Positions 1 through 51,502 of a DNA stretch of 51,502 nt are shown in pieces. The DNA is from Microtetraspora niveoalba (GTDB taxonomy: Bacteria; Actinomycetota; Actinomycetes; Streptosporangiales; Streptosporangiaceae): contig NZ_BBYM01000039.1 of NCBI RefSeq assembly GCF_001570405.1, positions 28,809-80,310 on the forward strand, read 5' to 3'. A program made the position numbers and the translations under genes. The notes below the pieces were generated by a model, which was not told the origin of the DNA, ran no database searches, and saw nothing but the letters and a program-made list of their open reading frames with translations. Positions within the stretch are counted from its first letter, which is position 1, and each line of letters starts with the position of its first letter.

Positions 1-497
1 GGGGAGGAGGACGGGCGGGTCGAGTCCTTTCGTTCCAGCATCGCCCTGGCCTCCTCCTGGCTGAGCACGACGGGCAGGCGACGGGGCGCCCTGGCGGTGC
101 CCAGAAGCAGTCCGGGGTCGCTCGCCAACCACCCCCGCCGATGGCAGAAGGAGGTGAAGGCGCGAGCACAGGCCGAGCGACGCGCGAGTGTGGCTCGTGA
201 TCTCCCGGCCTGGTGCTGCCCGCCCAGCCATTCGCGAAGCACGGTGATGTCCAGGGCGTCGAGCCGATCGTGCCCAGCCGCTTGGAGGTGGCCGAGCAGT
301 GCGGCGACATCGCCCCTGTACGCGCGGACGGTGTGCGGGGAGAGGTCCCGTTCCACACGCAGGTGCCGTTCGAACTCGGTGATGGCGGTCTCGAACGACG
401 CGCCCCCATCACGGCGTACGCCGGCGGACCCGGGCGTGGGGGGAACCGGGCTTCTCGAGGTGCCGTCGTGTGCCACGCCGTCGGCCATACGACTCAT
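1..497 (-). CDS. xerC: Tyrosine recombinase XerC-type, N-terminal part (cut by window edge)
   Basis: The minus-strand frame starting at 497 (ATG, with a second ATG at 488) stays open to base 1, so the C-terminus is missing. After a disordered N-terminus of about 35 residues it shows the SAM-like core-binding domain of phage-type integrases: FERHLRVERDLSPHTVRAY, then DVAALLGHL, ITVLREWL and ARRSACARAFTSFCHRRGW, followed by the linker PRRLPVVLSQEEA that leads into the catalytic domain. The catalytic R-H-R-Y residues lie outside the window. XerC resolves chromosome dimers at dif together with a partner recombinase; in actinomycetes a xerC-like gene next to dprA is common. It begins 40 bp after dprA ends and is probably co-transcribed. 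XerC versus another XerC/D-like recombinase cannot be settled from this half. Confidence 0.9.
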   Translation of the reverse strand, partial: MSRMADGVAHDGTSRSPVPPTPGSAGVRRDGGASFETAITEFERHLRVERDLSPHTVRAYRGDVAALLGHLQAAGHDRLDALDITVLREWLGGQHQAGRSRATLARRSACARAFTSFCHRRGWLASDPGLLLGTARAPRRLPVVLSQEEARAMLERKDSTRPSSS

Positions 498-536
498 GGT
501 AACGACCTGCCCCAGTCATGATCCCGTGCACACGTC

Positions 537-1700
537 TCATGCCTCCTGCTCGCGACGCAGCCGCCAGCCGCGGTCGGTCTGCTCGACGAAACCGGCGACG
601 GCGAGCGCGCCCAGGCAGCTCAGCGCGGTGGAGAGGTCCACTCCCGCCGAGACCGCGATCGCCGCCGGACCGGCCCCGACCCGGGTGGGAACGGCTTCGA
701 GGACCCGCCTGGTCTCGTCGTTCAGCCCATCGCGCGGATGGGCGGGGCCCCGCCGTACCAGCGCCAGATCACCGCCGATCGTCCCGACCAGTTCGGTGAT
801 CTCCTGGGCCGAGGTCACGCATACGGCGCGCCCTTGCCGGATGAGGTCGTGACAGCCTTCGGACACCTCCAACGTGATCGGTCCGGGTACCGCCATCAGA
901 TGCCGGTTCAGCTCGTTCGCGTGCGTCGCCGTGTTGAGCGCCCCGCTGCGCACGGCGGCCTGCACCACCACGGTGCCCCGCGACAGCGCGGCGATCAGAC
1001 GGTTTCTGACCAGGAAGCGCGGGCGCGTCGGGCGGGAACCCATGGGAACCTCGCTGATGACCACCCCTTGGGACCGCACCACGCGGAACAGGTCCTGATG
1101 GGCCGTGGGATAGCAGACGTCCGTGCCACAGGCGAGGACGACGACCGTGGGCATCCCGCTCGCCAGGGCGCCACGATGGGCGGCGGCGTCGATGCCGTAC
1201 GCGCCGCCGCTGATCACGGTCCAGCGCCTGTCCCCGAGGCCGGAGGCCAGCTCGGACGCCACTTGTACGCCGTAGGCCGTGGCCGCCCTGGCCCCGACGA
1301 TCGCGACCGAGCGGAGGCAGGCGAACCGCAGGTTGACCTGGCCGTGGAGCCACAACCCGTAGGGGCGTGTGTCGCCGAGATCGTCGAGCTGCGTGGGCCA
1401 CTCCGGATCTCCCGGGACGACCAAGCGGGCGCCCCGCTCACGTCCCTCCGCGAGGTCGCGAGCGGGATCGGTGTAGCGCGCCGCCCACGACGCGGCGAGC
1501 CGTTCCAGCGTCGGAAGACGGCCCGCGGCGCGGGCGCGTCTGGTCTCCTCCGAGACGAACTCGGGGTCGATGACACCCCGTCGCGCCTGATCAGCGGCGG
1601 CCACGACGCCGCAACGCCTGATCAGCCTGCCCATCACGTGATCGCCGGGCTCGGCCATGCGCATGATCGCGACGTAGGCGAGAGTCTCGGGCTCCGACAC
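537..1700 (-). CDS. dprA: DNA-processing protein DprA (Smf)
   Basis: DprA loads RecA on incoming single-stranded DNA; in actinomycetes its physiological role is unclear. The Rossmann-like core is plain: SVAIVGARAATAYG, ISGGAYGIDAAAHRGAL, VVVLACGTDVCYP, GVVISEVPMG and FLVRNRLIAALSRGTVVVQAAVRSGALNTA, followed by a C-terminal winged-helix-like domain (RVLEAVPTR...AIAVSAGVDLSTALSCLGALAVAGFVEQ). I chose the GTG at 1700 (387 aa) because the family normally begins a few residues before the LAYVAIMRMAEPGD segment. The frame stays open upstream to 2375, and an ATG at 2159 would give 540 aa with a Pro/Ala/Gly-rich N-terminus. No strong ribosome site favours either start. Gene order comM-dprA-xerC is typical. 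Confidence 0.92.
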   Translation of the reverse strand: MSEPETLAYVAIMRMAEPGDHVMGRLIRRCGVVAAADQARRGVIDPEFVSEETRRARAAGRLPTLERLAASWAARYTDPARDLAEGRERGARLVVPGDPEWPTQLDDLGDTRPYGLWLHGQVNLRFACLRSVAIVGARAATAYGVQVASELASGLGDRRWTVISGGAYGIDAAAHRGALASGMPTVVVLACGTDVCYPTAHQDLFRVVRSQGVVISEVPMGSRPTRPRFLVRNRLIAALSRGTVVVQAAVRSGALNTATHANELNRHLMAVPGPITLEVSEGCHDLIRQGRAVCVTSAQEITELVGTIGGDLALVRRGPAHPRDGLNDETRRVLEAVPTRVGAGPAAIAVSAGVDLSTALSCLGALAVAGFVEQTDRGWRLRREQEA

Positions 1701-2356
1701 GTGATCCGCACGGCCGCGGTCGTCGGAGAGACACGCGATCGCGGATCCGCCCGGCTGCTTCGACGGCGGCTCCACGGCCTGGTCCTGTCGCCGGGCCGAC
1801 TCCTCACGACCCGGTGGTTGTGCCAAAACCTCGTGGCCAGGCCGGTCGGAGAGTTCGTTCCGCCTCCGAGCGTCCGAAGGCGTGCTCACGCCTGGAAGTT
1901 CCGGTCCCTCGGGAGCCTCGCCCCGGCCGGGCGGCGCGGCGGTGGACCGTATCGACGGCGCCGCGTTCGTGGTGGTTCCACCAGCGGCCACCGCGTCATC
2001 AGGAAGCGCTGGGTCGGCCGGATGGTCGCGGGCAGGGCCGCAGTCGATGTGAGCCGGTGTCGGCGCCGGCTCGCCTCCCGGGCCGTGGCGACGCTCCGGG
2101 GTGGTCGGCATACGGGCTTCCCGGAGGGAGCCGCGGGGTGCCTCGAGAGGTGTTGACATGGGACTGGCTCCGGCTTCGTGATGGCGGTCGAACTGGCGGG
2201 ACGAACGGCGCGTCCGAGGACGCCCCGGACCGCGTACGGCGGTCGGCTCCCAGGCGGGAGCGGTGATCTGGAGGAAGGAGAGGTTCCTCGGCGGCAGCGT
2301 GGCTGTTTCCGAGATGTGTCGGCCCCAGAAACGTGCGGATGATTTCGGGCGGGGTG
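1701..2356. other. 656-bp stretch between comM and dprA
   Basis: No separate gene is recognised here. The dprA frame stays open through nearly all of it and encodes low-complexity Pro/Ala/Arg/Glu-rich sequence (candidate ATG at 2159), so it may be a disordered N-terminal extension of DprA or an untranslated spacer. Third-position GC of this stretch looks lower than in the DprA core, which argues mildly against coding. Long plus-strand open frames here look like shadows. Confidence 0.4.
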
Positions 2357-3922
2357 TCAGTCCACTCCCAGCCACATCGCGAGGGCGGCCGACGTGTCGG
2401 TCTCATCCGGACGGTCCTTGCCCGCGAGGTCGGCGATCGTCCAGGCCACGCGGATCACGCGGTCCACCCCCCGGGCGCTGAGCGTTCCGAGGTCGAGCCC
2501 CCGGTACAGGGGCGTGAGCGCTTCGGAGGGCAGCCGGAAGTCGGTGTGGAGCGCCGCGGAGCCGATTTCCGCGTTGTTGCGCCACGGCGTGCCGGTCAGG
2601 CGCTTGAGCGCGCGCTCACGGGCCATCCGCACTCGTTCGGACACGATCGCGCTCGACTCGGCGACGTGCCGGTCCGCCATCAGCTCGGCGCGGGTGGCGC
2701 GGGCGACGCGTACCTTCACGTCGATCCGGTCGAGCAACGGCCCGGAGAGCCGGGCCAGGTAGCGTCTGCGCGCGGTGGGCGTGCAACGGCAGGGGTGGCC
2801 CGGAGTCCCCGCCTCTCCGCAGGGGCACGGGTTCGCGGCGAGAACGAGCATGAACTGCGCGGGGAACGTCACCGTGCCGGCCGCCCGTGCCACGGTCACC
2901 TTGCCGGATTCGAGTGGTTGCCGCAGCGAGTCCAGGACGCTGGTCGAGAACTCCGGCGCCTCGTCCAGGAAGAGCACCCCTTGGTGCGCGAGGGACACCG
3001 CGCCGGGCCGTACGAGACCGCTGCCGCCGCCCACGACGGCCGCGACCGTCGCGGTGTGGTGCGGGGCCACGAAGGGCGGCCGGACGAGCAGCGGCCGGTC
3101 GGGCGGCAGCGTGCCCGCCACCGAATGGATGGCCGTGACCTCCAGTGCCTGCTCACGCTGCAGGGGAGGGAGGAGCGTGGGCAACCGCTCGGCGAGCATG
3201 GTCTTGCCGGTGCCAGGCGGGCCGAGCATCCACAGGTTGTGTCCTCCGGCCGCGCACACCTCCAGGGCCTTCCGACCGGTCGCCTGCCCCGCGACATCTC
3301 GCAGGTCGAGAGGTCGCGCGTCGGCTCCGCCCGCGTCCCCGCCGGGGCCGCCCGCCGCGTCGGCCGTCGGCCAGGGCGTCGCGATCGTCACCGGCAGCCG
3401 GTGCAACTCGTCCTCCCGGAGCCACTCCACCAGCTCGGCCAGGCTGCCCGCGGGCACCACGGTGAGCTCGGGGACGAGTGCCGCCTCCGGCGCGTTCAGC
3501 GACGGCACGACGATCGTGCGGGCGCCCGCCCGCGCCGCCGCGAGCGCAGCGGGCAGCACTCCGCGCACCGGCCGGACCATGCCGTCCAGCCCCAGCTCGC
3601 CGAGAAAGAACGGCTGGGCGATGCGTCGCGCGGGAACCGCGCCCGCGGCGCCGAGTATGGCGATCGCGATGGCCAGGTCGAAGATCGAGCCTCGTTTCGG
3701 CAGGCTGGCGGGGAACAGGCTGATGGTGATCCGCGCGTCCGGCCACCCGAAGCGGCTGTTGAGCAATGCGGACCTGACCCGGTCGCGGGCCTCGTTGATG
3801 GCGGTGTCCAGCAGGCCGATGAGGTGGGTGCCGGCCAGCCCGTGGCCCACGTCCGCCTCGACCTCCACGGTGTGACCGGTGACCCCGATCAGGGTGACGC
3901 ACCGGGTGCGTGCCACGGTCAT
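2357..3922 (-). CDS. comM: YifB/ComM family Mg-chelatase-like AAA+ ATPase
   Basis: The 521-aa length is normal for the family. The N-terminal Lon-protease-like ChlI domain (VEVEADVGHGLAGTHLIGLLDTAINEARDRVRSAL) is followed by an AAA+ module with Walker A GPPGTGKT (residues 234-241), Walker B GVLFLDEAPEF, the cysteine-rich segment NPCPCGEAGTPGHPCRC and the C-terminal Mg-chelatase lid with a VDRVIRVAWTIADLAG arginine-rich helix. ComM is a hexameric branch-migration helicase in transformable bacteria. The gene starts 1 bp after yraN ends, so yraN, comM and probably dprA and xerC form one operon. The start ATG at 3922 gives the usual MTVARTRCVTLIGV N-terminus. Confidence 0.95.
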   Translation of the reverse strand: MTVARTRCVTLIGVTGHTVEVEADVGHGLAGTHLIGLLDTAINEARDRVRSALLNSRFGWPDARITISLFPASLPKRGSIFDLAIAIAILGAAGAVPARRIAQPFFLGELGLDGMVRPVRGVLPAALAAARAGARTIVVPSLNAPEAALVPELTVVPAGSLAELVEWLREDELHRLPVTIATPWPTADAAGGPGGDAGGADARPLDLRDVAGQATGRKALEVCAAGGHNLWMLGPPGTGKTMLAERLPTLLPPLQREQALEVTAIHSVAGTLPPDRPLLVRPPFVAPHHTATVAAVVGGGSGLVRPGAVSLAHQGVLFLDEAPEFSTSVLDSLRQPLESGKVTVARAAGTVTFPAQFMLVLAANPCPCGEAGTPGHPCRCTPTARRRYLARLSGPLLDRIDVKVRVARATRAELMADRHVAESSAIVSERVRMARERALKRLTGTPWRNNAEIGSAALHTDFRLPSEALTPLYRGLDLGTLSARGVDRVIRVAWTIADLAGKDRPDETDTSAALAMWLGVD

Positions 3923-3923
3923 C

Positions 3924-4277
3924 TCAGCTCACCCCGCGCTCGTGCCGGATCGCGAAGTCGCCGGCGAACCGCTCCAGGGCGATCACGTCAACCCGGACGG
4001 AGTCGAAACGCTCCCCCTGCCCGGCCAGCCAGCGGGCGGCGAGCGACCGCAGGCGGTGAAGCTTCGCCCGGCCGACCGCCTCGAAGGCCGTGCCGTGGCT
4101 GCGCCCCGAGCGGGTCTTGACCTCGACGACGACCAGCACCCCGCCGTCGCGGGCCACGATGTCGATCTCGCCTTCCTTGCACCGCCAGTTGCGGGCGAGG
4201 ACGGGTATGCCCCTCGATCTGAGGAACTCCGCGGCGAGCTCCTCGCCCTGCCTGCCCAGCTCGTCCTTGGCTGCCAT
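3924..4277 (-). CDS. yraN: YraN family (UPF0102) endonuclease-like protein
   Basis: A 117-aa protein with the PD-(D/E)XK-like core of UPF0102: LGRQGEELAAEFLRSRGIPVLARNWR, then EIDIVARDGGVLVVVEVKTR, in which E..D..EVK are the putative catalytic residues. It is probably a Holliday-junction resolvase-like nuclease; the biochemical function is not established. The open frame extends upstream to 4445, but the ATG at 4277 is preceded by a strong GGAGGT site (about 7 bp away) and gives the canonical family N-terminus MAAKDELGRQGE. It is the first gene of the yraN-comM-dprA-xerC group. Confidence 0.93.
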   Translation of the reverse strand: MAAKDELGRQGEELAAEFLRSRGIPVLARNWRCKEGEIDIVARDGGVLVVVEVKTRSGRSHGTAFEAVGRAKLHRLRSLAARWLAGQGERFDSVRVDVIALERFAGDFAIRHERGVS

Positions 4278-4478
4278 GGGACCACCTCCGGTCCCAGAGA
4301 CTCGCTCATCACGGCATGGCCCCGAGGCGGTCGACGTCCGCCTGTGGAAACTCGCCGGCCTGTGGACAGAGAACCGCCGCCCCCGCACGTCCATCGAGCC
4401 GGGGTAGCCCCGGGACGGAGCTCCTACGGCCCGTGAGCGGGCCACCGGGGCCGTATGGCCGCGATGGCCGCGATGGCG

Positions 4479-5333
4479 CTACGAGCGGTGTGCGGCGTCG
4501 GCGGCACGGACGGTGTGCGACAGCAGGAGAGCGGTCGTCACCGGCCCGACGCCGCCGGGGACCGGCGTCAACGCCGCGGCCTTCTCGGCCACGGAGGCGG
4601 CGTCCACATCTCCGACCAGCCCCCCGTCGTCGGTGGGGTTGGTGCCCACGTCCACCACCACGGCCCCCGGGGAGACGTGGTCGGCCGTGATCAGCCCGAT
4701 CCTGCCGACCGCGGCCACCACCACGTCGGCCGCCGAGGTGACCGCGGCGAGGTCCTTCGTGCGCGAGTGGCACACCGTCACCGTGGCGTTCCGGTCAAGC
4801 AGCAGGTGGACGGCGGGTTTGCCCACCACCGTCGAGCGGCCGACCACGGCCACGTGCCGGCCGGTCAGCTCGACCCTGTGGTGCTCCAGGATCCGTACGA
4901 CGGCCTCGGCGGTCGCCGGTGCGAACGCGGGCAGACCGGCGGCCAGCCGCCCCAGGGAGAGGGGGTTGGCGCCGTCCACGTCCTTGTCGAAGCGGATCGC
5001 GAGCGCCATGTCCTGGGCGTTCACTCCCGGCGGCAACGGGGTCTGCAGGATGACGCCGTGGACGGAGGCGTCCTCGCTCAGCCTCTCAAGCGTGTCGCGT
5101 ATGTCGCGGCCCGCGGCCTCGGGACCGAGATCCACGATGTCGCAGGCGATGCCCACCTGCTCGGCCGCGCGGGCGATGGAGCGGACGTACCAGGCGCTGG
5201 ACTCGTCGGCCGTGGCGACGACGACGGCGAGCCTCGGCACCGTTCCCGCGGAGGCGAGCCGGGCGGCCTCCGCCGCGGTCTCGGACCTGATCGCGGCGGC
5301 CGGTTCCTTGCCGGAGAGCACCGAAGCGGTCAT
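4479..5333 (-). CDS. folD: FolD-type methylene-THF dehydrogenase lacking the catalytic lysine
   Basis: At 284 aa this is full length for FolD (NADP-dependent 5,10-methylene-tetrahydrofolate dehydrogenase / 5,10-methenyl-THF cyclohydrolase). Preserved family features are ILQTPLPPG (Q97), KDVDGANPLSLGRL (D120), the Rossmann motif GRSTVVGKPAVHLLL, CHSRTKDL, GDVD and the C-terminal PVPGGVGPVTTALL. The YxxxK motif that carries the cyclohydrolase lysine (K56 in human MTHFD1) reads Y49-V-R-S-I53, and codon 53 is ATC. From work on the family, loss of this Lys abolishes cyclohydrolase activity and may spare dehydrogenase activity. The start overlaps the end of the upstream cyclohydrolase-family gene by 4 bp (ATGA), so translation is coupled. 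Confidence 0.93.
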   Translation of the reverse strand: MTASVLSGKEPAAAIRSETAAEAARLASAGTVPRLAVVVATADESSAWYVRSIARAAEQVGIACDIVDLGPEAAGRDIRDTLERLSEDASVHGVILQTPLPPGVNAQDMALAIRFDKDVDGANPLSLGRLAAGLPAFAPATAEAVVRILEHHRVELTGRHVAVVGRSTVVGKPAVHLLLDRNATVTVCHSRTKDLAAVTSAADVVVAAVGRIGLITADHVSPGAVVVDVGTNPTDDGGLVGDVDAASVAEKAAALTPVPGGVGPVTTALLLSHTVRAADAAHRS

Positions 5334-5950
5334 TTCGCGATCTCCTCGCGTACCGCCGCGGTCACCCGTTCGGCGCGGAGGGCGATGTCGTCGACCCCGG
5401 CGACAGTGGCGGCCAGCCGGGTCCGCGCCGCCTCGTCCTTGATCCCGCCGAGGTTGATCTCCACGTTCACGCGTGCGGTGGTCGCCGCCGCACGTGCCGC
5501 CTCCGTGGCGGCGGCGATGTCGGTGACGACGTTGCGGTTGCCGATCGGCAGCAGGTCCTCGGCAAGATCGACGATCGTGTGGGCGACGCCGATCACCTCC
5601 GCGGGCGGTCCCGCCGCCTCCAGCAGGGCCCGCGCGATGGCGGCGGACCTGGCGTCCTTCGCTTCACCGGTGTCCCTGGGCAGCTTGTACGCGTCGGTCA
5701 CGGCGGTGAAAGCGGCGGCGTCCTCCTCGGCGAGCCGCAACGCGGTGGTCCGCAGGTCGTCCGTTTCGGCGATGACGCGCTCGACGGCCTGCCGGTGGCC
5801 GGCGTACTTGTCGCCCGTCGTGTAGCGGGCGACCATGCCCAGGAGGGCGGCGGCCTGGGCCGCGTGCAGGGCCGCCACCGCGCCGCCGCCGGGCGCAGGC
5901 ACCCGGTCGGCGAGCCGGGTCAGGAAGTCACCGATCTTGTCGTCGCGCAT
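5330..5950 (-). CDS. Cyclodeaminase/cyclohydrolase family protein (FchA/FTCD-C-like)
   Basis: A 206-aa, mostly helical protein with the N-terminal signature PAPGGGAVAALHAAQAAALL and the downstream helices typical of formimino-THF cyclodeaminase and bacterial methenyl-THF cyclohydrolase FchA (PF04961). The ATG at 5950 is preceded by GGGAGGAC at suitable spacing; the frame extends to 6001, but that part has no family similarity. The stop overlaps the folD start. Known members act either on formimino-THF (histidine breakdown) or as methenyl-THF cyclohydrolase (C1 assimilation). No hut genes lie nearby, and the partner FolD lacks its cyclohydrolase lysine, so the methenyl-THF cyclohydrolase role is inferred here. 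Confidence 0.88.
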   Translation of the reverse strand: MRDDKIGDFLTRLADRVPAPGGGAVAALHAAQAAALLGMVARYTTGDKYAGHRQAVERVIAETDDLRTTALRLAEEDAAAFTAVTDAYKLPRDTGEAKDARSAAIARALLEAAGPPAEVIGVAHTIVDLAEDLLPIGNRNVVTDIAAATEAARAAATTARVNVEINLGGIKDEAARTRLAATVAGVDDIALRAERVTAAVREEIAK

Positions 5951-6129
5951 GCGCGCTCGTCCTCCCGTACGAGTAATCACCGTGCGCCGAAATCCTCCCA
6001 CGCGCCGCTCGGATGTCCTGGCTGGGTGGCAGCGGGGCGCGGAAAGCGCTCACCACCGGTTCGCACGCCATGGAGCGGCGGACGGCCGGCCGATGCCGAG
6101 GAGGACACTGGCCTTCGGGAGGGGTCGCC

Positions 6130-7782
6130 TTGAGAGAAAAGCTGATCGAAAGCCTGGGCGAGGAGGTCGGAGTCGACCTCCCGGAGGTACGGATCACCGG
6201 AGTGGAGCCCGCCGTGCCGTCGGTGTTCCCCGTCGCCACGGCGGCGGCTGTGAGTGTGGGAGCGGTCACCGCCGCGGCAGCGCTGTACTGGACGCGGTAC
6301 GGGGCACCGGCCACCCAGGCGCGGGATGTCGCGGAAACCGCGGAGGGGCGAGGCTCCGCGGAAGCGGCGACCACGCCTGAGGTGAGCGTGGACGTGCGGC
6401 ACGCCGTCGCGGCGTTCATGAGCGAGCGGTACTTCCAGATCGACGGTGCGGGCATCGGTCTGTGGGCGCCGCTGTCGGGTGACTACCGGACGTCGGACGG
6501 CTGGGTGAGGCTGCACTGCAACTTCGACCATCACCGGGACGCCGCGCTGAGGGCGCTGGAGCTTCCGACCGACGCGGATCGAGCCGATGTCTCCCGGGCC
6601 TGCGAGAGCCGTACGAGCGCGGAGATCGAGGACGCGGTGATCCGCGAGGGCGGATGCGCGGCGGCCATGCGCGGCCGCGAAGAGTGGCTGGCTCATCCGC
6701 AGGCCGAGGTGGTGGCCGGGTCGCCGCTGGTCGCACTGTCGCGGATCGGCGCCGCGCCCGCTCGCGCCGGAACCCTCCGGAACCGGCTCTCTCCCGACAC
6801 GATCGGCGCGGACCGAGCCCTGTCCGTTGCCGACACGATCGGCGCGGACCGCGCCCTGCCCGTTTCCGATGTGACCGCCGCGGGCCGAGCCCTGTCCCAC
6901 CGCTGCGCCTTCGAGGCGGCCGCGACGGATTCGGCCGCACCCGAGGGGCTCCCCTGGGGCTCCGCCCTCCCCGCCCCCGTCCCCTCTTCGGCGGCTGGAC
7001 GGGCCGGTCGGCCGCTGGAGGGCGTACGAGTGCTGGACCTGACGAGGGTGATCGCGGGGCCGGTCGCGGCACGGATCCTGGCCGCGCACGGCGCGGACGT
7101 GCTCCACGTCGGGGCCGCGCACCTGCCCGAGGTGCCCGGGCTGGTGCTGGAGACCGCGTTCGGGAAGCGTTCCTGCCACATCGACCTGCGCACCGAGGCG
7201 GAGACGCTGCGCGAGCTGGTACGGCGGGCCGACGTGGTCATCCAGGCGTACCGTCCCGGGTCGCTCGACGCACGCGGATTCGGGCCGGAGGACCTCGCCG
7301 AGCTGAGGCCGGGAGTGGTGTGCGTCGAGATCTCCGCGTACGGCTCCCGCGGCCCGTGGGGGCGGCGAAGGGGGTTCGACAGTCTGGTGCAGATGGCGTG
7401 CGGCATCGCGCACGATGGCGGAGACGGCGCCCGCCCGCGCCCCCTGCCGTGCCAGGCGCTCGACCACGCCACCGGATATCTGGCCGCCTTCGGCGCCGTC
7501 GCCGGGCTGCTCAGACGCGGGGACGAGGGAGGCTCCTGGCGGGTGGAGCTGTCCCTCGCCCGGACCGCGCGATGGCTGGACGGTCTCGGCAGGTCGGCCG
7601 GCGGCGAGGCTTCCCACGCACCCCACCGGATGGACGATCTGCTGGAGCGGATGGCCAGCTCGTTCGGTGTGCTCACGTATGTGAGGCCGCCGGGTCGGAT
7701 AGAGGGGGCGGAACCGCGTTGGGCGAGTCCTCCGCCGCGGCCGGGCGAGCACCCCGCCGGATGGGCGACAGCCACAGGCTGA
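6130..7782 (+). CDS. Family III CoA-transferase (CaiB/BaiF)
   Basis: About 550 aa from a TTG start at 6130, preceded by GGGAGGGG; the open frame begins at 6013 without family similarity. The C-terminal half is classical CaiB/BaiF: RPLEGVRVLDLTRVIAGPVAARILAAHGADVLHV, KRSCHIDLRTEAE, LVRRADVVIQAYRPGSLDARGFG, VCVEISAYGSRGPW, RGFDSLVQMACGIA and the end VRPPGRIEGAEPRW..PP. The N-terminal half is a more divergent copy of the fold, as in double-domain members. The acyl substrate cannot be told. A 12-residue repeat (about residues 223-257) links the halves. Its last 110 bp overlap the convergent MFS gene. Confidence 0.88.
   Translation: MREKLIESLGEEVGVDLPEVRITGVEPAVPSVFPVATAAAVSVGAVTAAAALYWTRYGAPATQARDVAETAEGRGSAEAATTPEVSVDVRHAVAAFMSERYFQIDGAGIGLWAPLSGDYRTSDGWVRLHCNFDHHRDAALRALELPTDADRADVSRACESRTSAEIEDAVIREGGCAAAMRGREEWLAHPQAEVVAGSPLVALSRIGAAPARAGTLRNRLSPDTIGADRALSVADTIGADRALPVSDVTAAGRALSHRCAFEAAATDSAAPEGLPWGSALPAPVPSSAAGRAGRPLEGVRVLDLTRVIAGPVAARILAAHGADVLHVGAAHLPEVPGLVLETAFGKRSCHIDLRTEAETLRELVRRADVVIQAYRPGSLDARGFGPEDLAELRPGVVCVEISAYGSRGPWGRRRGFDSLVQMACGIAHDGGDGARPRPLPCQALDHATGYLAAFGAVAGLLRRGDEGGSWRVELSLARTARWLDGLGRSAGGEASHAPHRMDDLLERMASSFGVLTYVRPPGRIEGAEPRWASPPPRPGEHPAGWATATG
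6796..6900 (+). repeat. 36-bp tandem repeat inside the CoA-transferase gene
   Basis: Two near-identical 36-bp units (6796-6831 and 6832-6867) and a degenerate third (6868-6900) encode DTIGADRALSVA / DTIGADRALPVS / DVTAAGRALSHR. The repeat lies in the inter-domain linker and keeps the frame. Confidence 0.85.
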
Positions 7783-8971
7783 CGATGCAGAGCAGCGATC
7801 CCGCCGCGCAGATCCAGAGGGCGGGACGCAGCCCGAACACCTGGCCGAGCACGCCGCCGAGCACGCCGCCCAGGGCCATGACCCCCTGCGTCGCGAAGCT
7901 CGTCGTGGCGTTGACCCGGCCGAGCAGCCCGGCCGGGGCCTCGCGCATGGTGACGGACCCGGCGCACACGCTGTAGCAGACGATGGCGGCGCCGGTGATC
8001 ACTTCGGCGATCGCGATCTGGCAGCAGACGAGCCAGATGGGGCCGCTCGCGGCCGCCGTGGCCGCGAACCCCAGGGGGCAGAAGAGCACGGAGCCGAGGA
8101 GCACCCTGTTCTCTCCGAAGCGGCCGGCCAGCCGCGCCGCGATCGCGGCGCCGATCAGGCCGCCGACGCCGAAACCGATCGCCGCGACGCCCACCAGGGG
8201 AGCGGGCAGGCCCAGCACGTTCACCGCGAAGAGCACGTAGAGCGCCATCTCCGCCGCGCCCAGCACGTTGACGATCATGCCGGTGACGCAGAGTGCGCGC
8301 AGCACGCCGTGGTTCATCAGGACGCGCAGCCCCTCGCCGACCTCCCGTCCGAGTCCGCGGCCCTTGGCGGTGGTTCCGTTCTCGGGCGTGCGGATGCCGC
8401 GCAGGCAGACCGCGGACACCAGGAACGAGACCGCGTTGACCACGACCGCGACGGGCGCGGTGAGCAGCGCGACGAGCAGTCCCGCCAGGCCGGGGCCGCC
8501 CATCTGGGCGATGGAGTAGACCGACTGGAATCCGGCGAGGGCCGCCGTCCGCTGGGGCTCCGCGACCACGGTGGCGAGGTGCGGCATGTTGAACGTCCGG
8601 AACACGACCGTGCACAGGCCGATCGCGAAGGCGACGGTGATCAGCCAGGGGATGGTGAGCATCCCCGCCAGCCAGGCGAGCGGCACGGAGAGCGCGGCGA
8701 GGCCGGCGACCAGCTCGCAGGCCACCATGACCGGCCTGCGCCGGGCCACGCGGTCGGCCATGGCGCCGGAGGGCAGGCCGACCAACAGGAACGGGAACGT
8801 CGAGGCGGCCGCGAGCACGCCCATCTGCATCGGGGACGCGTCCAGCGCCACGGCGGCCGTGAGGGGCACGGCCAGCCTGGCGACCTCGCTTCCCGTTTCG
8901 GACACGGCCCTGGCGGACCAGAGGAGCCGGTAGTCGCGCTGCCGGCGCAGGGGGATCAGGGGAGTCGTCAC
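7673..8971 (-). CDS. MFS exporter (MFS_3/EntS-like)
   Basis: A 432-aa protein with twelve predicted membrane spans. The N-terminal RDYRLLWSARAVSETGSEVARLAVPLTA and the loop 2-3 motif GLPSGAMADRVARRRPVM (MFS motif A) place it in the MFS_3 group of drug/siderophore exporters. The substrate is unknown. It starts with GTG at 8971, only 3 bp from the nearest operator and with no clear Shine-Dalgarno site, so the transcript may be leaderless. It is divergent from an ArsR-type regulator and is very likely repressed by it. The 3' end overlaps the CoA-transferase gene tail-to-tail by 110 bp. Confidence 0.93.
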   Translation of the reverse strand: MTTPLIPLRRQRDYRLLWSARAVSETGSEVARLAVPLTAAVALDASPMQMGVLAAASTFPFLLVGLPSGAMADRVARRRPVMVACELVAGLAALSVPLAWLAGMLTIPWLITVAFAIGLCTVVFRTFNMPHLATVVAEPQRTAALAGFQSVYSIAQMGGPGLAGLLVALLTAPVAVVVNAVSFLVSAVCLRGIRTPENGTTAKGRGLGREVGEGLRVLMNHGVLRALCVTGMIVNVLGAAEMALYVLFAVNVLGLPAPLVGVAAIGFGVGGLIGAAIAARLAGRFGENRVLLGSVLFCPLGFAATAAASGPIWLVCCQIAIAEVITGAAIVCYSVCAGSVTMREAPAGLLGRVNATTSFATQGVMALGGVLGGVLGQVFGLRPALWICAAGSLLCIVSLWLSPIRRGARPAAAEDSPNAVPPPLSDPAASHT

Positions 8972-8974
8972 AAC

Positions 8975-9016
8975 TGTGAAGGTAATGCTTCACAGTTGTG
9001 AAAGCAATACTTCACA
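8975..9016. promoter_or_regulatory. Double inverted-repeat operator between exporter and arsR
   Basis: Two 20-bp palindromes of form TGTGAA-N8-TTCACA lie at 8975-8994 and 8997-9016, with spacers GGTAATGC and AGCAATAC. Their centres are 22 bp apart, about two helical turns, so dimers would bind the same DNA face. The left site is part of a longer perfect 12+12 inverted repeat (8969-9000). They are the obvious operators for the adjacent ArsR-family repressor and would block both divergent promoters. Confidence 0.85.
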
Positions 9017-9042
9017 TCGGACAGACGGTAACCTCGTGAGGC

Positions 9043-9735
9043 ATGACGAGCGCATGGCCGGAGGGCTCCCGGCAGGTCACCGACGCCCGGGTGCTGCGCG
9101 CGCTGGCGCATCCCGCGCGGCTGACCATCCTGAGCCGGCTCCAGACGGAGGGGCCCGCCACCGCGACCGAGTGCGCGGAGATCACCGGCCTCTCCCCGAG
9201 CGCGTGCAGCTACCACCTGCGCCAGCTGGCCAAGCACGGGTTCGTGGCCGACGCGCCTCCCCGGGGGGACGGCAGGGAGCGTGTGTGGCGGGCCTTGCAG
9301 CGGGGGTGGGGATTCATGCCCACCGAGGACGAGTCCCCCGACCTCGTCGAGGCGCAGAACGCCGTGATCGAGTCGATCCTGACCGAGGCCAACCGGCGGC
9401 TCGGCGACTACCTCGCCCAGTCCGACCGCGAGTCCCGGGAGTGGCGGAGCACCGCCTGGCTCCTGCACACCGTGCTGCGCGTGGACGCCGAAGAGCTGCG
9501 GGAGCTCCAACGGAAGATCAGCGCGCTGATCGATCCGTACCGTGTGACGGAGCGCGATCCGGAGGACGTGCCGACCGGGGCCCGGTTGGCGGAGGTCCAC
9601 CTGCGCATGTTTCCCAAGGCGACGCGCCGGCCGGACGCGTCCTCCGCCGAAAGCTCGCCGGCCGAGTCACGCCCCGCCGGAAGGCCCCCGGCCACCGCGG
9701 ACCGCTCCGCCGAGGTGGGTCCGGCGGCCTCCTGA
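9043..9735 (+). CDS. ArsR-family (HTH_20) transcriptional regulator
   Basis: A 230-aa protein with a winged-helix ArsR domain at about residues 10-85: DARVLRALAHPARLTILSRL, then ATECAEITGLSPSACSYHLRQLAKHGFV as the recognition helices and a wing (RGDGRERVWRAL). No metal-binding cysteine pair is present in helix 3, so it is probably a ligand-sensing rather than a metal-sensing member. A helical C-terminal region follows, then a disordered Ala/Pro/Ser tail. It is divergent from the MFS exporter and separated by the double TGTGAA operator, so it is predicted to repress the exporter and itself. The ATG at 9043 is the only sensible start. Confidence 0.92.
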   Translation: MTSAWPEGSRQVTDARVLRALAHPARLTILSRLQTEGPATATECAEITGLSPSACSYHLRQLAKHGFVADAPPRGDGRERVWRALQRGWGFMPTEDESPDLVEAQNAVIESILTEANRRLGDYLAQSDRESREWRSTAWLLHTVLRVDAEELRELQRKISALIDPYRVTERDPEDVPTGARLAEVHLRMFPKATRRPDASSAESSPAESRPAGRPPATADRSAEVGPAAS

Positions 9736-9854
9736 GACCTCTTGGGACGCGAGTCCGCCCGGCCGTCCGGCCTGGGCCCAACACGCTCTCGGCGGACCGC
9801 GCCCCGAGCCGCCGGGGGCGGTCGCCGAGCGGTCCCCGGGCAGTCAAGTCGCCG

Positions 9855-9884
9855 GTCATCCAGAGGGGCGGAGACAGGTAGACT
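9855..9884 (+). promoter_or_regulatory. rpsB: Candidate rpsB promoter
   Basis: A TAGACT hexamer at 9879-9884 matches the actinobacterial sigma-A -10 element. A weak GTCATC -35-like element at 9855-9860 is 18 bp upstream. It would start a leader of about 140 nt ahead of rpsB. Confidence 0.45.
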
Positions 9885-9982
9885 GTTCGACGGCCTGCAG
9901 CATGCGGGCCGAATACGCACGCCCGTTCACGGGTCGTCCCATCGGTCCGGTTCTTCCGGCTGGAACGGCTCGGGGCGTCAGG

Positions 9983-10003
9983 GCGGGGGCGGCGCGCCCC
10001 CGC
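9983..10003 (+). promoter_or_regulatory. GC-rich stem-loop in the rpsB leader
   Basis: GCGGGGGCG (9983-9991), a 3-nt loop and CGCCCCCGC (9995-10003) form a perfect 9-bp hairpin 15 bp before the GGAGGA ribosome site of rpsB. S2 represses its own operon in other bacteria through leader RNA structure, so this is a candidate for that element, but it does not obviously match a known consensus. Confidence 0.45.
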
Positions 10004-10032
10004 ATGGAACCGAGTTCTGGAGGACCATCACC

Positions 10033-10926
10033 ATGGCCCCTGTCGTCACCATGCGACAGCTGCTCGAGAGCGGCGTTCACTTCGGCCACCAGACCCGTCG
10101 GTGGAACCCGAAGATGAAGCGCTTCATCTTCACCGAGCGCAACGGCATTTACATCATCGACCTGCAGAAGTCGCTGTCGTTCATCGACCGGGCGTACGAC
10201 TTCGTGAAGGAGACCGTCGCACACGGCGGCTCCATCATGTTCATCGGCACGAAGAAGCAGGCTCAGGAGTCCATCGCGGAGCAGGCCTCGCGCGTCGGCA
10301 TGCCGTACGTGAACCAGCGCTGGCTGGGCGGCATGCTCACCAACTTCTCCACCGTGCACAAGCGGCTGCAGCGTCTGAAGGAGCTCGAGGAGCTCGACTT
10401 CGACAACGTGGCCAGCTCGGGGCTCACCAAGAAGGAGCTCCTGATGCGCCGCCGCGAGAAGGAGAAGCTGGAGCGCACCCTCGGCGGCATCCGGGACATG
10501 GCTCGCGTCCCCAGTGCCATCTGGATCGTGGACACCAAGAAGGAGCACATCGCGATCAACGAGGCCAAGAAGCTTGGCATCCCGGTCGTCGCGATCCTTG
10601 ACACCAACTGCGACCCCGACGAGGTCGACTACCCGATCCCGGGCAACGACGACGCCATCCGCGCCGTCAGCCTCCTCACCCGCGTCATCGCCGACGCGGT
10701 CGCCGACGGCCTGATGACCCGCGCGGGCGCTGGCCGCGGTGACGAGAAGCCCGCGGGCGTCGCCGCCGCCGAGCCGCTGGCCGAGTGGGAGCGCGAGCTC
10801 CTCGCCGGCGAGAACGCCGAGGCTCCGGCCGCCGAGGCCGCCGCCGAGACGCCGGCCGCCGAGGCTCCGGCTGCGGAGGCTCCGGCCGCGGAGACCCCGG
10901 CCGCCGAGGGCGAGCAGCAGGCCTAG
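10033..10926 (+). CDS. rpsB: 30S ribosomal protein S2
   Basis: The protein has unmistakable S2 segments: [66 protein letters not shown] and the C-terminal [23 protein letters not shown]. The ATG at 10033 follows GGAGGACC at normal spacing; the longer open frame from 9742 is not S2. At 297 aa it is longer than E. coli S2 because of a terminal tail of Ala-Glu-Pro repeats (about residues 245-297), which is usual in actinobacteria. It heads the rpsB-tsf-pyrH-frr-cdsA block. Confidence 0.98.
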
Positions 10927-10935
10927 TCCGGCCCG

Positions 10936-11042
10936 GTACGGCTTCGCCGTACGACGCCGAAGGCTCCACAGGGTGGGCGCGTCCGCCGGATGCGCCCACC
11001 CCGGTCCACGAGACATCTGATCTCATGCCGACTCTGAGATCA
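10936..11042 (+). terminator. Three stem-loops between rpsB and tsf (attenuator-like)
   Basis: Hairpin 1: GTACGGC-TTC-GCCGTAC (10936-10952). Hairpin 2: GGTGGGCGC (10972-10980) with GCGCCCACC (10992-11000). Hairpin 3: TGATCTC (11018-11024) with GAGATCA (11036-11042). None has a U-tract, as is usual in actinomycetes. The position fits partial termination or RNA processing between rpsB and tsf. Confidence 0.6.
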
Positions 11043-11085
11043 GCAAAGACTTCCCATCAGGGTTCCGAAGAGGAAATTTACGACA

Positions 11086-11919
11086 ATGGCTTCCGTGAAC
11101 ATGGCCGACGTCAAGCGGCTTCGCGAGCTGACCGCCGCCGGCATGATGGACTGCAAGAAGGCGCTCGAGGAGTCCGAGGGCGACTTCGACCGCGCCGTCG
11201 AGCTCCTGCGCCTCAAGGGCGCGAAGGATGTCGGCAAGCGCGAGGCCCGCACCGCCTCCAACGGTCTCGTCGCCGTCCAGCACGAGGGCGACTCCCTGGC
11301 CGCTCTGCTGGAGATCAACTGCGAGACCGACTTCGTCGCCAAGGGTGAGCGCTTCCAGCAGCTCGCCGCCGACGTCGTCGCGCACATCCTCGCCACCCGG
11401 CCCAGCGACGTGCCGTCCCTGCTCGAGTCCGAGCTGAACGGCAAGACCGTCAAGGAGATGCTCGACGAGGCCAACGCCGCGCTCGGCGAGAAGATCGAGG
11501 TCCGTCGCTTCTCGGTGCTCGAGGGCGGCTACGTCGGCTCCTACATGCACAAGACCGACCCGCAGCTCCCGCCGGCCGTGGGCGTGCTCGTGCAGCTCGA
11601 CACCGCCAACCCGGACGTGGCCAAGGACATCGCGCAGCACGCCGCGGCCATGGCGCCCAAGTTCCTCAGCCCGGCCGAGGTCCCGGCCGACGTCATCGCC
11701 AAGGAGCGCGCGCTCTTCGAGGAGATGACCCGCGAGGAGGGCAAGCCCGAGGCCGCCATCGCCAAGATCGTCGATGGCCGGGTCAACGGCTGGTACAAGG
11801 ACTTCACGCTGCTGGAGCAGGCGTTCGTGAAGGACAACAAGAAGAGCGTGAGCAAGTACGCCGATGAGGCGGGCGTCAAGGTTCTGGCCTTCACCCGCTA
11901 CAAGGTCGGCCAGGCTTAG
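11086..11919 (+). CDS. tsf: Elongation factor Ts
   Basis: A 277-aa EF-Ts, the guanine nucleotide exchange factor of EF-Tu. It shows the N-terminal UBA-like domain (ADVKRLRELTAAGMMDCKKALEES), the first EF-Ts signature LRLKGAKDVGKREARTASNGL and the second signature LLEINCETDFVAKGERF, followed by YMHKTDPQLPPAVGVLVQL and DIAQHAAAMAPKFLS. The ATG at 11086 has GAGGAAA upstream and gives the usual actinobacterial N-terminus. It lies 159 bp after rpsB, with hairpins in the gap. Confidence 0.98.
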   Translation: MASVNMADVKRLRELTAAGMMDCKKALEESEGDFDRAVELLRLKGAKDVGKREARTASNGLVAVQHEGDSLAALLEINCETDFVAKGERFQQLAADVVAHILATRPSDVPSLLESELNGKTVKEMLDEANAALGEKIEVRRFSVLEGGYVGSYMHKTDPQLPPAVGVLVQLDTANPDVAKDIAQHAAAMAPKFLSPAEVPADVIAKERALFEEMTREEGKPEAAIAKIVDGRVNGWYKDFTLLEQAFVKDNKKSVSKYADEAGVKVLAFTRYKVGQA

Positions 11920-12756
<837 letters not shown>

Positions 12757-12765
12757 GGAGCCGCT

Positions 12766-13323
12766 GTGATCGACGAAACCCTCCTCGAGGCCGAGGAGAA
12801 GATGGACAAGGCGGTAACGGTCGCCAAGGAAGACTTCGCGGGCATCCGCACCGGCCGGGTCACGCCCTCGATGTTCAACAAGATCAACGTGGACTACTAC
12901 GGATCGCCGACCCCGATCCAGCAGCTCGCGTCGTTCCACGTCCCCGAGGCCCGCATGGTCCTCATCCAGCCCTACGACAAGGGCGCGATGACCTCGATCG
13001 AGAAGGCCATCCGGGACAGCGACCTGGGCGTGAACCCCGGCAACGACGGCGCCGTGATCCGCGTGGTGTTCCCCGAGCTGTCGGAGGAGCGCCGCAAGGA
13101 GTACATCAAGGTCGCCCGTAACAAGGCGGAGAACAGCAGGGTCTCCGTGCGGAACATCCGCCGCCACGCCAAGGAGGCCCTCGACAAGATGGTCAAGGAC
13201 GGCGAGGCCGGCGAGGACGAGGTCCACCGCGCGGTGAAGGAGCTCGACGACCTGACCCAGAAGCACGTCGCCAAGATCGACGAGCTGCTGAAGCACAAGG
13301 AAGCCGAACTGCTGGAAGTCTAG
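12766..13323 (+). CDS. frr: Ribosome recycling factor
   Basis: 185 aa, the standard length for RRF, which with EF-G splits post-termination ribosomes. Signature segments are [79 protein letters not shown] and the C-terminal helix up to [10 protein letters not shown]. It starts with GTG at 12766, 9 bp after pyrH. Confidence 0.98.
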
Positions 13324-13342
13324 GCACCGCCTGGGCACAGCC

Positions 13343-13392
13343 GTGATCCTTGTGCCGTGCTGTTCCCGCGAACAGCGCGGCACAAGGATCAC
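13343..13392 (+). terminator. 23-bp stem palindrome between frr and cdsA
   Basis: Arms 13343-13365 and 13370-13392 pair over 23 bp with a single G-U wobble (13358/13377) around a 4-nt CCGC loop. The stem begins GTGATCCTTG. No U-tract follows and the cdsA ribosome site lies only a few bases downstream, so it may be a terminator/attenuator or an RNase processing site that insulates cdsA. Confidence 0.75.
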
Positions 13393-13413
13393 GTGTATAG
13401 GGAGTAGAACGCG

Positions 13414-14370
13414 TTGGACGGAACGGCTGCTGGCGACCGGGATTCGGCCGAGGACATGGCCGCCTCCTCCAGCGACGGACGGGACACGCCGCGGAACGGA
13501 TCACCGGGCGGCTCGGCCAACGGGTCAGCCAACGGGTCGGCGCCAGTGCCCCCGGCGGGCGGGAGCCGTACCGGACGGAACCTGCCGGTCGCGGTCGCGG
13601 TCGGCGTCGCGCTCGGCGCGGTGGTCATCGGCTCGCTGTACGTCGTCAAGGTGGTCTTCCTCGTCGTGCTCGCGGCGGCCGTGGGGCTGGGCGTCCACGA
13701 GCTGGTCCGAACGCTCGCCGCCCGGGACGTGCGCGTGCCGCTCGTCCCGCTGCTCGCCGGCACGGTCGCGATGATCGCCGGCGCGTACTGGGGCGGGCCG
13801 GTGTCCCTCGTCGGCTCCTTCGCGGTGACCGTGATGGTGCTGCTGACCTGGCGCATGTTCCAGGGCATCGACGGCTACGTCCGGGACGCCACCGCCGGCG
13901 TGTTCGTCGCGGCCTATCCGTCGCTGCTCGCCGGGTTCGTCGCGTTGCTGCTCGTCCCCGAGGACGGCCCGCACCGGGTCATCATCTTCATCGCTGTCAC
14001 TGTTGCCAGTGACATCGGGGGATATTTCGCGGGAATTCTCTTCGGCAAGCACAAGATGTCGCCGGTCATCAGCCCGAAGAAGACCTGGGAGGGGTTCGCC
14101 GGCTCCGCCCTGGCCTGTGTGGTGGCGGGCGCGCTGCTCGTCCACTTCCTGCTCGACGGGGCGTACTGGCAGGGCGCGATCGTCGGCGCCGTCGCCGTGG
14201 TGTGCGCCACCCTCGGCGACCTGATCGAGTCCGTGATCAAGCGCGACCTCGGCATCAAGGACATGGGCACGCTGCTGCCCGGCCACGGCGGCGTCATGGA
14301 CCGGCTCGACTCGCTGCTCTTCACGCTGGTCCCGGTCTGGGTGTTGTTGCAGGTGTTCATCCCGTCCTGA
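13414..14370 (+). CDS. cdsA: Phosphatidate cytidylyltransferase
   Basis: CDP-diacylglycerol synthase, an integral membrane enzyme (phosphatidate + CTP). About eight hydrophobic spans follow a disordered, Gly/Ser/Ala-rich N-terminus of some 50 residues, which contains a GSAN repeat (GSANGSANGSA). The PROSITE-type CDS signature is complete: SVIKRDLGIKDMGTLLPGHG followed by GVMDRLDS, with the metal-binding aspartates. DIGGYFAG and SPKKTWEG are also typical. It starts with TTG at 13414, with AGGGAG upstream (318 aa). The position after frr is conserved in actinobacteria. Confidence 0.96.
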   Translation: MDGTAAGDRDSAEDMAASSSDGRDTPRNGSPGGSANGSANGSAPVPPAGGSRTGRNLPVAVAVGVALGAVVIGSLYVVKVVFLVVLAAAVGLGVHELVRTLAARDVRVPLVPLLAGTVAMIAGAYWGGPVSLVGSFAVTVMVLLTWRMFQGIDGYVRDATAGVFVAAYPSLLAGFVALLLVPEDGPHRVIIFIAVTVASDIGGYFAGILFGKHKMSPVISPKKTWEGFAGSALACVVAGALLVHFLLDGAYWQGAIVGAVAVVCATLGDLIESVIKRDLGIKDMGTLLPGHGGVMDRLDSLLFTLVPVWVLLQVFIPS

Positions 14371-14685
14371 CGGCGGGTGTGAGCCCCGGGCTCCCCGCCT
14401 GCACGGGGTCCCGTCCGACCGCGTCCGTGGAGATCCGCCCGGCGGACGCGTGCCGACCCCGCGGGTAAGCTACGAGGACGCCCGGGCCCGCCCGGCGACG
14501 CCCCCCGCGAGACCCGCCCCCGGCAGACCCGGCGGGAGCGAGCCGACGCGTTCCCCGCGACGGCGGCCAGGCCCGGACCCGGGTCCGCCGCACAGCGGGC
14601 TGCGCCGTACCGGCCCCGGAACCGGCGGACTCACGATGCCGGACAACCGGACAGACCAGACGAGCGAGAGATCGGAAGTGACCGC
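14371..14685 (+). other. cdsA-rlmN intergenic region with possible leader ORF
   Basis: This 315-bp gap contains a TAAGCT -10-like hexamer at 14466-14471 without a good -35. At its end is a possible 17-codon ORF (14636-14689, [17 protein letters not shown]) whose TGA overlaps the rlmN GTG start (GTGA), which would allow coupled translation. Its ribosome site is weak. I see nothing else. Confidence 0.35.
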
Positions 14686-15810
14686 GTGAGCGAGCCGCAG
14701 AGCAGGAACGCCTCCCAGCTCACCCTCGTGGCGCCGCGCGGTGCCAAGCCGCAGCGCCATCTGGCCGACATGACCATGGCCGAGCGCCGCACCGCCGTCG
14801 CCGAGCTGGGCGAGAAGCCGTTCCGCGCCGACCAGCTCTCCCGGCACTACTTCGCCAAGCTGACCGCGTCGCCCGAGCAGATGACCGACCTTCCCGGCGA
14901 CACCCGCGACCGGCTGGTGTCCCAGCTCATGCCGTCGCTGCTGACTCCCGTACGCGAGATCACCTGTGACGGCGGCATGACCCGCAAGACCTTGTGGAAG
15001 CTGTTCGACGGCTCCCTGGTCGAGTCGGTGCTCATGCGCTATCCCGACCGCGTCACGATGTGCGTCTCCTCCCAGGCCGGATGCGGCATGAACTGCCCGT
15101 TCTGTGCCACGGGGCAGGCCGGTCTGACCCGGAACATGTCCACCGCCGAGATCGTCGAGCAGGTCGTCGCCGGGGCCCGCGCCCTCGCGTCCGGTGAGGT
15201 GCCCGGCGGTCCCGGACGGGTGAGCAACATCGTCTTCATGGGCATGGGCGAGCCGATGGCGAACTACAAGGCCGTCATCGGCGCGGTCCACCGGCTCGTC
15301 GATCCTTCGCCCGAAGGGCTCGGCATCTCCGCGCGCGGCGTCACCGTGTCCACCGTGGGCCTGGTGCCGGCCATCGAGAAGCTGGCCGCCGAGGGGCTTC
15401 CGGTGACGCTCGCGGTCTCCCTGCACGCCCCCGACGACGAGCTGCGCGACACACTGGTGCCGATCAACACCAGGTGGAAGGTCGCCGAGGTGCTCGGGGC
15501 GGCCTGGGACTACGCGGCCAGGACCAAGCGCCGGGTCTCCATCGAGTACGCGCTGATCAAGGACATCAACGACCAGGAGTGGCGGGCCGACCTGCTCGGG
15601 CGCCTGCTCAAGGGCAAGCTCGCGCACGTCAACCTCATCCCGCTGAACCCCACGCCGGGGTCGAAGTGGACCGCCTCCCGTCCCGAGGACGAGCGCGCGT
15701 TCGTCCGCCGCCTGGAGTCGCACGGCGTCGCGGTCACCGTACGCGACACCCGCGGTCGCGAGATCGACGGAGCCTGCGGCCAGCTCGCCGCCGCCTCTCT
15801 CGACGCCTGA
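14686..15810 (+). CDS. rlmN: 23S rRNA (adenine-C2) methyltransferase RlmN
   Basis: A 374-aa radical-SAM enzyme that methylates A2503 of 23S rRNA and A37 of some tRNAs. The radical SAM cluster motif C133-GMN-C137-PF-C140 lies within [16 protein letters not shown]. Other family marks are [15 protein letters not shown] at the N-terminus, [72 protein letters not shown] and the C-terminal catalytic cysteine in IDGACGQL. It starts with GTG at 14686. Confidence 0.97.
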
Positions 15811-15838
15811 CTCGTACGGGTGCGCTCGCGCGGTCCGC

Positions 15839-16501
15839 TCACGGCCGGGTGCGGCGCAGCCGGGCGTACGCGGCGAGGCCGATCAGCGGCCACAGCAGCG
15901 ACCACGCGGCCAGGGCGGGGAAGTGCGCGAGCAGCTCTCCGTGGTGCGCCTCCCGCATCCACATCATGAGGGGGACCGTGAGCCAGGGCTGCCCGGACAG
16001 GCTGAGCAGCAGCACCGCGAGATAGCCGAGGAGCAGGGCCAGGGTCGAGGTCGCCGGCGAGCCGAGGATGGGGCGGCTCGTCAGCGCGCCCAGCGTGGTG
16101 CCCGCGAGGATGGCGATCAGGTGCAGGCCGACGCCCGCCAGAACTTCGGCGACCTCCGGCCGGGCCGACAGGCGCAGGGTGAGCACGGCGAACGAGATCG
16201 CCGCAAGCCCGGCATTGAAGATCCACGCCGCGGCGATCCCGGTGACGGCCTCACGGCGGCCGACGGCCGTGATGGAGATCATCCGCTGTTCGTCCGGCTC
16301 GTTGTCCAGGAGCCCGCGGGCCGCCCAGGCGAAGATCGGGATCAGGATGGCGGCCGAGTCGGCCATGGTGCCCAGCTCAGCCCCCGCGGGTATCGGGGTC
16401 CCGTACAGGATCGCCAGCAGGACCAGCAGGCCGATGAGCGGCTGGAACGCCCGATGGGATCGCACGTACGCGGCGATCCGGAACCGGGTCAGCGCGATCA
16501 C
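15839..16501 (-). CDS. ABC transporter permease-like membrane protein
   Basis: A 220-aa protein with about six hydrophobic spans (residues 20-38, 45-62, 90-112, 118-140, 150-170 and 185-210) and an Arg-rich end. It has no recognisable domain beyond an ABC-2-type permease look. The start overlaps the end of the upstream ATPase gene by 4 bp (ATGA), so it is almost certainly the membrane subunit of that transporter. The substrate is unknown. Stop codons of this gene and rlmN are convergent, 28 bp apart, with no clear terminator hairpin between them. Confidence 0.8.
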   Translation of the reverse strand: MIALTRFRIAAYVRSHRAFQPLIGLLVLLAILYGTPIPAGAELGTMADSAAILIPIFAWAARGLLDNEPDEQRMISITAVGRREAVTGIAAAWIFNAGLAAISFAVLTLRLSARPEVAEVLAGVGLHLIAILAGTTLGALTSRPILGSPATSTLALLLGYLAVLLLSLSGQPWLTVPLMMWMREAHHGELLAHFPALAAWSLLWPLIGLAAYARLRRTRP

Positions 16502-17265
16502 TCCGCCACCTCCGCCTCGGGCGTCCGTACCATGTGTCCCTCGCGGCGCAGGCGGTCCGCCAGCTCGCCCGCCCGCGAGGCGGCGACGGTGACCTCCAGG
16601 ACCGTCAGCGCCTCTCGCGGACCGGCGTCCGCCGGATCGTCCGGATCCGCCGCGACCTCGTCAGGATCGACCTCGCGCGCCGCCGTGCCGCCCACCTCGA
16701 CGCGGCGGAGGCCGGGGAAGCCGCGCAGGTCCCCCTGGTGGTCGCTGACGACGACCAGGCCGCCGCGTTCCGCCACCTCGCCGATGATGACGGGGAGCTC
16801 GGAGCGGGTCGCCGTGTCCAGGCCGGCGAAGGGCTCGTCGAGGACGAGCAGTCCCGGCCCGCCGAGAAGCGCCTGGGCCAGGCCCACCTTGTGCGCGGTG
16901 CCCTTGGACAGGTCGGGCAGCCGATGGCCCAGCAGGTGGTCCATGCCGAGCCGCTCGGCCCATGCCTCCACCTGGCGAGGGTCGGTACGGCGGACGCCCG
17001 CCATGTGCCGGAGATAGCCCGCCACGGTGAAGGGCTGCTCCGTGGGAAAACGCTCCGGGGCGTACCCGACGACGTGGGGACGGGAGGAGATCGTGCCGTC
17101 GAGGGGCGTCAGCAGCCCGGCCAGCAACCGCAGCAGGGTGGACTTGCCCGCACCGTTGCGTCCCACGATCTCGGTCACGTCACCGGGGGCGAAGTCCAGG
17201 TCCACGTTGGAGAGGACCCAGGGGCCGCCGCGCCGATATCGGAAGGACAGGTTCGAGACGCGCAT
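16498..17265 (-). CDS. ABC transporter ATP-binding protein
   Basis: 255 aa. Walker A is GRNGAGKST, the Q-loop region is unusually short, the signature reads LSKGTAHKV (a variant of LSGGQ, as in CcmA/DrrA-like exporters), Walker B is GLLVLDEPFAGLD and the switch histidine lies in VVSDHQGD. About 55 C-terminal residues after the ATPase core are Asp/Ala-rich. It pairs with the overlapping permease gene to form an exporter of unknown substrate. The ATG at 17265 gives the usual MRVSNLSFRYRRGG N-terminus. Confidence 0.92.
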   Translation of the reverse strand: MRVSNLSFRYRRGGPWVLSNVDLDFAPGDVTEIVGRNGAGKSTLLRLLAGLLTPLDGTISSRPHVVGYAPERFPTEQPFTVAGYLRHMAGVRRTDPRQVEAWAERLGMDHLLGHRLPDLSKGTAHKVGLAQALLGGPGLLVLDEPFAGLDTATRSELPVIIGEVAERGGLVVVSDHQGDLRGFPGLRRVEVGGTAAREVDPDEVAADPDDPADAGPREALTVLEVTVAASRAGELADRLRREGHMVRTPEAEVAE

Positions 17266-17354
17266 AGGGTTCGCAGCCTAATCGCGGCTCGCGCGGGCTT
17301 CCAGGTACGTCCACAATGGACAGGGTTTGCCGTGCCGGGCCCGGGAGGACGTGC

Positions 17355-18236
17355 GTGAACCGCTTTCCACGTGTCAGGGGAGTTCGGCTGGGTTACGACC
17401 CCGGCCAGGTGGACGAGCTGGTCCGCCGGATCGAGGGCACGCTCGGCCGTACCGACCTGGACGGGCCGCCGGTCACCGCGGACGAGATCCGCTCGGCGGC
17501 CTTCCGCGTCAGGCGCGGCGGGTACAACGAGACGGCGGTGGACTTCGCGCTGGACGCCTTCATCGTCGCAGTGGAGGCCCTCGCGACCAGCCCGGCCCCG
17601 CCCCTCCAGGCGGAAGGGCCGCCTCCGGACGGCGTGTCCTCACACCCGCCGGGGGAGCGTGTCCCCTCACATCCGGCGCCGGACGTCCCGGACGAGTCCG
17701 CCGATGAGGAAACCCGCGAACAGGAGGCGCCGAACGTCTCGGACGAGTCCGCCGACGGGGAGACCCGCGAGCAGGAGGCGCCGGACGGGGAGGACGCCGC
17801 TCGTGGGGAGGGGGCCTCGGCCGCCGTGCCCTCCCCGGGGGGCGGGGCGCCGGTCACTCCGTCCGCGGAAGCCCGTACGGCCGACGGGAACGGCGCGGCG
17901 GCCCCTACAACGGCTCCTGCGGCGGCCGCTACGGCTGCCTCTGCGGCTGCCTCTGCGGCGGCTCCCGTGAAGGGGGCGTTCGAGAGCCAGGCCGAGCGGA
18001 TCGAGAGGGTGGCCTTCCGGCCGGGACGGCTCGGCATGGGCTATGCCGAGGACGAGGTGGACGCCTTCCTCGACCGCGTGGTGGCGACGCTGCGCGGCAC
18101 CGCCGACCGGCCGGTGACGGCCGAGCAGGTCAGGACGGCGACGTTCGCCACCGTCGTCTTCAAGACGGGGTACGCCATCGCCGACGTGGACGCCTTCCTC
18201 GCCGAGGTCGCCGACGTCCTCGAACGGCGAGGGTGA
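17355..18236 (+). CDS. Protein with two DivIVA-like domains
   Basis: From a GTG at 17355 (GGGAGG just upstream) the product is 293 aa. It carries two copies of the short DivIVA-type motif, FPRVRG-VRLGYDPGQVDELVRRIEG near the N-terminus and FRPGRLGMGYAEDEVDAFLDRVVATL near residue 220. Each is followed by a related segment (IRSAAFRVRRGGYNETAVDFALDAF and RTATFATVVFKTGYAIADVDAFLAEV), so there are four half-repeats in all. The middle is a disordered acidic and Ala-rich linker with a 51-bp tandem repeat. DivIVA-domain proteins in actinomycetes mark cell poles or septa; this one lacks the long coiled coil of Wag31 and its role is unknown. Confidence 0.82.
   Translation: MNRFPRVRGVRLGYDPGQVDELVRRIEGTLGRTDLDGPPVTADEIRSAAFRVRRGGYNETAVDFALDAFIVAVEALATSPAPPLQAEGPPPDGVSSHPPGERVPSHPAPDVPDESADEETREQEAPNVSDESADGETREQEAPDGEDAARGEGASAAVPSPGGGAPVTPSAEARTADGNGAAAPTTAPAAAATAASAAASAAAPVKGAFESQAERIERVAFRPGRLGMGYAEDEVDAFLDRVVATLRGTADRPVTAEQVRTATFATVVFKTGYAIADVDAFLAEVADVLERRG
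17691..17792 (+). repeat. 51-bp tandem repeat in the DivIVA-like gene linker
   Basis: Two 51-bp units starting at 17691 and 17742 encode DESADEETREQEAPNVS and DESADGETREQEAPDGE. The repeat keeps frame and lies in the acidic linker between the two DivIVA-like modules. Confidence 0.85.
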
Positions 18237-18290
18237 GCGGCTTCGCCGCGAGGTGACCAACAGGTATCGCGATATAGCACCATAGGGCGC

Positions 18291-19679
18291 ATGCTTCACA
18301 GAAGATCCCCCTTCGCCGCGATCGCGGCCGCCGCCGGCCTGGCCCTGGTCGCCCCCGCCGCCGCCCACGCGGACACCTTCACCCCCGGCTCCTCGGGGCT
18401 CGGTGACCCGTACTTCCCGCACGCGGGCAACGGCGGCTACGACGTGGCGCACTACGACATCGCGCTGCGGTTCAGCCCGAAGAACCGCAAACTCAGCGCC
18501 ACGGCGACGATCACCGCCACGGCCACGCAGGCCCTGTCCCGGTTCAACCTGGACTTCTCCGGCCCCGAGGTCAAGAAGGTGGAGGTGAACGGCAAGAAGG
18601 CCGCGTACAAGCGCAAGGGCCAGGAGCTCGTGGTGACCCCCGCGAGCGGGCTCCCCTCGGGCGAGAAGTTCATCGTCACGGTGTCCTACGCCGGAAAGCC
18701 GCGCGCCATCGACGACAAGGCGCTCGGCAAGGAGGGCTGGATCAACACCAAGGACGGCGCGGTCGTCCTCTCCCAGCCGGACGGGGCGCGGAGCTGGTTC
18801 CCCGCCAACGACAACCCGTCCGACAAGGCGACGTTCACGTTCACCGTCACGGCTCCGGTGGGGCTGACCGTCCTCGCGAACGGAGAGCCCAAGAACCCGG
18901 GCATCGCCTCCGTGCGCAACGGCCTGTCCACCGTGAAGTGGGAGATGAAGGAGCCGATGGCCACCTATCTCGCCATGGTCGCGATCGGCAAGTTCAAGGT
19001 CACCGAGAGCACGTCGAACGGCGTGCTCAACATCACCGCGTACGACCCGTCGGTGGCGAAGAAGTCGAAGTACCTGCACCGGACCACGGCCAAGGTCGTG
19101 GCGTGGGGTTCCAAGGTCTTCGGCGCCTACCCCTTCTCCTCGACCGGCGGCATCGGCGACAAGGTCGACGTCCAGTACGCGCTGGAGACCCAGGGACGGC
19201 CGGTCTACGACGGCGGCCCCACGAACGACCTGGAGGTCGTGCACGAGCTGGCCCACCAGTGGTTCGGCAACAGCGTCGGCCTGCGGAGCTGGAAGGACAT
19301 CTGGCTCAACGAGGGCTTCGCCAGCTACGCCGAGTGGCTGTACGAGGAGCAGCACGGCGGCCCCTCGGCCGAGAAGACGTTCAAGCGTCTCTACAAGAAC
19401 AAGGACGAGTTCTGGAAGATCAAGACCGGCGACCCGGGCATGAAGAACATGTTCGACTGGGACGCCGTCTACCAGCGCGGGGCGATGACCCTGCACGCGC
19501 TGCGCAAGAAGGTCGGTGACGAGACGTTCTTCTCGCTGGTGAAGACCTGGGCGGAGCGCAACCGCCACTCGACGGTCATCACCCGCGACTTCATCGATCT
19601 CGCCGAGGAGCTGTCCGGGCAGGACCTCGACCCGCTGTTCGACGCCTGGCTGTACAGCTCGAAGAAGCCCGCCCTGTGA
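18291..19679 (+). CDS. Secreted M1-family metallopeptidase (aminopeptidase N-like)
   Basis: 462 aa with a Sec signal peptide (MLHRRSPFAAIAAAAGLALV, cleavage near AAAHA-D at residue 27). The zinc site is complete: H318-E-L-A-H322 and E341 in LNEGFASYAEW. The N-terminal saddle domain starts GGYDVAHYDIALRFSPKNRKLSATATITATAT. The usual exopeptidase motif GAMEN is replaced by QYALETQGRP, as in other secreted actinomycete M1 proteins (QTAMETQ-like). There is no C-terminal ERAP1-like domain, so it is a short, three-domain member. It is convergent with pucR; the stops are only 9 bp apart. Confidence 0.94.
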   Translation: MLHRRSPFAAIAAAAGLALVAPAAAHADTFTPGSSGLGDPYFPHAGNGGYDVAHYDIALRFSPKNRKLSATATITATATQALSRFNLDFSGPEVKKVEVNGKKAAYKRKGQELVVTPASGLPSGEKFIVTVSYAGKPRAIDDKALGKEGWINTKDGAVVLSQPDGARSWFPANDNPSDKATFTFTVTAPVGLTVLANGEPKNPGIASVRNGLSTVKWEMKEPMATYLAMVAIGKFKVTESTSNGVLNITAYDPSVAKKSKYLHRTTAKVVAWGSKVFGAYPFSSTGGIGDKVDVQYALETQGRPVYDGGPTNDLEVVHELAHQWFGNSVGLRSWKDIWLNEGFASYAEWLYEEQHGGPSAEKTFKRLYKNKDEFWKIKTGDPGMKNMFDWDAVYQRGAMTLHALRKKVGDETFFSLVKTWAERNRHSTVITRDFIDLAEELSGQDLDPLFDAWLYSSKKPAL

Positions 19680-19688
19680 CCACCGGGG

Positions 19689-21143
19689 TCACGGGACCCG
19701 GCCGAGCTGCTGGGCGGCGCGCACGGCGAGCCACACCTCGGCGAACTCGCCGGTCGAGGTCAGGTCGCGGCCGGTCAGCGCGCTGAAACGGCGCAGCCGG
19801 TACGACAGCGTGTTGGGGTGGATGTGCAGGGCCCGCGCCGCGTCGTCGACGCGGCGGTCCCGCTCCATCCACGTCTGCACGGACGTGATCAGCTCGGAGC
19901 CGTGCGCGGCGTCGTACCTCAGCGCGTCGCCGAGCACGTGCTCGACCAGGCCGGCCAGCACGCCGGGGTCCTCGGGCAACCACCGGCCGGTGGCGTCGTC
20001 GCCGTACGACACGAGGGGCTGGCCGGACTCGGCGGCGCGCGCGGCGGCCCACCGCGCCTCCCGCTGGGCGACCGTGAGCGAGGACCCCGGCCGGAGCGGG
20101 CGGCTCGCCCCGGCCGCGACGCCGGGGATCTCGCGCAGCGGCGCCGCGTCGTGGGCCAGGACGAAGAGGTCGGGGTGGAGCCCGAGCATCAGGTGGGGGT
20201 GCTCGTCGAGGGCCCGGACGACGGCCTCCTCGTCGACGTTCCTGACCACCAGGAGCACCACGTCCCGGTCGGGTGACATCCCCATCCGGGTGAGCCTGCG
20301 CCGGGCGGTCTCCGGGTCGAGGACGTCCTGGAGCAGCTCGGCGAGGGTCTCCGCGCCCTGGCGGCGCAGCGTCTCGCGCTCGTGCCGGACCATGGCGACC
20401 TGCAGCGCGGCGACCGTCGCGATGTGCTGGACGACGGCCAGCCCGGCGGGCCGGGCGCCCTCGCGTTCGAAGGCGACGAGGAAGCCGGCCGGGCCGCCCG
20501 GGGCGTTCACCGGTACGGCGAAGCCGCCGGGGATGGTCGGCGGGGCGTCCACGGACGGCGGCAGCGACGCGACGTCCGGCGGGACGGGCACCCCGGGCAG
20601 CAGCGGCCGTCCCTGAGGCGTGCTCAGGTAGACGTCGTATCCCGACAGCCGTTCCAGCCGCCGGAAGAGCTGGGCGGGGTCGAGCCGCTCGGCGGCCAGC
20701 CAGCGAAGCGCGCCGAACACCTGCAACTGCGCGCCGAGCCGCTGCCGCGCGTCCTCCTGCACCGCCGCCGCCACCTCCTGCGCGACGGCGATGAACGGCA
20801 CGGCCAGCGGGACCTCCAGGATCGGGAAGCCGTGCTCCTCCGCCGTGTCGAAGAACGCCCGGTGGAGCGGCGGCACGTGCAGCCCGGCGCTCAGCGCGAG
20901 GGCGGCCACGCCCGCGGCGTCGAGCCGCTGCAGGTACGCCCGCTGCCGCGCCGCTCCGCGGGGGACGCCGATGCCGGTCGTCATGATGACCTCGGCGCCG
21001 AGCAGCCAAGGGGTGGGGTCCTCCAGCTCACTCACGTGCGCCCACGAGACCGACCGTCCGAGGCCGCGCTCGCCGGCCAGGAGCCGGAGTTGGAGGGCGG
21101 GGAAACGGACCAGGTCCTCCACCGTCAGCTTGTTGTCGCCCAC
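19689..21143 (-). CDS. PucR-family transcriptional regulator
   Basis: 484 aa. The N-terminal PucR domain (LTVEDLVRFPALQLRLLAGERGLGRSVSWAHVSELEDPTPWLLGAEVIMTTG) is followed by a central region and a C-terminal HTH_30 domain (WMERDRRVDDAARALHIHPNTLSYRLRRFSALTGRDL). Family members activate purine/allantoin, amino-acid or GABA catabolic genes. An NCS1 permease and a cyclase gene lie 1.5-3 kb away on the other strand and are plausible targets. It starts with GTG at 21143. Confidence 0.92.
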   Translation of the reverse strand: MGDNKLTVEDLVRFPALQLRLLAGERGLGRSVSWAHVSELEDPTPWLLGAEVIMTTGIGVPRGAARQRAYLQRLDAAGVAALALSAGLHVPPLHRAFFDTAEEHGFPILEVPLAVPFIAVAQEVAAAVQEDARQRLGAQLQVFGALRWLAAERLDPAQLFRRLERLSGYDVYLSTPQGRPLLPGVPVPPDVASLPPSVDAPPTIPGGFAVPVNAPGGPAGFLVAFEREGARPAGLAVVQHIATVAALQVAMVRHERETLRRQGAETLAELLQDVLDPETARRRLTRMGMSPDRDVVLLVVRNVDEEAVVRALDEHPHLMLGLHPDLFVLAHDAAPLREIPGVAAGASRPLRPGSSLTVAQREARWAAARAAESGQPLVSYGDDATGRWLPEDPGVLAGLVEHVLGDALRYDAAHGSELITSVQTWMERDRRVDDAARALHIHPNTLSYRLRRFSALTGRDLTSTGEFAEVWLAVRAAQQLGRVP

Positions 21144-21378
21144 AACCTCACGCTAGACCGGGGCGCCGGGGACCGCTCTCACAGGGAGGCAGAGGCCACG
21201 CCCGGGGCGCCGACAAAATGCAAATTCGCGCTTCATATTGTCAGTGAATTCGCTCGAGAGCGCCTCGGGAAGCACGGAACGCCGCCGGAAATGGCATTTT
21301 TCGGGGAGTAAACGGCGACCCGGTGATCAGGCACCGGCCGGTCACCCGTCATCATGTCGCCGATCATCTCGCTGTGAA
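21144..21378. promoter_or_regulatory. AT-rich divergent promoter region pucR / MHYT gene
   Basis: A 235-bp divergent gap with AT-rich islands unusual for this genome (near 21214-21245 and GGCATTTTTCGGGGAGTAA near 21292-21310). No clear sigma-A promoter or palindrome could be assigned. Confidence 0.3.
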
Positions 21379-22188
21379 ATGAGTACTTCCTTGTCTGACA
21401 TCGATCTTTTCTCCCATGGCGTCATTACACCGGCCCTGGCGTACGTCATGTCCGTGCTCGGCTCGTTGATCGGGCTCATGATGGCGGGTCGGGCCCGGTC
21501 CGTCGTGGGCCTGTCCCGGCTGTGGTGGCTCGCGGGGGCGGCGTTCGCGGTCGGCGGGACCGGTGTCTGGGTGATGCACTTCGTCGCGATGCTGGGCGTG
21601 CGGGTCGAGGGCACTCCGATCCGCTACGACGTCGCCTTGACGGTCCTTTCCGCGCTGGTGGCGATCGTGGCGGCGGGAGCCGGTCTGGCCTGCGCCTTCC
21701 TCGGCGGCGGGCGGCTCGGCGCGCTGGCCGGGGGCGGACTGGTCGCCGGGCTCGGCGTGGCGGCCGCGCAGCACATCGCCCTGAAGGCCATGACGATGGC
21801 GGCGGAGGTGACCTACAACCCCGTGCTCCTCGCCGTCTCCGTGCTCGTCGCGGTGGTGGCGGCCGTCGCCGTCCTCCGGTCCGCCCTGCGCGCGCGGGGC
21901 GCGCTCGCGGTCATCGGCTCCGCCCTGGTGGCGGGCCTCCTGCTGAACGCCATGCACTACGCCGGGATGGTGTCGCTGGACGTCCGGCCGGTGGAGACGC
22001 ACCTCGCCCTGACGGGCGCGCAGGCGGTCGACTTCCTGCTTCCGCTGATGGTCGGCGTCGGCCTGCTCACGATCGGCCTACTCCTGGCGGTGTTCCTGTC
22101 GCCGTCGTCGCACGAGCTACGCGAGGAGGCGGAGCTGGAGGCGATGATCGCGTCCCGGCGGGCGCGCAACGCCGACTGGCTGAGCTGA
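21379..22188 (+). CDS. MHYT-domain integral membrane protein
   Basis: 269 aa from the ATG at 21379 (the frame runs back to 21238 without similarity). Seven membrane spans form the MHYT sensor fold. The repeated MHxxxM motifs are MHFVAM (in GVWVMHFVAML), a degenerate QHIALKAM in the second repeat and MHYAGM in the third. MHYT domains are proposed to bind copper and sense O2, CO or NO. Here, as usual in actinomycetes, the domain stands alone, with only a short charged C-terminal helix and no GGDEF/EAL output. The second repeat has lost its Met (M to Q) but keeps His. Confidence 0.9.
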   Translation: MSTSLSDIDLFSHGVITPALAYVMSVLGSLIGLMMAGRARSVVGLSRLWWLAGAAFAVGGTGVWVMHFVAMLGVRVEGTPIRYDVALTVLSALVAIVAAGAGLACAFLGGGRLGALAGGGLVAGLGVAAAQHIALKAMTMAAEVTYNPVLLAVSVLVAVVAAVAVLRSALRARGALAVIGSALVAGLLLNAMHYAGMVSLDVRPVETHLALTGAQAVDFLLPLMVGVGLLTIGLLLAVFLSPSSHELREEAELEAMIASRRARNADWLS

Positions 22189-22262
22189 TCCCCGCGGCGC
22201 GGCGCGACGACGCCGGCCGGCTGAGCCGATCCCGCGACGCCGGCCGGTTGAGCCGATCCCCG
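22169..22262 (+). repeat. 27-bp repeat running out of the MHYT gene
   Basis: Three copies of a unit ACGCCGRCYGGYTGAGCYGATCCC start at 22169, 22210 and 22237. The first contains the MHYT gene's own end (DWLS and its TGA stop), so the repeat arose from the 3' end of that gene. The last two copies are directly tandem. Confidence 0.75.
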
Positions 22263-22661
22263 CGGCGCCGCGCCCGCGCTCGCGCGGGGGCGGGCGGAAA
22301 GGGAACGGGGAGGCAGAAGTTATTACAGTTCGTCGTGTTGAACGAAGAATGCGGCGGCATTAAGGAGAATGGCTTCCCGCGGTTTCCGGAGTGATTTACC
22401 TCTCATCCCGCGGAGTGGTCGCGCCGAATCGTCGCGGGTAAGTCGCGGGTAACTCGCGCCCGCGTGCCCTGCCGCGCCCGAGAGCCGCCCGAGAGCCGCC
22501 CGAGAGCCGCCCGAGTAGACCGTACGCTTTGTCGCCGGCCACAACCGGGCGGCACTTCTCCGTGCCCGGCCCAATTGTCGCCGGGTCGCGGCCTCGCCGA
22601 CACTGGGGGACCGTTGCCCTGACCGGGAACTTTGCGTCCTGTAACACTCGTGGGAGAGACC
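22189..22661. other. Repeat-rich 473-bp intergenic region before NCS1 permease
   Basis: Besides the 27-bp repeat, this gap holds two tandem copies of GTCGCGGGTAA (22431-22441 and 22442-22452) and three perfect tandem copies of GAGAGCCGCCC (22480-22490, 22491-22501, 22502-22512). Both sets have an 11-bp period, about one helical turn. No gene was found here. Confidence 0.7.
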
Positions 22662-24188
22662 GTGGCCGAGGCGCCGTCCATCACAGAGATCGAGACATAC
22701 GGCGTCGAACGCATCGCGGACGCCGACCGTACGGCACGGCCCCTCGACCTCTTCCGGGTGGCGTTCGGCGGCGCGAACACCTTCGCCACGTGCGTGCTGG
22801 GCGCGTTCCCGATCCTGTTCGGTCTGTCGTTCTGGCAGGGCCTCGCGGCGACGCTGCTGGGTCTCGTCGTGGGCGCGCTGCTCCTCGCGCCGCTCTCGGT
22901 CTTCGGCCCGACGAACGGCACCAACAACGCCGTCTCCTCCTCGGCCCATCTCGGCGTGCACGGGCGGGTCGTCGGCTCGTTCCTGTCGCTGCTCACCGCG
23001 ATCGCGTTCTTCTCGATCTCGGTGTGGTCCTCCGGGGACGCGCTCGTAGGCGGGGCCAACCGGCTCGCCGGGCTGCCTGACACCGACCTGACCTACGCCG
23101 TCGCGTACGGCGTCTTCGCCGCGCTCGTGCTCACGGTCTGCGTGTACGGCTTCCGCTTCATGCTGTTCATCAACAAGATCGCGGTGGCGGCGGCGTCGGC
23201 GCTGTTCGTCCTCGGCGTCATCGCCTTCGCGGGCGACTTCGACCCGTCGTACCCCGGCACGTTCGCGTCCACGGCCGACCCGATGTTCTGGCCGTCGTTC
23301 ATCGGCGCGGCGCTGATCGTGTTGTCGAACCCCGTCTCGTTCGGCGCGTTCCTCGGGGACTGGTCGCGGTACATCCCCGCCTCGACCCCGCGCAAGCGGG
23401 TGATGACCGCGGCGTTCCTCAGCCAGATCGCGACCCTGCTGCCGTTCTTCTTCGGGTTGTCCACCGCCTCGATCATCGCGACGAAGGCGGCGCCGTACAT
23501 GGACCCGGCGGCGCCGAACTACGTCGGCGGCCTGCTCGCGGTCGCTCCCACGTGGTACTTCCTCCCGGTCTGCCTGATCGCGCTGATCGGCGGCATGTCC
23601 ACCGGGACCACCTCGCTGTACGGCACCGGCCTGGACTTCTCCAGCGTCTTCACCAGGTTCAGCCGGGTGCAGGCGACCGTGTTCATCGGCACGCTGTCGA
23701 TCGTCTTCATCTTCATCGGCCGGTTCGCCGCGAACCTGACGGCCAGCATCTCGACCTTCGCCACGCTCATCATCACCTGCACCGCGCCGTGGATGGTGAT
23801 CATGATCCTGGGCTACGTAACCCGGCGCGGCTGGTACGACCCCGACGCGCTCCAGGTCTTCAACCGCCGCCAGACCGGCGGCCGCTACTGGTTCACCCAC
23901 GGCTGGAACTGGCGCGGCATGACCGCGTGGCTGGGCTCGGCGCTCGCGGCCGTCCTGTTCACCAACATCCCCGGCCAGTTCGTCGGGCCGTTCGGCGAGC
24001 TGGCGGGCGGCGTCGACATCTCGCTTCCGCTCGGCCTCGCGCTCGCCGCGATCCTCTATCTGGGCCTGTTGTCCGCCTTCCCCGAGCCGCGCGCGGTGTA
24101 CGGCCCGGCTGGTCCCCGGCTGGTCCGCGCGGCCGACAGGCCGGTGCCGCCTATCGTGGACGCGGGCAGGGCCCTCGCCGAGGCGTAG
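22662..24188 (+). CDS. NCS1-family nucleobase/hydantoin-type permease
   Basis: 508 aa from GTG at 22662 (other in-frame starts: GTG 22650, TTG 22632; ribosome sites are all weak). Twelve hydrophobic spans. The N-terminal ETYGVERIADADRTARPLDLFRVAFGGANTF, the GPTNGTNNAVSSSAHLG segment and SNPVSFGAFLGDWSRYIPAST are typical of the purine-cytosine permease branch of NCS1 (CodB/FCY2-like), proton- or sodium-coupled importers of nucleobases or related compounds. The substrate is not resolvable. A cyclase-family hydrolase gene follows after 46 bp and a PucR regulator lies nearby, so a heterocycle or amide catabolic role is likely. Confidence 0.9.
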   Translation: MAEAPSITEIETYGVERIADADRTARPLDLFRVAFGGANTFATCVLGAFPILFGLSFWQGLAATLLGLVVGALLLAPLSVFGPTNGTNNAVSSSAHLGVHGRVVGSFLSLLTAIAFFSISVWSSGDALVGGANRLAGLPDTDLTYAVAYGVFAALVLTVCVYGFRFMLFINKIAVAAASALFVLGVIAFAGDFDPSYPGTFASTADPMFWPSFIGAALIVLSNPVSFGAFLGDWSRYIPASTPRKRVMTAAFLSQIATLLPFFFGLSTASIIATKAAPYMDPAAPNYVGGLLAVAPTWYFLPVCLIALIGGMSTGTTSLYGTGLDFSSVFTRFSRVQATVFIGTLSIVFIFIGRFAANLTASISTFATLIITCTAPWMVIMILGYVTRRGWYDPDALQVFNRRQTGGRYWFTHGWNWRGMTAWLGSALAAVLFTNIPGQFVGPFGELAGGVDISLPLGLALAAILYLGLLSAFPEPRAVYGPAGPRLVRAADRPVPPIVDAGRALAEA

Positions 24189-24234
24189 GCCGTGCCAGGA
24201 GCGTCAGGGTTCCGCCACCGTCCCGGGAGAAAGC

Positions 24235-24939
24235 GTGATCATCGATCTGTCGGTGCCGATCGAGACCGGCATGCCCGTCTATCCCGGCGACCCGGAGGTC
24301 GAGGTCCGGCCCGCGCTCACCATGGCGGCAGAGGGCGTCAACGTCCTCGGCCTGCGCCTCGGGTCGCAGTCGGGCACCCACGTGGACGCGCCGTACCACG
24401 TGGACGACCGGCTCCCCACGCTCGACGAACTGCCGCTCGAACGCTTCGTCGGCCCGGCGGCGGTCGTCGACGCCCGTGGCCTGCCGCCCCGCTCGCCGAT
24501 CCCCGCCGGCCTGGTGGCCCGGTCACTCGAGCGGGGGGCGCTCGTGCCGGGGGTGATCCTGCTGATCGCCACCGGCTGGGGCGCGCTGTGGGGGAGCGAG
24601 GACTATCCGGCCCATCCGTACCTGACCGAGGAGGCGGCCGAGCTGATCGTCCGTGCGGGGATCAGGACCGTCGGGATCGACGCGCTGAGCGTGGACCCCA
24701 CCCCGGCGGAGGACTTCCCCGCCCACCGTGTGCTGTGCGGCGCGCACGCCGTCATCGCCGAGAACCTGCGGCACCTCGACCGGCTCGTGGAGCATCAGGA
24801 GGCGGGCCACGGGATCGAGGTCTCCCTGCTGCCGCTGCGCCTGCGCGGCGCGGACGGCGCGCCGGTGCGCGCCGTGGCCCGGGTGAGCCCGCGTGACGAC
24901 CGCTCCGTCCCTCCCTCCGGAAGGACCGATCGGGAATGA
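24235..24939 (+). CDS. Cyclase family protein (KynB-like metal hydrolase)
   Basis: 234 aa of the PF04199 cyclase fold, which includes kynurenine formamidase and isatin hydrolase. N-terminal IIDLSVPIETGMPVYPGDPEVEV, then the metal-binding motif SQSGTHVDAPYHVDDR (HxxxD..H), GIDALSVDPTPAEDFPAHRVL and a C-terminal core ending in LPLRLRGADGAPVRAVA. It starts with GTG at 24235, with GGGAGAAAGC just upstream. No other tryptophan-catabolic genes are in view, so a formamidase is only one possibility; the upstream NCS1 permease suggests a cyclic amide substrate. Confidence 0.88.
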   Translation: MIIDLSVPIETGMPVYPGDPEVEVRPALTMAAEGVNVLGLRLGSQSGTHVDAPYHVDDRLPTLDELPLERFVGPAAVVDARGLPPRSPIPAGLVARSLERGALVPGVILLIATGWGALWGSEDYPAHPYLTEEAAELIVRAGIRTVGIDALSVDPTPAEDFPAHRVLCGAHAVIAENLRHLDRLVEHQEAGHGIEVSLLPLRLRGADGAPVRAVARVSPRDDRSVPPSGRTDRE

Positions 24940-24991
24940 CCCGGCCTCGCCCGGCCGGCTCGCCCGACGAGCTGGGAGGAGCCCTGAACGA

Positions 24992-25480
24992 CTATCTGGT
25001 GCCCCAGGAGTACGTCTGCTTGTGGAGCTTGAGATAGACGAACGTCTCGGTGGCCCGTACGGAGGGGATCGCGCGGATCTTCCCGAGGATCTCCAGCAGG
25101 TGGCTGTCGCCCTCGCAGACCACCTCGACCATGATGTCGACCGATCCGGCGGTCAGCACGACATAGTTGATCTCGCTTATGGAGGAGAGCTCCTGGGCGA
25201 CGAGGTCGAGGTCGCCCTCGCACTTGATGCCGATCATGGCCTGGCGTGGGAAGCCCAGCGTCAGCGGGTCGGTCACCGCGACGATCTGCATGACGCCCTG
25301 GTCGAGGAGACGCTGCACGCGCTGCCGTACGGCCGCTTCGGACAACCCCACGGCTTTGCCGATCGCGGCGTACGGTTTGCGCCCGTCCGTCTGGAGCTGT
25401 TCGACGATCTGCTTGGAGATGTCGTCGAGCACCACCGGACCGGTTTTGCCGGTCGCGCGTACCTTGGGTGGAGTCGTCAT
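24992..25480 (-). CDS. Lrp/AsnC-family transcriptional regulator
   Basis: 162 aa from the ATG at 25480 (GAGAGGAAC upstream; the frame runs to 25552). The N-terminal AsnC-type helix-turn-helix is LDDISKQIVEQLQTDGRKPYAAIGKAVGLSEAAVRQRVQRLLDQGVMQIVAV; the C-terminal RAM ligand-binding domain includes AMIGIKCEGDLDLVAQELSSISEINYVVLTAGSVDIMVEVVC. It is divergent from the aminoaldehyde dehydrogenase/polyamine transport genes and very likely controls them, as Lrp-type regulators do for amino-acid and polyamine operons. Confidence 0.94.
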   Translation of the reverse strand: MTTPPKVRATGKTGPVVLDDISKQIVEQLQTDGRKPYAAIGKAVGLSEAAVRQRVQRLLDQGVMQIVAVTDPLTLGFPRQAMIGIKCEGDLDLVAQELSSISEINYVVLTAGSVDIMVEVVCEGDSHLLEILGKIRAIPSVRATETFVYLKLHKQTYSWGTR

Positions 25481-25545
25481 CCCGGGGGAGTTCCTCTCTT
25501 GGAGGGGCCGAGTCAGGTGTGACGCACCCGCGTTACAGGCGGTTC

Positions 25546-25603
25546 CTGACATGTTGCCGTCCTGGTGTTACATGCTGTCAGTTCCGTCGCTTGTGTCAAG
25601 CGA
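25546..25603. promoter_or_regulatory. Inverted repeats in the lrp / aldehyde dehydrogenase divergent region
   Basis: An inverted repeat CTGACATG...CATGCTGTCAG spans 25546-25581. A perfect one, TCGCTTG-TGT-CAAGCGA, spans 25587-25603. Both lie in the AT-richer 222-bp gap between the divergent starts and are candidate binding sites for the Lrp-type protein. Confidence 0.55.
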
Positions 25604-25702
25604 TTTCGTAGCAGTTTGGTATCTTCACCACGAAATCCCTTGTTATAGCCAAGTTATTCTGTCAGAGTCGCCGACAACCAGCACACCTCCAGGAGGTCAT
25701 AG

Positions 25703-27136
25703 GTGACCACCCGTCTGCAGAACTTCGTCAATGGGAAGTTCGTCGACGCAGTGAGCGGCCGTTTCTCCGACGTGATCGATCCGACGACCGGCGAGGTCTA
25801 CGCCCAGGCCCCCGTCTCGGGCCAGGAGGACGTCGACGCGGCCTACGCCGCCGCGACCGCCGCTTTCGAGACCTGGGGTCAGACCACCCCCGCGGAGCGT
25901 TCCGCCCTGCTGCTGAAGATCGCCGACGCGATCGAGGCGCGGGCCGACGAGATCAACGAGGCCGAGTGCCGGAACACCGGAAAGCCGCGCGCCCGCATGG
26001 CGGAGGACGAGACGCCCGTCGCGGCGGACCACTTCCGGTTCTTCGCCGGCGCCGCCCGGACGCTCGAAGGGCCCACCGCGGGTGAGTTCCTCGCCGACCA
26101 CACGTCAATGATCCGGCACGAGCCCATCGGCGTCATCGGTCAGGTCACCCCGTGGAACTACCCCATGATGATGGCGGTCTGGAAGATCGCGCCGGCGCTC
26201 GCCGCGGGCAACACCATCGTGTTGAAGCCGTCCGACACCACCCCGGTCTCCACCGTCAAGCTCGCCGAGATCATCGGTGACATCCTCCCCGCCGGCGTCT
26301 TCAACGTCGTCACCGGCGACCGGGAGACCGGAAGCCTCGTGGTGAGCCACCCCGACGCCTCGATGGTCGCGATCACCGGCTCGGTCGGCGCGGGCATGGC
26401 GGTGGCCAGGACGGCCGCCGACGACCTCAAGCGCGTCCACCTGGAGCTCGGCGGCAAGGCCCCGGTCGTGGTGTTCGAGGACGTCAAGGACATCAAGGCC
26501 GTCGCGGAGGCGATCGCCGGAGCCGGCCTGTACAACGCCGGCCAGGACTGCACCGCCGCCTGCCGCGTGCTGGTCCAGGAGAGCATCCACGACGAGTTCG
26601 CCGCCGCGCTGGCCGAGGCCGCCGCCGCCACCCGACTGGGCGGTCTGGACGACGAGGAGGCCTACTTCGGCCCCCTGAACAACGCCAACCAGCTCGAGCG
26701 CGTCTCGTCGTTCTTCGAGCGGCTGCCGGAGCACGCCACGGTGCTGACCGGCGGTCACCGTGTCGGCGAGAAGGGCTACTTCTTCGCGCCGACCGTCGTG
26801 GACGGCCTCCAGCAGGACGACGAGATGGTGCAGAACGAGGTCTTCGGCCCCGTCATGACCGTCCAGACGTTCAGCGACGAGGCGGACGCCCTGGCCAAGG
26901 CCAACGGCGTCAAGTACGGCCTGTCGGGTTCGGTGTGGACCTCCGACCACGGCCGGGCGATGCGCATGTCCAAGCGCCTCGACTTCGGGGTGGTCTGGGT
27001 CAACACCCACATCCCGTTCGTGTCGGAGATGCCGCACGGCGGCTTCAAGCACTCCGGCTACGGCAAGGACCTTTCGGTCTTCGGGCTGCACGACTACACG
27101 CGCGTCAAGCACGTGATGCACTACATCGGCGAATAG
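25703..27136 (+). CDS. Gamma-aminobutyraldehyde dehydrogenase-like aldehyde dehydrogenase
   Basis: 477 aa of the ALDH superfamily, closest in style to PatD/ProR aminobutyraldehyde dehydrogenases (4-aminobutanal + NAD to GABA). Catalytic residues are in place: E248 (LELGGKAP), C283 (YNAGQDCTAA), N148-region GQVTPWNYP and the NAD-binding ITGSVGAG. The C-terminal MPHGGFKHSGYGKDLSVFGLHDYTRVKHVM is typical of this subgroup. It starts with GTG at 25703, with AGGAGGT 8 bp upstream. It leads a unit with a polyamine ABC transporter and an FAD amine oxidase, which fits putrescine degradation to GABA. Confidence 0.93.
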   Translation: MTTRLQNFVNGKFVDAVSGRFSDVIDPTTGEVYAQAPVSGQEDVDAAYAAATAAFETWGQTTPAERSALLLKIADAIEARADEINEAECRNTGKPRARMAEDETPVAADHFRFFAGAARTLEGPTAGEFLADHTSMIRHEPIGVIGQVTPWNYPMMMAVWKIAPALAAGNTIVLKPSDTTPVSTVKLAEIIGDILPAGVFNVVTGDRETGSLVVSHPDASMVAITGSVGAGMAVARTAADDLKRVHLELGGKAPVVVFEDVKDIKAVAEAIAGAGLYNAGQDCTAACRVLVQESIHDEFAAALAEAAAATRLGGLDDEEAYFGPLNNANQLERVSSFFERLPEHATVLTGGHRVGEKGYFFAPTVVDGLQQDDEMVQNEVFGPVMTVQTFSDEADALAKANGVKYGLSGSVWTSDHGRAMRMSKRLDFGVVWVNTHIPFVSEMPHGGFKHSGYGKDLSVFGLHDYTRVKHVMHYIGE

Positions 27137-27184
27137 GCCGCTCGGCACAGCCGTACGGCCTCCTGAAAGAGGGATATGCCTGGA

Positions 27185-28327
27185 ATGACAGAGATCCAGG
27201 CGGGTACGGGGGCAGCCGGCGTGGCTGCCCCCGACCAGGTGCCCGCCATCGAGCTCGACGGGGTCGTGAAGGAGTACGTCTCACACGGCGAGGTCGTACA
27301 GGCCGTCAAGGGTGTGAGCCTGGCCATCGGCGAGGGAGAGTTCTTCTCCCTGCTCGGGCCCTCGGGGTGCGGGAAGACCACCTCGATGCGGATGATCGCG
27401 GGCTTCGAGGAGCCCACGAGGGGCGTCGTCCGGCTCCACGGCCAGGACGTCACGAACGTTCCCCCGAACAAGCGTGACGTCAACATGGTGTTCCAGTCCT
27501 ACGCGCTCTTCCCCCACATGAACGTCTGGGACAACGTCGCGTTCGGACTCAAGCGCAAGAAGGTGTCGGACGACGAGGTCAGGAGCCGGGTCGGCGAGAT
27601 GCTGGAGATCGTCGACCTGGTCGGCCGCGAGAAGCGGCGCCCCCGGGAGATGTCCGGCGGCCAGCAGCAGCGCGTCGCGCTCGCGCGGGCCCTGGTCAAC
27701 CGGCCGCGCGCCCTCCTCCTCGACGAACCGCTCGGCGCGCTCGACCTCAAGCTGCGCCAGCACATGCAGATCGAGCTCAAGCGCATCCAGCGCGAGGTCG
27801 GCATCACGTTCGTCTACGTGACCCACGACCAGAGCGAGGCGCTCACGATGAGCGACCGCATCGCCGTCATGAACGACGGTCTCGTGGAACAACTCGCCGG
27901 CCCCCGGGAGATCTACGAGCGGCCCGCGACCAAGTTCGTAGCGGGGTTCATCGGGACGTCCAACCTGCTCAGCGGTGTCGTGCGGGCGATGAACGGGGCT
28001 TCCGCCGTGCTCGCGCTCGGTCCCGAGGACCGGGTCGTCGTCCCCATCAAGGGATCGGCGACCGAGGGGGACACCGTCGAGCTGACCGTGCGCCCGGAGA
28101 AGATCACGATCTCCACCGAGCAGCCCGAAGGCGACCTTAGCATGGTGGAAGGAACGGTCTCCGAGGTGGTCTACCTCGGCACCTACAACAGCTACGCGGT
28201 CGCTCTGGCCGGCGGCGCCGAGATCACGGTCTTCCAGCAGAACGCACACGACAGCACCACCACGGCCGAACGAGGCGACACGGTCTGGCTGTCCTGGCAG
28301 CCGCAGCACTCCTACGCGCTGCAGTAA
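27185..28327 (+). CDS. potA: Spermidine/putrescine ABC transporter ATP-binding protein
   Basis: About 380 aa. Walker [11 protein letters not shown]-loop [21 protein letters not shown], signature [15 protein letters not shown], Walker [13 protein letters not shown] and switch THDQSEAL; then a C-terminal TOBE regulatory domain (VRPEKITIS...[20 protein letters not shown]). The PotA subfamily is clear. I take the ATG at 27185; the ATG at 27176 sits only 1 bp after the GAGGGA ribosome site. It follows the aldehyde dehydrogenase by 48 bp. Confidence 0.94.
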
Positions 28328-28355
28328 CACCCCTCGAAACGGGAGCACGAACCCC

Positions 28356-29615
28356 ATGAGCAACCCCTCAACGCCTGATCCGGCGTTTCTCCGCGGTCTC
28401 ACCCAGCGCCGCCTCGGCCGTCGTGACGCCTTCCGTGTGGCCGGTCTTTCCGCCGCCGGTCTCGCTCTCGCCGCCTGCGGGGTGCAGGGGAAGGGCGTCG
28501 CCCGGCCCACCAGCTCCGCCCAGGCCCAGTCCGAGGTGGAGAAGTACTGGGCCGGCAAGGTGAAGAACGGCCACGTCGACTTCGCCAACTGGCCGCTCTA
28601 CATGGACCCCGAACACCCCGAGCTGAAGAAGTTCACCGAGCAGACCGGCATCACGGTGACCTACAAGGAGGTCATCCAGGAGACCACGAGCTGGTTCGCC
28701 AAGATCCAGCCGCAGCTCGCCGCCGGCCAGTCCATCGACTACGACCTGATGGTCGTCACCAACAGCATCCAGCTCACCCAGCTCATCAAGCTCGGCTACC
28801 TGGTGCCGCTCGACCACGAGAGGCTGCCGAACTTCGCCAAGAACGTCGGCGAGCGGTACAAGAACGAGTCGTTCGACCCCGGCAACGTGTTCACCGTGCC
28901 GTACGCCTCGGGCATGACCGGCATCGCCTACAACCCCAAGTACGTGACCACCCCGCCCACCAGCTACTCCGCGCTGTGGGACCCCAAGTACAAGGGCAAG
29001 GTCGGCATGATGGCCGACTCGCAGGAGATCGCCAACTTCGGCATGTTCGTGCTCGGCATCGACCCGGAGAAGTCCACCCCGGCCGACTGGGAGAAGGCCG
29101 CGGACAAGCTCAGGCAGCAGCGCGACTCCGGGATCGTCCGCAAGTACTACGACCAGTCGTACATCGACCCGCTGGCGAAGGGCGACATCTGGCTCTGCCA
29201 GGCATGGTCGGGCGACGTCTTCCAGAAGAACCTCTCCGACGGCACGGACCTCAAGTTCGTGATCCCCGAGGAGGGCGCCACGATCTGGACCGACAACTTC
29301 ATGATCCCCAAGTCGGCCGCCAACCCCGTGGACGCGATCACGCTCATCGACTTCTTCTACCAGCCCCCCATCGCGGCCAGCCTGGCGGAGTACATCAACT
29401 ACGTCACGCCGGTCCCGGCGGCGCAGGAGATCATCCGCTCCAACGCGGCGAAGGCGACGGGCGAGGACAAGAAGACGCTCGAGATGATCGCCGACAGCCC
29501 GCTGGTGTTCCCGAGCCCCGAGGTGTACGCCAAGCTGCGCACCTACCGGACGCTCGCGGACTCCGCCGAGCAGAAGAAGTTCGAGAGCATCTTCCAGCCC
29601 ATCACCACCTCATGA
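28356..29615 (+). CDS. potD: Spermidine/putrescine-binding lipoprotein (PotD/PotF-like)
   Basis: 419 aa. The N-terminus has a twin-arginine motif (GRRDAF, R22-R23) followed by a hydrophobic stretch and lipobox LAAC (C41), so it is probably a Tat-exported lipoprotein. The mature part is a type 2 periplasmic-binding fold: VDFANWPLYMDPE, FTEQTGITVTYKEVIQE, DYDLMVVTNSIQLTQLIKLGYLVPLDHERLPN, VPYASGMTGIAYNPKYV and DIWLCQAWSGDV. It belongs to the polyamine-binding subgroup. It lies 28 bp after potA. Confidence 0.94.
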   Translation: MSNPSTPDPAFLRGLTQRRLGRRDAFRVAGLSAAGLALAACGVQGKGVARPTSSAQAQSEVEKYWAGKVKNGHVDFANWPLYMDPEHPELKKFTEQTGITVTYKEVIQETTSWFAKIQPQLAAGQSIDYDLMVVTNSIQLTQLIKLGYLVPLDHERLPNFAKNVGERYKNESFDPGNVFTVPYASGMTGIAYNPKYVTTPPTSYSALWDPKYKGKVGMMADSQEIANFGMFVLGIDPEKSTPADWEKAADKLRQQRDSGIVRKYYDQSYIDPLAKGDIWLCQAWSGDVFQKNLSDGTDLKFVIPEEGATIWTDNFMIPKSAANPVDAITLIDFFYQPPIAASLAEYINYVTPVPAAQEIIRSNAAKATGEDKKTLEMIADSPLVFPSPEVYAKLRTYRTLADSAEQKKFESIFQPITTS

Positions 29616-29691
29616 ACGAGCGGAGCGAGAAACTCGACAGGCGCGGCGCCCCCCGCTCGCGCGGCTCCCGGCCACTCGGCGAGGAGACGCC

Positions 29692-30555
29692 ATGCGAAGG
29701 CTGAGGGCGGCGCTGACGCCGTACGCGCTGATCTTCCCCGGCGGTGTCTGGCTCGCGATCTTCTTCGTGGTCCCCACCGTGGTCATGCTCTCCCTGTCCC
29801 TGCAGTCGGGGAACGTGGCCGACGGGTTCGTCTTCACCTGGAACTGGCAGTCGTACGTCGACGGGCTGACGAACTACCACGACCAGATCATCCGCTCCCT
29901 GGTCTACGGCCTGGCCGCGACCCTGATCCAGATCGTCATCGGCTTCCCCGTGGCGTACTGGATCGCCTTCAAGGGCGGAAGGCACAAGTCCGTCTACCTC
30001 TTCCTCCTGCTGCTGCCGTTCCTCGTGTCGTTCGTCCTGCGGACGATCTCCTGGCAGTTCCTGCTGTCGGACAACGGCATGCTGCTCGGCCCGCTGAAGA
30101 ACATCGGGTTGCTGCCCGGCGACTTCCGCGTCCTGGCCACGCCGTTCGCCGTGATCGGCGGCCTGGCGTACAACTTCCTGCCGTTCATGGTGCTGCCGAT
30201 ATACGTGGCGCTCGAACGGATCGACCCCCGGGTCCTCGAGGCGGCCAACGACCTGTACGCCGGGAAGTTCCAGACGTTCCTCCGCGTGGTGCTCCCGCTG
30301 TCGCTGCCCGGCGTGTTCGCCGGGGTGCTGATGACGTTCGTGCCCGCCAGCTCGGACTACGTCAACGCCTCGGTGCTCGGCGGCACCAACACCACGATGA
30401 TCGGCAACGTCATCCAGAACCAGTACCTCGTCACGCAGGACTACCCGACGGCGTCGGCGTTGTCGTTCACGCTGATGGCGCTGCTGCTGGTCGGCATCTT
30501 CGCCTACGCCAAGGCGCTCGGGACCGAGGACGTCCTGGAGGTGGCGGCGCGATGA
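29692..30555 (+). CDS. potB: Polyamine ABC transporter permease (PotB-like)
   Basis: 287 aa, six membrane spans, with the binding-protein-dependent transport EAA loop EAANDLYAGKFQTFLRVVLPLSLPGV. The N-terminal ALTPYALIFPGGVWLAIFFVVPTVVMLSLSLQ and the loop between spans match PotB/PotH. The ATG at 29692 follows GAGGAG by 6 bp. The stop overlaps the next gene by 4 bp. Confidence 0.93.
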   Translation: MRRLRAALTPYALIFPGGVWLAIFFVVPTVVMLSLSLQSGNVADGFVFTWNWQSYVDGLTNYHDQIIRSLVYGLAATLIQIVIGFPVAYWIAFKGGRHKSVYLFLLLLPFLVSFVLRTISWQFLLSDNGMLLGPLKNIGLLPGDFRVLATPFAVIGGLAYNFLPFMVLPIYVALERIDPRVLEAANDLYAGKFQTFLRVVLPLSLPGVFAGVLMTFVPASSDYVNASVLGGTNTTMIGNVIQNQYLVTQDYPTASALSFTLMALLLVGIFAYAKALGTEDVLEVAAR

Positions 30556-31331
30556 GACTGTTCCGCGGCCGCGGGCTGCAGATCTACACCTGGCTGGTCA
30601 TCGCCTGGCTGATCGTCCCCATCGCGGTGATGGTCCTCTTCGGGTTCAACGACACGAAGGGCCGCTACAACTCCACGTTCCAGGGGTTCACCCTCAAGTG
30701 GTACGGCAAGCTCTTCGAGATCGGCGACCTGACCCAGGCGCTGGTGAACTCGCTGCTCATCGCCGTGCTGACGATGCTGATCGCGGGCGTTCTCGGCTCG
30801 CTCATCGGCCTCGCGCTCGGCCGGTACCGCTTCCGCGGTTCCGGGGCGATGAACGTCGTCATGTTCGCGGCGATCTCCTGCGCCGAGATCGTGATGGGCG
30901 CGTCCCTGCTGTCGCTGTTCGTCACCCTCGCCGTCCCGCTCGGCTTCTGGACGATCGTGATCTCGCACGTGATGTTCTCGATCTCGTTCGTGGCTATCAC
31001 GGTGCGGGCCAGGGTGATGACGCTGGACGCCTCCCTGGAGGAGGCGGCCAGGGACCTCGGCGCGGGCACCTGGACCACGTTCCGCCTGGTGACACTGCCG
31101 ATGATCTTCCCGGGCGTGCTGGCGGGGTCGATGCTGGCGTTCGCGCTGTCCATCGACGACTTCGTCATCACCAACTTCAACTCCGGCGGCACGGTGACGT
31201 TCCCGCTGTGGATCTGGGGATCCACGCGGGTCGGCATCCCGCCGCAGGTCAACGTGATGGGCACGCTGATCTTCGCGGCCGGACTGCTGATCGCCCTCGG
31301 CAACGCGCTCGTCGCGCGGCGCCGCCGCTAG
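30552..31331 (+). CDS. potC: Polyamine ABC transporter permease (PotC-like)
   Basis: 259 aa, six spans, EAA loop EEAARDLGAGTWTTFRLVTLPMIFPGVLAG and the PotC-type motif SIDDFVITNFNSGGTVTFPLWIWGSTRVGIPPQVNVMGTL (read as overlapping segments). It starts at 30552 in an ATGA overlap with potB. Together with potA, potB and potD it forms a complete importer. A stem-loop follows directly after the stop. Confidence 0.94.
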   Translation: MRLFRGRGLQIYTWLVIAWLIVPIAVMVLFGFNDTKGRYNSTFQGFTLKWYGKLFEIGDLTQALVNSLLIAVLTMLIAGVLGSLIGLALGRYRFRGSGAMNVVMFAAISCAEIVMGASLLSLFVTLAVPLGFWTIVISHVMFSISFVAITVRARVMTLDASLEEAARDLGAGTWTTFRLVTLPMIFPGVLAGSMLAFALSIDDFVITNFNSGGTVTFPLWIWGSTRVGIPPQVNVMGTLIFAAGLLIALGNALVARRRR

Positions 31332-31336
31332 ACCCC

Positions 31337-31370
31337 GGCCGGCCCCCTCGCCGACGCGAGGGGGCCGGCC
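31337..31370 (+). terminator. GC-rich terminator hairpin after potC
   Basis: Perfect 14-bp arms GGCCGGCCCCCTCG (31337-31350) and CGAGGGGGCCGGCC (31357-31370) with a 6-nt loop, starting 6 bp after the potC stop and lacking a U-tract. It probably lowers expression of the downstream oxidase gene relative to the transporter. Confidence 0.8.
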
Positions 31371-31489
31371 ACACCCACATCACGGAGCATTCAGGGAGAG
31401 GTGAGATCGGAGCGAGGGGGAACCCGCGCGCGACCGGCCGTTTCGGGGTCGCGCAACCAACCAACTGAACACGTAGGGAAGTGAAAGTT

Positions 31490-32884
31490 GTGGATCCGCT
31501 GAAGGCTCTTGCTGACGCGGAGCGCACGCCGTACTGGCTGGACCAGCCAGGGGCACCGGAGCCGTCACCGCGGCTCACCAACGACACCACCGCCGACCTG
31601 GCCGTCGTCGGAGGTGGATTCTCCGGTCTGTGGACCGCGCTGATGGCCAAGGAGAGAGACCCCTCGCAGGATGTGGTCCTGCTGGAGGGCAAGAGCGTCG
31701 GCTGGGCCGCCTCCGGCCGCAACGGAGGCTTCTGCGCCGCCAGCATCACCCACGGACTGTCCAACGGCATGGCCCGCTGGCCCGACGAGCTCCCCACCCT
31801 GGAACGTCTCGGGCGGGAGAACCTCGACGAGATCGAGGCGTCCGTCGAGCGGTACGGCATCCGCTGCTCGTTCGAGCGGACCGGCGAGATGAACGTCGCC
31901 ACCGAGGAATGGCAGCTCGACGGGCTGCGCGAGGCCGAGCGGGCCGCGCGGGAGCTCGGTTCGGACCAGCTCTATCTCGACCGCGACCAGGTGCGCGCCG
32001 AGGTGGACTCGCCGACCTATCTGGGCGCGCTGTGGCAGCGGGACTCCGTCGCGATGGTGGACCCGGCCCGGCTCGCCTGGGGACTGCGGGACGCCTGCCT
32101 GCGGATGGGCGTGCGCATCTACGAGAACACGCCGGCCAGATCGATCTCCGACGAGGGGGACCGGCTGGAGATCGCCACCCCGCACGGCGCCGTCCGGGCC
32201 CGCCGGGTGGCCCTGGGCACCGGCGTCTTCCCCCCGCTGCTGCGCCGCCTGCGGCACTTCCTGGTCCCGGTGTACGACTACGTCCTGATGACGGAGCCGC
32301 TGCCCGACGACAAGCTGGCCCGGATCGGCTGGCGCAACCGGCAGGGCATCGGCGACTCGGCCAACCAGTTCCACTACTACCGGCTGACCGACGACAACCG
32401 CATCCTGTGGGGCGGCTACGACGCCGTCTACCACAACGGGGGGCTGATCAAGGCCGGGTACGACCAGCGGGACGAGACCTTCGAGAAGCTGGCGCGGCAC
32501 TTCTTCGACACGTTCCCGCAGCTCGAAGGCGTCCGCTTCACGCACAGGTGGGGCGGGGTGATCGACACCTGCAGCCGGTTCGCCGCCTTCTACGGCACCG
32601 CGTACGGCTCCCGCCTCGCGTACGCGGCCGGATACACCGGCCTGGGCGTGGGGGCCACCAGGTTCGGGGCCAACGTCATGCTGGACCTGCTCGGCGGCGA
32701 GGAGACCGAACGCACCCGGCTGCGGATGGTGCGGACCAAGCCGGTGCCGTTCCCGCCGGAGCCGGCGCGTTCGGGGGTCATCCAGCTCACCCGCTGGTCG
32801 ATCGCGCGCGCCGACGCCCACGAGGGGCGGCGCAACCTCTGGCTGCGCACCCTCGACGCGCTGGGGCTCGGCTTCGACTCCTGA
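31490..32884 (+). CDS. PuuB-like FAD-dependent amine oxidoreductase
   Basis: 464 aa of the DAO family. The FAD-binding motif is DLAVVGGGFSGLWTAL, followed by VVLLEGKSVGWAASGRNGGFC, which is characteristic of gamma-glutamylputrescine oxidase PuuB and relatives. The C-terminal GYTGLGVGATRFGANVMLDLL is the second FAD contact. I take the GTG at 31490 (AGGGA 10 bp upstream) over the GTG at 31481, which overlaps that site. With the aldehyde dehydrogenase it would convert imported putrescine to an aminoaldehyde and then to the acid. No glutamate-putrescine ligase (PuuA) gene is present here, so it may act on free polyamine or PuuA may be elsewhere. Confidence 0.9.
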   Translation: MDPLKALADAERTPYWLDQPGAPEPSPRLTNDTTADLAVVGGGFSGLWTALMAKERDPSQDVVLLEGKSVGWAASGRNGGFCAASITHGLSNGMARWPDELPTLERLGRENLDEIEASVERYGIRCSFERTGEMNVATEEWQLDGLREAERAARELGSDQLYLDRDQVRAEVDSPTYLGALWQRDSVAMVDPARLAWGLRDACLRMGVRIYENTPARSISDEGDRLEIATPHGAVRARRVALGTGVFPPLLRRLRHFLVPVYDYVLMTEPLPDDKLARIGWRNRQGIGDSANQFHYYRLTDDNRILWGGYDAVYHNGGLIKAGYDQRDETFEKLARHFFDTFPQLEGVRFTHRWGGVIDTCSRFAAFYGTAYGSRLAYAAGYTGLGVGATRFGANVMLDLLGGEETERTRLRMVRTKPVPFPPEPARSGVIQLTRWSIARADAHEGRRNLWLRTLDALGLGFDS

Positions 32885-32937
32885 CGGACCGTCCGTTCCC
32901 CCGGCTCCCGCGCGGGAGCCGGGGGAACGTCCGTCAG
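32881..32937. terminator. Bidirectional terminator between the oxidase and acyl-CoA synthetase genes
   Basis: A nested palindrome: outer 9-bp arms CTGACGGAC (32881-32889) and GTCCGTCAG (32929-32937), inner arms GTTCCCCCGGCTCCCG and CGGGAGCCGGGGGAAC. It contains the stop codons of both convergent genes (TGA 32882-32884 and, on the minus strand, 32934-32936). Confidence 0.88.
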
Positions 32938-34817
32938 CGGCCCAGCGTGGCGCGGAGCGCGTCGAGCACCGAGGCGTCCTCGATGGTGGAGGGCACCGGC
33001 TCGTCGGCTCCCTCGGCGATGCCGCGCATCGTCTTGCGCAGGATCTTCCCGGACCGGGTCTTAGGCAGCCCGGACACCACGTCCACCCGCTTGAGCGCCG
33101 CGACCGCGCCGACCTGCTCGCGCACCCTCGCGACCAGCTCGGCGCGCAGCATGTCGTGGTCGGCGGACACCCCGCTCTTGAGCACCACGAAGCCGCGCGG
33201 GACCTGCCCCTTGAGCTGGTCGGCCACGCCGATCACCGCGCACTCGGCGACCGCCGGGTGCGTGGCGAGCGCGGCCTCCATGGCGCCCGTCGAGAGCCGG
33301 TGCCCGGCGACGTTGATCACGTCGTCGGTCCGGCCCATCACGAACAGGTAGCCGTCCTCGTCGAGGTAGCCGCCGTCGCCGGTCAGATAGTGGCCGGGGA
33401 ACGCGGACAGGTACGACGCGACGTACCGCTCGTCGTCCTCCCAGAGCGTCGGCAGGGCGCCTGGCGGGAGCGGCAGCCGCACGCAGATCGCGCCCTCCTC
33501 GCCCGGGCCGCACGGCTCGCCCCCCTGGCGGAGGACGCGCACGTCGTATCCGGGGACCGGCACGGTGGGGGAGCCCGGCTTCACCGGCATCGGGTCCAGC
33601 CCGCGCAGGTTGGCGGCGATGGCCCAGCCCGTCTCGGTCTGCCACCAGTGGTCGATCACCGGCACGCCGAGCCGCTCCGCCGCCCAGTGGTAGGTGTCGG
33701 GGTCGAGCCGTTCCCCTGCGAGGAAGAGCGTCCGCAACGACGAAATATCGTACTTTTCCAGCATTTCGGCGGACGGATCGTCGCGCCTGATCGCCCGGAT
33801 CGCCGTCGGCGCGGTGAACAGCGCGTTCACCCCGTGGTCCGCGACCACCCTCCAGTACGCCCCGGCGTCGGGCGTGCCCACCGGCTTGCCCTCGTAGAGC
33901 ACGGTGGTCGCGCCCAGCAGCAGCGGGCCGTACACGATGTAGGAGTGCCCGACGACCCAGCCGACGTCGGAGGCCGCCCAGAACACCTCGCCCGGGCTCG
34001 TGCCGTACACGTTGCGCATGCTCCACAGCAGCGCGACCGCGTGGCCGCCGTTGTCCCGCACGACGCCCTTCGGCTTCCCGGTCGTCCCGCTGGTGTAGAG
34101 GATGTAGAGCGGGTCGATGGCCGCCACCGGCACGCAGCCGACCGGCTCGGCCGCCGCCATCGCCTCGTCCCAGTCGACGTCGCGGCCCTCGCGCAGCTCG
34201 GCGCGCTCCTGCGGGCGCTGCAGGATCACGCAGTGGCGCGGCGCGTGCGCGGAGAGGTCGAGCGCCGCGTCCAGCATCGGCTTGTACGGGACGATCCGGG
34301 CCGGCTCGACGCCGCACGACGCGGAGACGACGACCTTGGGCCGCGCGTCCTCCAGCCGAAGGGCGAGCTCCTTGGGGGCGAAACCGCCGAAGACGACGGA
34401 GTGGACGGCCCCGAGGCGGGCGCAGGCGAGCATCGCCACCACCGCCTCCGGCACCATCGGCATGTAGACGACCACCCGGTCGCCCTTCGACACGCCGAGG
34501 CCGCGCAGCACACCCGCGAACCGCGCCACCCGGTCGAGCAGCTCCGCGTACGTGAAACGGCGGCACGTACCCGTCACCGGGCTGTCGTGGACGAGGGCGA
34601 GCCGGTCGCCGTGCCCCGCCTCGACGTGCCGGTCGAGCGCGTTGTGACAGGTGTTCAGCTCTCCGCCGGGAAACCAGCGGTAGAAGGGCGGACGGCTGGA
34701 GTCGAGGGCGCGATCCGGTTCGCGATGCCAGGTGACGGCGGACGCCGCCTCCATCCAGAAGCCTTCAGGATCCTCGACACTGCGCGCATGGACGTCGGCG
34801 TACGGCATGCGCCCCAT
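32934..34817 (-). CDS. Propionyl/acetyl-CoA synthetase (PrpE/ACSS3-like)
   Basis: 627 aa from the ATG at 34817 (AGGG 5 bp upstream; a GTG at 34823 is an alternative). ANL-family adenylate-forming enzyme with P-loop YTSGTTGKPKGVVRDNGGHA, WWQTETGW, the YLTGDGGYLDEDGYLFVMGRTDDVINVAGHRLSTGAME A8 region and the A10 lysine in PKTRSGKILRK, the acetylation-controlled residue. The VRDNGGHAVALLWSMRNVYG segment is the mark of the PrpE/ACSS3 branch, so propionate is the more likely substrate. It starts 10 bp after the phosphotriesterase-like gene, so they are co-transcribed. Confidence 0.92.
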   Translation of the reverse strand: MGRMPYADVHARSVEDPEGFWMEAASAVTWHREPDRALDSSRPPFYRWFPGGELNTCHNALDRHVEAGHGDRLALVHDSPVTGTCRRFTYAELLDRVARFAGVLRGLGVSKGDRVVVYMPMVPEAVVAMLACARLGAVHSVVFGGFAPKELALRLEDARPKVVVSASCGVEPARIVPYKPMLDAALDLSAHAPRHCVILQRPQERAELREGRDVDWDEAMAAAEPVGCVPVAAIDPLYILYTSGTTGKPKGVVRDNGGHAVALLWSMRNVYGTSPGEVFWAASDVGWVVGHSYIVYGPLLLGATTVLYEGKPVGTPDAGAYWRVVADHGVNALFTAPTAIRAIRRDDPSAEMLEKYDISSLRTLFLAGERLDPDTYHWAAERLGVPVIDHWWQTETGWAIAANLRGLDPMPVKPGSPTVPVPGYDVRVLRQGGEPCGPGEEGAICVRLPLPPGALPTLWEDDERYVASYLSAFPGHYLTGDGGYLDEDGYLFVMGRTDDVINVAGHRLSTGAMEAALATHPAVAECAVIGVADQLKGQVPRGFVVLKSGVSADHDMLRAELVARVREQVGAVAALKRVDVVSGLPKTRSGKILRKTMRGIAEGADEPVPSTIEDASVLDALRATLGR

Positions 34818-34833
34818 TTTCACCCTGCTCGCG

Positions 34834-35715
34834 TCAGCGGTCGAGACCTGTCAGCCAACGCAGCGGGTTGTGGTGGGTGATCAGCTCGACGACGTCCGGG
34901 CCGGTCCCGGCGGCGCCCAGCGCGGGCACCACCTCGTCGAACAGCCGGCCGTACCCGCGCCCGCCGTAGGCCCGCAGGTGCCCCTGCCGGGACACTCCCG
35001 CGCTGATCAGGACGCGCGCCGCGTGACCCGCCTCCACCAGCGCCAACGCGTGCTCGGCCTCGGTCACCGCGACGTACGCGCCGGACTCCGCGATCTTGCG
35101 CTGGACGAGCGGGTCGGCGGCGCGGGCGCTCAGCCGGGCGGGCGGGAGGCCCTCGGCGAGCAGGCTCTCCAGCACGTCGAGGCCGTCCGCGGCCACCGGA
35201 AGGTCGGTGCGGGCGGACGCCCGAGCGGCGGCGGTGATCGCGCGCGCCTCCGCCGGGGTCGGCCGCTCGTCCCAGGCGGCGGCCACGATGACGCCCGGAC
35301 GCGCGGCGGTGCCGTCGAGACCGGTGCCGATCTCCTTGAGCAGGTCGGCGGTGAGGTCGTCCACGCCGTACCGGCGGATCAGGTCGCCGCTGAACGGCTC
35401 CGGTGCGAACCCGGTCGCGGCGACGACCGCGATCCTGGCCGCCGTGGCGACGCGCGCCAGCGCGGCCACGTCACGTCCCATGCCGAGACAGGTGTGCTCG
35501 ACGACCAGGGCGAGCCCCTGCTCGCGGCCGAGCCCGGCCAGCTCCGAGGTGACGTGCGTCTCCTCGTCCAGCCACCGGTACGGATCGGACTCGCCGCCCG
35601 TCCCCCAGCGGGTGTCGGTGCGCAGATGCTCGCCGGGAAGGACGGCCCCCTGGATCAGGGAGACGGGCAGGGCGCCCGTGACGGTCTGGACACGGGGGAA
35701 GTACGCCTCAGACAT
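34834..35715 (-). CDS. Phosphotriesterase-family protein lacking most metal ligands
   Basis: 293 aa with the order of segments of the PTE/PHP amidohydrolase family: VQTVTGALPVSLIQ, VVEHTCLGMGRDVAALARVA, VVAATGFAPEPF, LLKEIGTGLDGT and HLRAYGGRGYGRLFDEVVP. The metal-site positions are altered. The HxH motif reads G28-E-H30, the H201-equivalent is in PVAADG (174-178), the H230-equivalent in LSARAADP (195-202) and the catalytic Asp of the usual LSHD is ISAG (237-240). Only the bridging lysine (K127) and one His remain. It is probably not a binuclear hydrolase; its role is unknown. It lies between a DUF998-like gene (9-bp gap) and the acyl-CoA synthetase gene (10-bp gap). Confidence 0.8.
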   Translation of the reverse strand: MSEAYFPRVQTVTGALPVSLIQGAVLPGEHLRTDTRWGTGGESDPYRWLDEETHVTSELAGLGREQGLALVVEHTCLGMGRDVAALARVATAARIAVVAATGFAPEPFSGDLIRRYGVDDLTADLLKEIGTGLDGTAARPGVIVAAAWDERPTPAEARAITAAARASARTDLPVAADGLDVLESLLAEGLPPARLSARAADPLVQRKIAESGAYVAVTEAEHALALVEAGHAARVLISAGVSRQGHLRAYGGRGYGRLFDEVVPALGAAGTGPDVVELITHHNPLRWLTGLDR

Positions 35716-35724
35716 GCCGGGACA

Positions 35725-36495
35725 CTAGCGGATGTTTCCCCTGGCGAGCGACCCGGAGGGGGTGGACGGCAGGGCCCGGGCCGGACGGCTCCGCGTGGCG
35801 GCCGCCGCCATCGCGAGCACGAGCACGACCTCGGAGAGCACCAGGGCGCGCTCGGCGAGGCCGGAGAACGGCGCGACGCCGGTCAGCGCGACGGCGGGCG
35901 AGCCGGGGCCTCCGATCAGGAACGCCGCCAGGACGAGCACGGAGGCCAGGCTGAGCGCGTTGAGCACCCGGCCGGCCGTCCGCCAACCGGGCAGCGTCCT
36001 GGTCTGCCTGGCCAGGATCCAGGCCGCGCACGGCAGGCCGGTGAACACCAGCGCCGTCGACCAGCGGCCGATCTCGCCCGCGGACGGTCCGTCGGCCCCG
36101 GGGAACACCGCGGTCAGCACCAGCGCCACCGAGACGCCCGCGAGCAGCACCCGCGCCGCCGCGCTCCGGGCCGGCTCCACCCGGGCCAGGGCGCGGGTCA
36201 GCCCGGCCGTACCCGCCGCCAGCGAGAGGACGCCGAGCGCGAGCAGCGGGCCCGCCCCGTCCACCCCGGCGTAGCCGTCGACCAGGCCGGTCATCGGGTC
36301 CACCACCCCCGCATAGGCCACGTGCAGCCAGATCATGACGCTGAGAGCGAGGATCGGACCCGCGACCGCGATCCGTCCACCCGTTCCGCCCACCGTTTCC
36401 AACCCCTCGCCGAGACTCGTCCGTGGCCCCCGCCCGGCCGTGGCGGGTACGGGGGACCGGATCAGAGCGTGCTCCACATCGCCGGCCGCGGCCAT
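35725..36495 (-). CDS. DUF998-like integral membrane protein
   Basis: 256 aa. After a hydrophilic N-terminus (about 40 residues) there are six or seven hydrophobic spans, in an arrangement and with small motifs (DPMTGLVDGYAGVDGAG at the first loop; VFPGADGPSAGEIGRWSTALVFTGLP between spans 3 and 4) that resemble DUF998 proteins. Function unknown. It appears to be the first gene of a three-gene operon with the phosphotriesterase-like and acyl-CoA synthetase genes. Confidence 0.75.
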   Translation of the reverse strand: MAAAGDVEHALIRSPVPATAGRGPRTSLGEGLETVGGTGGRIAVAGPILALSVMIWLHVAYAGVVDPMTGLVDGYAGVDGAGPLLALGVLSLAAGTAGLTRALARVEPARSAAARVLLAGVSVALVLTAVFPGADGPSAGEIGRWSTALVFTGLPCAAWILARQTRTLPGWRTAGRVLNALSLASVLVLAAFLIGGPGSPAVALTGVAPFSGLAERALVLSEVVLVLAMAAAATRSRPARALPSTPSGSLARGNIR

Positions 36496-36551
36496 CGGGG
36501 ATCACCCTGAAACGGGCGGGGATTCCCCGATCCCGGACTCAGGGACGCGCC

Positions 36552-37277
36552 TCAGCTCATCGTCTTGCCGCCGTTGACCGCGAGCCGCTGCCCGGTGACG
36601 AAACGGGCGCCGGGCGAGACGAGGAACGCCACGGCCTCGGCGACGTCGGCGGGCACGCCCATGTGGCCCGCGGCCACGCCGTCCAGGTAGCCGGCGTAGT
36701 CCTCCGCCGGGACGTCCGCGTGCCGCTCCACCGGGATCCACCCCGGCTCCACCGTGTTCACGGTGATCCCGTACGGGCCCAGCTCGCGGGCCCACGACCG
36801 GGTGAGGCCGTGCATCGCGGCCTTCGCCGACACGTAGTGCCCGAACTCGGGGTTACCGAGGTCGGCGACCTCGCTGCCGATGTTGACGACGCGGCCCGCC
36901 CCCGCCTCGCGCATGCCGGGCAGCACGGCCTGCAGGATCAGCAGCGGCGCCTTCACGAAGAATCTGAGCTGGTCGAGATGGTCGTCCCAGGTCTGCTTCT
37001 CCACCGGCGTCAGCGGTTGCGGGCCGGTCGCGTTGTTCACCACGACGTCCACCCGGCCGATCCCGGCCACGCCCCGCCGTACGGACTCCTCGTCGGTCAC
37101 GTCGAAGCGGGCGAGCCGGGCCGAGCCGCCGGCGGCGCGGATCCGCTCGACGACGGCGGAGGCCCCGGCGGTGTCGTGGGCGTAGTTCACGGCGACGTCC
37201 CAGCCGTCGGCGGCCAGCCGCCCGGCGATCGCGGCGCCGAGGCCCCGGGACGCGCCGGTGACGAGTGCGGTACCCAT
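36552..37277 (-). CDS. SDR-family oxidoreductase (FabG-like)
   Basis: 241 aa classical short-chain dehydrogenase: TGASRGLG cofactor motif, NNATGPQ (a variant of NNAG), catalytic serine in VVNIGSEVADLG, YVSAK active site (Y and K) and the PGWIP segment. The N-terminal ALVTGASRG followed by VAVNYAHDTAGA suggests NADP(H). The ATG at 37277 has AGAGGAG upstream. It is divergent from an FAD-linked oxidoreductase gene; the LacI-type operator between them may control both. The substrate is unknown. Confidence 0.93.
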   Translation of the reverse strand: MGTALVTGASRGLGAAIAGRLAADGWDVAVNYAHDTAGASAVVERIRAAGGSARLARFDVTDEESVRRGVAGIGRVDVVVNNATGPQPLTPVEKQTWDDHLDQLRFFVKAPLLILQAVLPGMREAGAGRVVNIGSEVADLGNPEFGHYVSAKAAMHGLTRSWARELGPYGITVNTVEPGWIPVERHADVPAEDYAGYLDGVAAGHMGVPADVAEAVAFLVSPGARFVTGQRLAVNGGKTMS

Positions 37278-37399
37278 CGGGCTCCTCTCGATCGGGGAGG
37301 AGCCGCCGCGCGACGCCCGCGCCGGCAGGCCGCGTCCCGGCCGCGTGCGGCCCGGCGGCGATCTCCTCCGTCTGCGGGCACGACCCTCTCACAGGATCG

Positions 37400-37413
37400 T
37401 GGGAGCGCTTCCA
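37400..37413. promoter_or_regulatory. LacI-family (CebR/CelR-type) operator-like palindrome
   Basis: TGGGAGCGCTTCCA at 37400-37413 differs by one base from TGGGAGCGCTCCCA, the CebR/CelR operator of cellulose-using actinomycetes. It lies between the divergent SDR gene (37277) and FAD oxidoreductase gene (37520). Confidence 0.6.
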
Positions 37414-37519
37414 TTGAAGCTCTCCGTCGCCGGACCCCGGCCGGACGAGGGACGACTTGGGTTTCACTTGGAGTGGCGATTTAGTGATCCGCAATCGGCC
37501 TCGGCCATCCTCGTTCCCC

Positions 37520-38767
37520 ATGAGAACTCTGCAGCCGGAAGACGCCGGATACGAACAGGAGACGAGCGGGTTCAACCTCGCGATCGCGCACCGCCCCGAC
37601 GTGGTGGTGCCGGCCGAGTCGGCCGAGGACGTGATCGCCGCCGTCCGCCACGCCGCCGACGCGGGCCTGCCCGTCGCGGTCATGGGCGCGGGGCACGCGC
37701 CGGGCCTGCCCGCTGAGGGCGGTCTCCTCATCACGACGCGCAGGATGAACGGCGTCACGATCGACGCCACCGCGCGCACCGCGCGGGTCGAGGGCGGAGC
37801 CCGCTGGGCCGACGTCATCGGCCCGGCCTCCGAGCACGGCCTGGCCGCCCTGTCCGGTTCGTCCCCGGGGGTCGGCGTGGTCGGGTACACCCTCGGCGGC
37901 GGGATCGGACTCATGTCGCGCACGTACGGCTTCGCCGCCGACCGCGTACGCGCGCTGGAGGTCGTGACCGCCGACGGGCGGCTCAGGCAGGTGGACGCCG
38001 ACCAGGAGGCCGACCTGTTCTGGGCGCTCAGGGGCGGCAAGGTCACCCTGGGCGTCGTCACGTCGATGACGTTCGACCTCCTGCCGCAGGCGAGCGTCTT
38101 CGCGGGCAGCCTGATCTACCCCGGCGACGCGGCACGCCAGGTCTTCGCCGCGTACCTCGACTGGACGCGCGGCCTGACCGAGGAGACGACGACCTCCGTG
38201 GCGCTGCTGCGCCCGCCGGGCGCACCGCCCGTGGTCGCGGTCAGGGTCGTCCACACCGGCGCAGATGGCGACCGGGTGGTCGCCCCCATGCGGGCGGCGG
38301 CGCCGGTCCTGGCCGACGATCTCCGCGACATGCCGTACCGGGACACGCACCTGGTCTACAACGACCCCGAGGGGCCGATGCCCTCGTGGGGGCGGGGCGT
38401 CCTCCTCGACGACGTCGACGTGGACGCCGTGCTCGCCGCCGCCGACGAGTCGCTGGTGATCGTCGAGATCCGCCACCTCGGGGGAGCGATGGCACACGAC
38501 GCGGGGAACGCCGTCGGATGGCGGGACGCCGCCTACTGCCTGTCCACCCACACGATCGCCTCGCCCGAGGGAGCCAAGGCGGGTGACACCCTGATGTCGG
38601 TGGCCGGTCCGCGTCCCGCCCCGGTCAACTTCCTGGGGCTGACGGGTGACGCGCTGCGCGAGCAGCTCAGGGGCGCGTGGCAGCCGGAGACGGTCCGGCG
38701 GCTGGCGGAGATCCGTCGTGCCTACGACCCTTCGGGGGTCTTCCGCTTCGGTCACCCGGTGGAGTGA
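37520..38767 (+). CDS. FAD-binding PCMH-type oxidoreductase (BBE-like)
   Basis: 415 aa from the ATG at 37520. It has the vanillyl-alcohol-oxidase fold: RPDVVVPAESAEDVIAAVRHAADAGLPVAVMGAGHAPG, where the His in GAGH aligns with the residue that binds FAD covalently in berberine-bridge-type enzymes; then VEGGARWADVIGPASEHGLAALSGSSPGVGVVGYTLGGG and a short BBE-like end (IRRAYDPSGVFRFG). There is no second cysteinyl FAD site (IGLMSRTYGFAADRV). No signal peptide is seen, so it is cytosolic. Relatives oxidise sugars, alcohols or alkaloid-like compounds; the substrate is not known. Confidence 0.9.
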   Translation: MRTLQPEDAGYEQETSGFNLAIAHRPDVVVPAESAEDVIAAVRHAADAGLPVAVMGAGHAPGLPAEGGLLITTRRMNGVTIDATARTARVEGGARWADVIGPASEHGLAALSGSSPGVGVVGYTLGGGIGLMSRTYGFAADRVRALEVVTADGRLRQVDADQEADLFWALRGGKVTLGVVTSMTFDLLPQASVFAGSLIYPGDAARQVFAAYLDWTRGLTEETTTSVALLRPPGAPPVVAVRVVHTGADGDRVVAPMRAAAPVLADDLRDMPYRDTHLVYNDPEGPMPSWGRGVLLDDVDVDAVLAAADESLVIVEIRHLGGAMAHDAGNAVGWRDAAYCLSTHTIASPEGAKAGDTLMSVAGPRPAPVNFLGLTGDALREQLRGAWQPETVRRLAEIRRAYDPSGVFRFGHPVE

Positions 38768-38862
38768 AACCGCGCCCCGGGGCTCGTCGGACGGGGACCC
38801 CGCCGTGCCGTACCGCGCAGGTCAGGGACGCCGTGCGAGGATCGTCGGCGGGGGTGAGCCAC

Positions 38863-39531
38863 ATGCGCGTAGTGATCGCGGGAGGTCACGGCAAGATCGC
38901 ACTCCGGCTGGAACGGCTGCTCGCCGCGCGCGGCGACGAGCCCGTGGGGCTGGTACGCGATCCCGATCACGCGGACGACGTCCGGGCGGCCGGCGCGGAG
39001 CCCGTGCTGTGCGATCTCGAACGGACCCGGCCGGAGGAGGTGGCCGAGACCCTGCTCGGGGCCGGGGCGGTGGTCTTCGCCGCGGGAGCCGGGCCGGGCA
39101 GCGGCGCGGCGCGGAAGGAGACGGTGGACCACCGCGCGTCGGTCCTGCTCGCGGACGCCGCCGAGCGGGCCGGGGTGCGGCGCTTCATCCAGATCTCCAC
39201 GATCGGGGCGGGCGCGCCGCCACCGCCGGGGAGCGACGAGGTCTGGGCCGCCTACATCGACGCGAAGACCGCGGCCGAGGAGGACCTGCGCGCCCGGACC
39301 ACCCTCAACTGGACCATCCTTCGTCCCAGCCGGCTGACGGACGACAAGGGGACCGGCCTGGTCACCCTCGCGGACGTGCCGCTGTCGCAGCACGATCCGG
39401 TGCCCAGGGACGACGTCGCCGCCGTCATCGCGGGACTCCTGGACACGCCGGAGACCCGGCACCGGGTCCTCGAAGTGGTGGGCGGGGGCACCCCCATCCC
39501 GCTGGCGATCCGGATCCTGCTCTTCCGCTGA
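38863..39531 (+). CDS. NAD(P)-binding protein (atypical SDR, NmrA-like)
   Basis: 222 aa from the ATG at 38863 (GGGGG upstream; the frame extends far upstream without similarity). N-terminal MRVVIAGGHGKIALRLERLLAARGDEPVGLVRDPDHADDVRA is the glycine motif GGHGKIA of the SDR_a5 group; then VVFAAGAGPGSGAARKETVDH, RFIQISTIGAG, WAAYIDAKTAAEEDLRA and LNWTILRPSRLTDDKGTG. Family members are often described as sugar epimerase or NAD(P)H-quinone-sensor like; the function is not known. It follows the FAD oxidoreductase by 95 bp. Confidence 0.9.
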   Translation: MRVVIAGGHGKIALRLERLLAARGDEPVGLVRDPDHADDVRAAGAEPVLCDLERTRPEEVAETLLGAGAVVFAAGAGPGSGAARKETVDHRASVLLADAAERAGVRRFIQISTIGAGAPPPPGSDEVWAAYIDAKTAAEEDLRARTTLNWTILRPSRLTDDKGTGLVTLADVPLSQHDPVPRDDVAAVIAGLLDTPETRHRVLEVVGGGTPIPLAIRILLFR

Positions 39532-39545
39532 CGCGGCCCGGGCGC

Positions 39546-40199
39546 CTACGCGCCGACGGCGGCGGGGGCAGCCGGGGTGTCGAGGCGCAGGTGGCGCAGC
39601 GCACGCCGGAAGCCCCACACGGACACGGCGATCGCCAGGCCGGTGATCGCCACCATGGCCACGGTGCGCAGCAGCAGGAAGCCGCCGATCGACTCGTTCA
39701 GCAGCAGCCAGATGTTCCCGGCCGAGTTCGCGATCAGCACGAACGCCCACAGGAGGGTGACCCGGACGAAGAACTGCCTGACCCGCTCGTGCGTGAGCAC
39801 GAACGCGGGCAGGTGGACGTAGTCCTGCGCGAGCCTGGCCAGCAGCGGGCGGCGCAGCCGTATGGTCGCGAGGAGGATCAGCCCGAGACAGATCGTCCCG
39901 ACTTCGGGCTGGATGAAGTAGACGACGGCGCTGCCGGTCCACAGGCCGAGCGCGGCCTGGGCCGTGATCGCGACGGCGGTCAGGGCCATCGTGCCGGGAA
40001 CGCGCCTGCGCCGGACGACGCGCCAGAGCATGCCCAGGTAGACCCAGGCCATGGCCGCGGCGAGCGCCCCGTTGAGGCCGATCAGGCTGAGGGCGGCGTA
40101 GAAGACGGCGAGCGGGGCGAACACCCCTTCGATCAGCATCGGCACCGCCTGTCTCAGCAGGGACGGCAGGTGCGGCAGGGTGAAGGGCGGATGGTCCAT
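39546..40199 (-). CDS. VC0807/DUF3159-like integral membrane protein
   Basis: 217 aa from the ATG at 40199 (AGGGAG upstream; the frame extends to 40244). Six hydrophobic segments with the pattern AAAMAWVYLGMLWRVVRRRRVPGTMALTAVAITAQ and LRRPLLARLAQDYVHLP, seen in the VC0807-like and DUF3159 groups of septation-protein-A-like fold. Function unknown. It is convergent with the NAD(P)-binding protein gene (14-bp gap). Confidence 0.75.
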   Translation of the reverse strand: MDHPPFTLPHLPSLLRQAVPMLIEGVFAPLAVFYAALSLIGLNGALAAAMAWVYLGMLWRVVRRRRVPGTMALTAVAITAQAALGLWTGSAVVYFIQPEVGTICLGLILLATIRLRRPLLARLAQDYVHLPAFVLTHERVRQFFVRVTLLWAFVLIANSAGNIWLLLNESIGGFLLLRTVAMVAITGLAIAVSVWGFRRALRHLRLDTPAAPAAVGA

Positions 40200-40423
40200 G
40201 ACTCTCCCTGGGATGGCGGCGCGCCCCGTTGACCTCGCGGTCACCCCGCGAGGCGTGGTACGCGTCGCTCCGGGCGGCCTGCGCCGTCGGCCCCCGTGGT
40301 GTTCGACCAGGGACGACAGCCCTTCTGTGCAGAGTTTTGTAGAAAAAAAACCTGCTATATGTCCGATTCAACGGCGGTGAACACGCCGCTATTCCGGCGG
40401 GTCCGTTCCTCGGGAGAGATCTC

Positions 40424-40446
40424 GTCGGCGACCGGAGGTCGCCGAC
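40424..40446 (-). terminator. Terminator hairpin at the leuE end
   Basis: Perfect 10-bp arms GTCGGCGACC (40424-40433) and GGTCGCCGAC (40437-40446) around a GGA loop, immediately after the leuE-like stop on the minus strand. The rest of the 248-bp gap to the start of the membrane protein gene holds an unusual A8 tract (about 40334-40341) next to a TATAT segment and no gene. Confidence 0.7.
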
Positions 40447-40447
40447 G

Positions 40448-41179
40448 TCAGAGACTGGAGGTCGCCAGCTTCGCCCCGAAGCCCAGGAACAGCGCGCCGA
40501 CGCCGGCGGTCAGCCCGGCCGACAACCTGCGCCGCCGCCGGAACTGCGCGGAGACGAACGTGCCGCCGAAGATCAGCATCGACAGGTAGAGCGCGCTGAA
40601 GATCTGCGTGATCACGCCCAGGATGAGGAACGAGACGGCCGGCGCGCCGTACGACGGGTCCACGAACTGGATGAAGAACGAGACGAAGAACAGGATCGCC
40701 TTCGGGTTGAGAAGGCTGATCACCAGCGCCCTCCGGAACGGGTCCCGGGTGTCCTGCGGCGCGCCGTCCGTGGCGGCGGTGGCGGCCGTCGCCGCGGTCG
40801 CGTCGGCGTTCCCCGGGATGCGCGTCTCCTCGACCGCGAGCCGGGCGGCGGATGCCGTCCTGGCGGCGCGGCGGGAGCGCCACGTCGTCCAGGCGCCGCG
40901 CAGCATGCCGAACCCGATCCATGCCAGATAGGCCGCGCCGGCGTACTTGACGATGTTGAACAGCGTCGGGTTCGACTTGAGCAGGGAGGCCACGCCGGCG
41001 GCGGACAGCACCATCAGCACCGTGTCGCCGAGAAAGACGGCCAGGGCCGCCCGGTAGCCCTTGCGTACGCCCCGCTGGGCCGCGGTGGACAACACGTACA
41101 GCGAGTTCGGGCCGGGCAGCAGGACGATCAGGAACGCGCCGACGGCGTACGTCCAGATGTCGGTGATGCCAAAGAACAT
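40448..41179 (-). CDS. leuE: LysE/LeuE-family amino-acid exporter
   Basis: 243 aa, six spans in two three-helix halves. N-terminal LIVLLPGPNSLYVLSTAAQRGVRKGYRAALAVFLGDT is the LysE signature; the second half starts FRRALVISLLNPKAILFFVSFFIQFVDPSYG. The WTYAVGAFLIVLLPGPNSLYVL form is closest to leucine exporter LeuE. The loop between the halves is extended and contains an AATAATAATA low-complexity stretch (about residues 128-137). No regulator is adjacent. Confidence 0.88.
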   Translation of the reverse strand: MFFGITDIWTYAVGAFLIVLLPGPNSLYVLSTAAQRGVRKGYRAALAVFLGDTVLMVLSAAGVASLLKSNPTLFNIVKYAGAAYLAWIGFGMLRGAWTTWRSRRAARTASAARLAVEETRIPGNADATAATAATAATDGAPQDTRDPFRRALVISLLNPKAILFFVSFFIQFVDPSYGAPAVSFLILGVITQIFSALYLSMLIFGGTFVSAQFRRRRRLSAGLTAGVGALFLGFGAKLATSSL

Positions 41180-41262
41180 GAGGCACGCTCCGATTCGAGT
41201 TCACGGTGACGGACCGCCGACTGCCGACCGGGAAATCGCGCCCGCGTTAATCCGCGAAAGAT

Positions 41263-41365
41263 GACATATCACGTTATGTCCCCACAGGATTACGGCGCCC
41301 CCGGATGGAATGCTGGAGCCGTCGGAGGCCGGAGGCGGAAATACCTATTGACCCTACGGGAATAG
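41263..41365 (+). promoter_or_regulatory. Inverted repeats upstream of the SBP56 gene
   Basis: A perfect inverted repeat GACATA-TCACGT-TATGTC lies at 41263-41280. An imperfect one, CTATTGACCC-TAC-GGGAATAG, lies at 41345-41365, 19 bp before the SBP56 start. Either could be an operator; the second overlaps the likely core promoter. Confidence 0.5.
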
Positions 41366-41383
41366 TGGGAAGATTCTGGGGGC

Positions 41384-42772
41384 ATGAGCCTTTGGACGCC
41401 TGATCCCACGTTCTATCCCTCGCCACGGGACGCCGCTGCCGCCCCCCGCGAGAAGCTGGCCTACGTCGCCGCCTTCGACCGGTCCGCCGAGAGGCCGGAC
41501 GCGCTGGTCGTCCTCGACACCGATCCCGACTCCCCGGCGTACGGCGCGGTGGTCGGCTGGACGGACCTTCCGTACACGGGCGACGAGCTCCACCACTTCG
41601 GGTGGAACGCGTGCAGCAGCGCCCTGTGCCCCAACGCGCCGCACCCGCATGTCGAGCGCCGCTACCTGATCGTGCCGGGGTTGCGCTCCTCACGGATCTA
41701 CGTCTACGACACCAAGGGACGGGTCAGCCCCGAACTGGTCAAGGTCATCGAACCCGAGGAACTGGGCAAACGCGCCGGATACTCCCGGCCGCACACCGTG
41801 CACTGCGGCCCCGAAGGACTGTACGTCTCGGCGCTCGGCGGCTTCGGTGAGGACGGCCCCGGCGGCATCGCGCTGCTCGACCACACCTCGTTCGAGGTGA
41901 TCGGCCGGTGGGAGGCCGATCGCGGGCCGCAGCACCTCGCCTACGACTTCTGGTGGCACATCAACCACGACGTGCTGGTGAGCTCCGAATGGGGCACGCC
42001 GTCCATGGTCGAGGACGGCCTGGTCGGCGAGCTGCTGCTCGGCCGCCGGTACGGCCACCGCCTCCACTTCTGGGATCTCCGCAGGCGCAGGCACGTCCAG
42101 GAGATCGACCTCGGCGACCAGCACCAGATGGTCCTGGAGCTGCGCCCCGCCCACGACCCGACCAGGACGTACGGCTTCGCCGGGGTCGTCACCAACGTGG
42201 AGGACCTGTCCGCCTCGATCTGGGTCTGGCACCGCGAGGGCTCCAGGTGGGAGGCCAGGAAGGTCATCCACATCCCGGCCGAGCCCGCCTCCGCCGACGA
42301 CCTGCCCGACCTGCTCAAGCCGTTCGGGGCGGTGCCGCCGCTGGTGACCGACATCGACCTGTCCGTGGACGACCGGCACCTGTACGTGTCCTGCTGGGGA
42401 ACCGGCGAGCTGAAGCGCTACGACGTCTCCGACCCCTTCGCGCCCGTCGAGACCGGCTCCCTGCGCATCGGCGGCGTCGTCCGCCGCGCCCCCCACCCGG
42501 CGGCGCCGTACGAGCCGCTCGCGGGCGGGCCGCAGATGATCGAGGTCAGCCGCGACGGGCGGCGCGTCTACGTCACCAACTCCCTGTACGGCGCGTGGGA
42601 CGACCAGTTCTACCCCGACGGGGTCGGCGCGTGGATGGCCAAGGTCGACACCGAGACGTTCACGTTCGACGAGCGGTTCTTCCCGCACGGCGACGACTTC
42701 CGGGGCCTGCGGCCGCACCAGACCCGGTTGCAGGGCGGCGACGCCTCCTCGGACTCCTACTGCTACCCATGA
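41384..42772 (+). CDS. Selenium-binding protein 56 / methanethiol oxidase
   Basis: 462 aa of the SBP56 beta-propeller family. Family segments: DPTFYPSPRDAAAAPREKLAYVAAF, HHFGWNACSSALC, YLIVPGLRSSRIYVYDT, SRPHTVHCGPEG, DFWWHINHDVLVSSEWGTP, YGHRLHFWDLRRR, DIDLSVDDRHLYVSCWGTGELKRYDVSDP and PQMIEVSRDGRRVYVTNSLY. Bacterial homologues are copper-dependent methanethiol oxidases (methanethiol + O2 to formaldehyde, H2S and H2O2). Unlike the periplasmic MtoX no signal peptide is seen, so it is cytosolic. The stop overlaps the start of a membrane protein gene (ATGA), so the two products probably work together. Confidence 0.92.
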   Translation: MSLWTPDPTFYPSPRDAAAAPREKLAYVAAFDRSAERPDALVVLDTDPDSPAYGAVVGWTDLPYTGDELHHFGWNACSSALCPNAPHPHVERRYLIVPGLRSSRIYVYDTKGRVSPELVKVIEPEELGKRAGYSRPHTVHCGPEGLYVSALGGFGEDGPGGIALLDHTSFEVIGRWEADRGPQHLAYDFWWHINHDVLVSSEWGTPSMVEDGLVGELLLGRRYGHRLHFWDLRRRRHVQEIDLGDQHQMVLELRPAHDPTRTYGFAGVVTNVEDLSASIWVWHREGSRWEARKVIHIPAEPASADDLPDLLKPFGAVPPLVTDIDLSVDDRHLYVSCWGTGELKRYDVSDPFAPVETGSLRIGGVVRRAPHPAAPYEPLAGGPQMIEVSRDGRRVYVTNSLYGAWDDQFYPDGVGAWMAKVDTETFTFDERFFPHGDDFRGLRPHQTRLQGGDASSDSYCYP

Positions 42773-43371
42773 CGCTGACCGCGGTCATCCTGCTGGGCGC
42801 CTTCCACGGGATCAATCCCGCGATGGGCTGGCTGTTCGCCGTGGCCAGGGGGTTGCAGGAGCGCAGCCGCGACCGGCTGCTGCAGTCCCTCCCGGTGATC
42901 GCGCTCGGCCATCTCGCCTCCGTGGCCCTGGTGGCGCTGGTCGTCGGCGCCACCGGATCCCTGGTGACGGGCACCGCGCTGTCGATCGGCGCGGGTGTGG
43001 TGCTCGTCGCGTTCGGCCTGTGGCGGCTGCTGTCCACACGGCACTTCCGCTGGGTCGGGATGCGGCTGTCGCTCGGCCAGCTCGCCGCCTGGTCGTTCCT
43101 CATGTCGTCCGCGCACGGCGCCGGCCTCATGCTGCTGCCCGTACTGACCCGCATCCCGGCCGGTCACCACGGCCACGCGATGTCCGGCGGCCTGTTCGTG
43201 GCCGGGGTGCACACGCTCGCCATGTTCGTGACGGCGGGCGTCGTCGCCCTCGTGGTGTACGAGTTCGCCGGGCTGACGGTCCTGCGCAGGGCCTGGTTCA
43301 ACCTGGACAGGATGTGGGCCGCCGCGCTGGTCGGCGCGGGCGTGTTCACCCTCGTCCAGGCGACCTTGTGA
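42769..43371 (+). CDS. Histidine-containing membrane protein coupled to SBP56
   Basis: 200 aa with six predicted spans. It starts in an ATGA overlap with the SBP56 gene and so is translationally coupled. Conserved-looking intramembrane histidines are in AFHGINPAMGWLFAVARG (H13), ALGHLAS (H48), MSSAHGAGLML (H116), GHHGHAMSGG (H133, H134, H136) and GVHTLAM (H148). The HGxxPxxGWLFAV start resembles the helix-1 motif of LysE-superfamily metal permeases (NicT/UreH type). I infer a metal or sulfur-compound transporter serving SBP56; this is not established. Confidence 0.7.
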   Translation: MTLTAVILLGAFHGINPAMGWLFAVARGLQERSRDRLLQSLPVIALGHLASVALVALVVGATGSLVTGTALSIGAGVVLVAFGLWRLLSTRHFRWVGMRLSLGQLAAWSFLMSSAHGAGLMLLPVLTRIPAGHHGHAMSGGLFVAGVHTLAMFVTAGVVALVVYEFAGLTVLRRAWFNLDRMWAAALVGAGVFTLVQATL

Positions 43372-43705
43372 CCCGGCGCGGCATCGTGAGGGCATGGTGA
43401 CAGGGGGGATGCCTTGCCGTTGTAATCCGGCGGAAGCGCCTGTGGTCGCGGTGCGGCGATGAGGCGTTGTGACCTTGGTGCAGCGATTCCCAAGCCCGGT
43501 TCAAGTGACGGCTTAGTCCCGATCAAGTCGCGATCTCTACGTTCTCCTCAGGTGCTCGGCCGATCGCCGGGGACCCGGTGATGTCACCTTCCTCGCCGCC
43601 TGGGAGAACGTGGACATTCCTCTCCCGCAGGGACGTGGACGGCACCGCATCCTGAGGATGGAAGGGAACCCGGTGCCGGAGATCAGGCTTGCCCCTTCGC
43701 CATCG
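43372..43705. other. Non-coding or decayed stretch before the pentapeptide remnant
   Basis: No intact gene is recognised. A short plus-strand reading (about 43580-43690, including DVTFLAAWENVDIPLPQGRG) looks protein-like but has no start, domain or clear end, so it may be another gene remnant. Confidence 0.4.
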
Positions 43706-44060
43706 ACAACGCCGAGCCTTCAGAGGGCGCGCTCGCCATCGACGGCACGGAAATGTCTGGGGATGTGCGCTGGGCCGGGATCTGTGGCGCTGTCCTTGCC
43801 TTCGAGGGTGCCGGACTGTGTGGCGGTGCGTTGACCGATGACGGTGCGGAGCTGTCTGGGGATGCGCTCGTCTTCGATGGTGCCGAGCGGTGTGGGGATG
43901 TGCGCTGGGCGGGGATCTGGGGGGCTCGTCTTCGATGGCGGCGGACTGTCTGGGGGTGCGCTGGTCTTCGATGGTGCCGAGCGGTGTGGGGATGTGCGCC
44001 GGGCCGAGATTTGCGGGGGTGTCCGCGTCTTTCATGGCGCGAAACATTCAGGGGTGTCGA
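43706..44060 (+). pseudogene. Frameshifted pentapeptide-repeat-like remnant
   Basis: The plus strand reads as 9-12-residue units of the type SGDALVFDGAER / CGDVRWAGI / CGGALTDDGAEL, resembling the FxGDAxFxGAxF pattern of pentapeptide-repeat proteins with many Phe positions lost. It is in one frame up to about 43920 and in the +1 frame afterwards (SGGALVFDGAER, CGDVRRAEICGG); the shift coincides with a run of six G at 43919-43924. An exact 36-bp direct repeat occurs at 43870-43905 and 43964-43999. There is no convincing start. It is probably a decaying gene or a repeat expanding without selection. Confidence 0.55.
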
Positions 44061-44109
44061 GGGGGCAACCCGCGTCGCCGTGGGGCGGTCGCGAGCAAGG
44101 GAAGGCGAC

Positions 44110-45126
44110 ATGCTTCTAGTACTGAGTGACCGCGGCGACTCCACCGTGGACACGGCCCTGCCCAAGATCGAGGCCAGAGGGCTTCCGGTCGTGTGGTGGG
44201 ACCCGGGCGACTTCCCCTCCGGCGGCCGGGTCACCGTCACCTTCACCGGAGACCGTGCCTCCTACCTGCTGTCCACCGAGGACCTCGTCCTCGACCTGGC
44301 CGAGGTGACCGCCGTCTGGGTCAGGCGACCGAACGCCCCTTCGGCCGCCATGAACATGACCGAGCCGACGCAGCGTGCGCACGTCGACCGGGTCTCGCGG
44401 TTCTTCATGGCCGGGTTGTGGGACCTTCTTCCCGTTCCCTGGTTCCCCGCGCGCTTCCCCGTCCTGGACCGGGCCCACAACAAGCTCGTGCACCTGGACC
44501 GGGCCATCCGGCTCGGCTTCGTCGTCCCCGAGACCGTGATGACGAACGACCCCGCCGCTCTCGTCCCCGCGTACGAGCGGAGCGGGGGGCGGCTGGTCGC
44601 AACGCTCTTCGACTCGCACCGGTTCCTGCTGGACGGTCAGGATCACCACGTCCATCCCACCGTGGTGACGCGCAGGCACCTCGCCTCCCGCCATCGTCTC
44701 CAGCACGAGCCCGTGATCCTGCAGTCGGACGTTCCCAGGGCCATGAACGTGCGCGTCATAGTCGTGGGCGAGCACGCCTTCGCCGCGCGGGTTGCCGCGC
44801 GGCTCGACGCCGGGATCGACGCGCGGGGCCCGCGGGCCGCCCGCGACGATCGGCCGCCCCATGACGACGGCCACATGCTGTACGGCGTGCACCACCTGCC
44901 CGCCGACGTCGAACGGCGTTGCCTGGACCTGGCCGCCGACCTGGGCCTCGCCTTCGCGGCCGTCGACCTCATCCTGCGCCCGGACGGCGAATATGTGTTC
45001 CTGGAGATCGACCCCAACGGCGAATGGGGCCGGCTGGAGGCCGCCACCGGCCTGCCGATCGGCGATGCCGTGGCCGATTGGCTGGCGACGGCCGCCGAAC
45101 GTGGAGGAGGCGCGACACAGCGATGA
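44110..45126 (+). CDS. ATP-grasp peptide ligase (graspetide maturase, TgmB/MvdD-like)
   Basis: 338 aa from the ATG at 44110 (GGAAGG 5 bp upstream). The family pattern is clear: N-terminal LLVLSDRGDSTVDTALPKIEARGLPVVWWDPGDFP, AVWVRRPNAP, the substrate-side segment DRAHNKLVHLDRAIRLGFVVPETVMTND and the metal/ATP site DLILRPDGEYVFLEIDPNGEWGRLEAATGLPI. Such enzymes form ester or amide links between Asp/Glu and Ser/Thr/Lys side chains of a ribosomal peptide. Where a lysine that contacts ATP is expected (VxKTL-like), the sequence reads LVATLFDS (from residue 162), with no lysine. No precursor gene of the known TgmA type is recognised beside it. It is either a decaying ligase or one acting on an unlinked precursor. 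Confidence 0.85.
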   Translation: MLLVLSDRGDSTVDTALPKIEARGLPVVWWDPGDFPSGGRVTVTFTGDRASYLLSTEDLVLDLAEVTAVWVRRPNAPSAAMNMTEPTQRAHVDRVSRFFMAGLWDLLPVPWFPARFPVLDRAHNKLVHLDRAIRLGFVVPETVMTNDPAALVPAYERSGGRLVATLFDSHRFLLDGQDHHVHPTVVTRRHLASRHRLQHEPVILQSDVPRAMNVRVIVVGEHAFAARVAARLDAGIDARGPRAARDDRPPHDDGHMLYGVHHLPADVERRCLDLAADLGLAFAAVDLILRPDGEYVFLEIDPNGEWGRLEAATGLPIGDAVADWLATAAERGGGATQR

Positions 45127-45275
45127 GCACCACGGCGCACCATCAACGCGCCACGGACGCACCGGCAATGCACCGCCCACTCGTCACCGTGAACATCCAC
45201 CTGGGACCGGGGGCACCCCGCCCCATGTGCAGGGCCCGTCCGGTGGGGCCTACGACGTCCAAGCCCAGCCGGTGA
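45123..45275 (+). CDS. Small ORF overlapping the ATP-grasp stop (unknown, possible peptide)
   Basis: A 50-codon frame starts in an ATGA overlap with the ATP-grasp gene (MSTTAHHQ... ending VGPTTSKPSR). The coupled start makes it a formal candidate for a substrate peptide. However, its second half contains no Asp or Glu, which graspetide cores need, and it is Pro/Arg-rich like shadow frames. Low confidence. Confidence 0.25.
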   Translation: MSTTAHHQRATDAPAMHRPLVTVNIHLGPGAPRPMCRARPVGPTTSKPSR

Positions 45276-45398
45276 TGAGGCGGGACAGCGGCGCGCTCCT
45301 GCGTAAGGGGCCGTACGGCTCGATGTAGAGATCGGCGCTCGCGTCCCACAGCCGCTTCGCCACCGCAAGGAGGCGAAGCCACGGCCGGGACGCGCCGG

Positions 45399-45473
45399 GA
45401 GGTCTACTCCGTCGAGTGCCGTCTTGTGCCCGTATCGCTTGATCAGCCCTTCGGCTTCGATCGCGTATGTCAT
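45399..45473 (-). pseudogene. N-terminal fragment of a DrrA-type ABC ATPase
   Basis: Reading leftwards from the ATG at 45473, 25 codons match the start of a drug-export ABC ATPase (AIEAEGLIKRYGHKTALDGV). The similarity then stops abruptly before Walker A, and the frame continues with unrelated Arg/Ala-rich sequence. In another frame just to the left a peptide ending RRSAPLSRLITGWAWTS runs to a stop near 45250. The layout looks like a deletion scar joining two truncated genes. The surrounding 45276-45600 has no intact gene. Confidence 0.7.
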
Positions 45474-45612
45474 GTCCTGAAGGCTCGCCGCCCCCGCTGG
45501 CAGCGGCCTGGCACCCGCCTGGCATGCCTTCGACAGGGGGCGCGACGGAGTCGCGGGAAGCGCGGACCGCGCCGAATTGGGCCTTGTCGGCCCGCATGCC
45601 CGGAGCTAACAT

Positions 45613-45625
45613 CCTAACTGTTAGG
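45613..45625 (+). promoter_or_regulatory. Palindrome in the chitinase upstream region
   Basis: CCTAAC-T-GTTAGG (45613-45625) is a perfect 6+1+6 palindrome, followed by GAAACTTTATTAAAAG, an AT-rich stretch that could carry the promoter. It is 254 bp upstream of the chitinase start. It does not match the DasR site. The intervening leader contains a possible 64-codon Arg/Pro-rich ORF (45679-45873) that I do not regard as a gene. Confidence 0.55.
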
Positions 45626-45878
45626 AAACTTTATTAAAAGAAGGCCGAGTCACTCCGTGTCACGGAGGAGGCGCGGCCGTGAAGACCGCATCGGGAGACA
45701 CGACCCGATCGCGCGTTCCGGCCCGCCCCCACACCGCCCGTACGCAGGAGACGACCCGACCGGCGCGGGCCCGCCGTCGCGCCCGCGCGTGCGCCGACGT
45801 CACGGTCCCCGGTGACCGCCGAGAACCGCCACCGCCGCCCCGTTCCCATGACCATCGCCTCGCGAACGGATGACGCCC

Positions 45879-47504
45879 ATGAAGAAACCGATGACCGCCG
45901 CCGCGGCCGTGCTGCTCGCCGCCGCCGGCTCCCTGTTCTCATCAGGTACGGCATATGCCGCGAACATCGCCGTGAACCCCGGGTTCGAGGACGGGCTCTC
46001 GGGGTGGATGTGTTCGGCCTCGTCCGGAGCCCAGGCGGTCTCGTCGCCCGTACACGCCGGATCGAAGGCGCTGTCCGCGAGCCCGGCGGGCAGCGACACG
46101 GCGCGGTGTGAGCAGACGATCGCGGTGAAGCCGTCGACGTTGTACACGCTGTCGGCGTGGGTGCGGGGGAACTACGTGTTCCTCGGCGCCTCGGGCACGG
46201 GGGTGAACGCGCAGACGTGGGCGTCGCCCGGATCGGCGTGGACGCAGCTCACGACGTCGTTCACAACGGGCTCGTCCACGACGAGCGTCGCGATCTACGT
46301 CAACGGCTGGTACGGCCAGGGGGCCTACTACGCCGATGACGTGGTGCTTGACGGCCCCGGAGCGGGTCCGTCCCCCTCCGCGAGCCCGTCGGCCAGCGCT
46401 TCGCCGAGCCCGTCCGCGAGTCCGTCGCCCAGTCCCTCGCCCAGTCCCTCGCCCAGCCCCAGCGTGTCTCCGAGCGGCCCCCCGCCGGGCGGCAAGCGGC
46501 TGCTGGTCGGCTACCTGCACGCGTCCTTCGCCAACGGATCCGGATATGTCCGGATGGCGGATGTGCCGAAAGAGTGGGACTTCATCAACCTGGCGTTCGG
46601 CGAGCCCACTTCCGTGACATCGGGCGACATCAGGTTCACCCGCTGCCCGGCGGCCGAATGCCCGAGCGTCGAGAGCGACGCCGACTTCATCTCCGCCATC
46701 CGCGCGAAGCAGGCGGCGGGCAAGAAGGTGCTGATCTCGATCGGCGGGCAGAACGGCCAGGTCCAGCTCACCACCACCGCCGCTCGTGACGCCTTCGTCC
46801 GGTCGGTCTCCGCCATCATCGACAAGTACGGCCTGGACGGCCTGGACATCGACTTCGAGGGCCACTCGTTGTCGCTCAACACGGGCGACAACGACTTCAG
46901 GAACCCGACCACCCCTGTGATCGTCAACCTGATCTCCGCGCTGAAGACCCTCAAGGCCCGGTACGGCCAGGGATTCGTGCTCACGATGGCGCCCGAGACG
47001 TTCTTCGTCCAGCTCGGCTACCAGTTCTACGGCCCGGGCCCGAACGGCGCCGCGGACGCCCGCTCCGGCGCGTACCTTCCGGTGATCTACGCCATGCGCG
47101 ACGACCTGACCCTGTTGCACGTCCAGGACTACAACTCCGGGCCGATCATGGGCCTTGACGGCCAGTACCACACGATGGGCGTGGCCGACTTCCACGTAGC
47201 CATGACCGACATGCTGCTCACCGGCTTCCCCGTGGCCGGCGGGACCGTCTTCCCGCCGCTCCGGCCGGAGCAGGTGGCGATCGGCCTGCCGGCCGCGCCG
47301 TACGCGGGGAACGGGTTCACCACGGTCGCCGAGGTCCAGAAGGCGTTCGGCTGTCTGGCGAAGGGCGCGGGCTGCGGTTCCTACCGCCCGCATGGCGTCT
47401 TCCCCGGCCTGCGCGGCCTGATGACGTGGTCGGTCAACTGGGACAAGTACAACGGCTTCGAGTTCTCGCGCAGCCACCGGGCCTACCTTGACGGGCTCGG
47501 GTAG
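45879..47504 (+). CDS. Secreted GH18 chitinase with N-terminal carbohydrate-binding module
   Basis: 541 aa from the ATG at 45879 (an ATG at 45870 is an alternative). A Sec signal peptide (MKKPMTAAAAVLLAAAGSLF) is cleaved near GTAYA-A at residue 27. A beta-sandwich module follows (residues about 29-160; NIAVNPGFEDGLSGWMCS...YYADDVVLDGPG), of the CBM4/9/61-like type. A Pro-Ser linker of about 40 residues leads to a GH18 catalytic domain with the complete motif D320-GL-D323-I-D325-F-E327, SIGG (in LISIGGQNG) and a terminal tryptophan segment LMTWSVNWDKYNG. It hydrolyses chitin outside the cell. A strong hairpin follows the stop. Confidence 0.95.
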   Translation: MKKPMTAAAAVLLAAAGSLFSSGTAYAANIAVNPGFEDGLSGWMCSASSGAQAVSSPVHAGSKALSASPAGSDTARCEQTIAVKPSTLYTLSAWVRGNYVFLGASGTGVNAQTWASPGSAWTQLTTSFTTGSSTTSVAIYVNGWYGQGAYYADDVVLDGPGAGPSPSASPSASASPSPSASPSPSPSPSPSPSPSVSPSGPPPGGKRLLVGYLHASFANGSGYVRMADVPKEWDFINLAFGEPTSVTSGDIRFTRCPAAECPSVESDADFISAIRAKQAAGKKVLISIGGQNGQVQLTTTAARDAFVRSVSAIIDKYGLDGLDIDFEGHSLSLNTGDNDFRNPTTPVIVNLISALKTLKARYGQGFVLTMAPETFFVQLGYQFYGPGPNGAADARSGAYLPVIYAMRDDLTLLHVQDYNSGPIMGLDGQYHTMGVADFHVAMTDMLLTGFPVAGGTVFPPLRPEQVAIGLPAAPYAGNGFTTVAEVQKAFGCLAKGAGCGSYRPHGVFPGLRGLMTWSVNWDKYNGFEFSRSHRAYLDGLG

Positions 47505-47532
47505 ATCCCCGGTTTCGTACAGTCCGGCTGAA

Positions 47533-47564
47533 CGGCGGGCGGGTCGCGATCGATCCGCCCGCCG
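47533..47564 (+). terminator. Terminator hairpin after the chitinase gene
   Basis: Arms 47533-47546 and 47551-47564 pair over 14 bp (one G-U) around a CGAT loop; the stem begins CGGCGGGCGG. It lies 28 bp after the stop. Confidence 0.85.
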
Positions 47565-47575
47565 CCGTCGCCGTC

Positions 47576-47645
47576 GCCGTCACCGGAAAGCCGTCACCGG
47601 AAAGCCGTCACCGGAAATGCGTCACCGGAAATGCGTCACCGGAAA
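47576..47645. repeat. Five tandem copies of a 14-bp unit
   Basis: GCCGTCACCGGAAA occurs three times exactly (47576-47617) and twice as TGCGTCACCGGAAA (47618-47645), followed by a partial TACGTCC. It lies between the chitinase terminator and the convergent small membrane protein gene and is not coding in an evident way. Confidence 0.92.
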
Positions 47646-47699
47646 TACGTCCGGCCCTCGAACGCGGTGGTGGGACCGGCGACCGGCGCCTCGTCCGTC

Positions 47700-47882
47700 T
47701 CACGCCGTGCCGGCCTCCGCCGGCGAGGCCATGCATTTCCTGGCGAATGTGGCGTCTCGGCGGGCGCGGTAGGCGGCCCAGCGCCGCGCGTCGTGCCTGT
47801 CGCTCCGGGACGGGGACAGGAACCCGATCACCATCCCCACGAACGTGGCCACCCCGAGCACGATCCACAAGCGCACCTTCAT
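47700..47882 (-). CDS. Small single-span membrane protein
   Basis: 60 aa from the ATG at 47882 (GGGGG 5 bp upstream). One N-terminal hydrophobic span (KVRLWIVLGVATFVGMVIGF) is followed by a basic cytoplasmic tail (SPSRSDRHDARRWAAYRARRDATFARKCMA). No known family. It is divergent from the mannosyltransferase-like gene and separated by 118 bp, which includes an AT-rich segment likely to hold both promoters. Confidence 0.6.
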   Translation of the reverse strand: MKVRLWIVLGVATFVGMVIGFLSPSRSDRHDARRWAAYRARRDATFARKCMASPAEAGTA

Positions 47883-48000
47883 CACTGCCCCCAATTTAAC
47901 TCTCTGTAGTTACACTACGACGCTCTGTCGCGGAAATCCCCGAAATCTTCCTTCCCTGAGTGGCCGATATAGCCACCCATCGGGCAGTCTTGGGACCGTT

Positions 48001-49347
48001 ATGGATTACGCGATTCCCACGGGCCTCGTTCTCGTCACCGGTGTGCTCCTTGCTCTCCTGGCACAGCGGAAGGGATGGAAGCCATCCCTCACCGTCGCTC
48101 TGGCGGTCGGCATCGGCTTCCGTGTCCTGATCATGGTGCTGTCGGCGAAGGACAGCTGGCAGCCGATCGACTTCGTGAACAGCTTCCGCCCGGCGGGAGA
48201 GGCGATCCTCAACCACCGCGACCCCGTGCTTGAGAGCAACGGCGGCTGGCACTTCCTCCCCACGATCCCGTACGTGTACGGACTGCTGCTCTGGTTCGGC
48301 ATTCCGTGGGAGGTGGCGGGGCGACTGGTGACGGTCGTGTCCGACATCGTGCTCATCCCGCTCGTGGGCAAGCTGGCCGGCGGCTCGACCGAGAGGCTCC
48401 GCGCGTTCCAGTACGCGTGCAACCCCCTCGCGATCCTCGTCGCCTCGGTGCACGGCCAGGTCGAGCCGGTCTCGCTGGTGTTCGCCGTCGCGGCGTTCGT
48501 CGTGGCCCGGGGCTCGAACGGCTGGACGCTTCCCGAGACGCTCCCGTGGCGGCGGCCGGCCGAGTTCCTGCGCCGCTTCACCCATCCGACGGACGCCGAC
48601 CGTGCCGCGACCGGGCGTGCCCTGTGGGCGGGCGTGCTCATGGGGATGGCGCTCTGCGCGAAGAGCTGGCCGGTCATCCTGGTCCCGGGCATGCTGATGC
48701 TCCTGCCCGGCCTCCGTTCCCGCGTGGTCTCGCTCATCGGTGTCGGTATTCCGCCGGTGCTGTTCCTGCTGACACTGCCGATCGGCGGCTGGACCGCGTG
48801 GAACCAGCTTCCCGAGGTGCTCAAGACGATCGGCCTGCGCCCCAGCGACGTCCGTCCGATCACCGGCGACTGGGGCTGGACCGCGGTGCTGAACGGGGGC
48901 GACTGGGTGCTCAGCCCCACCTCGCTCAAGATCGGTCAGTACCTCATCTACGCGTCGCTCGTGGCCTGCCTGATCTGGTGGCGCAAGGCGGATCCGATCG
49001 ACGTCACCATCGCGATCGTCCTGGCCTTCATGATCTTCACGCCGCGGCTCGGCGCGCAGTACCTCATGTGGTTCATGCCGTTCCTGGTCGCCCGGCCCAC
49101 CCGCTGGGCCTGGCCGGTGATCATCGGCAGCACGGTCTGGGCGGCGATCGGCTATCTCGTGCTCACGCAGTTCACCGGCGCCAAGTGGGGTGAGCTCCAC
49201 TCGCCGTGGGCGATCAGCTCCATCGTGCTGTTCCCGGTGCTCATCGCGGGCATGCCGTGGAGCCGTCGCAGGGCGCTGCCGACCAGCGCGCCTCAGCACG
49301 CGCCCGCGGTCTCGCCGGTACTGCCGGAGCATACGTCGTCCTCCTGA
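48001..49347 (+). CDS. GT-C family mannosyltransferase-like membrane protein
   Basis: 448 aa from the ATG at 48001, with about ten membrane spans. The first extracytoplasmic loop after span 2 carries D-rich/acidic sequence (LSAKDSWQPIDFVNSFRPAGEAILNHRDPVLE) as in polyprenol-phosphate-sugar-dependent GT-C enzymes. FQYACNPLAILVASVHGQVEPVSLVFAVAAF and ALCAKSWPVILVPGMLML are typical of the PIG-M/DUF2029-like group. It probably transfers a sugar to an envelope glycan or lipid on the outside. Donor and acceptor are unknown, and no polymer cluster is nearby. Confidence 0.75.
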   Translation: MDYAIPTGLVLVTGVLLALLAQRKGWKPSLTVALAVGIGFRVLIMVLSAKDSWQPIDFVNSFRPAGEAILNHRDPVLESNGGWHFLPTIPYVYGLLLWFGIPWEVAGRLVTVVSDIVLIPLVGKLAGGSTERLRAFQYACNPLAILVASVHGQVEPVSLVFAVAAFVVARGSNGWTLPETLPWRRPAEFLRRFTHPTDADRAATGRALWAGVLMGMALCAKSWPVILVPGMLMLLPGLRSRVVSLIGVGIPPVLFLLTLPIGGWTAWNQLPEVLKTIGLRPSDVRPITGDWGWTAVLNGGDWVLSPTSLKIGQYLIYASLVACLIWWRKADPIDVTIAIVLAFMIFTPRLGAQYLMWFMPFLVARPTRWAWPVIIGSTVWAAIGYLVLTQFTGAKWGELHSPWAISSIVLFPVLIAGMPWSRRRALPTSAPQHAPAVSPVLPEHTSSS

Positions 49348-49366
49348 CGCGGCCGGGCCGCGCCCG

Positions 49367-49777
49367 TCACTTGACGATCAGCCGGATCAGGTGGCCGTGG
49401 CTCTTGAACCCCGGGCTGTCGCCCTCAAGCACGCCGGTGACGCAGTCGAACACCCCGGGCTCGCGCTGCCGTACGAAGAAGACGGACTCGGCGACCGCGG
49501 AGAGCAGGCGGATGGCGTCGCGGTGGATGTGCACGCCCTCCTGGTCGCCGGCCAGCGAGACCGTGACCTCGTAGACGCCGTCCGGGAGGAGCCGCTGCCC
49601 GGTGAGCAGCCACGCCGAGCCGCAGGCCCGGCGCAGGTGCGGGAGCAGGTGCACCTCGGGTTCCTCGGTGACCCAGCCGTCGCGTCTCATGCAGTCCAGC
49701 AGCTGTCGGACCTCCGGGTCCATGGCCGAGCCGTCCGCGATCCCGGTCTGCCGCTCGTCGATGTCCCATCGCCGCAT
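49367..49777 (-). CDS. Hypothetical protein
   Basis: 136 aa from the ATG at 49777 (the frame extends to 49825). I do not recognise a family. It is soluble, mixed alpha/beta, with a helical N-terminus (MDPEVRQLLDCMRRDGWVTEEPEVHLLPHLRRAC) and a beta-rich C-terminus (LPDGVYEVTVSL, ESVFFVRQREPGVFDCVTGVLEG, HGHLIRLIVK). It lies between the convergent mannosyltransferase-like gene and the AI-2E transporter gene, and may be co-transcribed with the latter (61-bp gap). Confidence 0.65.
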   Translation of the reverse strand: MRRWDIDERQTGIADGSAMDPEVRQLLDCMRRDGWVTEEPEVHLLPHLRRACGSAWLLTGQRLLPDGVYEVTVSLAGDQEGVHIHRDAIRLLSAVAESVFFVRQREPGVFDCVTGVLEGDSPGFKSHGHLIRLIVK

Positions 49778-49838
49778 GGTTCGACCATACGCGTCGCGCC
49801 GCCGGGCGGATGGGACGGCCGCCACGCGTCGTACGAGG

Positions 49839-50903
49839 TCAGACGGTTGTGTCGGGTGCCTTCGAGGGTGACGGCAACCGGCCGGACACGAGTGCGGCCG
49901 CCCATTTGCCGTTCGGGTCGCTGTCGACGAGCAGCGCGCGTACGAGCAGGCTGAGGGGGATCGCCAGGAGGGCGCCCAGCGGGCCCAGCACCCAGGTCCA
50001 GACGATCAGCGACAGGAACGTCATCGTGGTGGACAACCCGACGGCATCGCCCAGGAACTTCGGCTGGATGAAGGACTGGATCACGACATTGATCGCGATA
50101 TAGGCGACGATCACCAGGATCATCGTCTTCGGGCCGCCTTCGAGCAGCCCCAAGAGGGCGGGCGGGATCAGGCCCAGGATGAACCCGATGTTCGGCACAT
50201 AGTTCGTGATCAGCGCGAAGACTCCCCAGAGCAGGGGGAGCGGCACACTCAGGGCGTACAGCGCCACGATGTCCAGCGCCGAGCAGATGGCGCCGAAGAT
50301 CGTCGAGACGATCAGGTACCGCCTGGTCTTGTGCGTGAAGGTGGTGAACGCCGTGATCAGCGCCGGCCGGTCGGCCCGGGCGGCGTTCATGATGCGCGAG
50401 TAGACCGGCGCGTCCAGGCTCATCGCGAGCAGCATGACCACGATGAGGAAGAGGCTGGAGAACACGCCGAGCAGGCCGGAGAAGACGCTCTGCGCCAGCT
50501 CGATCAGTTTGCCGAAGTCGATGGACGCGAGGGCCTTGTTGATCTCGGCGCTGCCGTAGCCCAGCTCCGCGGCCCAGCGCTGGAGGCTCGCGATGACCTC
50601 GTTGAACTGGTGCGCGTACGTGGGGGCGAGGATGGCGAGCTGGGCCGCCGCGAAACTGAGGATGGCGACCATGCCGAGGAGGACCACCAGCAGGACCAGC
50701 AGGGGGACCACGACGAGCATCCAGCCGGGGGCGTTGCGCCGATAGAGCCACTCGCGCAGCGGCGAGACGGCGATGACAAGGGTCAGCGCGAGGATCACCG
50801 GTCCGACGATCGACTGGACCGCCTGCATGCCGGCCAGGGTGATGACTGCGGCGGCCGTGCACACCAACACGATGAGAGCCCGGGGAGCGCGCTGTTCAGC
50901 CAT
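49839..50903 (-). CDS. AI-2E family transporter (YdiK/TqsA-like)
   Basis: 354 aa, eight spans in the 3+5 layout of the family. The extracytoplasmic helical domain is between spans 3 and 4 (about residues 90-140), and the second half contains GVFALITNYVPNIGFILGLIPPALLGLLEGGPKTMILVIVAYIAINVVIQSFIQPKFLGDAVGLS, the usual conserved core (here cited in part). Some members export autoinducer-2, others act as Na+/H+ antiporters, so the substrate is open. The ATG at 50903 is directly preceded by GGGAG with no spacer, which is unusual; no better start is visible. Confidence 0.9.
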   Translation of the reverse strand: MAEQRAPRALIVLVCTAAAVITLAGMQAVQSIVGPVILALTLVIAVSPLREWLYRRNAPGWMLVVVPLLVLLVVLLGMVAILSFAAAQLAILAPTYAHQFNEVIASLQRWAAELGYGSAEINKALASIDFGKLIELAQSVFSGLLGVFSSLFLIVVMLLAMSLDAPVYSRIMNAARADRPALITAFTTFTHKTRRYLIVSTIFGAICSALDIVALYALSVPLPLLWGVFALITNYVPNIGFILGLIPPALLGLLEGGPKTMILVIVAYIAINVVIQSFIQPKFLGDAVGLSTTMTFLSLIVWTWVLGPLGALLAIPLSLLVRALLVDSDPNGKWAAALVSGRLPSPSKAPDTTV

Positions 50904-51282
50904 CTCCCGTTTCTACCTGATCGAGGGACAAAGATCGATCCGCGCCCGTTCGCGAGCACCCGCCCCCGGTACGGCTGTCGCCCGGCCTGTCCCGGCGATT
51001 CGCGGCTCGAACACTCTGGGCGAGCTGTTAATCTTGTCCGGTCGGCGCAGTCCGGCGTCTTCCCTCTCCTTCTGCCAGGCGGTTCAGTGGTTCCGCTGGG
51101 TGGCTCGAGCATGGGACGGCGTGGGCTAAACTCGACAAGTCTCCTCAAACGATCAGTTCCTGGTCATTCGTTCGCGAAGCGGACAAGGATCTGGTAAGTT
51201 GGAGGGGTTGCCCCGGAGACGGGGTGGCTGCGATTCCCTCAGGGTTGCGGGGTTCGGGTCAAGTGTTCCGAAACGGGACGGT
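50904..51282 (+). promoter_or_regulatory. Promoter region upstream of the rRNA operon
   Basis: About 380 bp with no gene, leading into the rRNA leader. It holds two further -10-like hexamers, TAAACT (51127-51132) and TAAGTT (51195-51200), which fits the multiple tandem promoters common in actinobacterial rrn operons. The divergent promoter for the AI-2E transporter must also lie here. Confidence 0.4.
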
Positions 51283-51311
51283 TTGACACGGATCGGGCGA
51301 CACGAGAGAAT
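51283..51311 (+). promoter_or_regulatory. rRNA operon promoter
   Basis: A consensus -35 TTGACA (51283-51288), a 17-bp spacer and GAGAAT (51306-51311) as -10 (near TAGAAT). It is about 80 bp before the rRNA leader motif. Confidence 0.6.
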
Positions 51312-51502
51312 AGCGGTAAGTGAAGCGAATGTAACGCCCCGGAGCGGATGGCTCGGTTTCGAGTCTGAGGTGATGGTGGTCGCGTCCGTTTCTTGAGAAC
51401 TCAACAGTGTGCTAAAAGCCAGTGCATGATGCACAACCCCGTCCTTGCCCGCACTCATTGCGGTGTGGGGGGATGGATTCCTTTGGTTGACATTCATGTG
51501 AA
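51312..51502 (+). other. 5' leader of a ribosomal RNA operon (16S gene beyond the edge)
   Basis: TTCTTGAGAACTCAACAGTG (51390-51409) followed by GTGC is the characteristic pre-16S leader sequence of actinobacteria, which lies shortly upstream of the 16S gene and takes part in boxA antitermination and RNase III processing. The window stops before the mature 16S 5' end. No protein gene is present here. Confidence 0.85.

Follow-up and report, generated by a model that had tools for sequence, protein, structure and literature searches.

The window, i.e., the whole 51,502-nucleotide stretch of Microtetraspora niveoalba DNA analyzed here, carries two overlapping genes on its minus strand, fchA and a folD paralogue (Table 1). 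The UPF0102 gene that follows we take to be YraN-type, and the Mg-chelatase gene is presumably ComM-type. A Pfam domain search of the window found no Wood-Ljungdahl pathway genes adjoining the pair. The CoA-transferase III gene on the other side matched its Pfam profile in two stretches, the best one reaching no further than the first 202 of the profile's 366 positions, and its 3' end overlaps the MFS gene on the opposite strand.

Table 1. Features in and around the folD/fchA pair (positions refer to the window).
Feature	Position	Strand	Remarks
folD paralogue without catalytic lysine	4479..5333	minus	284 aa; predicted NADP-dependent methylene-THF dehydrogenase only
fchA	5330..5950	minus	206 aa, FchA/FTCD_C-type; predicted methenyl-THF cyclohydrolase
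fchA start	5950 or 6001	minus	ATG 5950 likely; GTG 6001 alternative
folD codon 53	5175..5177	minus	ATC (Ile) at the place of the YxxxK lysine
ATGA overlap	5330..5333	minus	fchA stop / folD start
GAGGAG	5342..5347	minus	likely folD ribosome-binding site within fchA, 8 nt before ATG; by eye
GGGAGGA	5960..5966	minus	likely fchA ribosome-binding site, 9 nt before ATG 5950; by eye
UPF0102 gene	3924-4445		downstream of folD, gap of 33 bases by longest ORF
Mg-chelatase gene	2357-3922		beyond the UPF0102 gene
CoA-transferase III gene	6013-7782		upstream of fchA, divergent
MFS gene	7673-8971		next to the CoA-transferase III gene

The folD product is a member of the FolD family, with PF00763 (94.4 bits, cut-off 32.8) followed by PF02882 (196.4 bits, cut-off 27) over its full length. 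It is without the YxxxK catalytic lysine of bifunctional FolD: codon 53 reads GAT on the plus strand, i.e., ATC on the minus strand, and places Ile53 in the motif YVRSI. Tyr49, Gln97, Asp120, the NADP motif VVGRSTVVGKP and PVPGGVGP are kept. For human DHCH, PMC3368264 lists the key residues Tyr52, Lys56, Gln100, Leu101, Asp125, Gly273 and Gly276; aligned to these, the window protein keeps Tyr, Gln, Asp and the glycines and has Ile for Lys. Moreover, it has Thr98, where 86% of the lysine-type sequences have Leu, and Gln at residue 59. The best NCBIfam matches, all under their cut-offs, call the window and Sporomusa FolDs bifunctional, and such automatic names may hence mislead metabolic models.

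The fchA product, scored from the 6001 start, matched PF04961 with 179.3 bits (cut-off 24.5). Both this overlapping upstream gene and the exchange of the lysine with Q97, D120 and the NADP motifs kept had been recognized in the first-pass annotation, and codon reading, alignment and domain score bear them out. The nearest solved chain is 7vg4, named methenyltetrahydrofolate cyclohydrolase (E 5.8e-27), and, together with the PF04961 score, a PGGG motif and an Asp shared by all 16 relatives aligned place the protein in the FTCD_C/FchA superfamily. On the NCBIfam FchA equivalog NF045657 it reached 133.6 bits, below the cut-off of 275, as did six other FchA-type proteins (135.3-226.2 bits), the window score being the lowest of the seven. 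PF04961 spans both cyclodeaminases and FchA, and the gene might therefore encode a formimino-THF cyclodeaminase that acts in the breakdown of histidine or purines, FolD merely processing the released methenyl-THF. We consider this most improbable, and the earlier proviso that the neighbour might act on formimino-THF alone is disfavoured. PF07837 (FTCD_N, formiminotransferase) had no match in the genome (8.47 Mb in 98 contigs, with 99.86% completeness), whereas the control search found the Thermotoga maritima copy, and the cyclodeaminase reading leaves the loss of the lysine in the neighbouring FolD unexplained.

A second, complete FolD, whose existence had been raised as a question at first pass, was found in the same genome. 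A profile search returned two FolDs above cut-off; the other one, on contig C8, keeps the lysine (YVGGK), has both FolD domains above cut-off and sits after a purH-type gene (PF01808, 357.3 bits). The genome has one PF04961 gene, and PF01268 (formyl-THF synthetase, Fhs) had no match in it. Given this complete, purH-linked FolD on a separate contig, the pair supplements FolD in its own genome and does not replace it, and the earlier proposal that half of a bifunctional enzyme had been replaced fails there.

Within the family, PF04961 was present in 48 of 150 genomes, of which we examined 34, i.e., 30 returned loci, the window included, and four added FchA-positive genomes. folD lies directly downstream of fchA in 27 of the 30 loci, with Ile (25) or Leu (2) at residue 53 and Gln97 and Asp120 throughout; two of the added genomes have the pair (G014, G002) and two do not (G011, G116). 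The pair thus occurs in 29 of 34 genomes. The remaining five have FchA without an adjoining FolD, hence FchA may also have other partners. In the window's genus, PF04961 matched in two of the four genomes drawn, and each of the remaining two has a single FolD.

At least two PF00763 matches, counted by profile and not by lysine, were found in 25 of the 29 pair genomes. In the other four (G014, G047, G053 and G093), the lysine-less FolD is the sole PF00763 match; these are drafts of 91, 91, 93 and 98% completeness, respectively, so a second FolD may have been missed in any one of them. As no other match was present, the pair presumably suffices there, and replacement of the bifunctional FolD by the pair is likely in these 4 of 29 genomes. 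A second lysine-bearing FolD type, mostly with YVRMK and GRSxILG(K/R)P, was seen in 12 family genomes, 10 of which have no FchA match (L198/L202, L201, L204, L206-L210, L212-L215).

A draw at class level gave PF04961 in 52 of 296 genomes. Thirty loci were read, 25 of them not counted before, and FolD lies beside FchA in 19 of these 25, with 18 Ile and one Leu at residue 53 and Gln97 in all. All 46 FchA-adjacent FolDs of family and class (L005-L034, L065-L089) therefore have Gln97 and Asp120, together with Ile (43) or Leu (3) at residue 53. A sequencing error at codon 53 was ruled out, because a lysine codon is two bases away from ATC and every one of the 46 relatives has Ile or Leu; the lysine is thus not to be restored by a correction, as had been allowed for at first pass.

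The complete FolD elsewhere in the genome would leave a second copy free to decay, and the FolD paralogue could then be a dying copy or pseudoenzyme in which the lysine was lost by decay. This is barely credible. Compared with the copy of the same genus (L014), dN/dS was 0.21 for folD and 0.27 for fchA, i.e., both genes are under purifying selection. Across the actinomycete type, defined as FchA-adjacent, lysine-less and with Gln97 and comprising 51 distinct sequences, the residues Y49, D120, R166, S167, S190, G260, G261 and G263 are invariant. Also, the lysine-less FolD is the only FolD found in the four family genomes mentioned above, and a four-base overlap of folD and fchA, with starts chosen by script, recurs in 38 of 46 actinomycete-type pairs (loci L005-L089). 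On dN/dS and the invariant motifs we ruled out a pseudogene.

A draw at phylum level gave PF04961 in 133 of 396 genomes. FolD lies beside FchA in 28 of the 30 loci read, 23 with Val53/Leu97 and five with Ala53/Phe97. Named genomes were scanned with an FchA alignment of five phylum-draw loci, and the best 80 of 412 confirmed places were used. FolD was found in 73 of these best 80 loci, always adjacent to FchA and never with the lysine (0/73); among these 73, residue 53 is Ala (66), Ile (4) or Val (3), and residue 97 is Phe (63), Leu (7) or Met (3). The records include Sporomusa, Blautia, Robinsoniella, Treponema, Pyramidobacter and Desulfocapsaceae. Of 29 acetogen-type genomes searched, which are listed without completeness values, 28 have no PF00763 match other than the FolD linked to FchA; G788 has a further partial match. 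Overall, lysine-less FchA-adjacent FolDs occur in genomes labelled Actinomycetota, Bacillota, Spirochaetota, Synergistota and Thermodesulfobacteriota.

We pooled all loci and tabulated residue 53 against a neighbouring PF04961 gene, as had been suggested. The 366 FolD rows collapsed, by identity over residues 20-120, to 313 distinct sequences and one fragment without residue 53. The lysine is missing in 166 of 167 distinct FolDs within 400 bases of FchA, and it is kept in 133 and missing in 13 of the 146 for which no FchA was present in the fetched stretch (about 1.5-6.5 kb, not the whole genome). Sampling was not random: as FchA was itself the reason for fetching its loci, part of the adjacency is built in, while the residue played no role in the choice. 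The lysine-bearing set came mostly from top-scoring PF00763 matches, which biases it toward lysine, and 40 Bacillota regions with lower-scoring or paired matches were added as a counterweight. All 14 exceptions stem from these 40 regions, where the lysine is missing in 15 of 16 FchA-adjacent rows and kept in 19 of 32 non-adjacent ones, so that in general the converse holds less strictly than the pooled count suggests. We conclude that absence of the lysine where FchA adjoins is firm in this sample; that a lysine-less FolD has FchA beside it is not.

The single FchA-adjacent FolD that keeps the lysine, L383 from Bacillota, has Glu instead of Gln97. The 13 lysine-less FolDs without FchA comprise nine of a Bacillota type (YTNAQ and kin), L360, in which an HVANI copy adjoins an HVRLK copy, and L356, L361 and L376, which have no FchA within the fetched stretch. 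Seven Bacillota loci (L344-L350) contain paired FolDs with complementary losses. One copy lacks the lysine (YTNAQ, YLSSQ or YTDNQ) and has Glu for Asp120 with the NADP motif kept; the other keeps YxxxK and has an altered NADP motif (VVGWSIEIGKP...VHPES or LVGDSFDL). The two copies are about 2.4 kb apart in L350 and on separate contigs in G869 (L352/L353), and for L379 no partner FolD was seen. These pairs look like a dehydrogenase-only and a cyclohydrolase-only copy, which would be a second, FchA-free way to split FolD. Two genomes of another family, G384 (L324) and G199 (L325), carry FchA, but no FolD was found within the 18 kb of sequence fetched. Both are listed as 100% complete, and their only FolD match is single and weak. 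The G384 FchA is 61% identical to the window FchA over 171 aa, and in L324 it has carbohydrate, luciferase-like and SpoIIE/STAS genes next to it.

In a quick tree of 123 FolD sequences, from which columns 49-53, 97 and 120 had been removed, the window type forms one clade of 17 rows (SH-aLRT 100), the deeper branches being weak. A single origin of all FchA-linked lysine-less FolDs (63 of 123 rows) was rejected in the AU test (p 3.3e-6), with the group defined by its state and the tree unable to separate gain from loss. The rejection arises because L375 and L377 group with the lysine-bearing L380, L382 and L383; L375 and L377, with Leu at the place of the lysine, are tree neighbours of L383. 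The state of the lysine has therefore changed more than once. Neither did the pair have a constant partner gene: among 21 loci (the window and 20 others, 18 of them pair loci), no further family occurs in more than three, in a comparison that is rough as gene calling missed folD or fchA in several loci. Small sets of shared genes are mostly found in close relatives (window, L326 and L327), one large protein common to L329, L332 and L341 being an exception. Because the surroundings mostly differ in the 18 pair loci, the pair apparently travels, or is kept, as an independent unit.

What the exchange of the lysine would do to activity can be read from Escherichia coli FolD. PMC5688156 gives about 19% dehydrogenase for K54N and about 1% for deletion of K54R55, with cyclohydrolase undetectable in both. 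Lysine together with Gln also supports hydride transfer, i.e., the dehydrogenase step, according to PMC3368264. Dehydrogenase activity without lysine is therefore not guaranteed, as the deletion mutant illustrates, and lysine-less FolDs must have adapted. The type-specific residues 41, 57, 98, 123, 142 and 231 are candidates for such adaptations.

Alternatively, the FolD paralogue could have retained both activities, another residue standing in for the lysine, with FchA being superfluous or serving a different purpose. In favour of this, the actinomycete type keeps Gln97 and the further pocket residues named above, in contrast to the acetogen type with Phe, Leu or Met at 97. Some basic residues that might substitute are more common in the clade compared with lysine-bearing FolDs (R51 in 96 versus 46%, R191 in 98 versus 34%, R211 in 98 versus 39%), H219 is present in 84% of the clade where lysine-bearing FolDs mostly have Met, and K59 in 76%. 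However, the window FolD itself has Gln at 59, and cyclohydrolase was undetectable in E. coli K54N (PMC5688156). We hence regard retained bifunctionality as very unlikely.

We propose instead, with considerable confidence, that the overlapping pair is a split bifunctional FolD, i.e., a dehydrogenase-only FolD with an FchA cyclohydrolase, added to the housekeeping FolD. A split pathway of translationally coupled genes had been the first-pass reading; comparison and published mutants now speak for it, and the two activities stay predictions. The FolD paralogue would oxidize 5,10-methylene-THF to 5,10-methenyl-THF with NADP+ and, having no proton-shuttling lysine, would leave methenyl-THF unhydrolysed; FchA, encoded in the same overlapping unit, would convert it to 10-formyl-THF. 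Use of NADP rather than NAD is suggested because none of the 51 sequences deviates at R166, S167 or S190, residues that, by comparison with human DHCH, presumably mark NADP use. As formyl-THF synthetase had no match in the genome, the oxidative direction, from methylene-THF to 10-formyl-THF with a yield of NADPH, appears most likely. In its own genome, the pair may add capacity or a separately regulated route beside the purH-linked FolD, and in a few relatives it would probably be the only FolD route. We infer both activities, the shared message, cofactor choice, direction and role of the pair from the sequences.

Aluri et al. (doi 10.1099/mic.0.000209) are said to have found in 2016 that Clostridium perfringens FolD is dehydrogenase-only and FchA the cyclohydrolase, both being needed to replace E. 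coli folD; Fhs reportedly belongs to that system, going by the title. The window pair would resemble it in this division of activities. The window genome differs in having no Fhs match, a complete FolD as well, and Gln97 kept. The chain 7vg4 is presumably Methylobacterium FchA, the partner of MtdA, and thus a separate cyclohydrolase of the same family as the window FchA. MtdA is a different kind of dehydrogenase, whereas the window protein carries the FolD N-terminal domain PF00763. PMC7219735 mentions a separate FchA in some microbes and refers for this to the C. perfringens work of Aluri et al. (2016).

In Acetobacterium woodii, the cluster fhs1-fchA-folD-rnfC2-metVF has fchA directly upstream of folD, as in the window (gene order from PMC10472528 and PMC6925170). 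The missing lysine and this gene order are common to the acetogen and the window type. In contrast to the actinomycete type with Ile/Leu53 and Gln97, acetogen-type FolDs mostly have Ala53, with Phe, Leu or Met at 97 (the latter in 73/73 FolDs from the best 80 of 412 places). FolD is alone in 28 of 29 acetogen-type genomes, whereas the window genome has a second one; Fhs, which would be expected of the acetogen type, had no PF01268 match in the window genome. Also, the A. woodii pair lies in a Wood-Ljungdahl methyl branch cluster, and the window pair beside none of those genes. E. coli K54N lost the same lysine, but as a laboratory mutation without a compensating FchA, while the loss in the window is natural and fixed. 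No report of FchA-linked lysine-less FolD in actinomycetes was found among the listed titles of open-licence PMC papers, and a word find for 'fchA' in the main text of PMC11064299, on the FolD family across life, gave no hit. Clostridia and acetogens are already known to have the split itself; what sets the actinomycete form apart is Ile/Leu with Gln97, patchy occurrence and changing neighbours.

The FolD lysine is an anchor for the inhibitor carolacton, and K54N is a carolacton-resistant mutant whose leftover activity is carolacton-insensitive (PMC5688156). By analogy, the actinomycete pair might be a portable, inhibitor-insensitive bypass of FolD, selected by a natural FolD inhibitor. FchA would supply the lost step, so that flow to 10-formyl-THF could persist when the housekeeping FolD is blocked. 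Such a bypass would fit patchy presence (two of four genomes of the genus), the lack of constant neighbours and the coexisting complete FolD; we nevertheless hold it to be unlikely.

The comparison gives a simple rule: a FolD adjacent to FchA has nearly always lost its cyclohydrolase lysine. The actinomycete form, which is accompanied by another FolD in 25 of 29 genomes and stands alone in four, offers a natural series for asking why FolD splits and what the gain is.
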